In this document: piece after piece, positions 1 to 64,000 of the stretch
How the letters are laid out: the number at the start of each line of letters is the position of its first letter
Numbering within the stretch: the stretch's first letter is position 1
NCBI RefSeq assembly: GCF_003935895.2
Contig: NZ_CP054058.1
Span: 930,001-994,000 of the forward strand
Source of the DNA: Scandinavium goeteborgense
Lineage (GTDB): Bacteria > Pseudomonadota > Gammaproteobacteria > Enterobacterales > Enterobacteriaceae
Direction of reading: 5' to 3'
DNA length: 64,000 nt
The notes under the pieces: model-generated
Databases searched by the model: none
Told to the model about the DNA's origin: nothing
Seen by the model: the letters and a program-made list of their open reading frames with translations, nothing else
Translations under genes and position numbers: made by a program

Positions 1-9
1 AATATTCCC

Positions 10-33
10 GCGTCTCACTGCCCGGTGAGACGC
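10..33. terminator. GC-rich hairpin upstream of the tRNA operon
   Basis: Nine-base arms (10-18 and 25-33) pair perfectly around a six-base loop. By synteny with E. coli the gene to the left should be csrA, so this is probably its terminator, although no clean T-run follows. Confidence 0.45.
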
Positions 34-238
34 AACCTCTCGGTTTCTCCGTTTTTCTGCTCCGTTTCTCCTTTTAGCCCTAAATCCACCACAGATTATT
101 TGCTCAAAGCGCTCTTCGGCTGCCTGACATTCATAGGGCTATCGCTAACTCTTTGTGTTGATAAATCGCTCTTTTTGCCGTTTTTGCAGGCTAATTGAAC
201 GGGAAGTGTGCAAACGATAAAAGGTCTGGAAAAATTGT

Positions 239-267
239 TTGACTTATAAGTCCCAGAAAGTAATATG
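239..267 (+). promoter_or_regulatory. Stable-RNA promoter of the serV-arg tRNA operon
   Basis: TTGACT at 239-244 and AATATG at 262-267 are separated by 17 bases and followed by a GC-rich discriminator (TGCGCC), the arrangement of stringently controlled stable-RNA promoters. The rest of 1-327 shows no gene. Confidence 0.6.
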
Positions 268-327
268 TGCGCCACGCAGCGACGATGAGCTCTAACGAGT
301 AATTCGAAGCACTCGCAAGAGGCGTAT

Positions 328-420
328 GGTGAGGTGGCCGAGAGGCTGAAGGCGCTCCCCTGCTAAGGGAGTATGCGGTCAAAAGCTGCATCCGGGGTTC
401 GAATCCCCGCCTCACCGCCA
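328..420 (+). tRNA. serV: tRNA-Ser (anticodon GCT)
   Basis: This 93-nt tRNA has a long variable arm typical of class II tRNAs, a GCT anticodon and an encoded CCA end. It is first in a five-tRNA operon with four tRNA-Arg genes, the same order as E. coli serV-argVYZQ. Confidence 0.97.
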
Positions 421-423
421 TTT

Positions 424-500
424 GCATCCGTAGCTCAGCTGGATAGAGTACTCGGCTACGAACCGAGCGGTCGGAGGTTCGAATCCTCCCGGATGCACCA
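424..500 (+). tRNA. argV: tRNA-Arg (anticodon ACG), copy 1
   Basis: This 77-nt cloverleaf has an ACG anticodon (A34 is normally deaminated to inosine, reading CGU/CGC/CGA) and an encoded CCA. It lies three bases after tRNA-Ser and is identical to the next three copies. Confidence 0.97.
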
Positions 501-695
501 TATTTTCCTGACTGTCAGCGATGACGGTGTGCCAGAGAAACTCTCATTCTCGGCGGCATTGGGGAAAATAACGTTGCTTTAGCAACGGCCTGAAAGGGCA
601 AGCCTTCGGTGAATAATTTTCCCGAATGCGCCATCTTCATCAGTGTTACGGCATGATGAGTGACATTGAGTCAGCAGTACCTTAGTTATTCCGAT

Positions 696-772
696 GCATC
701 CGTAGCTCAGCTGGATAGAGTACTCGGCTACGAACCGAGCGGTCGGAGGTTCGAATCCTCCCGGATGCACCA
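696..772 (+). tRNA. argY: tRNA-Arg (ACG), copy 2
   Basis: Identical in sequence to the first tRNA-Arg copy. The spacer before it carries a degenerate copy of the tRNA 3' end near 614-632. Confidence 0.97.
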
Positions 773-834
773 TCTTAGTCAGTGTTGCGGCATGATGAGT
801 GACATTGAGTCAGCAGTACCTTAGTTATTCCGAT

Positions 835-911
835 GCATCCGTAGCTCAGCTGGATAGAGTACTCGGCTACGAACCGAGCGGTCGGAGGTTCGAATCCTCC
901 CGGATGCACCA
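835..911 (+). tRNA. argZ: tRNA-Arg (ACG), copy 3
   Basis: Identical to the other tRNA-Arg copies. The 62-base spacer before it largely repeats the end of the previous spacer, so the unit clearly spread by tandem duplication. Confidence 0.97.
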
Positions 912-1313
912 TATTCTCCTGGCTATCAGCAATGATAGTACTCCAGAGAAATTTAATTTCTCAGCGGGCACCAGGGAGGATAACGTTGCTTTAGCAACGG
1001 CCCGTTAGGGCGAGCCTTCGGCGAGTAATCCTCCCGGATGCACCATATTTTTGATAGCGTTATTCGACGATATCGAAAACAGCAGTAAAAACAGCAGTCC
1101 CGATGCATCCGTAGCTCAGCTGGATAGAGTACTCGGCTACGAACCGAGCGGTCGGAGGTTCGAATCCTCCCGGATGCACCATCTTCTCCTGGCTATCAGC
1201 AATGATAGGACTCCAGAGAAATTTAATTTCTCAGCGGGCACCAGGGAGGATAACGTTGCTTTAGCAACGGCCCGTTAGGGCGAGCCTTCGGCGAGTAAAC
1301 CTCCCGGATGCAA
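912..1313 (+). repeat. Tandem spacer repeats ending in a tRNA 3'-end copy
   Basis: The segments 912-1045 and 1182-1313 are nearly identical. Each contains a short hairpin (GTTGCTTTAGCAAC) and ends in a copy of the last 15 or so bases of tRNA-Arg (CTCCCGGATGCA plus CCA or ACA). This resembles the tRNA-end repeats known downstream of E. coli tRNA genes such as the rtT region of tyrT. Nothing further is visible up to the lipoprotein gene at 1507. Confidence 0.8.
1105..1181 (+). tRNA. argQ: tRNA-Arg (ACG), copy 4
   Basis: Last tRNA of the operon and identical to the other copies. Its downstream flank repeats, with few changes, the flank that follows copy 3. Confidence 0.97.
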
Positions 1314-1506
1314 CATCTCTCTAAATCTCCCCTTCGATTTTAAACCTGCTCCCTCAGAACACATTCCCTTGGCAAGTTTTCCGATTTTGTAACCCTGCAT
1401 TCTCCAGACAATTCTTTAACCGTTTGTTTACTATTGGCATCTTTCCTCTTCCAGGCTAATTTATATCTGTGATTAATCTGTTTTAAGGTAGCAAGGAGAG
1501 AAATCC

Positions 1507-1821
1507 ATGAAATGGTTCAAAGCTGTCTCTGCATGTTGTGCAGCTCTTATCGTTAGCGTGTCCCTGGCCGGGTGTGCAGGTTCTACGACGAAGGAAAGCA
1601 CCGGCGGCTATATTGATGATACCGTGGTGACCACCAAAGTGAAATCCGCACTGTTCAACGATAAAGACGTTAAATCCTCAGAAATCAGCGTAGTGACCTT
1701 TAAGGGACGCGTTCAGCTGAGTGGATTCGTCTCATCGCAGAAGGTTGCTAACCGCGCGGTGGAGTTAACCCGCAACGTGACTGGCGTTCGTGTTGTTGAG
1801 AACGATATGCAGGTCAAGTAA
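1507..1821 (+). CDS. BON-domain outer-membrane lipoprotein
   Basis: This 104-residue protein starts with a lipoprotein signal peptide whose lipobox LAGC puts the lipidated cysteine at residue 23; the +2 residue is Ala, which favours outer-membrane sorting. The rest (about 36-104) is one BON domain of the OsmY/DolP type, a fold that binds phospholipid or envelope surfaces. A Shine-Dalgarno (AAGGAGAG) precedes the ATG and a strong hairpin terminator follows. It stands alone between the tRNA operon and yqaB. The exact function is unknown. Confidence 0.8.
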   Translation: MKWFKAVSACCAALIVSVSLAGCAGSTTKESTGGYIDDTVVTTKVKSALFNDKDVKSSEISVVTFKGRVQLSGFVSSQKVANRAVELTRNVTGVRVVENDMQVK

Positions 1822-1839
1822 CGTCTGAAAATACGTATA

Positions 1840-1861
1840 AAAGGCACCGTTAGGTGCCTTT
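1840..1861 (+). terminator. Rho-independent terminator of the BON lipoprotein gene
   Basis: AAGGCACC and GGTGCCTT form a stem around a GTTA-type loop, followed by a short T-rich tail. Confidence 0.7.
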
Positions 1862-1939
1862 GTTGTCTTCAGCGGGCAGCGACAAACAGTGACGTTTTAC
1901 GTTAAAGTAACGTTTCGATATCCGGTGAGTGAAAACATG

Positions 1940-2506
1940 ATGTATGAGCGCTATGCAGGGCTGATTTTCGACATGGATGGCACCATCCTTGATACCGAAC
2001 CTACTCATCTTATAGCGTGGCGAGACGTTCTCGGGCGATACGGAATGCGCTTTGATGAACACGCCATGGCTGCCTTAAACGGCTCACCGACCTGGCGCAT
2101 TGCTCAGGCGGTCATTGACCTGAATCAGGCCACTCTCGACCCCCATCAGCTGGCACGTGAGAAAACGGACGCGGTGAAAGCGATTCTGTTGGATACCGTG
2201 CGTCCGTTGCCATTAATTGACGTCGTCAAAGAGTGGCATGGCCGCCGCCCGATGGCGGTTGGCACCGGCAGTGAAAGTGCAATGGCGGAAGCGTTGCTCA
2301 ATCATCTCGGCCTGCGCCAGTACTTCACCGCGGTGGTTGCCGCCGATCATGTCTCTCATCATAAGCCTGCGCCGGATACGTTTTTGCGGTGTGCTGAGCT
2401 GATGGGCGTCCCTGCGCAGCAATGCGTGGTGTTTGAGGATGCTGATTTTGGCATTCAGGCGGCGAAAAGTGCAGGTATGGATGTTGTGGACGTGCGTTTG
2501 CTGTGA
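1940..2506 (+). CDS. yqaB: YqaB, HAD-family sugar phosphatase (fructose-1-P / 6-P-gluconate type)
   Basis: This 188-residue cytoplasmic HAD phosphatase has the catalytic motif FDMDGT with nucleophile Asp11 and acid/base Asp13, and a late VFEDADFGIQAA metal-binding motif. It matches E. coli YqaB over its whole length; that enzyme dephosphorylates fructose-1-phosphate and 6-phosphogluconate. The second of two adjacent ATGs (1940) gives the E. coli length. It overlaps yqaA by four bases (GTGA), so the two are translationally coupled. Confidence 0.92.
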   Translation: MYERYAGLIFDMDGTILDTEPTHLIAWRDVLGRYGMRFDEHAMAALNGSPTWRIAQAVIDLNQATLDPHQLAREKTDAVKAILLDTVRPLPLIDVVKEWHGRRPMAVGTGSESAMAEALLNHLGLRQYFTAVVAADHVSHHKPAPDTFLRCAELMGVPAQQCVVFEDADFGIQAAKSAGMDVVDVRLL

Positions 2507-2931
2507 GTGACGTGCTCCCGCTGTTATCGCTGTTTGCGAGTAGTTTTCTGAGCGCCACGCTGTTACCCGGAAATTCAGAAGTTGTCCTGATAGGCATGCT
2601 GATAGCGGGCGTCAGCCATCCGTGGTTACTCGTGTTAATAGCAACAATGGGTAATAGCCTTGGAGGGGTAACTAACGTTATTCTTGGGCGTTTATTTCCG
2701 CAGCGTGATAATTCGCGTTGGCGGGAGAAAGCGATGGGCTGGCTAAGACGTTATGGCGCGGCCACACTATTACTTAGCTGGATGCCGGTTATCGGCGATT
2801 TACTGTGTGTCCTGGCAGGATGGATGCGTCTTTCCTGGGGACCGGTACTTTTTTTCTTATGCCTTGGCAAAGCGTTGCGCTATGTAGCTATCGCCGCAGC
2901 AACGCTTCAGGGTATGACGTGGTGGCACTAA
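2503..2931 (+). CDS. yqaA: YqaA, DedA-like inner-membrane protein
   Basis: This 142-residue polytopic inner-membrane protein of the SNARE-associated/DedA-like family starts with GTG inside the yqaB stop. Hydrophobic stretches at about 5-25, 33-55, 85-105 and 110-130 suggest four membrane segments, and the GNS and GN motifs typical of the family are present. Length and sequence fit E. coli YqaA, whose role is not settled; relatives act in lipid or envelope homeostasis. Confidence 0.9.
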   Translation: MSDVLPLLSLFASSFLSATLLPGNSEVVLIGMLIAGVSHPWLLVLIATMGNSLGGVTNVILGRLFPQRDNSRWREKAMGWLRRYGAATLLLSWMPVIGDLLCVLAGWMRLSWGPVLFFLCLGKALRYVAIAAATLQGMTWWH

Positions 2932-3009
2932 TTGGATTGATTGTGACCTTTAATCGTCAACCATTACAATTATGCTTAATAAAATGATTTCGACAGGCGG
3001 GAGGTCAAT

Positions 3010-4566
3010 TTGATCCCGGACGTATCACAGGCGCTGACCTGGCTGGAAAAAAATCCTCAGGCAGTTCAGGGGATCCAACGCGGTCTTGAGCGCGAAACGC
3101 TGCGCGTTAATGCTGATGGCTCATTGGCAACAACGGGTCACCCGGCAGAACTCGGTTCAGCACTGACCCATAAATGGATTACAACTGACTTTGCCGAAGC
3201 ATTGCTGGAGTTTATCACTCCGGTAGATGGCGACATTGACCACATGCTGACGCTGCTACGTGACGTGCATCGTCACACGGCGCGTCATATCGGCGACGAG
3301 CGCATGTGGCCACTGAGCATGCCGTGCTATATCGCGCCAGGCCAGGATATCGAGCTGGCACAGTACGGCACTTCTAACGTGGGGCGTCTGAAAACGCTTT
3401 ACCGTGCAGGGTTGAAAAACCGATACGGTGCGCTGATGCAAACCATCTCCGGCGTGCATTATAACTTCTCGCTGCCGATGGCGTTCTGGCAGGCGAAGTG
3501 TGGCGTTGAAGGCAAGGAAGACGGCAAAGAGGCTATCTCTGCTGGCTATTTCCGCCTGATCCGCAACTACTACCGCTTTGGTTGGGTAATCCCGTATCTG
3601 TTCGGGGCTTCTCCGGCCGTTTGCTCGTCGTTCCTGCAAGGCAAACCGACCGCGCTGCCGTTTGAGAAAACCGAGGGCGGCATGTATTACCTGCCGTACG
3701 CGACGTCTCTGCGTTTAAGCGACCTGGGTTATACCAATAAGTCGCAAAGTAATCTCGGAATTACGTTTAACGATCTCCACGAGTATGTGGCAGGATTGAA
3801 GCGGGCTATCAAAACGCCGTCGGAAGAGTACGCCAAAATTGGTCTGGCGAAAGACGGTAACTATCTGCAGATCAACAGCAACATTTTGCAGATTGAGAAC
3901 GAGCTGTACGCGCCGATTCGTCCAAAACGTGTTACCCGCAGCGGTGAAACGCCGTCGGATGCGCTGCTGCGCGGCGGTATCGAATATATCGAAGTGCGTT
4001 CGCTGGATATCAACCCGTTCTCGCCAATCGGCGTGGACGAGCAGCAGGTTCGCTTCCTTGACCTGTTTATGGTCTGGTGCGTGCTGGCGGATGCGCCAGA
4101 AATGAGCAGCGATGAGTTGCTGTGCACTCGCACTAACTGGAATCGCGTGATTCTGGAAGGTCGTAAACCGGGTCTAACGTTGGGTATTGGCTGTGAAACA
4201 GCACAGTATCCGCTGGCTCAGGTCGGCAAAGATCTGTTTGCTGATTTGCGTCGTGTGGCGCAGACGCTGGACAGCATCGAAGGCGGCGAAGCGTATCAGA
4301 AGGTGTGTGACGAGCTGGTCGAAAGCTTTGATAATCCGGAATTAACTTTCTCAGCACGTATTTTGCGTTCTATGCTTGAGAGTGGCATTGGTGGCACCGG
4401 CAAAGCGCTGGGCGATGAATATCGTAAAATGCTGCGTGAAGAACCGCTGGAGATTTTGAGCGAAGCGGATTTTGAAGCGGAGCGTGAAGCCTCGTTGGAA
4501 CGTCAGCATCAGATTGAAGAGGCGGATACAGAGCCGTTCTCCGAGCTGGTCGCGCGTCACGCCTGA
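3010..4566 (+). CDS. gshA: Glutamate-cysteine ligase
   Basis: This 518-residue enzyme joins glutamate and cysteine using ATP, the first and rate-limiting step of glutathione synthesis, in the cytoplasm. Length is the same as E. coli GshA. It starts with the rare codon TTG after a good Shine-Dalgarno (GGAGGT), as in E. coli, where TTG lowers translation. It is followed on the other strand by the MicA sRNA, whose terminator stem may also end gshA transcription. Confidence 0.97.
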
Positions 4567-4570
4567 CAGA

Positions 4571-4648
4571 AAAGAAAAAGGCCACAGTAAATGTGGCCAA
4601 AATTTCATCTCTGAATACAGGGATGATGATAACAAATGCGCGTCTTTC
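4571..4648 (-). ncRNA. micA: MicA small regulatory RNA
   Basis: The minus strand between gshA and luxS reads GAAAGACGCGCATTTGTTAT, the conserved 5' end of MicA, and ends in a GGCCAC/GTGGCC stem with a T-rich tail, about 77 nt in all. MicA is an Hfq-dependent sRNA that blocks ompA translation and is made by sigma-E under envelope stress. Upstream on the same strand, a GAACTC-like -35 and a TCTTACTCTAT region fit a sigma-E promoter. Location and orientation, divergent from luxS, are as in E. coli. Confidence 0.93.
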
Positions 4649-4770
4649 ATAGAGTAAGACTCGCCCGGGAACAAAGAGTTCAGTTAATTTCAAAAAAAAA
4701 CATACTCTTCGTCATATTTTCCGCGTAGCCCTTATGGCACAAGGGATGAGAAGAGTTCGGAGGAGACAAA

Positions 4771-5286
4771 ATGCCGTTATTAGATAGCTTTACTGTCGAC
4801 CATACCCGAATGGAAGCCCCTGCTGTTCGCGTCGCAAAATCCATGCACACGCCACACGGCGATGAAATCACCGTCTTTGATCTGCGCTTCTGCGTACCGA
4901 ACAAAGAAGTGATGCCAGAGCGCGGCATTCATACTCTTGAGCACCTGTTCGCGGGCTTCATGCGCGATCACCTCAACGGCAACGGCGTGGAAATCATCGA
5001 CATTTCCCCAATGGGCTGCCGCACTGGCTTCTACATGAGCCTGATCGGTACACCGGACGAATCCCGCGTGGCCGAAGCATGGAAAGCGGCAATGGCCGAC
5101 GTGCTGAAGGTGAAAGAGCAGAATCAGATCCCAGAGTTGAACGTTTATCAGTGCGGGACGTACACCATGCACTCGCTGGAAGAAGCGCAGGAAATCGCCC
5201 GTCATATCATTGACCGCGGCGTTCGCGTGAACAGCAACGATGAGCTGGCGCTGCCAAAAGAGAAGCTGCAGGAACTGCACATCTAG
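4771..5286 (+). CDS. luxS: S-ribosylhomocysteine lyase (autoinducer-2 synthesis)
   Basis: LuxS cleaves S-ribosylhomocysteine to homocysteine and DPD, the precursor of the quorum signal AI-2, within the activated methyl cycle. The 171-residue protein carries the metal site HTLEH (His54, Glu57, His58) and the CGTYTMHS motif with the third metal ligand, a cysteine. A strong GGAGGAG site precedes the ATG and the gene stands alone with its own terminator. Confidence 0.97.
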
Positions 5287-5300
5287 TTTTCTCTTCAGAG

Positions 5301-5326
5301 ACCCGGCCTTATGCGCCGGGTTTTTT
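5301..5326 (+). terminator. luxS terminator
   Basis: CCCGGC and GCCGGG form the stem and six Ts follow directly. Confidence 0.9.
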
Positions 5327-5361
5327 CTCTTCCTCTCAGGCCCGCCACTGCGATTGCGCCA

Positions 5362-6159
5362 ATGACCACAACCTTAACGATTTCCTTCGCCCATCGTCCG
5401 CTTGTTCCCTTTGCCCATGATTACGCTCACGGCGAAAGCGAGCCCTGGCATCAGCACGACTGTGCCCAGCTGCTGCATATTCTGAGCGGGGTTGTTCGGG
5501 TGGAGACCCAGGAAGGATGTTGGGTCGTGCCGCCGGGGCGCGGGGTCTGGCTGCCTGCCGGCACACCTCACGCGCTGCGCATAACTGGACAGGTGGCCGC
5601 CCGCACGCTGTTTATCGATCCGCTGGCCCGCGCGTTTCTGCCGGTGACCTGCCAGATAGTGCAGATCTCGCCGCTGCTGCGGGAGCTTATCGTGGCTTCG
5701 CTGGATCTTGCGGAGAAGTATGCGCCGGGCAGCCGCGAAGAAAGGATCTATGAATTGATCCTCGATGAGATCCGCGGCATGCAGGTGCTGCCTTTTGGCC
5801 TACCGGAACCGCAGGACGCAGCCCTGCGCGCGCTGTGTCAGCAGATGCGGGAAAGCCCTGCCGACGCGTGGGACAGCCGCCGGGCGGCAAGCGTGGCCAA
5901 TATGAGTGAGCGCACCCTCAACCGTCATTTTCAGCAGCAGACGGCGTTGACATGGAGTGAGTGGATTCGGCGCGCCCGATTGATGGAAGCGCTGGTGCGC
6001 CTGGCTCAGGGACAATCGGTACTCAGAGTGGCGCTCGATCTCGGGTATGGCAGTCACAGCGCGTTCACCGCCATGTTTCGCCGGGTGATGGGCACGTCAC
6101 CCAGCGAGTATTTTTATAGCGACCCGGACTGCGTGCCAGCGGCATTAAGCAACGCCTGA
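5362..6159 (+). CDS. AraC-family transcriptional regulator with N-terminal cupin
   Basis: This 265-residue protein has an N-terminal cupin (about 20-90, with the HQHDCAQLLHI-type motif) and a C-terminal AraC double helix-turn-helix (about 160-250, ending DLGYGSHSAFTAMFRRVMG-like). The longer reading from 5311 lies inside the luxS terminator, so the ATG at 5362 is preferred, though its ribosome site is weak. Its 3' end overlaps the convergent leuA-type gene by 46 bases. Targets are unknown. It is absent at this place in E. coli. Confidence 0.8.
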   Translation: MTTTLTISFAHRPLVPFAHDYAHGESEPWHQHDCAQLLHILSGVVRVETQEGCWVVPPGRGVWLPAGTPHALRITGQVAARTLFIDPLARAFLPVTCQIVQISPLLRELIVASLDLAEKYAPGSREERIYELILDEIRGMQVLPFGLPEPQDAALRALCQQMRESPADAWDSRRAASVANMSERTLNRHFQQQTALTWSEWIRRARLMEALVRLAQGQSVLRVALDLGYGSHSAFTAMFRRVMGTSPSEYFYSDPDCVPAALSNA

Positions 6160-7781
6160 AGAGACGCCCGTGAAACATCGCTGTCGATGCCGACGCCCCA
6201 CTGGCTGCTGCCGTCAGCAAACAGGCAGCGAATATAGGCCACCGATCGGCTGTCGCTGCGTTCTCCCAACGTGTGTTCGTGATAATCCTTAATCACCAGC
6301 GTCTGCTTGCGCAAACGCGTCAGGCCATTGACCGCCGCCGAGAGCAGGCCATTGCCGCTGCCCTGCAGGCGCTTGCTGTCCCCGTTTATCAGCAGCGTCG
6401 CCTGCAATAACAGCTCACCGTCGTGCTGACTCTCGCTCTTATACTCTTTCAGCAGCAGGGCAGGCTGCGGGATCAGGCCGTAGCGGGTACGGAACAGCTG
6501 CCACAGCGCACTGTGGGTCATCTCCCGGCCGTGAGCATCGGTTTCGCGCTGCACGTGCTGGCTGAAATCCTGCTGCAACGCACGCGGCAATGTCAGGCCG
6601 TGATTCTGCTCGATAAGCCACGCGCTGCCGCTTTTCCCTGACTGACTGTTCACGCGGATAACCGCCTCATAGCTACAGCCGATATCCTGCGGATCGATCG
6701 GCAGATAGGGCATTTCCCAGTGTTCGTCAGGAATACGTGCGTCAAAGCCTTTCTTAATAGCATCCTGATGCGAGCCTGAGAACGCGGTGTAAGCCAGGCT
6801 TCCAGCCCACGGATGACGCGGATGAACCGGCAACTGGTTGCAGCTTTCCACCACCTCAACGACCTGTTTCATCTCGCTGAAATCCAGGCCTGGCGAAACG
6901 CCCTGACTGTAGAGGTTCATCGCCAGCGTCACCAGACAAACGTTGCCCGTGCGCTCACCGTTGCCAAACAGACAGCCTTCTACGCGGTCAGCCCCGGCCA
7001 TGACCGCCAGCTCAGCGCTTGCGACGCCGGTTCCGCGATCGTTATGCGGATGCACGCTAATACACACCTCATCGCGACGCGAGAAGTGACGGCAGAAGAC
7101 TTCAATCTGATCGGCATACACGTTGGGGGTGTTCACTTCTACCGTCGCCGGAAGGTTGATGATCATCGGCCGGCTGGCGCAGGGTTCCCAGACGGCGGCC
7201 ACGGCTTCACAAATTTCCAGCGCGAACTCAGGCTCGGTAAAGCAGAACGTTTCTGGCGAATACTCATATTGCCAAAGGGTGTCCGGCTGGGCCTCGCACT
7301 GCTGACGTATAAGGCGCGTGGAACGCGTCGCCAATTCCACTATTTGCGCCTTCTCCATGCCAAACACCAGACGGCGAAACAGCGGGGCCGTCGCGTTATA
7401 GAGGTGGACCGTCGCCCGGTGCGCGCCACGCAGCGACTCAAAGGTGCGCAGGATCAGATCTTCACGCGCCTGAGTTAACACCTGGATGGTGACGTCTTGC
7501 GGAATGCGTTTCTCCTCAATCAGCTGGCGGACAAAATTAAAGTCCGTCTGCGATGCCGAAGGAAATGCCACTTCGATTTCTTTAAAGCCGCAGCGCAGCA
7601 GTAAATCCCAGAACTGCAGCTTGCGTTCGGCGTCCATCGGTTCGGCGAGGGCCTGATTCCCGTCGCGCAAATCCGTTGATAACCAGCGCGGAGCATGAGT
7701 CAGCGTGTTGTCCGGCCAGCGGCGGTCCGGCAAGGATAAAACGGGCCACGGGCGATATTTTTCTGCAGGGTTGTTCAGCAT
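6114..7781 (-). CDS. leuA: 2-isopropylmalate synthase, long form
   Basis: This 555-residue enzyme condenses acetyl-CoA with 2-oxoisovalerate, the first committed step of leucine synthesis. It shows the STDLRDGNQAL catalytic motif, the metal-binding SVHPHNDRGTG motif and the GNGERTGN motif, and a C-terminal regulatory (LeuA dimer) domain. The order of parts and length resemble the LeuA type 2 of actinobacteria and fungi rather than the 523-residue E. coli LeuA of the leuABCD operon. Because it stands alone here, it is probably a second isozyme. A GAGGAG site precedes the ATG. Confidence 0.85.
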   Translation of the reverse strand: MLNNPAEKYRPWPVLSLPDRRWPDNTLTHAPRWLSTDLRDGNQALAEPMDAERKLQFWDLLLRCGFKEIEVAFPSASQTDFNFVRQLIEEKRIPQDVTIQVLTQAREDLILRTFESLRGAHRATVHLYNATAPLFRRLVFGMEKAQIVELATRSTRLIRQQCEAQPDTLWQYEYSPETFCFTEPEFALEICEAVAAVWEPCASRPMIINLPATVEVNTPNVYADQIEVFCRHFSRRDEVCISVHPHNDRGTGVASAELAVMAGADRVEGCLFGNGERTGNVCLVTLAMNLYSQGVSPGLDFSEMKQVVEVVESCNQLPVHPRHPWAGSLAYTAFSGSHQDAIKKGFDARIPDEHWEMPYLPIDPQDIGCSYEAVIRVNSQSGKSGSAWLIEQNHGLTLPRALQQDFSQHVQRETDAHGREMTHSALWQLFRTRYGLIPQPALLLKEYKSESQHDGELLLQATLLINGDSKRLQGSGNGLLSAAVNGLTRLRKQTLVIKDYHEHTLGERSDSRSVAYIRCLFADGSSQWGVGIDSDVSRASLQALLNAAGTQSGSL

Positions 7782-7877
7782 GGGATTCTCCTCTTGTCGT
7801 GGTTTTATCCTGACGGAAGAGCAGGGCGCGGCGCTTTAGCGGAAGTGACAGAGTCTTGCGAGAAATGGACAAAAAAA

Positions 7878-7898
7878 GACCCTCTGTAAAAGAGGGTC
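7878..7898 (-). terminator. emrB terminator
   Basis: GACCCTCT and AGAGGGTC pair around a short loop; read on the minus strand the stem is followed by seven Ts, placed just after emrB. Confidence 0.9.
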
Positions 7899-7915
7899 CT
7901 GTTATTCAAAATACG

Positions 7916-9454
7916 TTAGTGCGCGCCGCCGCCGCCACCGCCCGCGCCAAACGGCGGTCTGGCGATCCAGATAAGCCCCAGGAGTACGATGAAGATCCCC
8001 GCCGACATCCAGAAGATTTCGTTCGCGGAAATGATCAGCCCCTGACTGGTGATTTGCTGTGCCAGCCAGCCGGAAGCCTGCTGTTCCGACATCCCTAAAT
8101 CCTGAAGCTTGCCGTACATCTGCTGCGCATTCGGATTAAAAGGGTTCACCGACTCGGTCAGCTGCGCGTGGTGCAGCGCTTCACGGTTACTCCACATGGT
8201 GGTGGTTATCGACGTACCGATAGAACCCGCCAGCGTACGGGTAAAGTTCGACAGGCTTGATGCCGCCGCCATCCGTTCTGGACCAAGGCCGGAAAGGGTG
8301 ATGGTGGTCAGTGGCATAAAGAAGCACGCCACCGCAAAGCCCTGAATAAACTGCGGCCACGCCGATGCGCCAAAGTCCATTCCCGGTTCGAAGGTATACG
8401 CACGCCAGTAGAAGCACACTGCATACATAATGAAGCTGAAGGTCACCAGCCGTCGCATGTCTATCTTATGCGCAAAGCGGCCGATAATCGGCGACAGAAT
8501 CACGGGCAGTATCCCCACCGGCGCCGATGCCAGACCCGCCCAGGTGGCAGTGTAGCCGTATACCTCCTGCAGCAGCTGCGGCAACAGCACGATCGCGCCG
8601 AAGTAGAGCATATAGGCCAGGCTGATACACAAACAGCCGATGGTAAAGTTTCGCGACTTGAAGAGCGAGAGATCGACTATCGGGTTATCGTCTGTTAGCT
8701 CCCAGACAATCAAGAAGCTTATCGCCACCACCGCGACGATGGTCAGGACGATGACTTCGGTAGAGTTAAACCAGTCGAGCTCTTTCCCGCGGTCGAGCAT
8801 CACCTGTAGACTGCCAATCCCGACCACCAGAAGCGCCAGGCCGATGGCATCAATCCGCCGATGTTCGGTCCGGGTTTCGCGTCCGCGCAGGGTTTGCAGG
8901 GTTAACAGCACCACCACCGCACCAATCGGCACGTTGATGAAGAAGATCCAACCCCAGTGATAGTTGTCACTGATATAGCCGCCGAGTATCGGGCCGCAAA
9001 TCGGCGCGACGATCACCGTCATTGACCACAACGCCAGCGCCACGGCGCGTTTTGCTGGCGGGTAGTTATTTAACAGCAGACTCTGCGAAAGCGGGATAAG
9101 CGGACCGGCCACGATACCCTGAATGACGCGGAAGAAAATCAGCATCGTCAGGCTGCTCGACACGCCGCACGCCCAGGAGGCGATAACGAAGGCGATGGTG
9201 GACCAGGTAAACAGTTTTACCTCGCCCACGCGTTTTGCCAGCCAGCCGGTAATCGGGATGGAAATGGCGTTCGCCACCCCGAAGGAGGTGATAACCCACG
9301 TCCCCTGGCTCAGTGATGAGCCAAGGTTACCGGCAATGGTGGGGATCGCCACGTTTGCAATCGTCGAGTCCAGCACCTGCATGAACGTCGCCAGAGACAG
9401 CGCAATGGTCATAATGACCAGCTGCGCGCCCTCCAGCGGTTTTTGCTGTTGCAT
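7916..9454 (-). CDS. emrB: EmrB multidrug efflux MFS transporter
   Basis: This 512-residue DHA2-type major facilitator protein with 14 predicted membrane helices pairs with EmrA and TolC to export hydrophobic uncouplers and drugs such as CCCP and nalidixic acid. The start at 9454 (MQQQKPLEG) gives the E. coli length. The glycine-rich tail GAGGGGGGAH is conserved. It follows emrA by 16 bases in the emrRAB operon. Confidence 0.96.
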   Translation of the reverse strand: MQQQKPLEGAQLVIMTIALSLATFMQVLDSTIANVAIPTIAGNLGSSLSQGTWVITSFGVANAISIPITGWLAKRVGEVKLFTWSTIAFVIASWACGVSSSLTMLIFFRVIQGIVAGPLIPLSQSLLLNNYPPAKRAVALALWSMTVIVAPICGPILGGYISDNYHWGWIFFINVPIGAVVVLLTLQTLRGRETRTEHRRIDAIGLALLVVGIGSLQVMLDRGKELDWFNSTEVIVLTIVAVVAISFLIVWELTDDNPIVDLSLFKSRNFTIGCLCISLAYMLYFGAIVLLPQLLQEVYGYTATWAGLASAPVGILPVILSPIIGRFAHKIDMRRLVTFSFIMYAVCFYWRAYTFEPGMDFGASAWPQFIQGFAVACFFMPLTTITLSGLGPERMAAASSLSNFTRTLAGSIGTSITTTMWSNREALHHAQLTESVNPFNPNAQQMYGKLQDLGMSEQQASGWLAQQITSQGLIISANEIFWMSAGIFIVLLGLIWIARPPFGAGGGGGGAH

Positions 9455-9470
9455 TACGTTCACCCCGGAA

Positions 9471-10643
9471 TTAGTTGGCGTTGGCCTGCACGATGGTGTT
9501 GATCAGCTTATTCACAGGATCAAGGCTAATTTCACGTGCATTACTTTCATAAGCAGGCGTATGACGCGTCTGATTCGCCAGAATCTCACCGTCGCGATTG
9601 GAGGTATCCACCTTCACCAGCGTCGACAAGCCGATGCGCAGCGGATGCTGAGCCAGCTGTTTTTCGTCGAGCTCTACGCGAACCGGAAGACGCTGAACCA
9701 CTTTGATCCAGTTACCGGTGGCGTTCTGCGCCGGAAGCAGGGAGAAGGCGCTGCCGGTCCCCATATCCAGACCTACCACTTTCCCGGTGTACTCCACGTC
9801 GTCGCCGTAGATATCGCTGATAACGGTCACCGGCTGGCCGATACGCATATGCGCCAGCTGGGTTTCTTTAAAGTTAGCATCGATCCACAGATTGGTTGCC
9901 GGAACCACCGCCATCAGCGGAGTGGTTGGGCTAATCTGCGCCCCTGGCTGAACCGCACGGCGAGAGACGTAGCCGGTCATCGGGCTAACGATTTTGGTAC
10001 GTTCCAGCGCAAGCCACGCGTTACGGACTTCGGTCGCTGCCTGTTTCACCGCAGGCTGGTCTTCCAGTTTAGTGCCCAGAATCATTGCCTGGTTGGCATT
10101 GAATTGCTGGATAGTCACATTCAGTTCGGCCTGTGCGCTGGCAACGGCATCGCGCGCATGCTGCAGCTCTTCGCGACCAATCAGGTTCGCGGTGCCTAAC
10201 GGAATACGACGTTTAAGGTCGGTTTCCACCTGCGCCAGCGCCGTTTTTTTGACGTCGATGCTGGCCTGCAATTGCTTGCTGTTGATCATCATCTGGCGGG
10301 TCTGACGCACGCTGGAGGCGAGCTGCGTCTGCGCACGTTCAAACGCCTGCTGCGCATCGGTCTGGTCGAGGGTGACCAGCACATCGCCTTTTTTCACGAA
10401 GTCGGTGTTATCAGCCCAGACTTTCGTCACGCTGCCCGACACCTGTGCCATGATTTGAACCTGGTTCCCTGCCACGTATGCGTCATCGGTATCTTCATAA
10501 TGACGCAGTACTAAAAACCAATAAATCCCGTATGCCACGGCAATAACAATAAAGAGCAAAGTCAGCAGAAGAAGGGCACCTTTACGTTTGCCTTTCTTGT
10601 TGGCCGGTTGCTGCGGGGTTTGAGTCTCCGCATTCGCGCTCAT
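9471..10643 (-). CDS. emrA: EmrA membrane fusion protein
   Basis: This 390-residue periplasmic adaptor links EmrB to TolC. It has one N-terminal membrane anchor (about 25-48), a biotinyl-lipoyl-like hairpin domain with coiled coil (about 90-210) and a beta-barrel domain. The start at 10643 (MSANAETQ) sits behind GGAG and matches E. coli. Confidence 0.96.
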   Translation of the reverse strand: MSANAETQTPQQPANKKGKRKGALLLLTLLFIVIAVAYGIYWFLVLRHYEDTDDAYVAGNQVQIMAQVSGSVTKVWADNTDFVKKGDVLVTLDQTDAQQAFERAQTQLASSVRQTRQMMINSKQLQASIDVKKTALAQVETDLKRRIPLGTANLIGREELQHARDAVASAQAELNVTIQQFNANQAMILGTKLEDQPAVKQAATEVRNAWLALERTKIVSPMTGYVSRRAVQPGAQISPTTPLMAVVPATNLWIDANFKETQLAHMRIGQPVTVISDIYGDDVEYTGKVVGLDMGTGSAFSLLPAQNATGNWIKVVQRLPVRVELDEKQLAQHPLRIGLSTLVKVDTSNRDGEILANQTRHTPAYESNAREISLDPVNKLINTIVQANAN

Positions 10644-10699
10644 GTTTTTCTCCACGATCTTATTATTTCACATCGGCTGAGCCGACCTGTTGTCAGAAA

Positions 10700-10723
10700 G
10701 GCCAGCAGATTTCGCTGCTGGCC
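10700..10723 (-). terminator. Hairpin between emrR and emrA
   Basis: A perfect nine-base stem (GGCCAGCAG/CTGCTGGCC) lies in the 125-base gap between emrR and emrA, followed on the minus strand by TTTCTG. It may attenuate read-through from emrR into emrAB, or protect mRNA ends. Confidence 0.5.
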
Positions 10724-10768
10724 TGTCGGTTTTATTCTTGAAATCAGGATACTGAGCGATTCACACGC

Positions 10769-11299
10769 TTAGCGAAGCCCTTCCAGGACCACACCATCCT
10801 CATCCATCTGGTCGAGACGGGTCAGGAGTTTTCGGGTGATTTGCTCGAGGCTCTCTTTTTCGGTAACGCTTAAAGAAGACCAGAGTTGGTGCAGGCAGTT
10901 GTGCTGCGGCGGTAACACTTCGCGCAGGAACTGATGACCTTTCTCGGTGAGTTGCAGATGCAGGCAGCGACGATCATTGTCGCTTTCACGGCGTTCAATC
11001 CAGCCGCGTTTTTCCAGCTCATCGGCAATACGGGTGGCGTTCGTACGTGAAGAACCCAGTGCGCAGCTCAGTTCTGACGGCTGAATACTGTGGTTTTCCT
11101 GAGACTCTAGCGTGATTAACGCCATAAATAACGTCTCGTTGATCCCCTGAGCTTTCAGCATTTTATTGCGGTTTTCCAGCAACTTCCCTTGCATGTGCAT
11201 GCACAGGCGAGTCAGAAGGATTTCCTGGTAAGGAAAATCTTCATAGCGGCTGGCGCGAAATTTTAGCATTTGTTCAATGGGCGTAAACGAACTATCCAT
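10769..11299 (-). CDS. emrR: EmrR (MprA), MarR-family repressor of emrRAB
   Basis: This 176-residue winged-helix MarR repressor represses emrRAB and is released by uncouplers and salicylate-like ligands. The DNA-binding domain with [17 protein letters not shown] recognition-helix region lies at about 75-115. Length is as in E. coli. In the E. coli order ygaH and ygaZ should come next upstream, but 11300-11574 holds no gene. Confidence 0.96.
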
Positions 11300-11574
11300 T
11301 TGGGCATAACCTCATTAATTACAGCCGATATAGTAACGACGGTGACAAATAATGTAAATGAATTAATCTTCCGAATTCATACGTTGGAGCTAATAAATCA
11401 AAAAATGGCGACTGGCGGCAAAGGTCTGTGCCGCCAGCGTCCGGGAGGTTTCAGTGCGTGGATGAATTATTTACCTTGAAACAGTTGCCCGGCTAATCAG
11501 GTAGATAACCTTAACAGACCAGGGGATGTGCTTAAACCCCAAAGCAGCAATAAGGCCCTGAATATAGAGCCTTT

Positions 11575-12759
11575 TCAGACAACGGCCTCTTGTCGGTGGA
11601 ATCCTCGCCACCATACCAGCAGGTTCAGTATGGCCATTGTCACCCCGGCGAGGCAAACGCCTGCCCAGCCCCAGTGCTGCCACGCAAATGCCGAAATCAG
11701 CGACCCGGCGGCCCCACCGATAAAGTAGCTGGTCATATAACCTGCGGTGAGACGGTTACGCGCTTCTGGCTGCACGCGGTAAATCACGGTCTGGTTGGTG
11801 ATGTGCACGCCCTGCACGGTGAGGTCCAGTACCAGAATGCCGACAATCAGCGCCAGCACCGAGGCGTGTCCGAACCAGATAGCCAGCCAGGAAAGCAGAA
11901 GCAACACCAGCCCGCTGGTGGTGGTGAGATGTGACTTGCCTTTATCCGCCAGACCGCCTGCCGGACGAGCACCCAGCGCCCCGGCGGCACCCGCCAGGCC
12001 AAACAGGCCAATCATGCCTTCAGAAAAGTGGAACGGGGCGCCCGCCAGCAAAAACGCCATCGAGGTCCAGAGAATGCTGAAGTTGGCGAAGGTCAGGCAG
12101 CCGAGCAACGCCCGGGTGCGCAGCAGTTTATCGTGCTTAAACAGGCTGAATACGGAACGCAGCAGCTGCGGGTAATTCAGGTGCGTTTCCGTTTTTACCT
12201 TCGGCAAGCCGCGCCACAGGGCGAATGCCATCAGTACCATTAATACCGACGCCACCCAATACACAGTGCGCCAGCCGCCAAGACTGGCCAGCAGTCCGGC
12301 GACGGTTCGCGCCAGCAAAATGCCGAGCAGCAGCCCGCTCATAATAGTGCCGACCACTTTCCCGCGTTTATCCGGACTGGCGAGCGTCGCGGCCAGCGGA
12401 ACCAGAATTTGCGCCACCACCGAAAACAGGCCGGTCAGGGCGGTGCCCAGGATCATCATCGCCAGCGACTGGCTGGAGGCGGTAATGAGCATTCCCCCTG
12501 CCGCCAGCAGCGTCATGCTGACGATTAAGGTTCGGCGCTCGAACATATCGCCCAGCGGCACCAGGAACAGCAGTCCGGCGGCGTAGCCCAGCTGCGCGGC
12601 GGTGACGATAAAACCGGCTTGTCCTGCGCTCAGGGAAAAGGCGCGGGCAATGGTGTCCAGCAGCGGTTGGGCGTAGTAATTACTGGCGACGGCGAGACCG
12701 GTCGCGACGGACATCAGCGCAATCAGCGCCGGGCTAAGCCCATGAGAATTTTTAGTCAT
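11575..12759 (-). CDS. ygaY: YgaY-type MFS transporter
   Basis: This 394-residue major facilitator protein with about 12 helices has the typical GDMFERRTL loop 2-3 motif. Its position between emrR and proX is that of E. coli ygaY, which is a pseudogene in K-12; here the frame is intact. Relatives are putative sugar or drug exporters, and the substrate is unknown. Confidence 0.8.
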   Translation of the reverse strand: MTKNSHGLSPALIALMSVATGLAVASNYYAQPLLDTIARAFSLSAGQAGFIVTAAQLGYAAGLLFLVPLGDMFERRTLIVSMTLLAAGGMLITASSQSLAMMILGTALTGLFSVVAQILVPLAATLASPDKRGKVVGTIMSGLLLGILLARTVAGLLASLGGWRTVYWVASVLMVLMAFALWRGLPKVKTETHLNYPQLLRSVFSLFKHDKLLRTRALLGCLTFANFSILWTSMAFLLAGAPFHFSEGMIGLFGLAGAAGALGARPAGGLADKGKSHLTTTSGLVLLLLSWLAIWFGHASVLALIVGILVLDLTVQGVHITNQTVIYRVQPEARNRLTAGYMTSYFIGGAAGSLISAFAWQHWGWAGVCLAGVTMAILNLLVWWRGFHRQEAVV

Positions 12760-12856
12760 TGTTCTTTAGGTAATTATTTTGCAGGTAAGCAATGATAACC
12801 AAAAAGTGCGGGAAGAAGGGAAATGAAGGATGTCGGATAGTGCGGTGGGCGGGAAT

Positions 12857-12890
12857 GTAGGCCCGGCAAGCTGAGCGCCGCCGGGCCTGG
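12857..12890. repeat. REP-like palindrome downstream of proX
   Basis: The segment contains GTAGGCCCGGCAAGC and CGCCGCCGGGCCTGG, which pair as in enterobacterial REP elements, just 3' of proX. Confidence 0.7.
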
Positions 12891-12897
12891 AGAGTAC

Positions 12898-13893
12898 TTA
12901 CTTCTGCGCAGCCAGCGCTTCTTTCAACCAGCCGTCAAACTGCTGCTGGTGGGCTGAAATCCAACCGTCTACGTGACCCTGGATATCGGCTTCTGAGGCA
13001 TGACCTTCGTGCATCATCGCGTTTTCGGCGTTGATATCAGAGATAGGCAGTTTCATCAGAGCGAACAGTTTCGCCGCCGCTGGGTTTTTCTCAGCCCAGG
13101 CTTTGTTGGCCACGATATGCATGGTATTCACCGGGAAACCATAGTTCGCGCCGTTAGGCAGTTTGGTGTCGATATCTTTCTGCTCACCCGGCATTGCGGA
13201 GAATGGCACCTGCAGCCACACCACGTCTTTGCCCGGCTTCAGCACATCACTCACCCAGTACGGCGTCCAGGTGTAATACAGCACCGGTTTGCCTTCTTTA
13301 AAGCGCGTAATGGTATCGGCCATCATCGCCGCGTAGTTACCCTGGTTATGCACCACGGTCTTGCTCAGACCATAGGCGTCAATCTGATGATTAATCACCG
13401 CTTCACAACCCCAGCCCGGCGTACACCCGGTCATGTCCGCTTTGCCGTCGCCGTTGGTATCGAAGATTTTGGCCAGTTTCGGATCTTTCAGCTGATCGAT
13501 TTTGGTGATGTGGTATTTCTCAGCGGTTTTCTTATCCATCAGATAACCCTGCGCGGCACCAGTCACGTACACACCTTCACGATAAAACTTCTTATCGCCA
13601 CCGGCTGCGGCATACATATCGTCATGCAGCGGTTTCCAGTTCACAGCGGTAAAGGTCGCATCGCCGGACGCAATCGAGGTATAGCCGACGTTGTAATCCA
13701 CTTCGCTCGGTTTGCTGACGGTGTAACCCAGTTTCTCCAGCGCACGGCTGACCAGCAGGGTCTGGAAGGTCTCTTCGGAAATGGTGCTCTGAACCGGCTG
13801 AACGGTAATGCCTTTGCCAGGCAGGTCAGCAGCAAGCGCGCTGCCGGAGACAAGGGTGGCAAACGCAGTGGCAAAAATTACGCTATTTCGCAT
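12898..13893 (-). CDS. proX: ProX, glycine betaine periplasmic binding protein
   Basis: This 331-residue substrate-binding protein of the ProU osmoprotectant importer has a Sec signal peptide (cleavage after ALA, residue 21). The tryptophans that cage the quaternary ammonium are in conserved contexts, such as VNWKPLHD and YYTWTPYW. It is the last gene of proVWX. Confidence 0.96.
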
Positions 13894-13956
13894 CGTTGTT
13901 CCTTTATAAGTATCAGGGAGTGGACCCGGCAGGCAGGGCTGCCGGGAAATGCAGAA

Positions 13957-15039
13957 TTACTTGATGAAGAAGCGAGTCACCAGGCCGACCGGGCCGGTGG
14001 TGTACCAGCGACGGTTGCCGCGGCTACGGGAATCACGGCCAGCAGCCTGAGTCAGACGGTCGAGAATAATCGCGAGGATAACGATCCCCACACCGCCGAC
14101 GGTTGCCAGACCCATATCGAGTCGGCCGATACCACGCAGAACCATTTGTCCCAGACCGCCTACGGCAATCATCGAGGCGATAACGACCATCGACAGCGCC
14201 AGCATCAGCGTCTGGTTCACACCGGCCATAATGGTCGGCATCGCCAGCGGCAGTTGCACTTTGAACAGCATCTGGCGCGGGCTGGCACCAAACGAGCGCG
14301 AGGCTTCGATAAGATCGGCGGGCACCTGGTTAATCCCGAGGATAGTCAGACGTACAATCGGCGGCAGGGCAAAGATAATGGTCACTACCACGCCCGGCAC
14401 GTTACCGATACCGAACAGCATCACGATGGGCACCAGATACACAAACGCGGGTGTCGTCTGCATCGCATCAAGCAGCGGCCGGATTATCTTCGACGCCCTT
14501 GGACTGCGCGCCAGCCAAATGCCGAGCGGCAGGCCGATGATAATGCAGAACAACAGGGCGGTCAGGACCAGCGCGAGGGTCACCATTGCCTGGGACCACG
14601 CGCCGATTGCACCAATCAAAATCAGTGAAATCAGTGAGGCGATACCCATTCCGGCACCGCCAATCTGCCAGGCGATCAGGGCAAAGACCACGATTGCGAC
14701 TGGCGCGGGCATACCCAGCAACAGCTGCTGGAAGCCACCCAGAATGTAATCCACCGGGACACGAATGCCCTGGAATACGGGACGGAAATGCACCACGATC
14801 CAATCGATCCCGGTGGTGACCCAGCTATCGAGTGGGATCAGCGTCTTGTGAAACGGGTCAAGAATATCGAAGTGTTCTGCTTTTGGCGCAGGTGCACTAT
14901 GCAGCCAGTCTGCGCCACCGCCGCTTGCAGGCGGCGTTGAAGCAGGCGTGCCCCAGGCGTCGGCAGATTGCGCAGCGCCTGATTGTGCGGCGCTATCGGC
15001 CGCTGGTGTGGTTGCCCACGGATTCGATTGATCAGCCAT
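13957..15039 (-). CDS. proW: ProW, glycine betaine ABC permease
   Basis: This 360-residue inner-membrane permease of ProU has a long hydrophilic, proline/alanine-rich N-terminal tail (about 1-100) followed by membrane helices and the EAA loop ([15 protein letters not shown]). It overlaps proV by eight bases, which indicates translational coupling. Confidence 0.96.
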
Positions 15040-16234
15040 TGTTTGTTCCCTCGCGATCTAAAGCCTGTAGCAGCATGCTCTTGGAGATGATGCCCACGTA
15101 CTGTTGTTCTTCGTCGATGACCGGAACCGCGCACGGTGCCTGACCAACGTGAGAGAGCAACTCGCTAAGCGCGGTCTGAGCGTCAAGAGGCTGTGGCGCA
15201 TCCAGCAGCGCAGCGTCAATGCCCAGGCCCTCGGCCAGCGCGGCCTTCAGAGAATCAATGGAAACAATACCGACAAATTTATTCCCGCGTTCAACGACAT
15301 AGCCATATTCGCGGTCTTCATCCTGCAACAGCTTAATCGCAGAGCGTGGGCCAAAGCCTGGGGTTTTACGCAGCAGTCCTTTCGGGTTACGGCGGGCAAT
15401 GTCTTTGGCGCTAAACACCTGGCTGATATCCACGCCACGGAAGAAGGTGCGCACATAGTCATTGGCCGGATTATTCAGAATTTCATCCGGTGTACCGATC
15501 TGTACCACACGGCCATTTTGCATAATGGCAATACGGTCGCCGATGCGCATGGCTTCGTCGAGATCGTGGGAAATAAAGACAACGGTACGCTGATGACGGG
15601 CCTGTAATTTCACCAGCTCGTCCTGCATTTCGGTACGAATTAAAGGGTCGAGCGCGGAGAACGCTTCATCCATTAATAAGATGTCAGGGTTAATGGCTAA
15701 TGCACGGGCAAGACCCACGCGCTGGCGCATCCCTCCGGATAATTCATCCGGATAACCGTGAGCATAATTTTCGAGACCCACCTGACGAAGCGCGTCCAGG
15801 GCTTTTTCCTGACGCTCTTGCGGTGGCACGCCCGCTAATTGCATTCCGAAGGCCGTATTATCCAGGACGTTCATATGCGGCATAAGCGCAAATGACTGGA
15901 AGACCATCGCAATTTTCTTTCTGCGCACCTCGCGGAGCTCAGCGTCGGATATTTTCGCAATATCAATACCGTCGATGAGAACCTGACCGCGGGTGGGTTC
16001 AATCAGGCGATTGAGAAGGCGTACCATGGTGGATTTACCGGAACCGGATAACCCCATGATGACAAAAATCTCGCCTTCTTCAATGGCCAGACTGGCGTCC
16101 ATAACGCCAAGTGACAACCCGGTCTTCTCAAGAATTTGTTCTTTCGAATGACCTTTTTCAATATATTTGAATGCGCGTTGCGGATGCTCGCCAAATATTT
16201 TATAAAGATTCTTAACTTCTAATTTAATTGCCAT
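15032..16234 (-). CDS. proV: ProV, glycine betaine ABC ATPase with CBS domains
   Basis: This 400-residue ATPase energises ProU. Walker [10 protein letters not shown] is at 61-69, the signature is [12 protein letters not shown], Walker B is [13 protein letters not shown], and the C-terminal third (about 280-400) is a CBS pair that senses ionic strength in this family. It is the first gene of proVWX. Confidence 0.97.
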
Positions 16235-16302
16235 GCAATAAAAAGATTCCTGTTATTTAATTATGTCGATATGTTACCTGATGAAAATAATTGACCGGAT
16301 CT

Positions 16303-16330
16303 ACCCTAACATACTCAGAATCTGAGACAA
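16303..16330 (-). promoter_or_regulatory. proU main promoter
   Basis: On the minus strand TTGTCT and TAGGGT are 16 bases apart, 70 bases upstream of proV. The surrounding bases (CAGATTCTGAGTATG) match the osmotically induced P2 promoter of E. coli proU, which H-NS silences. The remaining gap to nrdF holds A/T-rich DNA and a palindromic repeat. Confidence 0.75.
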
Positions 16331-16499
16331 CCCTCAATGTCCTGGTGATGCAAGCATTTCCGACGCCAACAGGCGCTATGCCCCCATGATATAAGGGCTG
16401 AGCACCAACGAAATTTGCTGATATTTTTTGTCACTGCGAGGGAAATTGGGGGTGAAATGATAGGATTATAAATAACTGCATTATAAATATGGCTTAATC

Positions 16500-16612
16500 C
16501 TCTAAATAGTTCGAGTTGCAGGCAGGCGGCCAATGCACAAATCCCCTGGAGCTTACTAAAGTAAGTGACAGGGGTGCGCGCATGCAGCCAACGCACCTGC
16601 AACTTGAAATAT
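16500..16612. repeat. Palindromic intergenic repeat, copy A
   Basis: A 113-base imperfect palindrome has GAGTTGCAGG near one end, CCTGCAACTTGAA near the other and a central GCTTACTAAAGTAAGTGAC. A second copy in inverted orientation lies at 23346-23468. It behaves like a non-coding MITE or BIME-type element. Confidence 0.8.
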
Positions 16613-16620
16613 GAAGAGGA

Positions 16621-19710
<3,090 letters not shown>

Positions 19711-19738
<28 letters not shown>

Positions 19739-20121
19739 AATTCGCTCACTCCTTTTCGCACATTATCGATATCGCGCGGGGTGCCCATCAGCTCAAAACG
19801 GTAGAGATAAGGCACGTCACATTTCTGCGCAATCACGTCTCCGGCGCGGGCGTAGGCCTCGCCAAAGTTTCGGTTTCCCGACGCAATCACGCCGCGGATC
19901 AGTGCGCGATTGTGTGGGTCATTTAAAAAACGGATCACCTGGCGAGGCACGGCGCCTGCCGTACCGCCACCGCCGTAGCTTGGCACCACCAGAATGTACG
20001 GCTCGTCTACCTGAATGCGCTCCCGTTCGTTAAGCGGAATGCGCACCGCGGGCAGCCCTAAACGCTCGATAAAGCGCAGCGTGTTTTCGGAACTGCTGGA
20101 GAAGTAGACGAGGGTGCTCAT
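19711..20121 (-). CDS. nrdI: NrdI flavodoxin-like activator
   Basis: This 136-residue flavoprotein supplies the oxidant that builds the Mn-tyrosyl cofactor of NrdF. The N-terminal YFSSSSENT loop binds FMN phosphate. It overlaps both neighbours (nrdH by four bases, nrdE by 28), so the operon is tightly coupled. Confidence 0.96.
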
Positions 20122-20363
20122 GCGCGAGCCGCGGTCGCCTCAGGGCGCAGGCGGTTGATCATGTCCGGGCGGAAGCCTGACCAGCTTTCATCCCCGGCGA
20201 AAACCACCGGCAGAGAGCGGAATCCTTGCTCGCGCAGGGTGTCAGCGGCGGCAGGATCGTGGTCAATGTTCACCATCTCAAACTCAAAGCCCCGGGATTC
20301 CATCGCCCGTTTAGTGGCGTGGCATTGAACGCAGTCGTTTCGAGTGTAAATAGTAATGCGCAT
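20118..20363 (-). CDS. nrdH: NrdH glutaredoxin-like electron donor
   Basis: This 81-residue redoxin with CVQC (Cys11, Cys14) passes electrons from thioredoxin reductase to NrdE. It is first in nrdHIEF and is controlled by the NrdR boxes just upstream. Confidence 0.96.
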
Positions 20364-20440
20364 GATTCGTATTTCCGTTTAAAATGACAAAGCGGCGCGA
20401 AAGTGAGCGTCGGTTGTGGGGGTGTCTCTTCAAAAGGAAT

Positions 20441-20483
20441 ACTAGATGTAGTTAATAAAAACTTCAACCATACAATATATAGT
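20441..20483 (-). promoter_or_regulatory. Pair of NrdR boxes upstream of nrdH
   Basis: ACTAGATGTAGT (20441-20452) and ACAATATATAGT (20472-20483) both fit the palindromic NrdR box, and their start-to-start distance is 31 bases, the three-turn spacing known for NrdR targets. NrdR represses ribonucleotide reductase genes when dATP is plentiful. Confidence 0.75.
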
Positions 20484-20544
20484 TATTTTGAATTGATTTG
20501 CCCCCGCTAACGAGCGTAGCGAGGGCGAGGTTTTTTGACTGAAA

Positions 20545-20976
20545 TTACATGCGCATACTGACGGCGAGACGGTTAAAGGCATTCATCAAGCTGATGGCGA
20601 AGGTCAGTTCGCTGATTTCTTTCGCGCTGAAATACGCCAGCAGCGGTTCATAAACCGCATCTTCCGCACGGGTGCGGGCAATGTCGGTCACATCTTCCGC
20701 CCAGGCCAGCGCCGCACGCTCGCGGTCCGAGAAGTGCTGACTCACGCGCCAGCCGGCCAGCGCATCCAGTTTCACCTGCTCAATGCCCTGTTTGCGCAGC
20801 GCTTTACTGTGCATCTCCAGGCAGAAAGCACAGCCGTTAATCTGCGATACGCGCAGATACACCAGTTCAATCAACGACAGATCCAGCTCGCTGCGCTCAA
20901 GCGCTTTACTCGCTTGCACAAAGGCGGCATAGACTTCAGGGCTCAGTTCATAGTAAGGCTGACGTAATGTGGTCAT
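20545..20976 (-). CDS. Carboxymuconolactone decarboxylase / AhpD-like protein
   Basis: This 143-residue protein carries the redox motif NGCAFCLEMH (Cys49, Cys52, His56) of AhpD-like alkylhydroperoxidases. Such proteins reduce peroxides through the CxxC pair, though the true substrate here is unknown. It is divergent from a MocR-type regulator 85 bases away, so that protein probably controls it. Confidence 0.85.
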   Translation of the reverse strand: MTTLRQPYYELSPEVYAAFVQASKALERSELDLSLIELVYLRVSQINGCAFCLEMHSKALRKQGIEQVKLDALAGWRVSQHFSDRERAALAWAEDVTDIARTRAEDAVYEPLLAYFSAKEISELTFAISLMNAFNRLAVSMRM

Positions 20977-21013
20977 TGGGTTTCTCCTGTTAACGATGGC
21001 TGAACTTTAGCAC

Positions 21014-21019
21014 TATAAT
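21014..21019 (+). promoter_or_regulatory. -10 element in the divergent MocR/AhpD-like gap
   Basis: A perfect TATAAT lies 43 bases before the MocR start at 21062. The -35 is weak (TTAACG-like near 20990), suggesting an activator or autoregulation. Confidence 0.45.
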
Positions 21020-21061
21020 GGTCTGCTAAAGAGAGCCATCTTTTGAGTGAAAAACCAGACC

Positions 21062-22414
21062 ATGAATGATAACTCCCGTGGACCACGCTACCAGCAAATT
21101 TCCCGCCAGCTTAAAGCTGCCATCGAGCAGGGCGAACTCGCGCCGGGCAAGCGGCTGCCTGCCAGCCGGGTTTACGCCCAGGAGCTTGGCGTCTCGCGCG
21201 CCACGGTGGAAGCCGCCTACGGCGAGCTGGTGGCGCAGGGCTGGCTTGAGCGGCGCGGGCAAGCGGGAACGTTTGTCAGTGCGGGCGTTGTGCCGGGGCC
21301 CGCCGCGGCGGAACCGATGTGGTACGGCGGTGAACAGCCGGAGCCGCAGCCGTTCCAGATGGGGCTGCCCGCGCTGGATCTATTCCCGCGCGCGCAGTGG
21401 GCGCGGGTGATGGGGCGGCGACTGCGCACCCAGACGCGCTTCGATTTGGCGCTCGGCGATGTGTGTGGCGAAATGACGCTGCGCAGTGCGATTGTCGAAT
21501 ATCTGCGTTTTTCCCGCAGCATTGAGTGTCTGCCGGAGCAGGTGTTTATCACCACCGGATACGCGGCGTCGATGGCGCTGATTCTGAACACACTCGGCCA
21601 GCCGGGGGATAAAATCTGGCTGGAGGACCCCGGTTTTCCGCTGATCCGCCCGTTGATCGCCCGCCAGGGCATTACGTGTTGTCCGGTGCCAGTGGATGGC
21701 GAGGGAATGCGGATTGATGAAGGCGTGCGGCTGGCGCCGGATGCGCGTTTTGCGCTACTGACACCCGCGCATCAGAGCCCTCTGGGGGTAGCGTTGTCGC
21801 TCCCGCGCCGCCATCAGCTGCTGGACTGGGCCGCGCACCGGGAAGCGTGGATCATCGAAGATGACTACGACAGCGAGTTTCGCTATCAGGGCAAACCGCT
21901 GCCGCCGATAAAAAGTCTGGATGCGCCGCAGCGAGTGATTTACGCCGGAACGTTCAGCAAATCGATGTTTCCCGCATTGCGCACCGCCTGGCTGGTGGTG
22001 CCGCTCCCGCAGGTGGCCGCGTTTCGTCAGCAGGCGTCACTGGCGGCGTGCGGCGTACCGCTATTGTGGCAGCAGACGATGGCGGATTTCATGCGTGAAG
22101 GGCATTTCTGGCGGCATCTGAAAAAGATGCGTCAACATTATGCCCAGCGGCGTCAGTGGCTGGAGCAGGCGCTGGCGGAGCAGGGGTTTCGCGTCGTACC
22201 GCAGCAGGGCGGCATTCAGCTGGTGATGAACGTAGACGGTGACTGTCGTGAACTCGCCCGCCGTGGGCGTCAGGCCCGGCTTGCGGTTCAGGCCCTAAGC
22301 GACTGGCGAATCAACAGCGAGGGGGAGTCGGGGTTGTTGATGAGCTTTACCAACATCTCAAGTCTGGCGATGGCGCAGCAGCAGGCGAAAATGCTCTATC
22401 AGGCCATAAAATAA
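21062..22414 (+). CDS. MocR/PdxR-family transcriptional regulator (GntR HTH fused to aminotransferase)
   Basis: This protein of about 450 residues has an N-terminal GntR winged helix (about 5-70, with RVYAQELGVSRATVEAAY) and a class I/II aminotransferase fold whose PLP lysine lies in YAGTFSKSMFP. MocR proteins use PLP as an effector and often act on a divergent neighbour. ATG 21062 is chosen; an in-frame GTG at 21047 is possible, and neither has a strong ribosome site. Confidence 0.85.
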   Translation: MNDNSRGPRYQQISRQLKAAIEQGELAPGKRLPASRVYAQELGVSRATVEAAYGELVAQGWLERRGQAGTFVSAGVVPGPAAAEPMWYGGEQPEPQPFQMGLPALDLFPRAQWARVMGRRLRTQTRFDLALGDVCGEMTLRSAIVEYLRFSRSIECLPEQVFITTGYAASMALILNTLGQPGDKIWLEDPGFPLIRPLIARQGITCCPVPVDGEGMRIDEGVRLAPDARFALLTPAHQSPLGVALSLPRRHQLLDWAAHREAWIIEDDYDSEFRYQGKPLPPIKSLDAPQRVIYAGTFSKSMFPALRTAWLVVPLPQVAAFRQQASLAACGVPLLWQQTMADFMREGHFWRHLKKMRQHYAQRRQWLEQALAEQGFRVVPQQGGIQLVMNVDGDCRELARRGRQARLAVQALSDWRINSEGESGLLMSFTNISSLAMAQQQAKMLYQAIK

Positions 22415-22478
22415 ATGCCCCGACAGACCAGAAGCCTGACGGGGCGGATGCGTATTTATTATCAGCATTACGCTCTAC

Positions 22479-22805
22479 TTATCGACGCATACTCAGTAAT
22501 GCGCCAATAAAGATACCGACCGCTGCTGCGGCCCCCACCGTTTGCCACGGTTTATCGCGGATAAAACTGTCCGCGCACCCTACGGCATCGCACGCTGCCT
22601 GTTTGACGCGAGTGCGACCATGCATTCTGGCACGTGTTTCACGCAGCAATGCTTTGGCTTTGCGCTGGGCGTTATCTGATTCGTCTTTGGCATCGCTGCC
22701 CCAGGACTTCAGTACCTCTTCCAGCGAGTCGGCCAGTTGGCTTACATCGTTTTGAATATCCTGAACGCCATCATCTACATCGTTGCGATTAGGTCTGTTG
22801 AACAT
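22479..22805 (-). CDS. ygaM: YgaM, ElaB/YqjD/DUF883 membrane-anchored protein
   Basis: This 108-residue protein has an amphipathic helical N-terminal part and one C-terminal membrane anchor (about 88-104). Family members bind ribosomes at the inner membrane in stationary phase. It matches E. coli YgaM in sequence and place. Confidence 0.92.
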   Translation of the reverse strand: MFNRPNRNDVDDGVQDIQNDVSQLADSLEEVLKSWGSDAKDESDNAQRKAKALLRETRARMHGRTRVKQAACDAVGCADSFIRDKPWQTVGAAAAVGIFIGALLSMRR

Positions 22806-22965
22806 GGGATCCTCCCTTGATTAACGGTGACTATAAGTCTAGGACAGATTTCATTCCTCTGAGATGAATCACGCCTTATTAAGCCGTTTATGGATTTTTC
22901 TGAAAGCGATGCTAATGCTGAATACTGTAAGGTGGCGTGGCTGTACAGGATAACGAGGAAACAAT

Positions 22966-23310
22966 ATGTATTTACGACCTGATGAGGTAGCGCGCGTTCT
23001 TGAAAAAGTCGGTTTCACGATGGACGACGTGACGCAGAAAATTTACGGCTATCGCCGTGGCGATAATTATGTCTATGTGAATCGCGAAGCGAGGATGGGC
23101 AGAACGGCGCTTATCATTCATCCGGCCCTTAAAGAGCGCAGCCATATGCTGGCGGACCCGGCTTCAGACATTAAAACCTGCGACCATTATCAGCAGTTTC
23201 CGCTTTATTTAGGTGGTGATGCGCAACAGCATTATGGAATTCCGCACGGCTTCAGCTCTCGTATTGCGCTTGAGCGTTTTCTGAATGGACTTTTTGGCGA
23301 CGGGTTATAA
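22966..23310 (+). CDS. ygaC: YgaC, DUF2002 protein
   Basis: This 114-residue soluble protein of the DUF2002 family is the ortholog of E. coli YgaC, which is reported as Fur-regulated and has no known function. It is divergent from ygaM, and an ordered AACGAGGAAAC region precedes the ATG. Confidence 0.92.
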
Positions 23311-23345
23311 GTCGACGGTTGGCAGCGTGGCCAGTCGTGACATTT

Positions 23346-23468
23346 ATACTCGTCATACTTCAAGCTGCATGTGCGTTGGCTACACCAGCTCGCCCCAGTT
23401 ACTTACTTGAGTAAGCTCCCGGGGACTCGCAGGTTTGCCGCCTTCCTGCAACTTGAATTATTTAGAGT
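23346..23468. repeat. Palindromic intergenic repeat, copy B
   Basis: This is the inverted counterpart of the repeat at 16500-16612. It has CTTCAAGCTGCA at one end, TGCAACTTGAATTATT at the other and a central AGTTACTTACTTGAGTAAGC. It lies between the convergent ygaC and alaE. Confidence 0.8.
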
Positions 23469-23477
23469 ATATCAGCG

Positions 23478-23915
23478 TCAGGCGTACTGGCTGACGCGAA
23501 ACAGGCGGCGGCAATAATCGAGGAAATACCCGTAAACAGCGCCCATCACCATCGACACCACGATATTCGAACTTACCGCAGCGGCAATCTGATGCCAGTC
23601 TGCGCCCACCGACAGTAAAATCAACACATACACCGGCGACTGAAATGTCACGTAGGCCACGACGTCGGCGAGATTCTTCATCCATTTTGCCGGGCTCAAC
23701 CGGCGGGCATGACGCATCATCCAGTCACGGTAAAAACCGTACGGCCATGCAATTAATATGTTGACCGGGATAGCCACCAGACGCGAAGAAAGTGACTGCT
23801 CAAAGCTCATACCGGAGAGAAATATTTCAATCAACATGTTCACGACGGAACAGTAGACCACCATGGCAAAAGTGTCTGCTGCCGCATGACGCAGGCGGGA
23901 CTGCGTAGAGAACAT
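23478..23915 (-). CDS. alaE: AlaE, L-alanine exporter
   Basis: This 145-residue inner-membrane protein with four hydrophobic segments exports L-alanine when alanine-containing peptides accumulate. It matches E. coli AlaE (YgaW). The 497 bases between it and stpA hold no gene and are A/T-rich, as expected for an H-NS/StpA-bound control region. Confidence 0.93.
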
Positions 23916-24412
23916 TGGTATGCTCCTTGAAGAAAGAGGTAAAAACGGATTTTTAGCGTTCTAAACAGTGCTTTGGGTTGGCTATGTTTTCCGGCATAGA
24001 ATATCCATCTGGCTTAAAAGTAACAACTAGCTCAAAATTTTTATTTATAGGCGTTTTGTCAATAAAATACTCTGTGCAGTGAGGTTTTCATCTCATCACG
24101 CTATTTTTGTTGCTGCTGTCTTTTTTAGTGTTGTTTTTCAGTTGGTTACTTGTTTTTGGTGGTTTTTTCGGCGTGAAATCCAACGGATGACGGTATTTAT
24201 CTATGCGCTCTGTGTGGGTTTTTATTCAATCTTTGTCACTCATTAATTACTGAAATAGAGAAATATTCCCAGGCTGTTATAGTTAAATATATATTTACTA
24301 ATATTACATGAGATAAAGATGCAGGCGCAGCGGTGGTAAATAATTCCCCCATATAATACAATTACTCTCGCAGTGCCAATTTTTAGCCAGTGGAAAGGAT
24401 TTTAAATAATAT

Positions 24413-24814
24413 ATGTACATTATGTTACAGAAACTTAATAATATTCGTACCCTTCGCGCCATGACGCGTGAATTCTCCATTGACGTGCTTGAAGAGATGC
24501 TGGAAAAACTCAGGATCGTGACTGAAGAAAAACGTAGCGAAGAAGAAAGCCTGCGTGAAAACTTGGCCGAGAAGCAGGAAAAAATCAATACCTGGCTTGA
24601 GCTTATGAAATCCGAAGGCATCTCCCCGGATGACCTGGTTGGTGACATTGCGGCAGCAACCGGCACCGGCAAAAAGCGTGCGGCTCGCCCGGCAAAATAC
24701 CGTTTCACCGATTTCAACGGTGAGCAAAAAACCTGGACCGGCCAGGGCAGAATGCCGAAGCCGATCGCTCAGGCCGTGGCTAACGGTCAATCGCTTAATG
24801 ATTTTCTGATCTAA
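24413..24814 (+). CDS. stpA: StpA, H-NS paralog and RNA chaperone
   Basis: This 133-residue nucleoid protein has an N-terminal coiled-coil dimerisation part (about 1-80) and a C-terminal DNA-binding domain with the H-NS core TWTGQGRMPKPI. Position next to alaE identifies it as StpA, not H-NS. The first Met is used as in E. coli; a second Met three codons later is possible. Confidence 0.93.
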   Translation: MYIMLQKLNNIRTLRAMTREFSIDVLEEMLEKLRIVTEEKRSEEESLRENLAEKQEKINTWLELMKSEGISPDDLVGDIAAATGTGKKRAARPAKYRFTDFNGEQKTWTGQGRMPKPIAQAVANGQSLNDFLI

Positions 24815-24850
24815 GTTTTTAGCGTTAACATTTTATCGTTAACAAAGAAG

Positions 24851-24877
24851 ACGGTGAGGTTTCCCTCACCGTTTTTA
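24851..24877 (+). terminator. stpA terminator
   Basis: ACGGTGAGG and CCTCACCGT form a stem followed by five Ts. It also faces the end of the convergent small gene. Confidence 0.85.
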
Positions 24878-24878
24878 T

Positions 24879-25058
24879 TTAGCAGACGCCAAAGTCACCC
24901 TCTTCATGGTAGGGCGCAACATCTACCGCTTTTAGGGTATATTTTTGCCCCTGTTCATCGTTTGCCGCGACGGCTATAAGTTGGTCGCCATGAATTTCGA
25001 TGATTTTCATTTTTGGTCCACCCATTTTGGGCTGTACCAGATCGCCAACAGAATACAT
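24879..25058 (-). CDS. Small DUF2158 (YodC-like) protein
   Basis: This 59-residue protein begins MYSVGDLVQPKMGGPKM and ends in Cys; it has the beta-rich layout of DUF2158, in which a KxGGPxM motif is typical. A GGAG site precedes the ATG. The function is unknown. It is convergent with stpA. Confidence 0.75.
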   Translation of the reverse strand: MYSVGDLVQPKMGGPKMKIIEIHGDQLIAVAANDEQGQKYTLKAVDVAPYHEEGDFGVC

Positions 25059-25220
25059 TGTGTTCTCCTTTATTATTGTCTGTCGTTATACCTTAGCCTA
25101 CGCAGGGATAAAAAGGTAAAAGAGGGTAAACGAGATGGGCGAAAATGCCAGGTCGGGCGACAATGGCTACGCTAAGAGATGTCTCTTTTTTTTTATCATA
25201 ACTAATTGCATGGAGTTTTT

Positions 25221-25379
25221 ATGGGTTTCTGGCGCATCGTTTTTACCATTCTCATCCCACCGTTGGGCGTTTTGCTGGGTAAAGGATTTGGCTGGGCGTT
25301 TATCCTTAACATCGTGCTGACGCTGCTCGGTTATATTCCGGGTCTGATCCACGCGTTCTGGGTTCAGTCCCGCGACTGA
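25221..25379 (+). CDS. yqaE: YqaE, Pmp3-family membrane peptide
   Basis: This 52-residue hydrophobic protein with two membrane helices matches E. coli YqaE nearly throughout (start MGFWRIV, end HAFWVQSRD). Pmp3/UPF0057 proteins affect membrane potential and stress tolerance. A GGAG site sits eight bases before the ATG. Confidence 0.92.
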   Translation: MGFWRIVFTILIPPLGVLLGKGFGWAFILNIVLTLLGYIPGLIHAFWVQSRD

Positions 25380-25400
25380 TTTTAATTCAGTTAAGTCTTA

Positions 25401-25478
25401 TCCCGGCGGCGCTACGCTGAGCGGGCCTACACAAGAAACATTGCCTTGTAGGTCCGGCCAGCTTGCGCCGCCGGGCGT
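25401..25478. repeat. BIME: two inverted REP elements
   Basis: TCCCGGCGGCGCTACGCTGA at 25401 and GTCCGGCCAGCTTGCGCCGC near 25451 are inverted REP units with GGCCTAC and GTAGG ends, between yqaE and the SDR gene. Confidence 0.8.
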
Positions 25479-25487
25479 TCAGGCCCC

Positions 25488-26096
25488 TTAATATCCGACT
25501 TTAAACACCTGCCCGCTTTGCACCCCTTCCACGCTCCGACGAAATGCCAGCGCCACGCGTGTGGCCGGAACGCTTTCAAAGCCAGGGAAGAACGGGCCGT
25601 AGGCCGCTTCCGATTCGGTCAACATCGTCGGGCTCACCAGGTTTATCCGTATCCCTCGCGGTAATTCACAGGCAGCGGCTTTCACAAAGCCCGCTAATGC
25701 CGCATTAACGGTCGTGGCGTTGACACCCTGGGCGATAGGCACATCGGCGATGATCCCGCTAATCAGCGTAATGGACCCGCCATCGTTGAGAAAATGCTGG
25801 CCCTTTAGCGCCAGGCGAATCTGACCGAGCAGCTTATCCTGCAACCCGAGAGTAAAATCTTCCGCCGTCATCTTGCTCAGGGGGCCGAAAAAAACATTCC
25901 CGGTGGTGGCAATGATCGCATCCACTTTACCGGTTTGGGAAAACAGGGCATCAACGCTGGCTTCATCAGTGAGATCCACCAATACATCGCCCTGACGATG
26001 GCCAACGCGAATCAGCTGGTGCTGCCCATTTTTGTCCAGTTCAGCGGCCACTGCGCGCCCAACGGTGCCACTGGCACCCACGATAACAATTTTCAT
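25488..26096 (-). CDS. Atypical short-chain dehydrogenase/reductase
   Basis: This 202-residue Rossmann protein has the nucleotide motif GASGTVG near the start. At the place of the classical catalytic YxxxK it reads ATTVNAAL, so both Tyr and Lys are replaced; this fits the atypical SDR group that binds NAD(P) without the usual chemistry. It is divergent from a LysR regulator 99 bases away, which probably controls it. Confidence 0.8.
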   Translation of the reverse strand: MKIVIVGASGTVGRAVAAELDKNGQHQLIRVGHRQGDVLVDLTDEASVDALFSQTGKVDAIIATTGNVFFGPLSKMTAEDFTLGLQDKLLGQIRLALKGQHFLNDGGSITLISGIIADVPIAQGVNATTVNAALAGFVKAAACELPRGIRINLVSPTMLTESEAAYGPFFPGFESVPATRVALAFRRSVEGVQSGQVFKVGY

Positions 26097-26195
26097 AACA
26101 GGCTCCTCGTTTTGGTTTGAGGTCTATTCTTTACCTCATTGTTTGTGCGATAAACGGGTGCAGAGTTAGAACATTATTAACGAGTGGTTCGGAAT

Positions 26196-27095
26196 ATGGA
26201 TAAGCTTCGCAGTATGGAAATCTTCGTGACGGTGGTCGAATGCGGCAGCTTTACTGACGCGGCGGCGCGGCTGGAGATTTCTGCGGTAATGGTCGGGAAG
26301 TATATTACTCAGCTGGAAGCGGAACTGGGAGCGCGAATGCTCGACAGAACCACCCGGCGCCAAAGCCTGACAGATGCCGGACGCGTTTACGCGCAGGAGT
26401 GTCGACGGGTGCTGGAACAGGTCGCGGTAGCGGATGCTTCCGTAGAGCGCCTGCGTGCGACGCCGTCCGGGATGCTGCGTATCAGCGCCCCTTCAAGTTT
26501 AGGGGCCTGCATTGTGGCGCCTGCTGTTGCGACTTTTTTACAGCAATTCCCGCAGGTGCGGGCCGAGCTCGATCTCAGTAACCGAATGGTCAATCTGGTC
26601 GAAGAAGGGTTCGATCTCGCGGTGCGAATTGGAGATTTGCGCGACGGCGATCTGGTGGCAAAACCGCTGTGCCTGTATCGCATGGTCATCTGTGCCTCAC
26701 CGGCGTATCTCGCGCGCTACGGCACGCCGCAATCCCCGCAGGATTTAACGGCCCACCGCTGCTTGTCACATATGGTGTGGAATGCCCGTAACGAATGGCA
26801 ACTGCCCGGCAGTGAGGCGGAAAGCCCATGGCGGCGCGATCCGGTGCTGGCCTGTAACGATGGACTGGGCCTGAAAATGGCGGCGCTGGCCGGAGCGGGG
26901 CTGTTGCTTCAGCCTGAAATCTTACTGCGCGATGAAATCAAACGCGGCGAGCTGGTGCAGGTGCTCGATGCCTGGCTGCCCACGCCGCGTCCGGTACACA
27001 TGGTTTATCGCCACGATCTGCGTCGCCTGCCTAAGCTCAGTGGGTTTATTGAACACTTACAGCACGTGGTGACGACGCTCGGCTATTTGCATTGA
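26196..27095 (+). CDS. LysR-family transcriptional regulator
   Basis: This 299-residue regulator has a winged helix-turn-helix at 1-60 (FTDAAARLEISAVMVGKYI) and a periplasmic-binding-like ligand domain. Start MDKLRSMEIF is chosen over an upstream in-frame GTG. It is divergent from the SDR gene, the standard layout for LysR control of a neighbour. Confidence 0.88.
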   Translation: MDKLRSMEIFVTVVECGSFTDAAARLEISAVMVGKYITQLEAELGARMLDRTTRRQSLTDAGRVYAQECRRVLEQVAVADASVERLRATPSGMLRISAPSSLGACIVAPAVATFLQQFPQVRAELDLSNRMVNLVEEGFDLAVRIGDLRDGDLVAKPLCLYRMVICASPAYLARYGTPQSPQDLTAHRCLSHMVWNARNEWQLPGSEAESPWRRDPVLACNDGLGLKMAALAGAGLLLQPEILLRDEIKRGELVQVLDAWLPTPRPVHMVYRHDLRRLPKLSGFIEHLQHVVTTLGYLH

Positions 27096-27133
27096 CCCCT
27101 TTATTTCTTCACGGGGTCATGCGGTGCCTGCAA

Positions 27134-27406
27134 CTATGCCCGAATATCGGCATAGTCCGGCGTGGTATCAAACTCATGTTTGGCGAATGGGCACAGCGGT
27201 ATAATTTTGCGGTTTTCGCGGCGCATGCGCTCCACGACTTTCGCGACTAGCTTTTTACCCACGCCCTGGCCCTTCAGGCTCCCATCCACATCGGTATGTT
27301 CGATGATTGTCAGGTGTTCGCCAGTGGGCACAAAAACCACCTCCGCCACGCGTTTTCCGTCGGCATTGTTCACATAAAAACTGGTGCTATCTTCCAGAAT
27401 ATCCAT
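27134..27406 (-). CDS. yjdJ: YjdJ, small GNAT-type N-acetyltransferase
   Basis: This 90-residue member of the minimal GCN5-related acetyltransferase family has the acetyl-CoA loop GQGVGKKLV. It is the ortholog of E. coli YjdJ and shares one base with yjdI, forming the pair yjdI-yjdJ. The substrate is unknown. Confidence 0.9.
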
Positions 27407-27651
27407 TATCCCTCCAGACCTATTTTCAGACGATATTTCAGCGCCCCACTTGGGCAGGTATCAATCACGCGTTGGACTGTTTGTGTGTCGACGCTATCCG
27501 TTGCAATCCACGGCTTACGCTTCAGGTTAAACAGTTGGCTGCTGCCCCGCACGCAGTTGCCTGAGTGCTGGCACATTCCGGTATTAAAATAGACGTCGAT
27601 TTTGTCGCCGCTGTACAGGCGATATCCCGCATCAATCAATTCTTTATCCAC
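27406..27651 (-). CDS. yjdI: YjdI, ferredoxin-like iron-sulfur protein
   Basis: This 81-residue protein carries cysteines in [10 protein letters not shown] and near the C-terminus ([10 protein letters not shown]), the pattern of a single 4Fe-4S cluster in the Fer4_19 family. It starts with GTG after AGAGG. It overlaps yjdJ at TAATG. Confidence 0.88.
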
Positions 27652-27748
27652 GACATTGCCTCTTTATTAGAATGACAGCGCGGTAAGCATAGACCTGGGA
27701 AGAGGAAAAGGCATAGGGACGCGGCGAGCCCGCATCCCTTTTCAGGTG

Positions 27749-28615
27749 TTAAATCAGTTTCATCAGGATGCTGAACGGATTGAGGTTGCTGAGGGTTTCC
27801 CAGACTTTATGCAAGTCGATAACGCCGGCCAGCCCGAGTAGCGCAAGGGTAATCAGCGCCGTGGAGGCGGTGATGACAATCATCAGGCGCACGAAATTGC
27901 GCTGCATTTTGTCCTGCTGCTCGACGCGACGCTCTTCTTTTTCAAACTCGACAATCGTCGCGACGGACTGCGGCTGCACGTAATAGCGCTCATCTTTCTG
28001 CGCCAAATCCCCGGTGATGATCAGCGATTTCAGCAGCAGTCTCACCTTGCGGCGAAACTCTTCATTGCGAATGTGCTTGTACCAGAGCTTGCCGTACAGC
28101 ATCTCAATCACTTCATCGATCAGCACGCCCGCGTGGAGCCGCGAAGGGCGCTGCTGAATGTATTCGTTCACCAGCAGATTAAGCAGGGCGATACGGTCGC
28201 GACTTTTCAGCTCTTTATTGGCGAAAAACGTCGACACCAGTTTGCCCTTGCCCCGGCTGAACAAGGTTTTGAGATAGGCGAAACGGGTGCGATAGCTAAA
28301 GCTGAAGGCAAGAATGCCGGAGAAACTCACCGGTCCGTAGCTGCGGTGATGAATAATTTCTGCCTGCATCGCGTCGAGTTCCGCCACGCTGATGCGGCGC
28401 TCGTCGAGATAACGGCCCACGTCATAATCCCAGCGGGCAAGCGTTACGGCGCGATGCTTATAGCCTACCAACTGATAGCGATTACGGTCGACGTCGACCA
28501 GATGCACCGCGTAGTAATCATAAGGATTACCGCTGCGCGCGCCTTTTGCGACCAGCATTGGAAGCCGTTTTTTCCATCGTCCCTGTCGAAGGTCCGCCAT
28601 TTTTGAATCAAACAT
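27749..28615 (-). CDS. Unknown protein with C-terminal membrane anchor
   Basis: This 288-residue protein is mostly soluble and basic, with a charged helical stretch (about 225-245, EFEKEERRVEQQDKMQ) and one strong membrane segment at about 247-268. A GGAG site supports the start at 28615. The family is not recognised. It sits between yjdI and the tdc promoter region, transcribed away from tdcA. Confidence 0.7.
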   Translation of the reverse strand: MFDSKMADLRQGRWKKRLPMLVAKGARSGNPYDYYAVHLVDVDRNRYQLVGYKHRAVTLARWDYDVGRYLDERRISVAELDAMQAEIIHHRSYGPVSFSGILAFSFSYRTRFAYLKTLFSRGKGKLVSTFFANKELKSRDRIALLNLLVNEYIQQRPSRLHAGVLIDEVIEMLYGKLWYKHIRNEEFRRKVRLLLKSLIITGDLAQKDERYYVQPQSVATIVEFEKEERRVEQQDKMQRNFVRLMIVITASTALITLALLGLAGVIDLHKVWETLSNLNPFSILMKLI

Positions 28616-29259
28616 ACTGACTCCAGCCGCGCGAGGGCGGAGATATTAGGAAGGATAAGTCCGATCTTAGCTGTCTGGTCATTAATGCGACAATCCGAGT
28701 GTTGTTTAAAAATAATCTGACAACCTGCGTTCACGTCGAAATCCGCAACATGTTCAAAATGCGACATGGAGCACAAAAGACTGTCATGGTGTAAATGAGT
28801 TCATTCTTATGCTTGAGAATGTCAGGTTGTGTAAAACATTAGCCTGCATTTTCAGCAAACGGCAGTGTTGTAAATATGTTCTAATTTCTGATTGCATGTT
28901 AAACAAAGGCTGAGGCGATGATAATAAAACATTGCTGCAGCGCTGTGATTAACATAATAGTGCGAACTGGGTCTGAATTTAACCTTTATTTATGTGCGGT
29001 ATTATAGCTTATTTTGATAAATACAAAAATAATTGATTAATGAATGATTATTTCCTGTTCGCTAATTGATTGAAAGTTAACCTTAAGCGCGTGCGGGAAA
29101 TAACCGAGAACGGCGTGTTTTATCGCCATAAAATAAATTCATACCCTTCTTATTTATTGATGGAAATCACTCGAAATGCAGATCAATAATAATCACATCT
29201 ATGATTTATAACGTCTTTTTATGGTTATCTTGATTGTGTAAAAATGGTTTCCGGCAAAC

Positions 29260-29303
29260 TGTGAGTAATCGCACATACCCCGAGGGGTTATATTGCCTAG
29301 AAT
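29260..29303 (+). promoter_or_regulatory. tdc promoter with CRP site
   Basis: TGTGAGTAATCGCACA (29260-29275) is a good CRP half-site pair, and TAGAAT (29298-29303) is a suitable -10, which places CRP about 42 bases upstream of the start of transcription, a class II arrangement as at E. coli tdc. The rest of the 720-base A/T-rich gap (28616-29335) shows no gene and would hold IHF, TdcA or FNR sites. Confidence 0.75.
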
Positions 29304-29335
29304 TCACCGCGAAATGGAAATTAAGGGTGAATAAG

Positions 29336-30274
29336 ATGGAAAATATCATTTTACCGAAAACGCAGCAGCTGGTGGTTTTTCAGGAAGTCATCAGAAGTGG
29401 TTCTATCGGCTCGGCGGCGAAACAGCTTGGTTTAACCCAGCCTGCGGTCAGTAAAACGATCAATGACATCGAATCCTATTTTGGCATTGAGCTGATGGTC
29501 CGGAAAAATACCGGCGTGACGCTCACCAGTGCCGGACAGGTTTTACTCTCCTATTCCGAGTCCATCACCCGTGAAATGAAAAACATGGTGAGCGAGATTA
29601 ACAGCCTGAGCTGTAGCCATGTGGTGGACGTTTCCTTCGGCTTCCCGTCGCTGATTGGCTTTACTTTTCTTTCCAGCATGATGAAGAAATTCAAAGAGGT
29701 GTTCCCGAAAGCGCAGGTGTCGATGTACGAAGCGCAGCTGGCATCATTCCTCCCGGCGCTGCGCGATGGGCGACTGGATTTCGCAATCGGTACGCTTAGC
29801 GATGAAATGCAGCTCCAGGATCTGCACGTTGAACCGCTGTTTGAGTCCGAATTCGTCCTGGTGGCCAGCAAATCCCGAACATGCACCGGCATGACCACCC
29901 TGGATGCGTTGCAAAACGAACAGTGGGTCCTGCCGCAAACCGATATGGGATTCTATAAAGAGTTGCTCACCACCTTCGAAAAACACCACATCAGCACCGA
30001 GAACATCGTTAAAACCGACTCCGTCGTCACCATCTACAACCTGGTTCTGAATGCCAATTTCCTGACCGTGATCCCGTGCGACATGACCGCCCCGTTTGGT
30101 TCAAACCAGTTTATTACGCTGCCCGTCGAAGACGTGCTGCCGGTGGCGCGTTACGCCGCCATCTGGTCAAAGAATTATCGAATTAAGAAATCTGCCTCAG
30201 TATTAGTCGAACTGGCAAAACAGTATTCACTGCATAATTGTCGTAAACGAAAAGAATTCGCCGAATTAGCCTGA
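29336..30274 (+). CDS. tdcA: TdcA, LysR-type activator of the tdc operon
   Basis: This 312-residue LysR regulator activates the operon for anaerobic threonine and serine use. The helix-turn-helix is at about 20-45 (SIGSAAKQLGLTQPAVSK). The ATG at 29336, behind AAGGGTGA, matches E. coli; the longer upstream reading runs through the promoter and is rejected. Confidence 0.95.
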   Translation: MENIILPKTQQLVVFQEVIRSGSIGSAAKQLGLTQPAVSKTINDIESYFGIELMVRKNTGVTLTSAGQVLLSYSESITREMKNMVSEINSLSCSHVVDVSFGFPSLIGFTFLSSMMKKFKEVFPKAQVSMYEAQLASFLPALRDGRLDFAIGTLSDEMQLQDLHVEPLFESEFVLVASKSRTCTGMTTLDALQNEQWVLPQTDMGFYKELLTTFEKHHISTENIVKTDSVVTIYNLVLNANFLTVIPCDMTAPFGSNQFITLPVEDVLPVARYAAIWSKNYRIKKSASVLVELAKQYSLHNCRKRKEFAELA

Positions 30275-30358
30275 TTTAATTTTTATTATTACTGACTCTG
30301 GAGCGCTGGAAGACAGGCTCTGACCCCCTTTTACGTTTATTCCTGAGAAGAGGATAAA

Positions 30359-31348
30359 ATGCATATTACATACGATCTGCCCGTCACCCTTGATGATATT
30401 CAAATGGCGCAAAAACGTCTGGCCGGGAAAATATATAAAACCGGCATGCCGCGTTCTAATTATTTAAGCGAATGCTGCAAAGGCGAAATATACCTCAAGT
30501 TCGAAAATATGCAGCGTACCGGGTCGTTTAAAATCCGCGGCGCATTTAATAAATTAAGTTCGTTGACCGAAGCGGAAAAACGCAAAGGTATCGTGGCGTG
30601 CTCCGCCGGGAACCACGCGCAGGGCGTGTCACTTTCCTGCGCCATGCTTGGCATCGACGGCAAAGTGGTGATGCCGCGCAGCGCGCCGAAATCGAAGGTC
30701 GCTGCTACCACGGATTATTCCGCCGAAGTGGTGCTGCACGGGGACAGCTTTAACGACACCATCGCCCGAGCCAGCGAAATCGTCGAAATGGAAGGGCGCA
30801 TTTTCATCCCGCCGTATGACGACAAAATGGTTATCGCCGGGCAGGGCACCATCGGCCTGGAAATCCTCCAGGATCTGTACGACGTCGATAACGTGATTGT
30901 GCCAATCGGCGGCGGCGGCCTGATTGCAGGCATCGCCACCGCCATCAAATCCATTAACCCGACCATCCGCATCATTGGCGTGCAGTCCGAAAACGTCCAC
31001 GGCATGGCGGCCTCGTTCCGCGCCGGGGAAATCACCAACCATCGCACCTGCGCCACACTGGCGGACGGCTGCGACGTCTCTCTCCCAGGCATTCTGACCT
31101 TTGAAATCGTGCGCGAACTGGTGGACGACATTGTGCTGGTTAGCGAAGACGACATTCGCCGCAGCATGGTGGCGCTCATTCAGCGCAATAAAGTGATTAC
31201 CGAAGGCGCGGGCGCGCTGGCCTCGGCGGCGCTGCTCAGCGGCAAACTCGATGAACATATTCGCGGACGCAAAACTGTCAGCATCATTTCTGGCGGCAAT
31301 ATCGACTTGTCCCGCGTGTCGCAAATTACCGGTTTAGTTGACGCTTAA
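30359..31348 (+). CDS. tdcB: TdcB, catabolic threonine dehydratase
   Basis: This 329-residue PLP enzyme deaminates threonine to 2-oxobutyrate (and serine to pyruvate) under anaerobic conditions and is activated by AMP in E. coli. The PLP lysine is Lys58 in GSFKIRGA, and the phosphate-binding loop GGGGL is present. It lacks the regulatory ACT domain of biosynthetic IlvA. Confidence 0.96.
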
Positions 31349-31371
31349 TTTCTTTTGATAAGGAAACTTTT

Positions 31372-32703
31372 ATGAGCAACGTAGAAACCCTTATTACCAG
31401 CGCCGATAAAGCATCGGCCTGGCGCAAATCTGACACCACCTGGACGCTGGGCCTGTTTGGCACCGCTATCGGGGCGGGGGTACTGTTTTTCCCGATCCGC
31501 GCCGGTTACGGCGGCCTGATCCCGATTTTACTGATGCTGGTGCTGGCGTATCCGATTGCTTTCTACTGCCACCGGGCGCTGGCGCGGCTGTGCCTTTCGG
31601 GAAGCAATCCGTCCGGCAACATCACCGAAACCGTCGAAGAACACTTCGGCAAAACCGGCGGCGTCGTCATTACCTTCCTGTATTTCTTTGCGATTTGCCC
31701 GCTGCTGTGGATTTACGGGGTCACGATAACCAACACCTTCATGACCTTCTGGGAAAACCAGCTGCAGATGGTGCCGCTTAACCGTGGCCTGGTGGCGCTG
31801 TGCCTGCTGCTGGTGATGGCGTTTGTCATCTGGTTCGGGAAAGACCTGATGGTCAAAGTGATGAGCTTCCTGGTCTTCCCGTTCATCGCCAGCCTGGTGC
31901 TGATTTCGCTGTCGCTGATCCCTTACTGGAACTCCGCGGTCATTGAACAGGTACACCTGAGCGATATCGCCTTTACCGGACACGACGGCATTCTGGTCAC
32001 CGTGTGGCTGGGTATTTCCATCATGGTGTTTTCCTTCAACTTCTCGCCTATTGTCTCGTCGTTCGTGGTCTCCAAGCGCGAAGAGTACGAAGGGGAGTTT
32101 GGTCGCGATTACACCGAGAAGAAGTGCTCCAAAATCATCGGTCGCGCCAGCATGTTGATGGTTGCCGTGGTGATGTTCTTCGCCTTCAGCTGCCTGTTCA
32201 CGCTCTCTCCGGCGAACATGGCGGAAGCCAAAGCGCAGAACATACCGGTGCTTTCCTACCTCGCGAACCACTTCTCATCAATGACCGGACAGAAAACAAC
32301 GTTCGCCACTGTACTGGAATACGGCGCATCGATTATCGCCCTGGTCGCCATCTTCAAATCCTTCTTCGGCCACTATCTCGGCACGCTGGAAGGGCTGAAC
32401 GGGCTGATCCTCAAGTTCGGTTACAAAGGCGATAAGACCAAAATCACCAGCCGCAAGCTGAACACCCTGAGCATGATTTTTATCATGGGCTCGACCTGGG
32501 TGGTGGCGTACGCCAACCCGAATATCCTCGATTTGATTGAAGCGATGGGCGCGCCGATTATCGCCTCGCTGCTGTGCCTGCTGCCGATGTTCGCGATTCG
32601 TAAAGTCCCGGCGCTGGCGAAATTCAAAGGGAAGGCGGACAACATTTTTGTTACTGCCATTGGTTTCCTGACCATTCTGAACATCGTTTATAAGCTGTTC
32701 TGA
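31372..32703 (+). CDS. tdcC: TdcC, threonine/serine proton symporter
   Basis: This 443-residue inner-membrane carrier of the HAAAP family with about 11 helices imports L-threonine and L-serine for TdcB. The N-terminal [13 protein letters not shown] motif is typical of the family. It follows tdcB by 23 bases. Confidence 0.96.
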
Positions 32704-32723
32704 AAAGGATGATGGAGTCGTAA

Positions 32724-33935
32724 ATGATTGAATTTCCGGTAGTGCTGGTCATTAACTGTGGGTCTTCATCGATTAAGTTTTCGGTGCTGGACGTACAAAG
32801 CCAGGATGTTTTGCTGACCGGCCTCGCGGACGGCATCAACAACGAAGGCGCAGCCCTCACGGTGAACGGAGGTGAGCCAGCGACGCTGGCTTACCCAACC
32901 TACGAATGTGCGTTGCAGGCGATTGCCAGCGAACTGGAAAACCGCGCCCTGATCGACAGTGTGGCCATCATTGGCCACCGTATCGCCCACGGCGGCAGTA
33001 TTTTCAGTGAATCGGTACGGATAACCGACGAGGTCATCGCCCAAATCCGTGAAGTCTCGCCCCTGGCACCGTTGCACAACTACGCCAACCTCAGCGGTGT
33101 GGAAGCGGCCCAGCGCTTGTTCCCCGGCGTGCAACAGGTGGCGGTGTTTGACACTAGTTTCCACCAGACGCTGGAGCCGCACGCGTATCTGTACGGCCTG
33201 CCGTGGCACTATTTTGAAGCGCTGGGCGTGCGTCGCTACGGCTTCCACGGCACCTCGCATCGCTACGTCAGCCAGCAGGCGCACACCCTGCTGGGACTGA
33301 ATGAAGAGGATTCCGGGCTGGTGATTGCACACCTCGGCAACGGCGCGTCGATTTGCGCGGTCCGCAACGGGCGCAGCGTGGATACCTCAATGGGCATGAC
33401 GCCGCTGGAAGGGCTGATGATGGGTACCCGCTGCGGCGACGTTGATTTCGGCGCAATGGCGTGGATTGCCGAACAGACCGGGCAAAGCTTCAGCGACCTG
33501 GAGCGGGTGGTGAATAAGGAGTCCGGGCTGCTCGGCATCTCCGGGCTTTCCTCGGATATGCGCACGCTCGAAAAGGCCTGGCATGACGGGCACACCCACG
33601 CCCGGCTCGCCATTCAGACCTTTGTGCACCGCATCGCGCGCCATATTGCCGGGCACGCTGCGTCACTGCATCGTCTCGACGGCATTATTTTTACCGGCGG
33701 TATCGGCGAGAACTCCGCATTAATTCGCCAACTGGTGATGGCGCATTTGCAGGTATTTTCCCTGACGCTGGACGACGATAAAAATGCCCTACGAACAAGC
33801 GAAGAGCGGATTATTTCCGGCGCGCATTCGGCGGTCGCCTGCGCCGTTATTCCGACCAATGAAGAAAAAATGATTGCACTCGATGCCATTCAGTTAGGGG
33901 AAATGAATTTTTCTGCTGAATACGCACTTTCCTGA
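32724..33935 (+). CDS. tdcD: TdcD, propionate/acetate kinase
   Basis: This 403-residue ASKHA-fold kinase makes ATP from propionyl phosphate at the end of threonine breakdown. Family motifs [26 protein letters not shown] and TGGIGENS are all present. Confidence 0.96.
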
Positions 33936-33966
33936 AATAGAAAGTTGAATAACAGAGAGCTCAGAA

Positions 33967-36261
33967 ATGAAGGTTAATATCGATATCAACGATATGCAGT
34001 ATACCGATGCCTGGCAGGGATTTAACGGCGCGGAGTGGAAGCACAGTATTAACGTTCGTGATTTTATTCAGCAAAACTACACCCCTTACGAAGGCGATGA
34101 ATCTTTTCTCGCTGACGCCACGCCAGCCACCACGGCGCTGTGGGAAAAGGTGATGGCGGGTATTCGCCAGGAAAACGCCACCCATGCGCCGGTGGATTTT
34201 GATACCAACATCGCAACCACCATTACCGCCCATGACGCGGGTTACATCGACCAGCCGCTGGAAAAAATTGTCGGCTTGCAGACGGACAAACCGCTCAAGC
34301 GCGCGCTGCATCCGTTTGGCGGCATCAACATGATCAAAAGCTCGTTCGACGCTTACGGTCGTGAAATGGATGCGCAGTTTGAATACCAGTTCACGTCGCT
34401 GCGTAAAACCCATAACCAGGGCGTGTTTGACGTCTATTCCCCGGAAATGATGCGCTGCCGTAAATCGGGCGTGCTGACCGGTTTGCCGGACGGTTACGGG
34501 CGCGGGCGAATTATTGGCGACTATCGCCGCGTGGCGCTGTACGGCATTACGTATCTGGTGCGCGAACGTGAGTTGCAGTTTGCAGACTTGCAGGGCGCGA
34601 TGGAGCGCGGGGAAGATCTTGAAGCCACCATTCGCCTGCGCGAGGAGCTGTCGGAACACCGCCGCGCGCTGTTGCAGATTCAGGAGATGGCCGCCAAATA
34701 TGGCTCTGACATTTCCCGCCCGGCACAGACCGCGCAAGAGGCCGTACAGTGGGTCTATTTTGCCTATCTGGCGGCGGTGAAATCGCAAAACGGCGGCGCG
34801 ATGTCGCTGGGCCGCACCACCGCGTTCCTCGATATCTACATTGAACGTGACATGCAGGCCGGGCGCCTGAACGAGAAAGACGCCCAGGAGCTGGTCGATC
34901 ACTTCATCATGAAGATTCGGATGGTGCGTTTCCTGCGTACGCCGGAGTTCGACACGCTGTTCTCTGGCGACCCTATCTGGGCCACCGAAGTGATTGGCGG
35001 CATGGGCCTCGATGGCCGCACGCTGGTGACCAAAAGTGCCTTCCGTTACCTGCACACCCTACATACCATGGGGCCTGCGCCGGAGCCGAACCTGACCATT
35101 CTGTGGTCGGAAGCGCTGCCGATTGCCTTCAAGAAATACGCCGCGCAGATGTCGATCCTCACCTCGTCATTACAGTATGAAAACGACGACCTGATGCGCA
35201 GCGATTTTGACAGTGATGACTACGCCATCGCCTGCTGCGTCAGCCCGATGGTGATCGGCAAGCAGATGCAGTTCTTCGGTGCGCGCGCCAATCTGGCGAA
35301 AACGCTGCTGTACGCGATAAACGGTGGCGTGGACGAGAAGCTCAAAATCCAGGTCGGGCCGAAAACAGCCCCTCTGATGGACGACGTGTTGGATTACGAC
35401 ACCGTCATGAGCAGCCTCGACCACTTTATGGACTGGCTGGCGACGCAGTACATCAGCGCCCTGAATCTCATTCACTATATGCATGATAAATATAGCTATG
35501 AGGCCTCGCTGATGGCGCTGCACGACCGCGATGTTTATCGCACCATGGCCTGCGGGATCGCCGGCTTGTCGGTGGCGGCGGATTCGCTGTCGGCGATTAA
35601 GTATGCGAGAGTCAGCCCGGTTCGCGACCACAACGGCCTGGCGGTGGACTTCGTGATTGAGGGGAAATACCCGCAGTACGGCAACAACGACGACCGCGTG
35701 GACGATATCGCCTGCGATTTGGTAGAACGCTTTATGAAGAAGATTAGCGCGCTGCCGACCTACCGCAATGCGGTGCCGACCCAGTCGGTGCTGACCATCA
35801 CCTCGAACGTGGTGTACGGGCAGAAAACCGGTAACACGCCGGACGGACGCCGGGGCGGCACGCCGTTTGCGCCGGGTGCGAACCCTATGCATGGCCGCGA
35901 CCGGAAAGGCGCGGTGGCCTCGTTGACCTCGGTGGCGAAACTGCCGTTCACCTATGCCAAAGACGGCATTTCCTACACCTTCTCGATAGTCCCTACGGCG
36001 CTCGGTAAGGAAGAGGGCAGTCGCAAAACCAACCTCGTCGGGCTGCTCGACGGCTATTTCCATCACGAGGAGCGCATCGAAGGCGGGCAGCATCTGAATG
36101 TCAACGTAATGAACCGCGACATGCTGATGGACGCCATCGAACACCCGGACAATTACCCGAACCTGACGATCCGCGTCTCCGGTTATGCGGTGCGATTCAA
36201 CGCCCTGACCCGAGAACAGCAGCAGGATGTCATCTCCCGGACCTTCACCCAGGCGATTTAA
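33967..36261 (+). CDS. tdcE: TdcE, 2-ketobutyrate/pyruvate formate-lyase
   Basis: This 764-residue glycyl radical enzyme cleaves 2-oxobutyrate to propionyl-CoA and formate. The paired catalytic cysteines lie in AIACCVSPM and the radical glycine is Gly739 in RVSGYAVRF. Activation needs PflA from elsewhere. A strong terminator follows directly, so the operon ends here without tdcF and tdcG. Confidence 0.96.
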
Positions 36262-36280
36262 AACCGCCATCATGCGCATC

Positions 36281-36312
36281 GGGGCGACGCCTTTTGGCCG
36301 TCGCCCCTTTTT
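36281..36312 (+). terminator. tdc operon terminator
   Basis: GGGGCGACG and CGTCGCCCC form a nine-base stem followed by six Ts, 20 bases after tdcE. Confidence 0.92.
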
Positions 36313-36473
36313 TACCCCTTCATCACGCCGCGTGAATTCCCCGTCTGATGTCTGGCGTGCTGGCGAATAATTGTTCAGACTTAAACTAAAGACATGGTCG
36401 ACGCAGGGATTCTGCTTTAAACTGCGCGCTGCAATTTTTGACATGTTTAACGATTTATTAGGTGGTAATGGCG

Positions 36474-36953
36474 ATGCGCGGGACAATCACAACCTGGTTT
36501 GAAGACAAAGGTTTCGGTTTTATCAAAGATGAAAACGGCGAGAACCGCTATTTTCATGTGATTAAGGTCTCGAACCCTGAGCTGATCAGAAAAGACGCCA
36601 CGGTGACATTCGAGCCAACCACCAACAACAAAGGCCCATCGGCGTTCTCTGTGAAGGTCGATCCTGAGAGCAAATACATCTACATCGCGGGCGAGCGCAT
36701 CAAACTCACGGCGATTAAATCGTTCCTGTCCTTCAACGAAGAAGTGCCAGCCGAAGTCGGGATTGATAAAGAGAACACGGTGCTGTCGGTTGGCGCACTG
36801 ATGCACAACATCCGCCCAAAAGCGGCACCGCAGCCGGGTGAAATGCGCACCGTGAAAAAGCTGGTTATCACCACTTTCCAGGGAACGACGCACATCTTCT
36901 CTGAAGATGAGATTGATATCGACGCCACCATGAAGATGTTGCAGTCGAAGTGA
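36474..36953 (+). CDS. Cold-shock-domain protein with C-terminal extension
   Basis: This 159-residue protein has an N-terminal cold-shock OB-fold (about 1-65; the RNP1 region reads KGFGFIKDENGE) that binds single-stranded nucleic acid. The last 95 residues are a separate, unrecognised domain. The ATG at 36474 lies nine bases after AGGTGG; an in-frame ATG two codons earlier is less well spaced. Not a classical 70-residue Csp. Confidence 0.75.
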   Translation: MRGTITTWFEDKGFGFIKDENGENRYFHVIKVSNPELIRKDATVTFEPTTNNKGPSAFSVKVDPESKYIYIAGERIKLTAIKSFLSFNEEVPAEVGIDKENTVLSVGALMHNIRPKAAPQPGEMRTVKKLVITTFQGTTHIFSEDEIDIDATMKMLQSK

Positions 36954-37017
36954 ACTGCATCTTGCGAAGGGATATCCACATAGCAAAGATAGCGAGTCTT
37001 CTTATTTCCAGAATGGC

Positions 37018-37584
37018 TCATGGTTCAATGTCAACAGGCGTACCGGTTGGCACCTGGCTCCAGATTTCGCGCATTTCGGTATTCGTCACAGCAATACAAC
37101 CCGCGGTCCAGTCGATACGCTGAAGGAGTGGGCTAAGCCATTCCCAACCATTGGGCAGACCGTGGATCATGATATTGTCGCCGGGCGGGTATCCAGCCTC
37201 TTTTGCGGTTTTAATATCTTTCTTATTCGGGTAAGAAATATGCAGGCTGAGGCTGAACCGCGAGTGAGAATTGCGACTGTCGATGAAATAATGACCCTCC
37301 GGCGTTTTCTTGTCGCCTTCACGCTGTTTAGGACCCGCATTCGCCTGCTTACCGAGTGATACGTGATAGCTCGTAAGCTGAACACCCTTACGCATCAGCG
37401 TTAGCGTACGTTCTGACTTATTGATGACAATTAAATCAGCCCGTTGCGTAGTGGGCAGCAGCGTGGGTGGTGACGCATGTCCCCATTTGATCATTATGCG
37501 CGTGTATCCCATCAGGCATAACGCGATGAAAAGAAGCGCGCAACTGACACGCAGTAAACGGGGGTAACGACGGGGTAGATTCAA
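37018..37584 (-). CDS. L,D-transpeptidase (YkuD) family protein
   Basis: This 188-residue protein has an N-terminal membrane anchor or signal (about 12-28) and a YkuD domain with the HGLPNG histidine and the TAGCIAVTN catalytic cysteine (about Cys163). Such enzymes crosslink peptidoglycan or anchor proteins to it in the periplasm; YafK-like members instead cut such links. Which applies is not visible. Confidence 0.82.
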   Translation of the reverse strand: MNLPRRYPRLLRVSCALLFIALCLMGYTRIMIKWGHASPPTLLPTTQRADLIVINKSERTLTLMRKGVQLTSYHVSLGKQANAGPKQREGDKKTPEGHYFIDSRNSHSRFSLSLHISYPNKKDIKTAKEAGYPPGDNIMIHGLPNGWEWLSPLLQRIDWTAGCIAVTNTEMREIWSQVPTGTPVDIEP

Positions 37585-37604
37585 GTGTTTCTGTCCTCAA
37601 GTTT

Positions 37605-37700
37605 TTCCGGACAATTAACAACCTTAAATCGAATTCTTGTTAACCAAAAAAAGCTATAGATTTAATGAATTATTAAGTAAAAACAATTGGTTAATTTCAA
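37605..37700. repeat. A/T-rich direct repeat, copy 1
   Basis: About 95 bases, including GCTATAGATTTA and GAATTATTAAGTAAAAACAA, recur at 39404-39500 in the same orientation. Similarity continues weakly for another 80 bases. It lies in the divergent gap between the L,D-transpeptidase and DUF1294 genes. Confidence 0.8.
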
Positions 37701-37825
37701 TTGATTCAGATGGGTTTTCTGTGGCTGTCGGTGAAACGCCCCAGTTCAAATATCTGCCTGAAACATACTGAATATCGGGTATTATTGCCCTTCTTTTCTG
37801 CTGAGGAGCCGTTACGGCGAAGGAT

Positions 37826-38161
37826 ATGAACCTCAATCGATTCTGTTATTTGCTTCTGGCCTTAGCGGCTATTGGCAGCATATTTTTACCGCATCCTGTA
37901 ATGATGTGGTTTCTGCTGGCCAACGTGCTGACGCTGGTGGTTTACGGTGGGGATAAAATGGCCGCCCGCAATGCGTGGCGTAGAGTGCCGGAGTCCACCT
38001 TGCTGACGTTCGGCTTTGTCGGCGGGTGGCCGGGCGCTATTCTCGGCCAGCAACTCTTTCGGCATAAAACCCAAAAGCAGCCGTTTAAAACCTGGTTCGT
38101 TATCAGTGTGATTTTGAATGTTGCCGTGCTAGTGGCTTTGTATTGGTTCTATCCGTACTGA
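37826..38161 (+). CDS. DUF1294 small membrane protein
   Basis: This 111-residue protein has three or four membrane segments and the YGGDKMAARNAWRRVPE motif typical of DUF1294. Its function is unknown. AAGGAT precedes the start codon directly. Confidence 0.8.
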   Translation: MNLNRFCYLLLALAAIGSIFLPHPVMMWFLLANVLTLVVYGGDKMAARNAWRRVPESTLLTFGFVGGWPGAILGQQLFRHKTQKQPFKTWFVISVILNVAVLVALYWFYPY

Positions 38162-38218
38162 ATGGGCTGCCATGCCTCAGTTCAAAATTGAGTTCAGACT
38201 GCTGACAACGTTCCAAAA

Positions 38219-38307
38219 CGCCCGGCGGCGCTATGCTTGCCAGGCCTACGGTTCAGCGCAGGTTTTTGATGTTGTAGGCCCGATAAGCGTCAGCGCCATC
38301 GGGCAAA
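38219..38307. repeat. BIME: two inverted REP elements
   Basis: CGCCCGGCGGCGCTATGCTT and GTAGGCCCGATAAGCGTCAG are opposing REP units separated by about 35 bases. Confidence 0.8.
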
Positions 38308-38386
38308 AAAGAGCTTACGGTTTTCTTTAATTGTCATTCGTAAGCTGAAGACAAAGCTGCTCTAAGACGAAGCGTGCAAGCCGAAA

Positions 38387-38890
38387 TTATGATTTGGGTA
38401 TTGTTTCCGCATAGGCTTTAGCGGCGGTAATCGCTTTATCATCAAAGATGTTTTGCTCATAGCCATCTGAAACACTGACGACGCGATAGATTTTCCATTT
38501 GCCGTCTTCGAGGCGCAGATAATCACGCAGTTGGCTTTTTTTACCCTCTTCGATCCCCAGCCACACATTCAGTACTTTACCGCCTGCGTAATCTTCCGCA
38601 CCTCCGACTTCCAGATCCGATATCCATTCTGCGGCATAGTCCTGGCTATACGTAAAATAGTCCGCGCTAATAATCTCTTGCTCGTGGATGCTATGAATGT
38701 CTTTAAGCCTCGCCAGAGTATCTCTGGCTATGTATTGCCGCATTTGAGGTGAACACAAATCGTCAGCGCCGTTATCCGAAACATATGCATTGAGATAGAA
38801 GGAATAAAACGCTTTGACCGTGGCTTCCGGTGTCGGGATGTGGGACGCACAGCCGCTCAGAGCGAGCGTTAACAGCAAGATGATACGCAT
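38387..38890 (-). CDS. DUF3828-like lipoprotein
   Basis: This 167-residue protein has a lipoprotein signal ending in the lipobox LSGC and a domain resembling DUF3828, a periplasmic family related to NTF2-like folds. The internal start at 38890 (MRIILLLTLALSGC) is required for the signal peptide. Function unknown. Confidence 0.72.
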   Translation of the reverse strand: MRIILLLTLALSGCASHIPTPEATVKAFYSFYLNAYVSDNGADDLCSPQMRQYIARDTLARLKDIHSIHEQEIISADYFTYSQDYAAEWISDLEVGGAEDYAGGKVLNVWLGIEEGKKSQLRDYLRLEDGKWKIYRVVSVSDGYEQNIFDDKAITAAKAYAETIPKS

Positions 38891-39012
38891 CGAATATTTC
38901 TTTCTCGTTCTAGACAGCGATATGCCAATTGAAGATATCTTCATGGGGCACCCATATATTATGGTTGGCGATTGTCAGACAGGCTTATTCAACAAGACAT
39001 GAGATAATGTAC

Positions 39013-39046
39013 TTTAAGGGGAGCATTCTTTATGGGCTCCCCGTTT
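39013..39046 (+). terminator. Terminator hairpin
   Basis: GGGGAGC and GCTCCCC pair around a ten-base loop, followed on the plus strand by seven Ts. No plus-strand gene reads into it, so it may mark a lost gene. Confidence 0.6.
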
Positions 39047-39278
39047 TTTTGAAAAGCATAAAAATACAGACGATTAAAATGCAGTTCAAAATAACAGCCG
39101 TAATCAAGACTATAAGTGTGTACCAATCAAGCCAGTCTTGCTCCAGCACAAAACCGAACTTCTCAACGTAGTAACCGTATAACTCTAAATCGGGAAGCAA
39201 AAAACAGAGTATTCCATAAATGATGGTCAATGATGTCAGTTCTGTTAACCAAAGGGCTATAAGTTTTGTAGCAGTCAT
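39030..39278 (-). CDS. Small two-helix membrane protein
   Basis: This 82-residue predicted protein has two hydrophobic segments (about 14-32 and 53-76). AGGTG precedes the ATG. Its last codons run into a GGGGAGC/GCTCCCC hairpin. No family is recognised, and it could be a chance frame. Confidence 0.45.
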   Translation of the reverse strand: MTATKLIALWLTELTSLTIIYGILCFLLPDLELYGYYVEKFGFVLEQDWLDWYTLIVLITAVILNCILIVCIFMLFKKTGSP

Positions 39279-39403
39279 TAATACACCTGTATAGTGCCAA
39301 ATGCTTTAAGCTGTGATGATATCAAAATGGGGGGCGATTTTATTAATGCCCTCCAGAGGAACATATAATCTGTGAGGGAAACTAGTGTAATACTGCCATC
39401 GCT

Positions 39404-39500
39404 GTTCCCGGACTATTAACACCCCAAAATCGAATTAAAGCTAACCAAATAATGCTATAGATTTAGTGAATTATTAAGTAAAAACAAGTGGTTAAAATCT
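39404..39500. repeat. A/T-rich direct repeat, copy 2
   Basis: Second copy of the repeat at 37605-37700. The 370-base gap 39279-39648 holds this repeat and no gene. Confidence 0.8.
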
Positions 39501-39648
39501 ATTGATTAGGAGGGGCTTGCCAGGTCTATAAGTGCCACTTCATCGAAATAAATATCCGCCAGAAACTCGCAAAATATCGGCATGCAGACTTCAGCGCGGG
39601 GAACGTTCACGATACCCGCGCTGGATAATATGGGTATGACACTAACGC

Positions 39649-39963
39649 TTACTCAGCCGACATTTCCGTAGTGATTTTCTTATAAGGTGAGCGCATAGGT
39701 CTGGCGATAGGTTTACGCGTTTGTACATCAAAATAGCGGCTCGGCCAGATAGTTGCAGCGTGTACGCCAATCGCATCACTGATAAGCATTTCCCCTTTTG
39801 CCCATGGGCGCGTCAGCGCATTGGCAAGCGTGGACGAACTCAAGCCCGCAGCGCGTGATACCGCTGCCAGTGAGGTGCCTTTTTTACGTAACGCCGCAAT
39901 GATATCGGCAGGATGCCAGTCTTGATGGAAGGGTAGGAAAGTGGGGCTGTGTGAAAGAGTCAT
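39649..39963 (-). CDS. Ner/Nlp (SfsB)-family DNA-binding regulator
   Basis: This 104-residue helix-turn-helix protein (WHPADIIAALRKKGTSLAAV... region, about 16-60) belongs to the family of phage Mu Ner and E. coli Nlp. The start at 39963 has AAGGAG six bases upstream. Its leader contains a C4-like antisense RNA system, so it is probably a regulator left by an older phage or satellite at the same insertion site. Confidence 0.78.
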   Translation of the reverse strand: MTLSHSPTFLPFHQDWHPADIIAALRKKGTSLAAVSRAAGLSSSTLANALTRPWAKGEMLISDAIGVHAATIWPSRYFDVQTRKPIARPMRSPYKKITTEMSAE

Positions 39964-39987
39964 ATACATCTCCTTGTAGTGATAACG

Positions 39988-40022
39988 ACTACCACCAGAG
40001 GTGCAAATCTCTTGGTGGTAGC
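39988..40022 (-). promoter_or_regulatory. Leader hairpin with GTGCAAAT loop before the Ner gene
   Basis: TACCACCAGAG and CTCTTGGTGGTA form a stem with one bulge around the loop GTGCAAAT. Adjacent TTTGCAC at about 40032-40040 is complementary in the other sense. This is the likely target region of the upstream C4-like RNA. Confidence 0.55.
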
Positions 40023-40149
40023 CCAGACAGGGTTTGCACTACCGGCCTACAAGGACACCGGCCAGCCCTGAGGCTGCCCTGCCTGAGCCACCATTGAAGT
40101 TGTGAGTACAGTTTTTGAACTGTCCAAACAGCGGGTGTGCAGAGGCTTT

Positions 40150-40230
40150 GACACTTAATGAAGAACATTAAGTGAATCCTGTAGTTTCTGGCGGGGTGCA
40201 AATCCCGGCTGTAGATTTTGCTACAGCGGG
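40150..40230 (-). ncRNA. C4/CI-like antisense RNA (P1/P4 type)
   Basis: Read on the minus strand, this segment has three hairpins: CTGTAG/CTACAG; GGG/CCC enclosing ATTTGCA; and ACTTAATG/CATTAAGT. The short TTTGCAC segment can pair with GTGCAAAC in the Ner leader, just as C4 of phage P1 and CI RNA of P4 pair with targets downstream in their own transcript. Rfam family membership is from memory of the C4 pattern, not a search. Confidence 0.55.
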
Positions 40231-40234
40231 CGAG

Positions 40235-40264
40235 ACTATATCGCAAATCGAAGACGTTAACCAA
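40235..40264 (-). promoter_or_regulatory. Promoter of the C4-like RNA / Ner transcript
   Basis: On the minus strand TTGGTT (40264-40259) and TATAGT (40240-40235) are 18 bases apart, placing the transcript start just before the first hairpin. Confidence 0.6.
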
Positions 40265-40370
40265 CCCGCTAACGGACAGAATGCGACTTGTTTTCCAGAG
40301 AATTTTTTCGTGTTGCAGGGGTTACAACGGCTCTGCGGTGATGGTTCCAGTGGGTGTGTGGAGCACCCAC

Positions 40371-40414
40371 AAAAAAGCCCGCATAACTTTCGCTATGCGG
40401 GCTTTCGACTTCAT
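40371..40414 (-). terminator. Hairpin terminator left of the att site
   Basis: AAAGCCCGCATA and TATGCGGGCTTT pair around an eight-base loop; on the minus strand six Ts follow the stem. Confidence 0.8.
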
Positions 40415-40447
40415 CAAGTGGCTCTGGTAACCATTGATGGAGAATTT

Positions 40448-40487
40448 TGGTGGAGCTGGGGGGATTTGAACCCCCGCCCGAAATTCT
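40448..40487 (-). other. tmRNA (ssrA) 3'-end fragment, probable prophage att site
   Basis: Read on the minus strand the segment is GAATTTCGG, then GGGGGTTCAAATCCCCC, then CAGCTCCACCA, which has the T-arm and acceptor end of tmRNA. Homology stops at once inside the prophage, so no complete ssrA is here. In E. coli ssrA lies on this side of stpA in this orientation, so the intact gene should sit at the far end of the prophage, beyond the window. Confidence 0.75.
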
Positions 40488-41012
40488 TTAACGCTATGAA
40501 ATATAAAGAAAAATAATCATTCAGTTTAAGCGCGTATCTTTGACGTGTACTCTGCATTTTTTAAACATCGTTATCGAAAAATTTCTAACTGTGAATTAAA
40601 TAAAAAGGTCGATTACAAGGCGAACTAAGAATTTATTTAGGATAACAAGAGTATCAAACTAAGAATTTTTTCTGCTTTCATAACATATTGAATTTATTGT
40701 TAAATTTTATTGTGATTTATCATAACTAATTGAATTTAAATAAATAGCACTTTTTGATCCTCTGGTGCATATGGTTTTTTGTTGATAACTTCAATGTTAT
40801 GAACAGACTTATGCACAATTACGTTTTTGACTATGCTGGCTATCAGGCTTATTTGTAAATTATTTTAAAGTCAATGGGTAAAGCATTGCATTAGACATTG
40901 ACAACCATATTTGTGGGTGGCCGGCTTAGCAGTCTTCATGTAATCTTACGGGACTAAAAGAAAAAACTATTGCTACATATTTTTGCTAACCATCTGTTAG
41001 ATAAGGTGTTAA
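40488..41012. other. A/T-rich gap without gene
   Basis: No open frame of note is seen. The strong A/T bias continues into the following cargo genes and probably includes their promoter and integrase arm sites. Confidence 0.6.
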
Positions 41013-41828
41013 ATGCCGCAACCAGCTACTAAAGCGCATCTGATCAGCAAAGAGCTCACTGCATATCTCATTAAAGGTGTCCGTCTCGATGACGTATCCT
41101 TCAGAAGGTATCTTCGTGATGTTGATGCTCTCAAGGACTCAGTGGTTGAAGACTACCTCAAAGCTCTCGTGTTTGGGGCATACGGACGTGAAGCTGATGC
41201 AATTACGCACTTTGAACGTTCATTACAGGTACGCCACAATGAAGTTGTTGCTAGAAACTTCCTTGTTTATTTATCTGATTTTGGAAGTTTAGGAAAAAGC
41301 TTTCTCGCAAGTGTAGATCTTGCTGAGAAATATGTTTCGCCATTTATCTATTTAAACGCCTACGAGAATTCTATTTTTGTTGGAAAAATGAACTTGGCCG
41401 AAAAATATTTTCACTCTTACTCTAAACTGTTCGATAGTGAGGAGCTTGAGACTATGGAAAATAAATTTGATGATGTTTTATTTGAAGTGAATTCCTTTAA
41501 AGAGAGCGCAGGGATATCTACACTCGAATATGAACTTCTTTTCGAAAATATTACTAGCGTAATGGATTCTCATAAAATACATCCAGCTGCAATAAAATTT
41601 TATGATATTTCAGAAGAGAAAGTTAATGCTTTGGTATTAGTTGCTAAAACTTCTGATATTGAACTGCTTGCTGATATGAATGTTGAACTCGCATTCTCGC
41701 TGGCTGAACATGATTGCTTAATGCAAAAAAACTTTTCTTTATGGTTTGAAGCTGAAGAGGAACAAACTGCTGCAAGTTCTGCTTCAGATTTAGTACGTGT
41801 TACAAGGAGTATGCTTAATGCCGGTTAA
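41013..41828 (+). CDS. Unknown cargo protein, TPR-like N-terminal half
   Basis: This 271-residue soluble protein is not recognised. Residues 50-140 look like helical tetratricopeptide-type repeats (GAYGREADAITHFERSLQ is a typical unit). The C-terminal half is acidic. AAGGTG precedes the ATG. It overlaps the following HEPN-like gene by 11 bases, so the two form one operon at the prophage edge next to the integrase, a usual place for accessory defence genes. Its base composition is richer in A/T than the host. Confidence 0.72.
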   Translation: MPQPATKAHLISKELTAYLIKGVRLDDVSFRRYLRDVDALKDSVVEDYLKALVFGAYGREADAITHFERSLQVRHNEVVARNFLVYLSDFGSLGKSFLASVDLAEKYVSPFIYLNAYENSIFVGKMNLAEKYFHSYSKLFDSEELETMENKFDDVLFEVNSFKESAGISTLEYELLFENITSVMDSHKIHPAAIKFYDISEEKVNALVLVAKTSDIELLADMNVELAFSLAEHDCLMQKNFSLWFEAEEEQTAASSASDLVRVTRSMLNAG

Positions 41829-42201
41829 TAGTCATGATTTCCTTGGCTTCGCTAAAGATTGCCATGCTAGAGCAGACGAAATTGGTTACCGTAATGCCAT
41901 CGGTAGAGCATACTACAGTTCTTACCATCATGTTTTGCCTACTATGACAAATGGACCTAAGGACAGTCATCAGGGGCTTATAGACTATTTACAGGGCGAT
42001 GCCTGTCGAGGTCACGAAACCTATGACTCGAAATATATGAGGGGCATCAGTTTCATTCTTACGCAGCTAAAGGCTCAAAGAATTATTGCTGATTATCGAT
42101 TGGATCAGCTCGTCTCTGCAAGGCAGTCAGGATTAGCCATTGGTATGGCTGAACGGTTGATCGATAAATGCTCAGAGATGACCAAATCAATAGCTTCATA
42201 A
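41818..42201 (+). CDS. HEPN-like protein
   Basis: This 127-residue all-helical protein has the motif RAYYSSYH (Arg30 to His37), which fits the Rx4-6H signature of HEPN ribonucleases used in toxin-antitoxin, abortive infection and RNA-cleaving defence systems. AAGGAG lies ten bases before the ATG, inside the upstream gene. Function is inferred from the motif only. The partner may inhibit it or sense infection. Confidence 0.68.
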   Translation: MPVNSHDFLGFAKDCHARADEIGYRNAIGRAYYSSYHHVLPTMTNGPKDSHQGLIDYLQGDACRGHETYDSKYMRGISFILTQLKAQRIIADYRLDQLVSARQSGLAIGMAERLIDKCSEMTKSIAS

Positions 42202-42221
42202 TATAAAGCCACTAAGTGGCT

Positions 42222-43388
42222 TTATATTTGTTCAATCTGCCTGTTCACATTTCCATCATATTCTTTTAAATAAGTTCCATAATGTCTAAATAGCATTTCC
42301 GGACCTTTATGCCCCATTTGACCCGCCAGCCAGAAAAGGTTAACACCTTGGCTAATTTGACGCGTTGCAAATGTGTGGCGTGTTTGGTAAGGATTACGAT
42401 ATCTGATGCCAGCTTTCCTAAGTGTAGGGACCCAAGCCTTCTTTCTGATAGCATCAGCATTAGCCCAGGCTTTTTCGGTTTTTGGATCCTCAAAAATAGT
42501 AGCATTTTTCATGAATGTGAATGACTTCTGCTGGGTGAGAGCAAGCATTGCTTCGTCTGTTAGATCTACCTTACGTGTACCTGCTTTGGTTTTAGTCCCC
42601 TTGATTACCCCTGAAACACTAGCATTCTGAACATGTGCAGTCTTACGAATAAAATCGATATCTTCCCAGCGCAACGCGCAGAGCTCTGAACTGCGCAAAC
42701 CCGTATGGATCGCAAATCTGAATAGGTTCTCCCATTGCTTATTTACTGCTGAATCTAAAAGAACATTCACTTCTGCCGGCGTGAGTGGATCGACAATGTA
42801 ATTACCCTCTGATTCTGTTTTATTGCTCAGATAGCGTGAGGCGGTAACAAGGGAAACAGGATTTATTTGTAAGACACCATCGGTTATTGCTTCATCGAGC
42901 GAAGAACGTAAAAACGACAACCTATTACGGATCGTTTTTAGAGTCGTTGTTTGACTCTGAATCCAAGTCTTTAGGGCCGCAGGCGTTAATTCACTGGCCG
43001 GAAAAATATTTAGTGATACAAGTGCGCTCCGGCATTTCTTATATCCATCAATTGTGGAGGGTGACAGGCCTCTTGTTTCACAAATTTTCAGGTATTCATC
43101 GAGATACATTTTTACCGTTTTCCCTGTCGCTGCGTTACCGAAAATTTTCAGTCGCGCAGAACGTGGAAAGTATTCCGTATAGACAAAGGTGCCTCGTTCT
43201 ATTTTGTTATGAATCTCGCCGAGCGTTCGAGCGGCATATTTAAGGTTTTTATTGTTCACTTCGAGATTAGAAAGCGGCTCTCGGCATTTAACACCTCTGT
43301 AAGTGAACGTTATATTTATGGTTTCACCGCTGCTATGTTTCCTAATGGTTATGCCGCGTGGGAGTTTAGGCGATTCTGTCGTGCCCAT
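42222..43388 (-). CDS. int: Tyrosine-recombinase prophage integrase
   Basis: This 388-residue integrase has an arm-binding N-terminus, a SAM-like core-binding domain (about 90-190) and a catalytic domain with Arg in TGLRSSELC, the HxxR box TRHTFATR, GHKG, and the tyrosine at about 370 in RHYGTY. It lies 1.7 kb from the tmRNA-derived att. Its start overlaps the excisionase gene. Confidence 0.95.
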   Translation of the reverse strand: MGTTESPKLPRGITIRKHSSGETINITFTYRGVKCREPLSNLEVNNKNLKYAARTLGEIHNKIERGTFVYTEYFPRSARLKIFGNAATGKTVKMYLDEYLKICETRGLSPSTIDGYKKCRSALVSLNIFPASELTPAALKTWIQSQTTTLKTIRNRLSFLRSSLDEAITDGVLQINPVSLVTASRYLSNKTESEGNYIVDPLTPAEVNVLLDSAVNKQWENLFRFAIHTGLRSSELCALRWEDIDFIRKTAHVQNASVSGVIKGTKTKAGTRKVDLTDEAMLALTQQKSFTFMKNATIFEDPKTEKAWANADAIRKKAWVPTLRKAGIRYRNPYQTRHTFATRQISQGVNLFWLAGQMGHKGPEMLFRHYGTYLKEYDGNVNRQIEQI

Positions 43389-43555
43389 TTTGCAACCTCA
43401 CTAAGATCAATCCATCTTTCCCTAACGCCTTCGACCTTTAGCACTTGAACTCCTTCCCGCCACACTCCACGCTGCACGCGCTTGTTGATAGCTTCAGAAG
43501 TTTCGCCTGTCTCTTTGCAATAAGTTGAGATGGGAACACAATCGAGGCTCAGCAT
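43349..43555 (-). CDS. xis: Excisionase (Xis-like)
   Basis: This 68-residue small basic winged-helix-like protein (ISTYCKETGETSEAINKRVQ) is placed directly upstream of int and overlaps it by 40 bases. The ATG at 43555 has GGAG six bases away, better than the upstream ATG. Such proteins bend att DNA for excision. Confidence 0.82.
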   Translation of the reverse strand: MLSLDCVPISTYCKETGETSEAINKRVQRGVWREGVQVLKVEGVRERWIDLSEVAKWARQNRLNSHAA

Positions 43556-43594
43556 ATATTTCTCCATTGCCCGGCTGCACCCGGGCCATTAGGT

Positions 43595-44164
43595 TTATTC
43601 TTCGTTGCTGGCCGGCAGCAACCGCTGCCAGATAGCTGATACATATTTTACCTGGTGACGAGCATCGGCCAGGGCGTTATGCGCGATTCCATCAAATGGC
43701 ATATCCCGCTTGGGATCGAAGCCCATCTGGCGACCGAGTAAAACAATCGTGCGTACGTCGCTATCGTTCCAGAATTGCCATGGGCAGATGTGGCCAGTAC
43801 GTTCGTAAGCTGACCGAAGAATCACGTTGTCAAAGTTGACTCCGTTGCCCCAGACTTTCAAGTACCACGGATTATCAGAGTTACGGGTAATGAATGCGCT
43901 CAATTCAGAAAGCGCGTCGGCGATATGCAACGTATCGTCAGTACAAATCGCCGCACGTGCTTCTGCAGATTGCTTCAGCCACCACAGAATGGTACCGCCG
44001 TCGGGAATTGCACCAATAGCCATATCGCTTGAAAGATTCACAGCAGTATAGAACTCAGCGCCCAGTTCACCGGTCTGCGGGTCAAAGAATACCGCGCCGA
44101 TGGCGACGATTGGGGCTGATGGTTTGTTGCCCATTGTTTCGAGGTCGATCATTAGATGGTTCAT
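43595..44164 (-). CDS. DEDDh 3'-5' exonuclease (phage ExoVIII/YoqV-like)
   Basis: This 189-residue exonuclease has the DnaQ-fold motifs DLETMG, NFDNVIL and HNALADARHQ. In lambdoid phages this type sits in the early left operon near xis and takes part in DNA metabolism or recombination. Confidence 0.85.
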   Translation of the reverse strand: MNHLMIDLETMGNKPSAPIVAIGAVFFDPQTGELGAEFYTAVNLSSDMAIGAIPDGGTILWWLKQSAEARAAICTDDTLHIADALSELSAFITRNSDNPWYLKVWGNGVNFDNVILRSAYERTGHICPWQFWNDSDVRTIVLLGRQMGFDPKRDMPFDGIAHNALADARHQVKYVSAIWQRLLPASNEE

Positions 44165-44166
44165 TT

Positions 44167-44340
44167 TTAGCTCTCAAACTTCCAAGTGTGGTTAACAATT
44201 TCAGTGGCATCGCCACGACATGGGTTATCCAGTTTCATTCCGTTACATTGACCGTATTCAACATCCACCCAATCAGAAATATCTTTGTCCGTAGCGTGAT
44301 CAGGAACGTCAATTTCCAATGTGATGATAATGGTTTTCAT
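44167..44340 (-). CDS. Small phage early protein
   Basis: This 57-residue frame (MKTIIITLEIDVPDHATDKD start) follows in line in the early left operon, with its stop two bases before the exonuclease start. No family is recognised. Confidence 0.55.
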   Translation of the reverse strand: MKTIIITLEIDVPDHATDKDISDWVDVEYGQCNGMKLDNPCRGDATEIVNHTWKFES

Positions 44341-44398
44341 CGCTTCTCCGGCTTTAGCGCTTCACGGGTGATGTGAAGCTCTTTATCGATTACTGTGC

Positions 44399-44599
44399 TT
44401 ATAGTGCTGCTCCCTGGCGAAGTGTTTCGTTCTCTGCCATTAGGCTTACACGCTGATCCATGGCTTCACTCAGAGCAACGAACGTCACATCGAGTCGGGT
44501 AGCAACCTCATGCATTAACTGCGCTGACGCTGGTGGAAGGTCAGATGCTGCTGCCCGTGCGGCAGCGACCAATTCCCTTACTTTCAGATGTTGCTGCAT
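44399..44599 (-). CDS. Small phage early protein, helical
   Basis: This 66-residue, Ala-rich, helical protein may form a coiled coil (about 28-60). It overlaps the end of the HD-domain gene by 16 bases. Function unknown. Confidence 0.55.
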   Translation of the reverse strand: MQQHLKVRELVAAARAAASDLPPASAQLMHEVATRLDVTFVALSEAMDQRVSLMAENETLRQGAAL

Positions 44600-45126
44600 T
44601 TTCTCAGCTCCATTAGTTCGTTAAAGCGAGTCATAAAAAGACCATAGGCCTGTCCGGGTCGAAGAGGAACTATCTGGATAATGTCGCTGGTGGGGATCCC
44701 CTTGAGGCAAGGCCACTCTGTGCCGTCGTCGATCTCCAGATCACGACGCTCGGTCGCCAGCATTGTGAGGTCTGCATATTTCACAAGAGGTGACATTTCC
44801 GCTGGTAATTCGAATATTTCACGAATGAGGCCGTCAACTCGTGCTTCGATACGGCGGTAATCTGGCAGGAGCGCTTTAAGCGGCGCTGGAACATCCTGAC
44901 AATATGCCTCTGCTGCGTCATGCATGAGCGCTTCAAACGCAAACTCTGGTTGTACGATTTGACTTGCCAGCACCGAATGCTGTGCCACGCTGTAGAACTC
45001 CGGAAGATGACCAGCAAAACGACAAATGTTGGACAGGGCATTTGCGATATCTTCAATATCAACGTCGTCGGCCGTTGGGTTAATGAAATTAAACTTCTTT
45101 CCCGATAGTGTCTGGATAAAACTCAT
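44584..45126 (-). CDS. HD-domain nucleotidase (YfbR-like)
   Basis: This 180-residue phosphohydrolase has conserved His in GHLPEFYSVAQHS and the HD pair in EALMHDAAEAY, the layout of YfbR-type 5'-deoxynucleotidases. Phage copies may adjust nucleotide pools. The start at 45126 follows GGAG eight bases away. Confidence 0.82.
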   Translation of the reverse strand: MSFIQTLSGKKFNFINPTADDVDIEDIANALSNICRFAGHLPEFYSVAQHSVLASQIVQPEFAFEALMHDAAEAYCQDVPAPLKALLPDYRRIEARVDGLIREIFELPAEMSPLVKYADLTMLATERRDLEIDDGTEWPCLKGIPTSDIIQIVPLRPGQAYGLFMTRFNELMELRKCSNI

Positions 45127-45276
45127 CGATATTTCTCCATGCTTGCGCTCTGCACAGCGCAGTTTTTGGTTGCACGAATCCCTCACCGGATGGTGATAAA
45201 AGTTTTGGGTTTCGTTTTAGTAAGCACCCAAAAAGGCGCTTAGTGAAACGGGCGGCTGACACCACCTTATTTCCCC

Positions 45277-45358
45277 ACACAATTGAAAGCGCACTCGAGC
45301 ATTTGAATTTAACGACAGAGCCTCAAAATTGAGAGGTTGAGTGCGCTTACAGTTGTGT
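45277..45358. repeat. Inverted-repeat element 1 in the pL leader
   Basis: Arms 45277-45296 and 45339-45358 are 20 bases each and nearly perfectly complementary, with the core AAGCGCACTC. The whole is 82 bases and strongly resembles element 2. Confidence 0.8.
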
Positions 45359-45688
45359 AAAAAGGACGGTACCGGTAAGGACCTCAAGGAAGAGAAATCC
45401 GGTACCGCCAAGACTACACACAGCAATTTAAGTCTGATTTTGTGGACCTTACAGCCCACGCGGCTGGAATGGTTTCGCAAACACAAAGCTTCACCAGCTG
45501 GGCAGGATCACCCCGAAAGAGCTGCCCCTATATTCTTTCAGGCTCCCGGACTTACCCGGTGGTATCGTTGTGGCGGTGGTGCCTCCACCTGCCAGCCCGG
45601 CCAGAGCTGACGACGTTACACTACGAAGAAAGTCTTCATTTCAATGGTTGAATGAACTGGCCTCGTCACGTGCGCATAGCCGCAATTA

Positions 45689-45769
45689 CCACAACTGGAA
45701 GCGCACTCCACCAGCTAACAAACCAATCCCCACCAGTAAAAGGAGGGGGAGTGCACTTTCATGTTGTGT
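45689..45769. repeat. Inverted-repeat element 2 in the pL leader
   Basis: Arms 45689-45708 and 45749-45769 carry the same AAGCGCACTC / GAGTGCACTT core and the same ACACAA-type ends as element 1; loop sequences differ. Confidence 0.8.
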
Positions 45770-45828
45770 GACCGAAGGCTGACGACTGCCTCATTGGCGT
45801 CCGTCCTCTTCGCTATCGAGATATAAAT

Positions 45829-45878
45829 CTAACTTAACTTAGTTTTTAGATCAAGAGAAAACACCAAACTTAACTTAG
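45829..45878. promoter_or_regulatory. Left operators (OL) of CI/Cro
   Basis: CTAACTTAACTTAG (45829-45842) and CAAACTTAACTTAG (45865-45878) match the CTAA-N6-TTAG palindrome seen at the right side of the repressor gene. The pL promoter should overlap them. Confidence 0.78.
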
Positions 45879-45907
45879 TCCGGTGTTAGATGAGAGGATG
45901 TTAGGGG

Positions 45908-46534
45908 TTAGAGCTCGTACTGAACACCTTTAACGACACCTATGATGATGCAATTGCCATTAATGGCAATGTTCGGGTAGCGCGGATTTAAGGGGACTAA
46001 AAATTTCTGAGAACCATCAATGACAAGTTTTTTCACCGTGGCCTCGTTGGTGCCATCAACACGTGCCACAACAATTTTCCCGTGAAGAGGTTCAGCATCG
46101 GGATCAACAATCACCGTAGCGCCTTCGGGAATGGTTGGCAGGCCGTTAGGGTTTGTCATTGAATCTCCCTTGACCTCAAGCGCAAACGAATCGTTGCTGA
46201 TTCGCAAAGAGGTCTCAATCCACCGGTCAGCTTCAGTGATGGTGCAGCATGGTCGGCTTTCGGTATAGCTTCCTGCTTGTACCCAAGAGATAACAGGAAC
46301 ACGCCTCATTTGAGTAATCAGTGACCCTTCAAAGTCAGTGCCGTAGAGAATGTAATCAACAGAGGTATTGAAGTACTTTGCAAGTTTTGAAAGCGACTCT
46401 CCGCTGGGGACGTTGACATCTTTCTCCCAGTAACCAACCGCTACATCACTCACTCCACAGAATTTCCCAAGCTCTTTTTGAGATGTCTTAGTGATTTTTC
46501 GTAATGATTTTATCCGTTGTCCGACAGTTTCCAT
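45908..46534 (-). CDS. cI: CI-type prophage repressor with S24 peptidase domain
   Basis: This 208-residue repressor has an N-terminal helix-turn-helix (about 18-40, SQKELGKFCGVSDVAVGYWE) and a LexA-like domain with the self-cleavage AG in WVQAGSY and the catalytic Ser in GDSMTN. It keeps the prophage silent and should be cleaved during the SOS response. ATG 46534 with GAGG upstream is preferred to the GTG before it. Confidence 0.93.
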   Translation of the reverse strand: METVGQRIKSLRKITKTSQKELGKFCGVSDVAVGYWEKDVNVPSGESLSKLAKYFNTSVDYILYGTDFEGSLITQMRRVPVISWVQAGSYTESRPCCTITEADRWIETSLRISNDSFALEVKGDSMTNPNGLPTIPEGATVIVDPDAEPLHGKIVVARVDGTNEATVKKLVIDGSQKFLVPLNPRYPNIAINGNCIIIGVVKGVQYEL

Positions 46535-46558
46535 CACGTCCTCAAAGGCTAATGAATG

Positions 46559-46621
46559 CTAAGTAATCTTAGTTTTTATTGACCTAAGTTAGATTGGTAT
46601 TTAATATCTAATCAAACTTAG
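46559..46621. promoter_or_regulatory. Right operators (OR1-3) between cI and cro
   Basis: CTAAGTAATCTTAG (46559-46572), CTAAGTTAGATTGG (46584-46597, imperfect) and CTAATCAAACTTAG (46608-46621) are spaced 24-25 bases apart. Together they form a three-operator lambda-like switch. Confidence 0.82.
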
Positions 46622-46635
46622 CAAAAGGCATTGGG

Positions 46636-46833
46636 ATGACTACTGACGAAATTGAAAAGTACTTCGGGAGCGCTGAGAAGGTTGCTGATTTTTTCGGCAT
46701 AACAAGTGAGGCGGTTTACCAATGGAGAAACAGGACTGGCCGCTTGATTCCAAAAGGTCGTGCGGCTGAAGCAGCATACAGAACGAACGGAAAGCTGATT
46801 TTTAGCCCTGAGCGTTATGAAAAGAATAGCTGA
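46636..46833 (+). CDS. cro: Cro-like repressor
   Basis: This 65-residue helix-turn-helix protein (AEKVADFFGITSEAVYQWRN) is divergent from cI across the operators, first gene of the right early operon. Its role is to repress the cI promoter and early promoters in lytic growth. Confidence 0.88.
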   Translation: MTTDEIEKYFGSAEKVADFFGITSEAVYQWRNRTGRLIPKGRAAEAAYRTNGKLIFSPERYEKNS

Positions 46834-46873
46834 CTCAAGTTTCATTGAACACCACAACAAAAAGGAGAAAGCC

Positions 46874-47431
46874 GTGGGTAACGAACCCGAATGGAAGGTA
46901 GTAAAGCAGCCGGCCTGGCTGGTGGCCGCAATCAAAAAGACGATTGCTGAATTGCCAGGTGGATATGCGGAAGCCGCAGAGTGGCTTGATGTCACCGAAA
47001 ACGCCCTGTTCAACCGTCTGCGTACTGAAGGCGATCAAATCTTCCCACTTGGGTGGGCCATGGTTTTACAGCGCGCTGGTGGTTCAAACCACATCGCTAA
47101 TGCCATTGCGAAGCACACCGGCGGGGTGTTTGTTCCGTTGGGTGACGTCGAGGACATTGAAAACGCTGATATCAACCAGCGCCTGATGGAATCCATCGAG
47201 TGGATCGGTAAGCACTCAGCTTATCTGCGAAACGCAACTGCTGATGGTGTTATCGATGCGGCAGAACGGGAGCAGATAGAAGAGAACAGTTACCAAGTTA
47301 TCACCAAATTTCAGGAGCATTTATCCCTGTTATTTCGTGTTTTCTGTAAGCCAGAAATGAGTGACGCCCGCGAGTGTGCAGCCCCGGGCGTCTTGGCAGA
47401 TAAATCTATGTGTATGGAGAAATCCGCATGA
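46874..47431 (+). CDS. CII/YmfL-like phage regulator
   Basis: This 185-residue protein has an N-terminal CII-like DNA-binding part (about 15-80, YAEAAEWLDVTENALFNRLR) and a helical C-terminus. The GTG start at 46874 with a perfect AAGGAG six bases away is preferred to the upstream ATG inside cro. It is placed where lambda has cII. Confidence 0.75.
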   Translation: MGNEPEWKVVKQPAWLVAAIKKTIAELPGGYAEAAEWLDVTENALFNRLRTEGDQIFPLGWAMVLQRAGGSNHIANAIAKHTGGVFVPLGDVEDIENADINQRLMESIEWIGKHSAYLRNATADGVIDAAEREQIEENSYQVITKFQEHLSLLFRVFCKPEMSDARECAAPGVLADKSMCMEKSA

Positions 47432-47622
47432 GCAGTCTAACCGTAAGTAACTATCAACCGCAACTTCGGGCATTACCGGTTTGCGGTGGCAGCGCCGTAA
47501 TCACTTATCGATATGCAGTCATGATATGCGGGCAATGGGTTGAGATAAACCACAGCTTTTGTGAATGGGCTGTGGGCGTGCGCCTTGCTCAGGGAGGGCG
47601 AACGAATGCTACGAAGCACTGA
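47428..47622 (+). CDS. Small phage protein
   Basis: This 64-residue frame begins in the ATGA overlap with the previous gene and has a GGAG site. The family is not recognised. Confidence 0.55.
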   Translation: MSSLTVSNYQPQLRALPVCGGSAVITYRYAVMICGQWVEINHSFCEWAVGVRLAQGGRTNATKH

Positions 47623-47797
47623 GAACAAATACCCAGAGATAAACAGCGTCTGGAAGGACTCCCATGGACATATGGTCAGAATCATGGAGAACGACACTGA
47701 TGCACAGAAAGTGATTTATCAGCGCGTTGGCTATGAATGGGACTGTCAGGCACCGGTGATTTTGTTCAATGCACGGTTCGTGAGGGTTATGCAGTGA
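47606..47797 (+). CDS. DUF4222-like phage protein
   Basis: This 63-residue protein with pattern WKDSHGHMVRI ... VIYQRVGYEWDC resembles DUF4222, a small lambdoid family of unknown function. GGAGG precedes it and its stop overlaps the next start as GTGA. Confidence 0.65.
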   Translation: MLRSTENKYPEINSVWKDSHGHMVRIMENDTDAQKVIYQRVGYEWDCQAPVILFNARFVRVMQ

Positions 47798-48678
47798 GTA
47801 CCAAATTATCCTCATACGTCTGGGACGGATGTGCAGCGTCCGGGATGAAACTCACCAGCGTAGCCATCATGGCGCGTTTGGCTGATTTTAGCAGTGACGA
47901 AGGTGTCTGCTGGCCGTCTATCGAGACTATTGCGCGTCAGTTGGGCGCAGGCCTTAGCACAATTCGCACGGCAATCAGTAACCTTGAAAAAGAAGGCTGG
48001 TTGACCCGTACGCAGCGCCGTAAAGGGAACCGTAACGCCTCAAACGTATACCGCCTGAACGTGACAAAACTCCAGGGTGCGGCCTTTTCTCACCTGTCAG
48101 ATTCTGACACGTCAAAATCTGATACATCAAAATCTGATACATCAAAATCTGACCCCTCAAAATCCGACGCGTCGAAATCTGGCAAAGCAGGGGGGGTTGA
48201 CCCGGCAGAATCTGGCGGGGATCCGTCAGTAAATTCAAAACAAGATCCATCAGTAAAATCAAAACCCCTTTGTCCGGTTGCGGCGCAACCCGACCCCGAA
48301 GTTTTAATCACTGACAACGCGATTGAAGTTTTAACCCACCTGAACCGGGTAAGCGGCTCACGCTTCCAGAAATCAAAAACATCCCTGGAAAACATCCGGG
48401 GTCGCCTGCGAGACGGTTACAGCGTCTGCGACCTGAAACTGGTTATCGACCTGAAACACAGGGACTGGAACGGTAACGATGATATGTATCGGTACATGCG
48501 ACCAGAGACACTTTTCGGTCCGAAAAAATTTGAAGGGTATTTACAGGATGCTTTGCGCTGGGAGCAGAAAGGTAGACCGCTGCGTGATACCTGGGGCGGC
48601 GAGAAAAAGCATGACCCGATGAAGTTCGGCCCGGTTGATACAGCTATTCCAAAGGGATTTAGAGGCTCATCACTATGA
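47794..48678 (+). CDS. Replication protein O-like with winged helix
   Basis: This 294-residue phage replication protein has an N-terminal winged helix (about 15-90, PSIETIARQLGAGLSTIRTAISNL), a Ser/Asp/Lys-rich linker made of five-residue repeats (SDTSK, about 102-130) and a C-terminal conserved domain (about 175-250) of the phage 2220-C type. It starts with GTG. The repeats in its gene form a probable origin. Confidence 0.82.
   Translation: MSTKLSSYVWDGCAASGMKLTSVAIMARLADFSSDEGVCWPSIETIARQLGAGLSTIRTAISNLEKEGWLTRTQRRKGNRNASNVYRLNVTKLQGAAFSHLSDSDTSKSDTSKSDTSKSDPSKSDASKSGKAGGVDPAESGGDPSVNSKQDPSVKSKPLCPVAAQPDPEVLITDNAIEVLTHLNRVSGSRFQKSKTSLENIRGRLRDGYSVCDLKLVIDLKHRDWNGNDDMYRYMRPETLFGPKKFEGYLQDALRWEQKGRPLRDTWGGEKKHDPMKFGPVDTAIPKGFRGSSL
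48097..48186. repeat. Six 15-bp iterons, probable phage replication origin
   Basis: Six head-to-tail units close to TCAAAATCTGATACA lie inside the replication gene, followed by A/T-rich bases (48230-48265). Lambda and its relatives hold ori as iterons inside gene O in the same way. Confidence 0.7.
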
Positions 48679-48932
48679 CACCAGAGCAACGCTACCAACA
48701 GCAACGTCAGGACCGTATTAATTCTCTCGAGGCCCAAGTAAACGACCTGATCGCTCGGGGGTTTAAACGCAGAGCTGCAACACTATGCCTCGAGCTGATT
48801 GATGCGGCAGACACCGCGGCTCAACGTAAGCAGTTTGCGCAGCTGCGCGGCATGCTTATCCGGTCAAGCGCGGTAGGGCCGGGTAATCAGCAGACCTGGT
48901 ATCTCGCAGGAAATTACATGGGTGGTCAGTGA
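48675..48932 (+). CDS. Small phage protein after the replication gene
   Basis: This 85-residue helical protein starts in the ATGA overlap of the previous gene, at the place where lambda has P or a DnaC-like loader, but it is too short for that. Not recognised. Confidence 0.6.
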   Translation: MTPEQRYQQQRQDRINSLEAQVNDLIARGFKRRAATLCLELIDAADTAAQRKQFAQLRGMLIRSSAVGPGNQQTWYLAGNYMGGQ

Positions 48933-49005
48933 ATAAAATGATTGGACCAAAAACTAGCAGGATTGAAGCAATAGCGGGTGCAGCCGCTTAATCGTGGAGA
49001 AAAGT

Positions 49006-49689
49006 ATGAGTCAGTTAGCAAACATAACGTTAACCATGTGCAGCAGTGATATCGCTGAGCTGGTTGAGTCACGCCATGACCATGTTAAACGGTCAATCGA
49101 ACGTTTGTCTGAACGCGGCATTATAGAACTCCCCCCAATGGGGGAAGTTAAAAATCACCTTAATCAGTCTGTATCGGTTTATCTGATAGGAAAGCGCGAT
49201 AGTTATGTCGTAGTGGCCCAACTGTCACCCGAGTTCACAGCACGTCTTGTTGACCGCTGGCAAGAACTTGAGACTGCCCATGCTTCAGCTGTTCCCCAGT
49301 CTTTTTCTGACGCACTTAGATTGGCAGCCGATCTGGAAGAGCAGAAAGAGCAGCTTGCTATTGAACTCGCAGCTGCGGCACCAAAGGTTGAATTTGTTGA
49401 CCGTTACTGTACTGCGAACGGCTCAATGTCATTCCGCCAGGTGGCTAAGCTGCTGAATGCCAGAGAGACCGCCTTCAGGTTATTCCTGATTGAGAACGGC
49501 ATTATGTATCGGCTCGGTGGTGCACTGACTCCAATGGCGCAACACATTGATGTTGGACGCTTTGAAGTTAAGACCGGTACATCAGCGGCTTCCAATCACG
49601 CTTTCAGCCAGGCGCGGTTTACTGCAAAAGGTGTTCGCTGGATCGGTGGTTTATGGACGGAACATGTTTCTCGGGGAAGTGCGGCATGA
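49006..49689 (+). CDS. Rha-type regulatory protein with KilAC domain
   Basis: This 227-residue protein has an N-terminal Rha domain (about 8-95, SRHDHVKRSIERLSERG) and a C-terminal KilAC-like antirepressor domain (about 130-225, SFRQVAKLLNARETAFRLFL). Such proteins act in phage development control. GTGGAG precedes the ATG at 49006. Confidence 0.85.
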   Translation: MSQLANITLTMCSSDIAELVESRHDHVKRSIERLSERGIIELPPMGEVKNHLNQSVSVYLIGKRDSYVVVAQLSPEFTARLVDRWQELETAHASAVPQSFSDALRLAADLEEQKEQLAIELAAAAPKVEFVDRYCTANGSMSFRQVAKLLNARETAFRLFLIENGIMYRLGGALTPMAQHIDVGRFEVKTGTSAASNHAFSQARFTAKGVRWIGGLWTEHVSRGSAA

Positions 49690-50717
49690 GGGCGCTGTTA
49701 ACTCCTGAGGTCGTGCCACGCCTCGGAATTGTATTGCTCAAGCCAGGCCGCGAATTGTTGAGCCTATTTTCTGGTGGTCGTGTGCTGGTGGAGACTCAAC
49801 CAAAGAATATGGCTCGACTGGAGACCGGGCGCGTTCCTGACGCCCGGCAGCCCCTGGCAGAAGATATATCCCTAGAACCATTCTTCACTGATGAACGAGT
49901 GATCCGTGCCGCAGGTGGTCTTCCGGGGCTGGAATACTGGCTTGAACGCAATATCCGCGAATGCCAGTACCCACATTCGGACTATCACCATGATGAGCGG
50001 GTGACGATGCGTCACCCGCCGGGGGCGATGATGCTGTGCTGGCACTGTGAAAATAAGCTGCGCGAGCAAACCACCGAACTGCTGGAGGGCATTGCTCGCC
50101 GCAATGTAACCAACTGGATTATCGACGTTGCGCTGGCTGGCTTGCGGTTCAACCGTGAGCGTGAATTGTCGATCGCCGAATTGTGCTGGTGGGCTGTCTA
50201 TGTCGGTTTGACAGACGCCATCCCGGAGGATATGGCAACGCAGGCGTTGATGCTTCCTGTCGAGCCGATCCCGACGGTTTACAGAGAGGCTGACATTATG
50301 CCAAACGTTCAGGCCACCAGCATTTTGCAGTGTAGGACCAGCAGCACAGTGACTCATCAGATGCAGCAGGAAAAGAAAGTCCTGGTGCTGCGCGCGGAAC
50401 CTGATTCCCCAGAATCATTCATGCTGCGACCTAAGCGTCGCCGATGGGAGAATGCCGACTATACCCGCTGGGTAAAAACTCAACCATGCGAAGGCTGCCG
50501 CCGACCGGCTGATGATCCTCACCATATCATCGGGCATGGTATGGGCGGTACCGCCACCAAATCCCACGACCTGTTCGTGTTCCCTCTGTGCAGAGAGTGT
50601 CACGACAAATTGCATGCCGATGTCGCGGCGTTCGAGCAGAAACATGGCACGCAGCTGGAGCTGCTGTTTCGTTTTCTGGATCGGGCGTTGGCGATTGGCG
50701 TAATAGCTAAAGCGTAA
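49686..50717 (+). CDS. DUF968 (YdfU-like) phage protein with HNH-like zinc region
   Basis: This 343-residue protein of the DUF968 family has a C-terminal zinc or HNH-like region reading CEGCRRPADDPHH ... CRECHDKLH (about 265-310). Related genes occur in Rac/Qin-type prophages near ninG and Q. The start lies in the ATGA overlap with the previous gene. Nuclease activity is possible but unproven. Confidence 0.82.
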   Translation: MRALLTPEVVPRLGIVLLKPGRELLSLFSGGRVLVETQPKNMARLETGRVPDARQPLAEDISLEPFFTDERVIRAAGGLPGLEYWLERNIRECQYPHSDYHHDERVTMRHPPGAMMLCWHCENKLREQTTELLEGIARRNVTNWIIDVALAGLRFNRERELSIAELCWWAVYVGLTDAIPEDMATQALMLPVEPIPTVYREADIMPNVQATSILQCRTSSTVTHQMQQEKKVLVLRAEPDSPESFMLRPKRRRWENADYTRWVKTQPCEGCRRPADDPHHIIGHGMGGTATKSHDLFVFPLCRECHDKLHADVAAFEQKHGTQLELLFRFLDRALAIGVIAKA

Positions 50718-50733
50718 GTGTATGGAGAAAAAA

Positions 50734-51084
50734 ATGCGTGATATGTATGAAGTAATGGATCGTTGGGGGGCATGGGCTGCAGCTGATAGCAGTGGAGTAG
50801 ATTGGCAGCCAATTGCTGCTGGATTCAAAGGCCTGTTACCTCATGGAAAGCGGTCACGTCTCCAATGTGATGACGACGAAGGGATTATGATAGACGGATG
50901 TATGTCGCGTCTTCGGAAGTATAAATTCGAAGAATATGAGCTAATGATTGCACACTTCGTTATGGGAATTTCACTACGTGCAATTGCTAAGAAGCGGAGG
51001 TGCTCAGATGGCACGATTAGAAAAGAATTACAAACAGCTTTAGGTTTTATCGACGGGGTGCTAATAATGGTTTGTAATCAATAG
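50734..51084 (+). CDS. Antitermination protein Q
   Basis: This 116-residue protein matches the phage 82-type Q family (MRDMYEVMDRWGAWAA start; IAAGFKGLLP; helix-turn-helix LRAIAKKRRCSDGTIRKEL). Q lets RNA polymerase read the late genes from a promoter just downstream. Confidence 0.85.
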   Translation: MRDMYEVMDRWGAWAAADSSGVDWQPIAAGFKGLLPHGKRSRLQCDDDEGIMIDGCMSRLRKYKFEEYELMIAHFVMGISLRAIAKKRRCSDGTIRKELQTALGFIDGVLIMVCNQ

Positions 51085-51093
51085 ATTAGGTAT

Positions 51094-51117
51094 GGAGTCA
51101 CTAACGGTAGTGACTCC
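51094..51117. terminator. Bidirectional terminator between Q and the RexB-like gene
   Basis: GGAGTCACTA and TAGTGACTCC pair around ACGG, with T-rich bases on the right. It separates two convergent genes. Confidence 0.8.
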
Positions 51118-51118
51118 G

Positions 51119-51553
51119 TTATTTTATATTCAACACAACCATAGAAAATCTTCTGCCTGCCTCAACCAAGTACAGTATGCTGATGCTGAGGAAAAAAATG
51201 ATGGCATAAAATGCACATTTAATCATATACGATTGTGAAATAAGGCAAATTAAACAGACGACTATGAGTGTCAAAAGAAACGTACAAGTCAGTATTGTGT
51301 CAGCTATTAATCGCCTATAGTGCCCAGTTTTAAGCATGTTTATAACAAGCTTTTTATCCATCAATGCGGTGATAAGTGACATTGACGTGATTAGAAAACC
51401 CAACAGAGTCCCAGCTAATCCTGTAATGACGCCGGAAGCGCTTACTAGTGTTTCAACTTTTACACTATCTGATTTGAACCAAAATAGTAGTACTACACCG
51501 GCGCTTATTACAGACCTAGAGAAGAGCGTCTTCCATTGCACCAAAGTACCCAT
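51119..51553 (-). CDS. RexB-like membrane protein
   Basis: This 144-residue protein has four predicted membrane segments (about 14-28, 40-62, 85-108, 112-132), the same length and layout as lambda RexB. A segment with AGTLLGFLITSMSLI lines up by eye with the AGTMIAILIAALTFL region of RexB. AGGAGG lies six bases before the ATG and it overlaps the RexA-like gene by 38 bases. RexB forms a channel that kills the infected cell when RexA is triggered. Similarity is by inspection only. Confidence 0.6.
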   Translation of the reverse strand: MGTLVQWKTLFSRSVISAGVVLLFWFKSDSVKVETLVSASGVITGLAGTLLGFLITSMSLITALMDKKLVINMLKTGHYRRLIADTILTCTFLLTLIVVCLICLISQSYMIKCAFYAIIFFLSISILYLVEAGRRFSMVVLNIK

Positions 51554-52400
51554 CTAACTCCTCCTGACGTTCAGCTTTCGCTGTATCAATCATACCATAC
51601 ATTGTTAAGTTAGGCGGGAAATGTGCATTTGTCTCAACAGATTGCCATGAAAACACTCTGTCAGCGATCAGATCGATTGGGTACTCCACTCCATCATCAA
51701 ACACATGGGCTCGAGCTGTCGATGCGCCATTTCTAACAAGATTTCTCAACGTTTGTTTCAAGCGGCCGGTCAGCCTCCCTTCGGTATCTGTTCTACGCAT
51801 ATCTACACCCATGCTAATTTTTAAACTATCAGCATCAGCATTATTCATCATTTCAAGGATGCTTGATCCGAAGTCATCTTGTGGGTAAAGCTGTGGATTT
51901 GTAGGTCGGGGTAAAGTAATTTCAATTTTCTTTAACTCAACATCACCACTCATCAGGCGAGCGATGGCGTCTGATTGAAGTATGGGACCGGCTTTGATCT
52001 TAAGTCCGGCAGTAGAGCTTAGGAAATTGACAAATTGGTTCACACCGCTTGAATGAGTATTTTTATGCCATGCAAGAATGTCGTTTTCTTCGTAATAAAC
52101 GAAAAAATTCTTCTCAATTAAGCCCTCATCATCTTCCAATTCTATTTCCTCACCATCCTCACCGATGCTTCCAATCTCGGGTATGTCAGTGTTTCTAAAT
52201 TTCCTGAATTGACCGCAAACTGAATCGTCAAATCTGTCGAAAACAAGACCCCAAACTTCTCTCGTGAAACCGCCTATCTCAAAAGAGGTCTCGTATTCCT
52301 CATCAGATAGAGCCTGGAAAAGATCTCGAATTGAAGATACATCTTGATTAGGGGTGATGCTTAATTGAAAAAACTCGATTTTGTAAGAGCGTTGAGGCAT
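51516..52400 (-). CDS. RexA-like cytoplasmic sensor protein
   Basis: From the ATG at 52400, chosen because AGGAAG stands six bases upstream, the protein has 294 residues (lambda RexA has 279). Middle and C-terminal parts follow the RexA order by eye: a FFVYYEENDILAWHK strand, a KKIEITLP strand and a final helical dimer part. It is first in a two-gene unit with the RexB-like gene, as in rexAB. Alternative: a KwaB-type (DUF4868) protein of the Kiwa system, also paired with a four-helix membrane protein. Confidence 0.58.
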   Translation of the reverse strand: MPQRSYKIEFFQLSITPNQDVSSIRDLFQALSDEEYETSFEIGGFTREVWGLVFDRFDDSVCGQFRKFRNTDIPEIGSIGEDGEEIELEDDEGLIEKNFFVYYEENDILAWHKNTHSSGVNQFVNFLSSTAGLKIKAGPILQSDAIARLMSGDVELKKIEITLPRPTNPQLYPQDDFGSSILEMMNNADADSLKISMGVDMRRTDTEGRLTGRLKQTLRNLVRNGASTARAHVFDDGVEYPIDLIADRVFSWQSVETNAHFPPNLTMYGMIDTAKAERQEELDGYFGAMEDALL

Positions 52401-52680
52401 TTCGATCTTCCTGTGAAATTCTATAAGAGGCTTCCTAATTGAATGATCTGATAATACGAAATGTTTAACGCGTACGCAAAAATTATCGTACTCTGCTAGA
52501 AGTGGTTGTTTACCGCATTGACTCAAAACTACTTATGAACCCGCATTGGCGGAGTTTTGTCTTTTCTGGGTAGGTATAGCGTGAGTAATGCGCTGTAAGA
52601 TTCTTATAACGAAGTTTCATCTTGCTGGATTATCGAACCAGAGTTATCAGTATGTCATCGATTAATTGAGAGTAAAAGAC

Positions 52681-52875
52681 ATGCTAAATCAGCAAGATAT
52701 GACAGAAACGGCACGCGCAGTTTATAACGAATTGAGCACTGAACTGGCGACAGTGGGCGAGATAGCCCAGAATACTTACCTGACGCGCGAGCGCTGCCAG
52801 TTAATACTGACGCAGCTTGTGATGGCGGGGTTATCTGATTTCCAGCTCGGCTGTTACATGCGCCCTCGACAGTGA
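52681..52875 (+). CDS. Small phage protein with winged-helix pattern
   Basis: This 64-residue protein (TVGEIAQNTYLTRERCQLILTQL) looks like a short winged-helix regulator. The preceding gap (52401-52680) holds the likely promoters of this gene and of the RexA-like gene. Confidence 0.6.
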   Translation: MLNQQDMTETARAVYNELSTELATVGEIAQNTYLTRERCQLILTQLVMAGLSDFQLGCYMRPRQ

Positions 52876-52972
52876 GGGCTTCTGCTGTGAAGAATGGGCG
52901 GCTGGTGGGTGTTGAAGCACTCCACCAGCCATTCGCTCATGCATTGTGGTCACAAGCGAACCAAGGCCCACC

Positions 52973-52988
52973 GCTTTAGCGCTAAAGC
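52973..52988. repeat. 16-bp perfect palindrome
   Basis: GCTTTAGCGCTAAAGC lies 35 bases before the methyltransferase gene and may be an operator. Confidence 0.5.
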
Positions 52989-53022
52989 AAAGTGAGTCTA
53001 CCTTAGTCCCGCTTACTGATCT

Positions 53023-54075
53023 ATGAAAAACACTGTAAAAATAAACAGTATTGAGATGATCAATGCTGACTGCCTGCATTACCTTGCCACTCTCCCTGAT
53101 GACTCCATTGACCTGATCGTGACGGACCCTCCTTACTTCAAGGTGAAGCCGAACGGCTGGGACAACCAGTGGAACGGGGATGAGGACTATTTACGCTGGC
53201 TGGATGGATGCCTTGCTGAGTTCTGGCGAGTGCTGAAACCAACCGGCAGCATCTACCTTTTCAGTGGTCACCGGTTGGCGTCTGACATCGAGCTCATGAT
53301 GCGGGAACGGTTCAACATCCTGAACCATATCATCTGGGCTAAACCTTCCGGTCGATGGAACGGGTGCAATAAAGAAAGCCTGCGCGCCTATTTCCCGGCG
53401 ACTGAGCGCATCCTCTTTGCTGAGCACTATCAAGGGCCGTACAAGCCAAAGAGCGACGGATATGCGGAGAAGTGCCGCGACCTGAAACAGCACACACTAA
53501 CCCCGCTAATTGACTATTTCCGCAATGCACGTGATGCCCTGGGTGTAACGGCCAGAGACATAGTCGCAGCCACCGGCAAAAAGAATATGGTCTCTCACTG
53601 GTTCAGCGGTAGCCAATGGCAACTCCCGAACGAGAGTGATTACCTCAAACTGCAAAAGCTGTTTGACCGTATCGCCAGCGAAAAGCACGCGCAGCAGCTG
53701 CTTGATAAACCGCACCACCAGCTGGTGGAGAAATACCACGTTCTGAACCGGACGTATGGTGAATTGATACAGGAATACAAATCCCTGCGCCGCTATTTTG
53801 CGGTGAATGTTGAAGTGCCTTATACCGATGTCTGGACGCATAAGCCTGTGCAGTTTTATCCAGGTAAACACCCCTGCGAAAAGCCTGCTGACATGCTGGA
53901 GCAAATTATCAGCGCCAGCAGCAGGCCGGGTGATGTGGTTGCGGATTTCTTTATGGGGTCAGGCTCGACGTTGAAAGCAGCGTTACGGTTAGGCCGTAAA
54001 GCGATAGGCGTTGAGCTGGAAACAGAACGGTTTCAACAGACAGTTGATGAAGTAAAAGAATTAACTCAGCCTTAA
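53023..54075 (+). CDS. Orphan DNA methyltransferase (N4-cytosine/N6-adenine)
   Basis: This 350-residue methylase carries DPPY at 35-38 and the AdoMet motif FMGSG at 310-314, the beta-class order. No restriction endonuclease lies beside it. A middle region (about 150-230) contains a helix-turn-helix-like stretch (VTARDIVAATGKKNMVSHW). It probably marks phage DNA against host restriction. Confidence 0.9.
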   Translation: MKNTVKINSIEMINADCLHYLATLPDDSIDLIVTDPPYFKVKPNGWDNQWNGDEDYLRWLDGCLAEFWRVLKPTGSIYLFSGHRLASDIELMMRERFNILNHIIWAKPSGRWNGCNKESLRAYFPATERILFAEHYQGPYKPKSDGYAEKCRDLKQHTLTPLIDYFRNARDALGVTARDIVAATGKKNMVSHWFSGSQWQLPNESDYLKLQKLFDRIASEKHAQQLLDKPHHQLVEKYHVLNRTYGELIQEYKSLRRYFAVNVEVPYTDVWTHKPVQFYPGKHPCEKPADMLEQIISASSRPGDVVADFFMGSGSTLKAALRLGRKAIGVELETERFQQTVDEVKELTQP

Positions 54076-54122
54076 CGGCTCATTCAATGAGCCGAATAAA
54101 TGAGTTATTCGGCTCACAAATC

Positions 54123-54150
54123 AAGCCTCGGCATACGCCGGGGCTTTTTC
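54123..54150 (+). terminator. Terminator after the methyltransferase gene
   Basis: AGCCTCGG and CCGGGGCT form a stem followed by five Ts; a second hairpin (GAGCCGAATAA/TTATTCGGCTC) precedes it. Nearly the same terminator recurs twice downstream. Confidence 0.85.
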
Positions 54151-54217
54151 ATATCTGAGTCACTCTCACCAAATGAAGTCCTCAGATTCGTTCGTCATCT
54201 CATCAAAAGGTAATTGT

Positions 54218-55081
54218 ATGAAAAATGCACTTAAAGCAGCCATTGGTATTGCACTTGTTTCTCTTTCGGCTTCTAGCTTTGCTCAAGTATACGATGGTTA
54301 TCCTGATATTCCGGCGGATGGTGTTGGTTTCGCATCCCAGGTCTCATCGTATGATGTTGGCAGTGGTTCGGTACAGGCTCCACAAGACGATCCAACCCGT
54401 GCGTTGGGAGAACCCGATCAAGCAACCCTTTCACTGGGCGGAGGGGGTAATGTAGTTCTTTCTACCGGTGATTTAACTCTGCATACTGATGGTACTGATG
54501 GTACTGATGCAGCCGATTTCTACGTTTATGAGCATAAGCTTCTTGAATCATGGGACACTTATGTTTCGAAAGATAATCTAACCTGGGAAAAGATTGAACC
54601 AGTATCAACACAGTCAAATAGTATCGGTAACGTTGATGGTTATGATCTGGATTCACTTGGTTCTGACTCAGACGGATATAATTATATTAAATTGGTAGAT
54701 ACCAGTTTTAGCTCAACGACAGCAACCTCAGGGGCTGATATTGATGGTGTCGTTTTAGCAACCGCTAAATATTCAGGAGGTGGTGAACTCGTTGACACTG
54801 ACTCCCGAAACGGCACGATTTATAACCTGGAAAAAAGTAAAAAAACAGGTGCTGTCGACGTAAAGAAAATCAGCAAGGACGGCAGTGTCGATTACATCCC
54901 TTTCTCCACGGATGACAGCCTGGAGCCGATTGCATTGTCAGTACAAGGCAACTTTGATTGCGATGATGCTAAAGACATCAACGTGCTTGCTACCCGCAAA
55001 TCTGACGATGTTCCAGTGAACATTATTAAAGATCAGAAAGGGAATGATATTGCGACTATCGATAACTCGATTACCAATTAA
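54218..55081 (+). CDS. Secreted protein, tandem paralog 1
   Basis: This 287-residue protein has a Sec signal peptide (cleavage after SFA, about residue 21) and a mature beta-rich part with the pattern ALGEPDQATLSLGGGG and DFYVYEHK, which resembles cell-surface modules in unrelated bacteria. The C-terminal 100 residues have a separate domain beginning VDTDSRNGTIYNLEK. It shares the leader, signal and C-terminal domain with the next gene. The place within a prophage late region suggests lysogenic conversion. Function unknown. Confidence 0.75.
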   Translation: MKNALKAAIGIALVSLSASSFAQVYDGYPDIPADGVGFASQVSSYDVGSGSVQAPQDDPTRALGEPDQATLSLGGGGNVVLSTGDLTLHTDGTDGTDAADFYVYEHKLLESWDTYVSKDNLTWEKIEPVSTQSNSIGNVDGYDLDSLGSDSDGYNYIKLVDTSFSSTTATSGADIDGVVLATAKYSGGGELVDTDSRNGTIYNLEKSKKTGAVDVKKISKDGSVDYIPFSTDDSLEPIALSVQGNFDCDDAKDINVLATRKSDDVPVNIIKDQKGNDIATIDNSITN

Positions 55082-55181
55082 CCCTAAAGTTAATTCTAAT
55101 ATTTGGATGCTATAAAGGGTCTCAAGAATTGTAGATTGGATATGAGTTGTTAGTTATGTGAATATCTAGCTCTACATATCA

Positions 55182-55209
55182 AGCCTCGGTATTTTCCGGG
55201 GCTTTTTAA
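55182..55209 (+). terminator. Terminator after paralog 1
   Basis: AAGCCTCGG and CCGGGGCTTT stem with T-run; copy of the terminator at 54123. Confidence 0.85.
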
Positions 55210-55273
55210 TATCAGGCCAGACGCATCTATAAATTTCCTTAGTTTGCATGTTATACCTCATAAAGGTAATTGT

Positions 55274-56116
55274 ATGAAAAATGCACTTAAAGCAGTCCTC
55301 GGTATTACACTTGTATCTCTGTCAGTTTCTAGCTTTGCTCAACAATATGAAGATTATCCAGAAGTACCTGGTGTAGGACTCGCCTATGCCACTTCGGGAG
55401 AATTTTTCCCAGGTCCTGGTACGATTGTAACCTCACCAGATAATGCTCTTGGTGTTCCAGATGATAATGCTGTGCCGCTTGGTGATGGCGGTACACTCAT
55501 TTTAGGTTTTGATCCCTTTGTCATTACTGGGGATAAAACTTCTGCACCTGATTTTTCTATCATCGAACAATCAGAACGTGAGATTTTCTCTGTATTCATT
55601 TCCGCTGATAAAGAAAACTGGATTGAAGTTAAGCCTGTTTATAAAGAATACAACTCAGCAGGTTCAACTTATGGATTTGATGTTGATGCTGTAGAAGGTC
55701 AGGAAAATCAGTACAAGTACGTAAAGCTTGTAGATGCAAGCTTTAGTGCGGGTTCTAGTTACGCAGGTGCAGATATTGTCGGTGCCGTAGTAACTTCCGG
55801 TAAATACGTCGGTGGGGGCGTGGTTGTTGATACCGATTCGCGTAATGGAATTGTTTATAATCTTGAAAAAGATAAATCATCAGGAGTTGTTGACGTAAAA
55901 AAGATTGGCAAGGATGGCAGTGTCCAGCACATCATGTTCTCAGATGACGATAGCCTAGATCCAATCGCCTTATCAGTGCAGGGTAACTTTGACTGTGATG
56001 ATGCAAAAGACATCAACGTCCTGGCAACCCGTAAAGCTGATGATGTTCCAGTGAATATCATTAAAGACCAGCAGGGCAATGATATTGCGACGATCGACAA
56101 CTCTGTCACCAATTAA
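55274..56116 (+). CDS. Secreted protein, tandem paralog 2
   Basis: This 280-residue paralog of the previous protein has an almost identical signal peptide (MKNALKAVLGITLVSLS) and start region (AAAGGTAATTGT), and a strongly conserved C-terminal 100 residues. The middle part (about 30-170) diverges, although ALGVPDDNAVPLGDGG and DFSIIEQS keep the same frame. This pattern of constant ends and variable centre suggests duplication followed by diversification. Confidence 0.75.
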   Translation: MKNALKAVLGITLVSLSVSSFAQQYEDYPEVPGVGLAYATSGEFFPGPGTIVTSPDNALGVPDDNAVPLGDGGTLILGFDPFVITGDKTSAPDFSIIEQSEREIFSVFISADKENWIEVKPVYKEYNSAGSTYGFDVDAVEGQENQYKYVKLVDASFSAGSSYAGADIVGAVVTSGKYVGGGVVVDTDSRNGIVYNLEKDKSSGVVDVKKIGKDGSVQHIMFSDDDSLDPIALSVQGNFDCDDAKDINVLATRKADDVPVNIIKDQQGNDIATIDNSVTN

Positions 56117-56170
56117 CCAGTAATTTACTCTTCGCACGACGGCTGCCCATGCAGTCGGCAAGAGCAAGTG

Positions 56171-56198
56171 AGCCTCGGCATCTGCCGGGGCTTTTTTT
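56171..56198 (+). terminator. Terminator after paralog 2
   Basis: Third copy of the GCCTCGG/CCGGGGC terminator, with seven Ts. Confidence 0.85.
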
Positions 56199-56209
56199 AT
56201 GGAGTCAGA

Positions 56210-56428
56210 ATGTCATTCAAATTTGATTTAAACCAGCTGGTGGAGATCGCAATTAGCGGTGAGTTCGGTGCTGTTAAGGCGCGAGCAGAGTACGCTAATG
56301 GGGCAGAGAACGGCTATTACGTTCACTACAAAGCAGGCGATGGTCGCGCTGTGACGCAGTGGTTTGATGAAAGCGATCTGACCCTTAGTGATACCGGCAA
56401 GCATCCTGGTCAGTCACCCATATTATGA
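56210..56428 (+). CDS. Small phage protein
   Basis: This 72-residue acidic protein (start MSFKFDLNQLVEIAI) has GGAG at good spacing. It overlaps the next gene as ATGA. The family is not recognised. Confidence 0.65.
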   Translation: MSFKFDLNQLVEIAISGEFGAVKARAEYANGAENGYYVHYKAGDGRAVTQWFDESDLTLSDTGKHPGQSPIL

Positions 56429-56820
56429 AAACATCAGTACGGGCTCTTAGTTGGTGGCTAATTCCCATAGCAATCGGGTATGGTCATTTTTATACCGCGC
56501 CATGGTCTCAGAACATTGGCTTTGTGGCATGCGTTGTTCTGATGCTGGTATCTGTATTTTCCTCGTGCTGTCTTCTGGCAGTTGCTGTTGTTCCGGGGTT
56601 AGACACCTCAAAAATTGACGTAACAGCAATGAGGCGCTCAGTCTCTAGAGCGAGTCGGTCATATAGTCTTTTTTGCCTAATCGTGATGCTACTGACGTTG
56701 GCTGTCAGCGGGTGGGTTGTTACCGCCTCGATTTACTTTCTGGTGAATATGTTCGCGTGGTTGAGCATCTATCTGTTCCTGGATGTTGAAGAAAGCCGAA
56801 CAGCCGCCAATGAAGGCTAG
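56425..56820 (+). CDS. Small polytopic phage membrane protein
   Basis: This 131-residue protein has about four membrane segments (8-24, 31-57, 78-98, 101-122). Coupled to the gene before. A holin role is conceivable from its place after Q, but no endolysin follows. Confidence 0.62.
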   Translation: MKTSVRALSWWLIPIAIGYGHFYTAPWSQNIGFVACVVLMLVSVFSSCCLLAVAVVPGLDTSKIDVTAMRRSVSRASRSYSLFCLIVMLLTLAVSGWVVTASIYFLVNMFAWLSIYLFLDVEESRTAANEG

Positions 56821-56873
56821 TTTCATTATCATGCATCCTGTGGGGTGCATTATTAAGGATGCTAGGGAAAAGA

Positions 56874-56899
56874 AATGCCCCGGAGGATTCCAGGGCATT
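56874..56899 (-). terminator. hicB terminator
   Basis: AATGCCC and GGGCATT pair; on the minus strand TTTCTTTT follows, just past hicB. Confidence 0.65.
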
Positions 56900-56930
56900 A
56901 GACGCACAGGGGATGAGACGGAGGAAGGTA

Positions 56931-57344
56931 TTAGCTCACCTTGTGCAGTTCGTGTCGTGCCGCAGCGGCGAGAAACCCGCTTCTGCTTGTGTATTCGGTA
57001 TGACCCTTAACGGCGTTATCAATTTGATTCAATAACCTGTGGGGTAGAGTGATATTGATTCTCTCAGCCCGACCGTCGAACTTATCCATGTTTACATGGA
57101 CCAGTACCCACTGACCGTGGGTAAATTCTGCCTCTTTATTCGCGATGTGATCCTGCATTTTACCGGGTGCCGGTATATCCATATCGTTGGCTACTAAGGC
57201 CTCGAAATGTGCATCGAGTGCGCTCTGAGCATCTGCGATCGTCTCTTCGATTGAGTCACCGGCAAAGATGCAGCCATCGACATCCGGGAACCACCCACTG
57301 GCTGAACCATCAGTATCAATTTCTATAAAAGCTGGGTAATGCAT
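56931..57344 (-). CDS. hicB: HicB antitoxin
   Basis: This 137-residue antitoxin has an N-terminal HicB fold (FIEIDTDGSASGWFPDVDGC) that blocks HicA and a C-terminal ribbon-helix-helix DNA-binding part (INITLPHRLLNQIDNAV). It follows hicA by 58 bases and should repress the operon. Confidence 0.93.
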   Translation of the reverse strand: MHYPAFIEIDTDGSASGWFPDVDGCIFAGDSIEETIADAQSALDAHFEALVANDMDIPAPGKMQDHIANKEAEFTHGQWVLVHVNMDKFDGRAERINITLPHRLLNQIDNAVKGHTEYTSRSGFLAAAARHELHKVS

Positions 57345-57402
57345 AGTTAAAACTCCCCGTGGAATTCGTCGTAAAGGTGCGCCCCGAGGGGCGCTATCCT
57401 GA

Positions 57403-57585
57403 TTACTTGATCCCGGCCTTTCTGAGTATTTGCCGTAAGGTGCCCGGTTTAATCTCTTTGCTGGGATGGGGTACTGTCACAAGGTTAGAAAAATCAGGAT
57501 GTTTGAACGTATGGTGACTTCCTTTAACTCTGTCCAACGTCCAGCCATCATTTTCTAACCGCCTTATCAGTTCCGAACTTTTCAA
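57403..57585 (-). CDS. hicA: HicA mRNA interferase toxin
   Basis: This 60-residue dsRNA-binding-fold toxin has catalytic His24 in KGSHHTFKHP. It cleaves mRNA independent of ribosomes and is neutralised by HicB. It is first in the hicAB operon. Confidence 0.94.
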   Translation of the reverse strand: MKSSELIRRLENDGWTLDRVKGSHHTFKHPDFSNLVTVPHPSKEIKPGTLRQILRKAGIK

Positions 57586-57615
57586 ACTTCCTCCGTCTCG
57601 CTAACTGATGAACAC

Positions 57616-57644
57616 ACTATACACACTCAATCAGAGTGATGCAA
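57616..57644 (-). promoter_or_regulatory. hicAB promoter
   Basis: TTGCAT and TATAGT are 17 bases apart on the minus strand, 31 bases upstream of hicA. Confidence 0.75.
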
Positions 57645-57650
57645 TTTAGG

Positions 57651-57665
57651 TGTGTATAATACACA
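57651..57665. promoter_or_regulatory. Candidate HicB operator
   Basis: TGTGTATAATACACA is a perfect 15-bp palindrome; a related half (ACTATACACAC) overlaps the hicA -10. It also lies 26 bases before the glycosyltransferase gene and could couple the two. Confidence 0.6.
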
Positions 57666-57690
57666 TCTTTTTTTAAACTTCGGGGGAGCT

Positions 57691-59157
57691 ATGCAGGTTG
57701 TCGATGTTGTCATTAATGGCGTGGGATATAGGCCGATCGGTTCATCGTCGGCAAGAATTGGCATCGCTATTTCCACCCACAACCGCGCGAAGGTTTTGAA
57801 AAGCACGCTTGAGCAGCATTTAAAACATCTGCCTGCCGGTGCGCTGGTGGTGGTTATCGATGATGGATCAAAACATGCGGCAGCCGTTCCGGATGGCGTG
57901 CAACTGATACGTCATGAGCAGTCGCAGGGCATTGTGGCAACGAAGAACGCCAGCCTGAAGGCGTTGATGGATGCCGATTGTGAGCATCTCTTTCTATGGG
58001 ACGATGACGCATGGCCAGTGGCTGATAACTGGCACAAACCGTATATCGAATCCCCTGAACCCCATCTGGCCTATCAGTTTCTCGACCTGGCCGGGCCAAA
58101 AAAGCTCAAGGATTTAGCCATACTGCACCGGGATGATCGGCATATTGCTTACACCGCACAGCGTGGCGTTATGCTGTATTACCACCGCTGTGTGATTGAG
58201 AAAGTAGGCGGCTTTGACCCGATTTACGATCGGGGCATGTATGAACACGGCGATTTAGCATTACGTATTCATAATGCCGGGCTGACGACATGGGCCTTTG
58301 CCGATGTCACAGGCTCTGAGCGCCTGATTTACTCCCTTGATGAACACGAAGCGATTGAACGCTCAGTACCTCAGCCCGACCGTATTCAGCTGGTAAAGCG
58401 CAACGCAGGGATTTACAACGGCCGCCGTGAATCGGGTTACACCGGATTTGCTGATTACCGGCCCCGTAAGAATCTGGTGCTGACCACGCTGCTGACCAGC
58501 CGTCCGGACCCGCAGCGGGGGATCAGGATGAAAGCTGATGCTTCGTTGCTGTCGTCATGGGCGAGTTCGGTTCGCGGTGCTGATGCAGTTGTACTGACTG
58601 ATGAACTGAAACAAGCCCCGACCGGCGCTCAGCTGGTGGGCGTGCCGGACGTTGCGATGAATGTCTATTTCCGGCGCTGGCTACATATCTGGCACTTCCT
58701 GCGCGACCATCCCGAATATACCCACGTCTGGTGTACTGACGGCACAGACGTTGAAATGCTCCACCAGCCGTGGCAGGTAATGGAGCCGGGCAGAGTGTAT
58801 GTCGGTTCAGAGCCGACGCTTTACGCCGACGAGTGGGCACGCAAGTCGCACCCGGAAAAACAGTATCAAGAGTTCATCGCGGCACATGGCCACGAGGTCA
58901 TGCTGAACGCTGGCCTGCTGGGTGGCTGCCGTGAGGATGTGATGGCTTTTGCGCATGGTATCGTCCGGCTGTATTACCGCATCGAGAGCTACCGCTTCTG
59001 GAATATGGAGCATAACTCTGCTGCGGTGGGTGACATGCTTGCCTTCGGTATCGTGGCAAAGTCATTCGGCGACCGCGTGGTCACCGGGCCACAGGTACAT
59101 ACAGTGTTTAAGTCCAACGGCATTGGTAAGGAGCTGGCATGGTGGCGCCATAAATAG
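57691..59157 (+). CDS. Glycosyltransferase family 2-like phage protein
   Basis: This 488-residue protein has an N-terminal GT-A domain (about 25-230) with IAISTHNR, VVIDDGS and the metal motif WDDDAW. A second part (about 260-488) holds CTDGTDVEML, which resembles another sugar-nucleotide site. Strong GGGGGAG before the ATG. In phages such enzymes modify host surface glycans or phage DNA; which one applies here is unknown. Confidence 0.78.
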   Translation: MQVVDVVINGVGYRPIGSSSARIGIAISTHNRAKVLKSTLEQHLKHLPAGALVVVIDDGSKHAAAVPDGVQLIRHEQSQGIVATKNASLKALMDADCEHLFLWDDDAWPVADNWHKPYIESPEPHLAYQFLDLAGPKKLKDLAILHRDDRHIAYTAQRGVMLYYHRCVIEKVGGFDPIYDRGMYEHGDLALRIHNAGLTTWAFADVTGSERLIYSLDEHEAIERSVPQPDRIQLVKRNAGIYNGRRESGYTGFADYRPRKNLVLTTLLTSRPDPQRGIRMKADASLLSSWASSVRGADAVVLTDELKQAPTGAQLVGVPDVAMNVYFRRWLHIWHFLRDHPEYTHVWCTDGTDVEMLHQPWQVMEPGRVYVGSEPTLYADEWARKSHPEKQYQEFIAAHGHEVMLNAGLLGGCREDVMAFAHGIVRLYYRIESYRFWNMEHNSAAVGDMLAFGIVAKSFGDRVVTGPQVHTVFKSNGIGKELAWWRHK

Positions 59158-59189
59158 TCCTTACCTTTCTTCAACTGCATAAAACTCTG

Positions 59190-59216
59190 AAAGCCTCGCA
59201 ATTGCGGGGCTTTTTT
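59190..59216 (+). terminator. Terminator after the glycosyltransferase gene
   Basis: AAGCCTCGCAATTGCGGGGCTT stem with seven Ts, related to the three GCCTCGG terminators upstream. Confidence 0.88.
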
Positions 59217-59278
59217 TGTATCCGAATTTCACTGCGCACTCACCGCGTATTATTAACCCTAAGACCATTCACAAAAGC

Positions 59279-59346
59279 GACCTCTGAGAACGCCATCGAT
59301 GCATGGTGCGCTCGGGTATGGCCGTTCTGGTGAGCAGAGGTCTCTT
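59279..59346 (+). ncRNA. Long hairpin RNA or terminator before the KilA-N gene
   Basis: GACCTCTG and CAGAGGTC close a hairpin with inner pairs AGAACG/CGTTCT and CCAT/ATGG, ending in a T-run directly before the Shine-Dalgarno of the next gene. It could be a small RNA end or an attenuator for the KilA-N gene. Confidence 0.5.
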
Positions 59347-59363
59347 TTTTGAAGGTAATCACC

Positions 59364-59888
59364 ATGCAATATCCAATCGTAAATGTTAATGGCGTATCCG
59401 TTCGTGTCGATAGAGAGGGGCGGTACAGTCTCAATGATCTTCATGAAGCAGCCGTTCTGAAAGGTGAGGCGACAAGTTCTCAGCGCCCAAGTAACTTTAT
59501 CAAGAGCGCTCAGGTTAAGCGGTTTGCTCATGAGTTGAGCGAAGCTACAAATGTAGCTTCGATTAAGACTATCAAAGGTGGCACTGAATCCGGTGCGTGG
59601 GGACTTGAGCTGATAGCTATTCGCTATGCTGCATGGCTTAGTCCTAAGTTTGAGATTCGTGTGTACAACACATTTCGCGACGCGGTGCTTGGCGGTATTT
59701 CCAGCATAACAATGTTAAACCGGCTTGATTTGCTTATCTCAAATGAAAAGCAGGAAGTGAGCGCCTGCGCGCGCAAGATGAATCAGTGGGGTGTCGGTGG
59801 GAATAAGCGAATGCTCGAATCAACCCGTCAGAACCTCATTAACCAGATGGATCCTGACATGGTTGCAATCATGCAAGGGTTGGCATAA
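59364..59888 (+). CDS. KilA-N domain protein
   Basis: This 174-residue protein carries a KilA-N DNA-binding domain (about 15-125, GRYSLNDLHEAA and AWGLELIAIRYAAWLSPKFE). Such phage proteins regulate or act against the host, but the role here is open. It starts behind a long hairpin and is followed within a base by the next gene. Confidence 0.82.
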   Translation: MQYPIVNVNGVSVRVDREGRYSLNDLHEAAVLKGEATSSQRPSNFIKSAQVKRFAHELSEATNVASIKTIKGGTESGAWGLELIAIRYAAWLSPKFEIRVYNTFRDAVLGGISSITMLNRLDLLISNEKQEVSACARKMNQWGVGGNKRMLESTRQNLINQMDPDMVAIMQGLA

Positions 59889-60488
59889 GTGAAGTTTGTT
59901 GTAGTCGGGCATCATAAGCGTCGCCGTCAGGCTGAATGCATTGCACATCGACTCGGTGCACATCTGCTTCTGGATGAATATGACCATGGCGCCAACTGGA
60001 ATCACCGCCGGGCGATGGAGTGGGCTGCTGAGCAGAATGAACGCGTGGTTGTTCTGGAGGATGACGTGCTGCCGGTAGACGGGTTCGAGCAGCTGGTTGT
60101 TCCATGGCTTGAGCGTTTCCCTGATTCCCTGGTGAGCTTCTATCTCGGTACCGGGCGCCCGCCGCAGTACCAGCCTAAGGTCGCAGAAAAACTTATCGCT
60201 GCTGACAAAATCCATGGCGATTACATCACGCTACCGCGCCTGATTCATGGCGTGTGTTACAGCGTGCCGCCAGCTCACCTTCCTAAAGTACTGAAGCACT
60301 GGGAGAGCCACAAGGCGGCTGACTATGCGGTCGGTGACGCCTGTGGCGGCGTGGTTGTCTATCCCTGCTGGTCACTGGTCGAGCATCAGGACGGCCTGTC
60401 GGTCGAGCGACCCTGGAATAATGCCCTGAGACGTGAACGGCGGCAGGCATGGCGCCTGCACCAGGGTGCACCGGCGATCCCATCATGA
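59889..60488 (+). CDS. Glycosyltransferase-like phage protein
   Basis: This 199-residue protein has VVLEDDVLP with the DxD metal motif and EYDHGANWNHRRAMEWA upstream, as in glycosyltransferases of the GT25 or GT2 type. It starts with GTG next to the KilA-N stop. It may act with the larger glycosyltransferase two genes upstream. Confidence 0.7.
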   Translation: MKFVVVGHHKRRRQAECIAHRLGAHLLLDEYDHGANWNHRRAMEWAAEQNERVVVLEDDVLPVDGFEQLVVPWLERFPDSLVSFYLGTGRPPQYQPKVAEKLIAADKIHGDYITLPRLIHGVCYSVPPAHLPKVLKHWESHKAADYAVGDACGGVVVYPCWSLVEHQDGLSVERPWNNALRRERRQAWRLHQGAPAIPS

Positions 60489-60494
60489 ATTTTC

Positions 60495-60560
60495 AAAGGT
60501 ACTCCCGGCGGGGGGGATCATCCACGGGGGCGCTAACTCGCGGGAAACGGCTAGTTTTTG
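60495..60560. other. Candidate cos region
   Basis: The non-coding gap before the small terminase has a G-rich block (GGCGGGGGGG), ACGGGGGCG and ACTCGCGGGAAACGGCTAG, in the place where cos-type phages have cosN and cosQ. No search could confirm the cut site. Confidence 0.45.
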
Positions 60561-60663
60561 TGTTTTTGTTTTGTGTCACCACTGCTGCATCTATTTGAAA
60601 GTATGATGTTATTTTTTTTCTAGTAGTGGTTTTGTTTAATTTATGTTCACCACTGGAGGTGTT

Positions 60664-61158
60664 ATGGATCAGGAACTGAAGAGCCTTAAATTTAACGTTA
60701 CTCAACTCGCCGCGTTATCCGGGGCGCATCGTCAAACCGTCAACAACCGGCTTAACAATGTCGCTCCCTCGGGTGGTAACGGCAGCAATCTCACTCTCTA
60801 TTCACTAACGGATATTCTCGCCGAATTCATGCGCCTCCCCGCTCCGGTCAGCGGAGAAGATATGAACCCGCAAGACCGTAAAGCGTGGTATCAGTCTGAG
60901 CGCGAACGCCTGAAGTTCGAGCTTGAAACAGCTCAGCTGATACCGGCAAGTGACGTTCGTCGGGAATTTTCATCGATGGCAAAAGCCGTTGTACAGGTGC
61001 TCGAAACGTTGCCGGATATTCTGGAGCGTGACTGCGCTTTACCGCCGACAGCCGTTGTTCGTGTGCAGACTATTATTGATGACCTTCGTGATCAGATTGC
61101 CCAGCGTGTGGTTGATACAGACAGCGTCAACGAAGAGGAAGAGCTGCAGGAGATGTGA
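60664..61158 (+). CDS. Small terminase subunit (Nu1-like / DUF1441)
   Basis: This 164-residue protein has an N-terminal helix-turn-helix (NVTQLAALSGAHRQTVNNRL) that binds the packaging site and a helical C-terminus for oligomers. GGAGG precedes ATG 60664. It couples to the large subunit as GTGATG. Confidence 0.88.
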   Translation: MDQELKSLKFNVTQLAALSGAHRQTVNNRLNNVAPSGGNGSNLTLYSLTDILAEFMRLPAPVSGEDMNPQDRKAWYQSERERLKFELETAQLIPASDVRREFSSMAKAVVQVLETLPDILERDCALPPTAVVRVQTIIDDLRDQIAQRVVDTDSVNEEEELQEM

Positions 61159-63263
61159 TGCCAGACCAGGAAACGGCTAAAGGGGCAAAATTTTCGGCCA
61201 ATGATATTTACTGCGCCCCTCGCCGAATGCTGGTGGCTGACGCAGTGGCGAATTTTATGCGTGTCCCGATGGGCGCCGGAAACTCTGTTCCCTGGGATCC
61301 GTTAGTAGCCCCCTATGTTATTGAGCCAATGAATTGCCTGGCATCGCGTGAGTATGATGCGGTGGTTTTCGTGGGCCCAGCCCGAACAGGGAAGACTATT
61401 GGCCTTATAGATGGCTGGGTGGTTTACAACGTAGTTTGCGATCCCGCGGATATGCTGATTATCCAGATGACAGAAGAGAAGGCGCGGGAACATTCCAAAA
61501 AACGTCTTGCCCGAACATTCCGTGTAAGTCCTGAGGTTGCGAAGCGGTTGAGTCCAAATCGAAACGATAACAACGTTTACGACCGCACATTCCTTGCCGG
61601 TAATTATGTAAAAATCGGCTGGCCGTCAATCAATATCATGTCGTCCTCAGATTACAAATGTGTTGCCCTGACCGATTACGATCGCTTTCCGGAGGATATC
61701 GACGGCGAGGGTGATGCATTCTCTCTGGCTTCAAAGCGTACGACTACATTTATGTCCTCGGGTATGACTCTGGTAGAGACCTCCCCTGGCCGTGATGTCA
61801 CTGATGTGAAATGGCGCCGCCGTACTCCACATGAAGCGCCGCCAGCAACGGGTGCACTTTCCCTTTATAACCGTGGCGACCGTCGGCGCTGGTACTGGCC
61901 ATGCCCCCATTGTGGCGAGTACTTTCAGCCAATAGGCGATGTAGTAGCTGGCTACCGGGATATTTCTGATCCCGTTTTGGCGAGTGAGGCTGCTTACCTT
62001 GAATGTCCGCACTGTGTCGGGAAAATAAAGCCTCAGCAGAAGCGTGAGCTTAACAGTCTCGGCATCTGGCTGCGTGACGGTGAAACCATCACCAAAGAGG
62101 GCATTCGCGGTGGCGAGCCACGGCGCTCCCGTATTGCATCATTCTGGATGGAAGGCCCCGCAGCGGCTTACCAGACGCTGACGCAGCTGGTCTACAAACT
62201 GCTGACGGCGGAGCAGGACTATGAAACCACCGGCAGTGAGGAAACCCTGAAAGCGGTGATCAACACCGATTGGGGGCAGCCGTATCTGCCGCGTTCAGCA
62301 ATGGACCAGCGCCGGGGTGATGAGCTGATGGCGCGCGCCGAAGTGATGGAGAAGCGTTTTGTTCCTCCTGATGTCCGGTTTCTGGTGGCAGCGGTGGATG
62401 TCCAGGGCGGCAAAAAGCGTCGTTTTGTGGTGCAGATCGTCGGCTATGGTCAGCACGGTGAGCGCTGGGTGATCGACCGCTACAACATCAAAACCTCTGT
62501 GCGTTGCGATGAACACGGCGAAGCGATGCCCGTCGATCCGGGTGGCTACATCGAGGACTGGGATTTACTGGTGACCGATGTGCTCAACAAAGAGTACCGG
62601 CTGATGAGCGACCCGACCCGTACCATGCCCGTAATGTGCATGGCCGTGGACAGCGGCGGTGAAGACGGAGTCACGGACAACGCCTACAAATTCTGGCGCC
62701 AGTGCAAGCGGGATGGCCTTCGTAAACAGGTCTATCTGTTCAAAGGCGACAGCACGTCGCGCGGGAAAATCATCACCCGCTCTTATCCGGATAACACTAA
62801 CCGCTCAGACCGTAAGGCCAGTGCGCGCGGCGATGTGCCGCTGTATTTCCTCCAGACCGACCAGCTCAAAGACCGGGTCCACAATGCACTTCGGCGCGAT
62901 ACGCCGGGGCCGAACTTTATTCATTTCCCTGACTGGCTCGGAGAGTGGTTTTACGACGAGCTCACCTACGAGGAACGCGATTCTAATGGTAAGTGGCGCA
63001 AGCCGGGAAAGGGGGCGAACGAAGCCCTGGACCTGATGTGTTACTGCCATGCGCTGGCGCTACTGCGCGGCTATGAACGCATCAAGGACTGGAGCAATCC
63101 GCCAGCGTGGGCAAAACCTCAGTTGTTGAACAAAGCGGTCAATACCAGCGCCGGGCAAGGTGATACGCCAGCGAACAGTGCTGGTGAAGAACAACCTCCG
63201 GCAAGAACACCACGTTCGACGCCACCACCTATCAAGAAGAAAGCCAGAACATTCGGAAGCTGA
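61158..63263 (+). CDS. Large terminase subunit (GpA family)
   Basis: This 701-residue packaging motor has Walker A GPARTGKT (73-80), the acidic pair in ALTDYDRFPED, zinc-like CPHCGEYF and CPHCVGK, and a nuclease domain further on with VAAVDVQG. It cuts concatemers and pumps DNA into the prohead. AGGAG stands five bases before the ATG. Confidence 0.96.
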   Translation: MPDQETAKGAKFSANDIYCAPRRMLVADAVANFMRVPMGAGNSVPWDPLVAPYVIEPMNCLASREYDAVVFVGPARTGKTIGLIDGWVVYNVVCDPADMLIIQMTEEKAREHSKKRLARTFRVSPEVAKRLSPNRNDNNVYDRTFLAGNYVKIGWPSINIMSSSDYKCVALTDYDRFPEDIDGEGDAFSLASKRTTTFMSSGMTLVETSPGRDVTDVKWRRRTPHEAPPATGALSLYNRGDRRRWYWPCPHCGEYFQPIGDVVAGYRDISDPVLASEAAYLECPHCVGKIKPQQKRELNSLGIWLRDGETITKEGIRGGEPRRSRIASFWMEGPAAAYQTLTQLVYKLLTAEQDYETTGSEETLKAVINTDWGQPYLPRSAMDQRRGDELMARAEVMEKRFVPPDVRFLVAAVDVQGGKKRRFVVQIVGYGQHGERWVIDRYNIKTSVRCDEHGEAMPVDPGGYIEDWDLLVTDVLNKEYRLMSDPTRTMPVMCMAVDSGGEDGVTDNAYKFWRQCKRDGLRKQVYLFKGDSTSRGKIITRSYPDNTNRSDRKASARGDVPLYFLQTDQLKDRVHNALRRDTPGPNFIHFPDWLGEWFYDELTYEERDSNGKWRKPGKGANEALDLMCYCHALALLRGYERIKDWSNPPAWAKPQLLNKAVNTSAGQGDTPANSAGEEQPPARTPRSTPPPIKKKARTFGS

Positions 63264-63264
63264 C

Positions 63265-63483
63265 ATGCGTATCACTGAAATAAAACTCATGCGGGACAGG
63301 GCGGAGAAAGCCTACATCGATGCGCTCGGGGCCAAAAGCCTGAGCATGAATGGGCGCAACCTGACCCGGCAAGATCTCAGCGAACTGAAAAAGGCGTTCG
63401 ATTACTGGGACCGCCGGTACCGTAATGCCCGGTCGAAAGGCAAGGGTAAACCCTTCTCACTGGTCAATTTCACGGGGTATTAA
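63265..63483 (+). CDS. gpW-like head-tail joining protein
   Basis: This 72-residue basic protein is placed between large terminase and portal, as lambda W; a C-terminal basic stretch (RNARSKGKGKPF) is typical. It shares the A of TAATG with the next start. Confidence 0.82.
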   Translation: MRITEIKLMRDRAEKAYIDALGAKSLSMNGRNLTRQDLSELKKAFDYWDRRYRNARSKGKGKPFSLVNFTGY

Positions 63484-64000
63484 TGGGACTCTATACAAAA
63501 TTTCTGGGTGTGATTGCACCACAGCGTGCGCTCCGGAGGATGGCTGCTCAGGACCAGATTAAGGCTTATGAAGCGGCCCGGCCTTCACGAACGCACGCAG
63601 CCAAAAAGGAAAGACACAGCGCCAACACCGCTGTATTTGCTGCAGGTGCGTCACTGCGTGAGCAGGCGCGATGGCTGGATGAAAATCATGACCTGGCCTC
63701 GGGCATGCTCGATAAACTGGAAGAACGGGTGGTCGGTGCGCGCGGGATCCAGATTGAACCACACCCGCTGAACCTGCAGGGTGAGGTTCACGAAGCCTTC
63801 GCCGCCCGGTTGTCATTAGCGTGGGAACAATGGGCACAGTCGCCGGAAGTTACCGGGATGTTCAGCCTGGCGGAAGCACAGCGCCTGATGCTGCGCAGTG
63901 CACTCCGCGATGGTGAAGTGTTCACACAGCTGGTGCGCGGCCCCGTGAAGGGCATTGAGTACTCCACACCGGTGCAATTCGCCTTTGAAATGCTGGAAGC
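63483..64000 (+). CDS. Phage portal protein (lambda gpB family), truncated by the window
   Basis: The first 172 codons of a portal protein are visible, with RSxLRDGEVFTQ-like pattern (RSALRDGEVFTQLVRG). The gene runs past the right edge. The portal is the ring through which DNA enters and leaves the head. Confidence 0.9.
   Translation, partial: MGLYTKFLGVIAPQRALRRMAAQDQIKAYEAARPSRTHAAKKERHSANTAVFAAGASLREQARWLDENHDLASGMLDKLEERVVGARGIQIEPHPLNLQGEVHEAFAARLSLAWEQWAQSPEVTGMFSLAEAQRLMLRSALRDGEVFTQLVRGPVKGIEYSTPVQFAFEMLE

Follow-up and report, generated by a model that had tools for sequence, protein, structure and literature searches.

A prophage of Scandinavium goeteborgense carries, between its attachment site and its integrase gene, a two-gene operon encoding a TPR-like protein (P1) and, as judged from sequence and structural model, a HEPN protein (P2). 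We hold the chances to be about even that the pair constitutes a self-contained toxin–antitoxin-type defence module, in which P1 would serve as antitoxin and sensor and P2 as an RNase that brings about abortive infection. If this is right, the operon represents a widespread, unnamed prophage defence or toxin–antitoxin module, and P1 gives HEPN toxins a new kind of partner domain, with sensor and clamp separated. The features discussed are compiled in Table 1, where positions refer to the window, i.e., the whole stretch of 64,000 nucleotides that was analysed.

Table 1 Features of the P1/P2 operon and its surroundings in the window
Feature	Position	Strand	Remarks
P1 gene	41013-41828	+	271 aa; TPR-like helical repeats and C-terminal alpha/beta domain; predicted antitoxin/sensor; phrog_17809, 1.3e-34
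P2 gene	41818-42201	+	127 aa HEPN protein (by sequence and model); predicted RNase effector; phrog_5176, 3.7e-28
P1 TPR-like repeats	41139-41423	+	residues 43-137; model helix pairs, TPR profiles in family members
P1 C-terminal alpha-beta-beta-alpha-(alpha)-beta domain	41520-41753	+	residues 170-247; model; predicted HEPN-binding part
attL core	40447-40486	.	40 bp; copy of ssrA (tmRNA) 3' end
Inverted repeat, terminator-like	42200-42228	.	perfect 14 bp, 1-nt loop; between convergent P2 and int ends
Prophage tyrosine integrase	42222-43388	-	PF12167 (Arm-DNA-binding) + PF00589 (phage integrase); convergent with operon

The P2 start was set at ATG 41818; the mechanical ORF list begins seven codons upstream, at GTG 41797. 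The two ORFs overlap by 11 nt, Shine–Dalgarno-like runs were found for both P1 (AAGG, 41003–41006) and P2 (AAGGAG, 41804–41809), and the genes are presumably co-transcribed. Their G+C contents are 37.6% (P1) and 43.6% (P2); the part of the window that belongs to the prophage has 48.5% and the window as a whole 51.8%. A 40-bp direct repeat (98%, 39/40) connects window positions 40447–40486 with contig position 1013466–1013505, and the latter copy, attR, coincides with the 3' end of a tmRNA gene that is itself intact. This pair of att repeats at the tmRNA gene delimits a prophage of about 43 kb and places the operon between attL and the integrase; long ORFs in the far half of the prophage look like portal, capsid and contractile-tail genes. 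The initial annotation had described two overlapping A/T-rich genes at the prophage edge and had taken them for edge cargo. Both descriptions held: the overlap and the base composition are as given above, and the operon lies just inside attL, facing the integrase. The terminator scan did not list the 14-bp inverted repeat, and the promoter scan (6 found, 6.2 expected) gave no evidence either way. The arrangement is not a chance one, given that its order and spacing recur in homologous operons at many loci. For the nearest relatives, L006 and L007, dN/dS was 0.10 (P1) and 0.05 (P2); synonymous sites were nearly saturated when these two were compared against the window copy.

P2 of the window gave no Pfam match at E 1, and its assignment rests on family members. 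PF05168 matched 19 of the 50 rows of the P2-family alignment (A3) when rows were scanned singly (best 3.5e-7), and the A3 profile found the PDB HEPN proteins 9xbd, 9xbc and 2hsb (E 9.7e-11 to 4.2e-7); a literature search returned no relevant paper on 9xbd/9xbc. The model of P2 (pLDDT 93.6) is all-helical, with helices at 5–17, 21–42, 71–93 and 101–126 and an insert at 51–64. Considered as a layout alone, this is the four-helix HEPN core with an insert between helices 2 and 3. The earlier proposal that the second protein is a HEPN protein was thus borne out by the family matches, by the three PDB proteins and by a confident structure prediction, the check that had been suggested for it. On sequence and model we assign P2 to the HEPN proteins of the PF05168/AF0298 type.

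The catalytic motif originally put forward had to be abandoned. Arg30 and His37 are present, but they lie in helix 2, not at the end of helix 3, where the available part of PMC3710099 locates the HEPN Rx4-6H motif; their position and this description together rule them out as the HEPN motif. The canonical Rx4-6H is absent from the end of helix 3 in P2, which reads Arg88-xxx-Asp92-Tyr93 and contains no His. In the AF0298 type, according to the same partial source, the motif His is lost and a substitute His is provided from the insert (PMC3710099). This alternative is present in P2, with Arg88 at the end of helix 71–93 and His51 in the insert, and both residues align with their counterparts in 2hsb. 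His51, Arg88, Asp92 and Tyr93 are kept in all 50 rows of A3. The active site of P2 is therefore, as far as alignment and model indicate, likely to be formed by Arg88 with His51, and P2 would act as an RNase, although the absence of the canonical HEPN histidine counts against catalysis. Most A3 rows and all of the loci L094–L151 were found via a search pattern containing Arg25, Arg30, Tyr32 and Tyr33, which inflates the conservation of these four residues. A profile search free of the motif pattern gave 22 distinct sequences; in these, His51 and Arg88 were conserved in 21 each, Arg30 in 19 and His37 in 18, so the latter two may still matter. A total of 81 distal HEPN sequences, of which 58 came from a pattern fixing Arg30, contained His51 together with Arg88 in 73 cases and Arg30 together with His37 in 67.

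The reading of the first protein as TPR-like was likewise upheld. P1 of the window alone matched Pfam TPR with E 0.17, below significance, and the call rests on family members: TPR_2 matched 16 of 48 (best 3.3e-6), and the family profile found designed TPR proteins in the PDB. In the P1 model (pLDDT 91.2) helix pairs begin at 43/60, 77/93 and 110/126, i.e., with a periodicity of 33–34 residues; they are followed by the alpha-beta-beta-alpha-(alpha)-beta domain (170–247) and a low-confidence tail. This C-terminal domain, which the initial annotation had not noted, is conserved and also occurs in a few partners without recognised TPRs. No convincing relative was found in Pfam or PDB, the best PDB match (E 0.0034) being a helix of a designed protein. 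The order of its elements resembles that of type II KH domains; two KH models each matched one of 40 P1 C-terminal family members weakly, which we treat as a lead only. The pattern GSx7-12DxD was present in two of 48 P1 proteins, both times within the C-terminal domain, and absent from window P1. Of 874 pairs, 542 (104 of 119 in the 45–60% band) were better conserved in the C-terminal domain than in the N-terminal part; since the TPR part is the more divergent one in only this share of pairs, a fast-evolving sensor is not clearly seen. The P1 profile gave matches in 74 of 398 phylum genomes; with the match in the window's own operon excepted, those listed covered mostly TPR columns at low scores and were read as ordinary TPR proteins and set aside; one match, in genome G270, adjoins a HEPN match.

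The P1–P2 pair is a unit. The first searches yielded 92 loci, among them the window copy and numerous near-duplicates, and every one has a HEPN gene. In 87 of them an ORF of 200 aa or more lies upstream, its end no more than 20 nt from the HEPN start; these fall into 48 groups at 85% identity, and 77 of the 87 upstream ORFs (the window's own included) matched window P1 by BLAST at 1e-5. Distances between P1 proteins and between P2 proteins were correlated (r = 0.859, 48 sequences), a value reached by none of 5000 permutations in a test that ignores shared ancestry. Moreover, of the 874 tabulated pairs (HEPN identity at least 30%), 856 were more similar in P2 than in P1.

The location of the module differs among phages, with no one position common to those examined. 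It lies between Q and the lysis genes in some E. coli lambdoid prophages, precedes a ylcG-type gene and lysis genes in Chronis, and is located elsewhere before the tape-measure gene, among baseplate genes or beside a P2-type gene A. The position between att and int was found in the window and in E. coli loci L215 (L215:3274-4462) and L222, and L006 and L007 retain an adjoining integrase. The occurrence of the same pair in many different phages suggests a mobile anti-phage or toxin–antitoxin module. An integrase related to that of the window is present in 535 of 5426 E. coli genomes, and we inspected the integrase-side slot at seven of 550 places. One slot contained the P1/P2 module, one DarT with a NADAR antitoxin and one an AAA ATPase with Dam; two held a single gene of no known function each, one a STAS-like gene flanked by two genes of no known function, and one ParA with two further genes of no known function. 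Hence, four of the seven slots carry genes without a known defence role, which counts against a defence reading. On the far side of the cargo, five of these slots show a 25–27-nt part of the att core; L216 and L219 do not. Citrobacter phage phiNP, whose integrase region is related to that of the window, has an AAA ATPase in the slot that matches PtuA, AriA and GajA models (among 114 PADLOC models). The cargo on the integrase side thus varies, and anti-phage types of gene are among it. If the defence reading is right, it suggests that the att–int slot of ssrA-integrated prophages is a place of anti-phage gene exchange.

A function in superinfection exclusion or as a toxin–antitoxin pair, proposed in the initial annotation, is plausible. 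For the defence module we propose the following course of events. P1 would be made first, from the same transcript as P2, and would bind P2 via its C-terminal alpha/beta domain, keeping it silent. The TPR superhelix would sense a component or product of the incoming phage; once it is engaged, P2 would be released and cut RNA, the infected cell would stop, and this abortive outcome would protect the resident prophage and the clone. The part in which P1 holds P2 derives from gene order, coevolution and the broken loci described below; sensing, RNA cutting and arrest are proposed by analogy with PD-T4-10 and Tha. For copies between Q and the lysis genes late expression could be expected, which counts against a role in defence. 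An unlikely alternative is a plain addiction module, in which P1/P2 punishes prophage loss without sensing phages and the TPRs set the stability of P1 or aid binding. It would account for the antitoxin-first order with overlap, the homology to HEPN toxins and the few loci that, by ORF reading, lie outside an obvious prophage (L112, and L010 between two chromosomal-looking ORFs), but the module resides in slots that carry defence-type genes in some sister prophages, and a solenoid of 165 residues would seem to exceed the needs of a simple antitoxin.

Broken loci bear on the sign of control. L012, L024 and L053 (broken or cut) as well as loci more than 85% alike were left out of A3 and A2, and L003 and L010 were included in A3 only; L053 is cut by a contig end, and only four broken loci are informative. 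In L010 and L012, the TPR part of P1 has been lost or is out of frame, and an open ORF for the C-terminal domain is kept together with an intact HEPN gene. L003 lacks a recognisable P1 and encodes a shortened HEPN protein with Leu for His37 and His as the next residue. In L024, P1 is intact and the HEPN gene is apparently frameshifted. These loci fit P1 as inhibitor and P2 as toxin. We regard it as rather improbable, somewhat more so than addiction, that P1 is an activating adaptor that captures a phage component and switches on a P2 inactive by itself, or brings it its substrate. TPR proteins commonly serve as scaffolds, and the tight coevolution of P1 and P2 fits either sign of control, but an inhibitor agrees better with the gene order and with the loci in which the TPRs are gone while the C-terminal domain and an intact HEPN gene persist. 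Finally, a lytic-phase or host-takeover moron that aids its own phage, e.g., by shifting host RNA decay, and does not exclude others is very unlikely: copies between Q and lysis genes, before the tape-measure gene and among baseplate genes would agree with it, but no position is common to the phages examined, and the att–int location with a terminator-like repeat separating the operon from int suggests expression in the prophage.

Returning to the toxin–antitoxin-type defence module, we asked where else the presumed HEPN-binding domain of P1 occurs. A search profile was built from the C-terminal domain of 48 TPR-type partners only, with the best of 1180 shuffles (4.8) as cut-off. Five distal upstream ORFs scored above the shuffles, namely those of L112 (19.1), L200 (11.5), L139 (11.4), L109 (10.9) and L208 (8.1). 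An iterated search with the domain joined 10 of 59 candidate distal upstream ORFs, some of which are short spurious ORFs, and left out 49; a looser iteration (E < 0.02) had joined 11 distal partners and was replaced by this strict count. The ORF in L112 encodes 82 aa consisting of the C-terminal domain only; 7 bases separate it from the HEPN gene that follows and 154 bases from the preceding ORF, which is of a different kind. In L139 the domain is preceded by 132 residues without a Pfam match. Look-alike partners in Planctomycetes and Chloroflexi MAGs were dismissed as lacking statistical support. The few cases support, by sequence comparison, the view that HEPN binding resides in the C-terminal part and that the portion in front of it can be exchanged. 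We tentatively suggest, although we would sooner expect otherwise, a third class of HEPN toxin control by an adaptor that is neither a nucleotidyltransferase nor a fusion, with the C-terminal domain as dedicated clamp and an exchangeable front, which in the majority of proteobacterial phages considered here would be a TPR superhelix and elsewhere another N-terminal part or none. If the front is indeed exchangeable, one RNase could be wired to different phage triggers.

We compared the pair with known systems. HEPN-MNT pairs (HepT-MntA, type VII), as presented in the accessible parts of PMC11586414 and PMC3710099, resemble P1/P2 in having two genes with the partner first and HEPN second and a conserved Tyr next to the motif, equivalent to Tyr93 in P2, but their partner is a minimal nucleotidyltransferase with GS...DxD, and P1 is not recognisable as one. 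GSx7-12DxD was found in three of the 59 distal upstream ORFs, one of which (L204) is MNT-like by sequence. UPF0332/AF0298 (PDB 2hsb) matched the P2 profile over 20–125 and shares the counterparts of His51 and Arg88 and the Asp-Tyr after the Arg; it differs by a Thr where P2 has Arg30. We know of no TPR partner of 2hsb. The LA2681 HEPN family is, in the excerpted text of PMC3710099, fused to or in an operon with TPRs, as in the P1/P2 operon, but is listed as a HEPN family different from that of P2. No Pfam HEPN family other than PF05168 matched the 50 A3 rows at E 0.1. PD-T4-10 also comprises two overlapping ORFs, the first an antitoxin and the second toxic, and confers abortive protection on E. 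coli (PMC9519451, as far as its available sections go); PADLOC listings for 50 P2 and 48 P1 proteins contained no PD-T4-10 model, and the library may hold none. Tha, likewise a prophage-borne defence (Staphylococcus aureus), relies on a HEPN RNase that phage tail proteins activate. It differs in being one polypeptide of 301 aa with a classical RxxxxH, whose inhibitor is encoded by an overlapping antisense gene, and no TPR partner is described in the portion of PMC11087260 at hand. A BrnT-like Acidovorax system was set aside as unrelated to P1/P2, going by the available extract of PMC10714953.

With PADLOC 2.0.0, HEPN_IX matched 26 of 50 P2-family members (best 1.9e-5) and PDC-M05B models up to six of 50 (best 2.2e-4); in the P1 family nine models matched one member each, and there was no single system whose models matched both P1 and P2. 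The pair had originally been described as corresponding to no nameable system, and none of the libraries scanned (Pfam, PADLOC and, for window P1 only, NCBIfam) contained a family that names it. Figures and supplements of recent defence screens aside, we identified no paper that describes the pair. The part of the DefensePredictor study available (PMC13092281) reports, in addition to DS-11, four validated HEPN-containing systems of E. coli, with TPR listed in its figure legends, and the P1/P2 operon may be among these HEPN systems.

P2 was detected in 8 of 198 genomes of the host's family and, at E 1e-6, in 20 of 398 genomes of the phylum, the own genome being included in both counts. In a scan of species genomes, the P1 profile (E 1e-3) picked out a partner at 22 of 58 loci. 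Among the phylum loci L189–L211 (n = 23), 17 had an upstream ORF of 224–281 aa, with L190 and L210 sharing one; the others had an MNT-like gene (one), a 120-aa ORF (one), or none or a 62-aa ORF (four). Some loci, e.g., L008 and L095, were counted in more than one set. In 5426 complete E. coli genomes, one variant occurred in 43, others in 12 and 2, and one in none; in the rows shown, the copies were annotated as hypothetical proteins. Megablast with the window operon found no E. coli relative, and it took inspection of the integrase slot to reveal the E. coli module, which shows 60% and 73% protein identity. At L108, L109 and L190/L210, two HEPN-type modules or HEPN genes lie within about 1–4 kb of each other.

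Further observations concern the surroundings of these loci. In a module-bearing Klebsiella phage, a TIR-domain gene is located on the opposite strand downstream of the tape-measure gene (L093:25582-26460), and in Yersinia phage YP3 (L003:3389-4366) the shortened HEPN gene stands alone, preceded by a second, near-identical copy of a ~100-aa gene with a structural annotation. In the window, a C4 antisense RNA (40011–40239, minus strand; 80.5 bits, gathering 45) is situated just outside attL, with sub-threshold isrK and c4-a1b1 matches in the same region; it may be the remnant of a phage immunity RNA or part of another adjoining element. A tRNA-Ser gene followed by four tRNA-Arg(ACG) genes was found at 328–1181, and the ORF at 47737–48678 contains near-identical SKSDTSKSD repeats (~48095–48260), possibly variable in length. 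Near the attR end, a 290-aa ORF (L154:18070-18942; contig C2:1012070-1012942) whose start resembles a signal peptide in sequence carries repeats of the type GNPVNMVAGVKNDPT.
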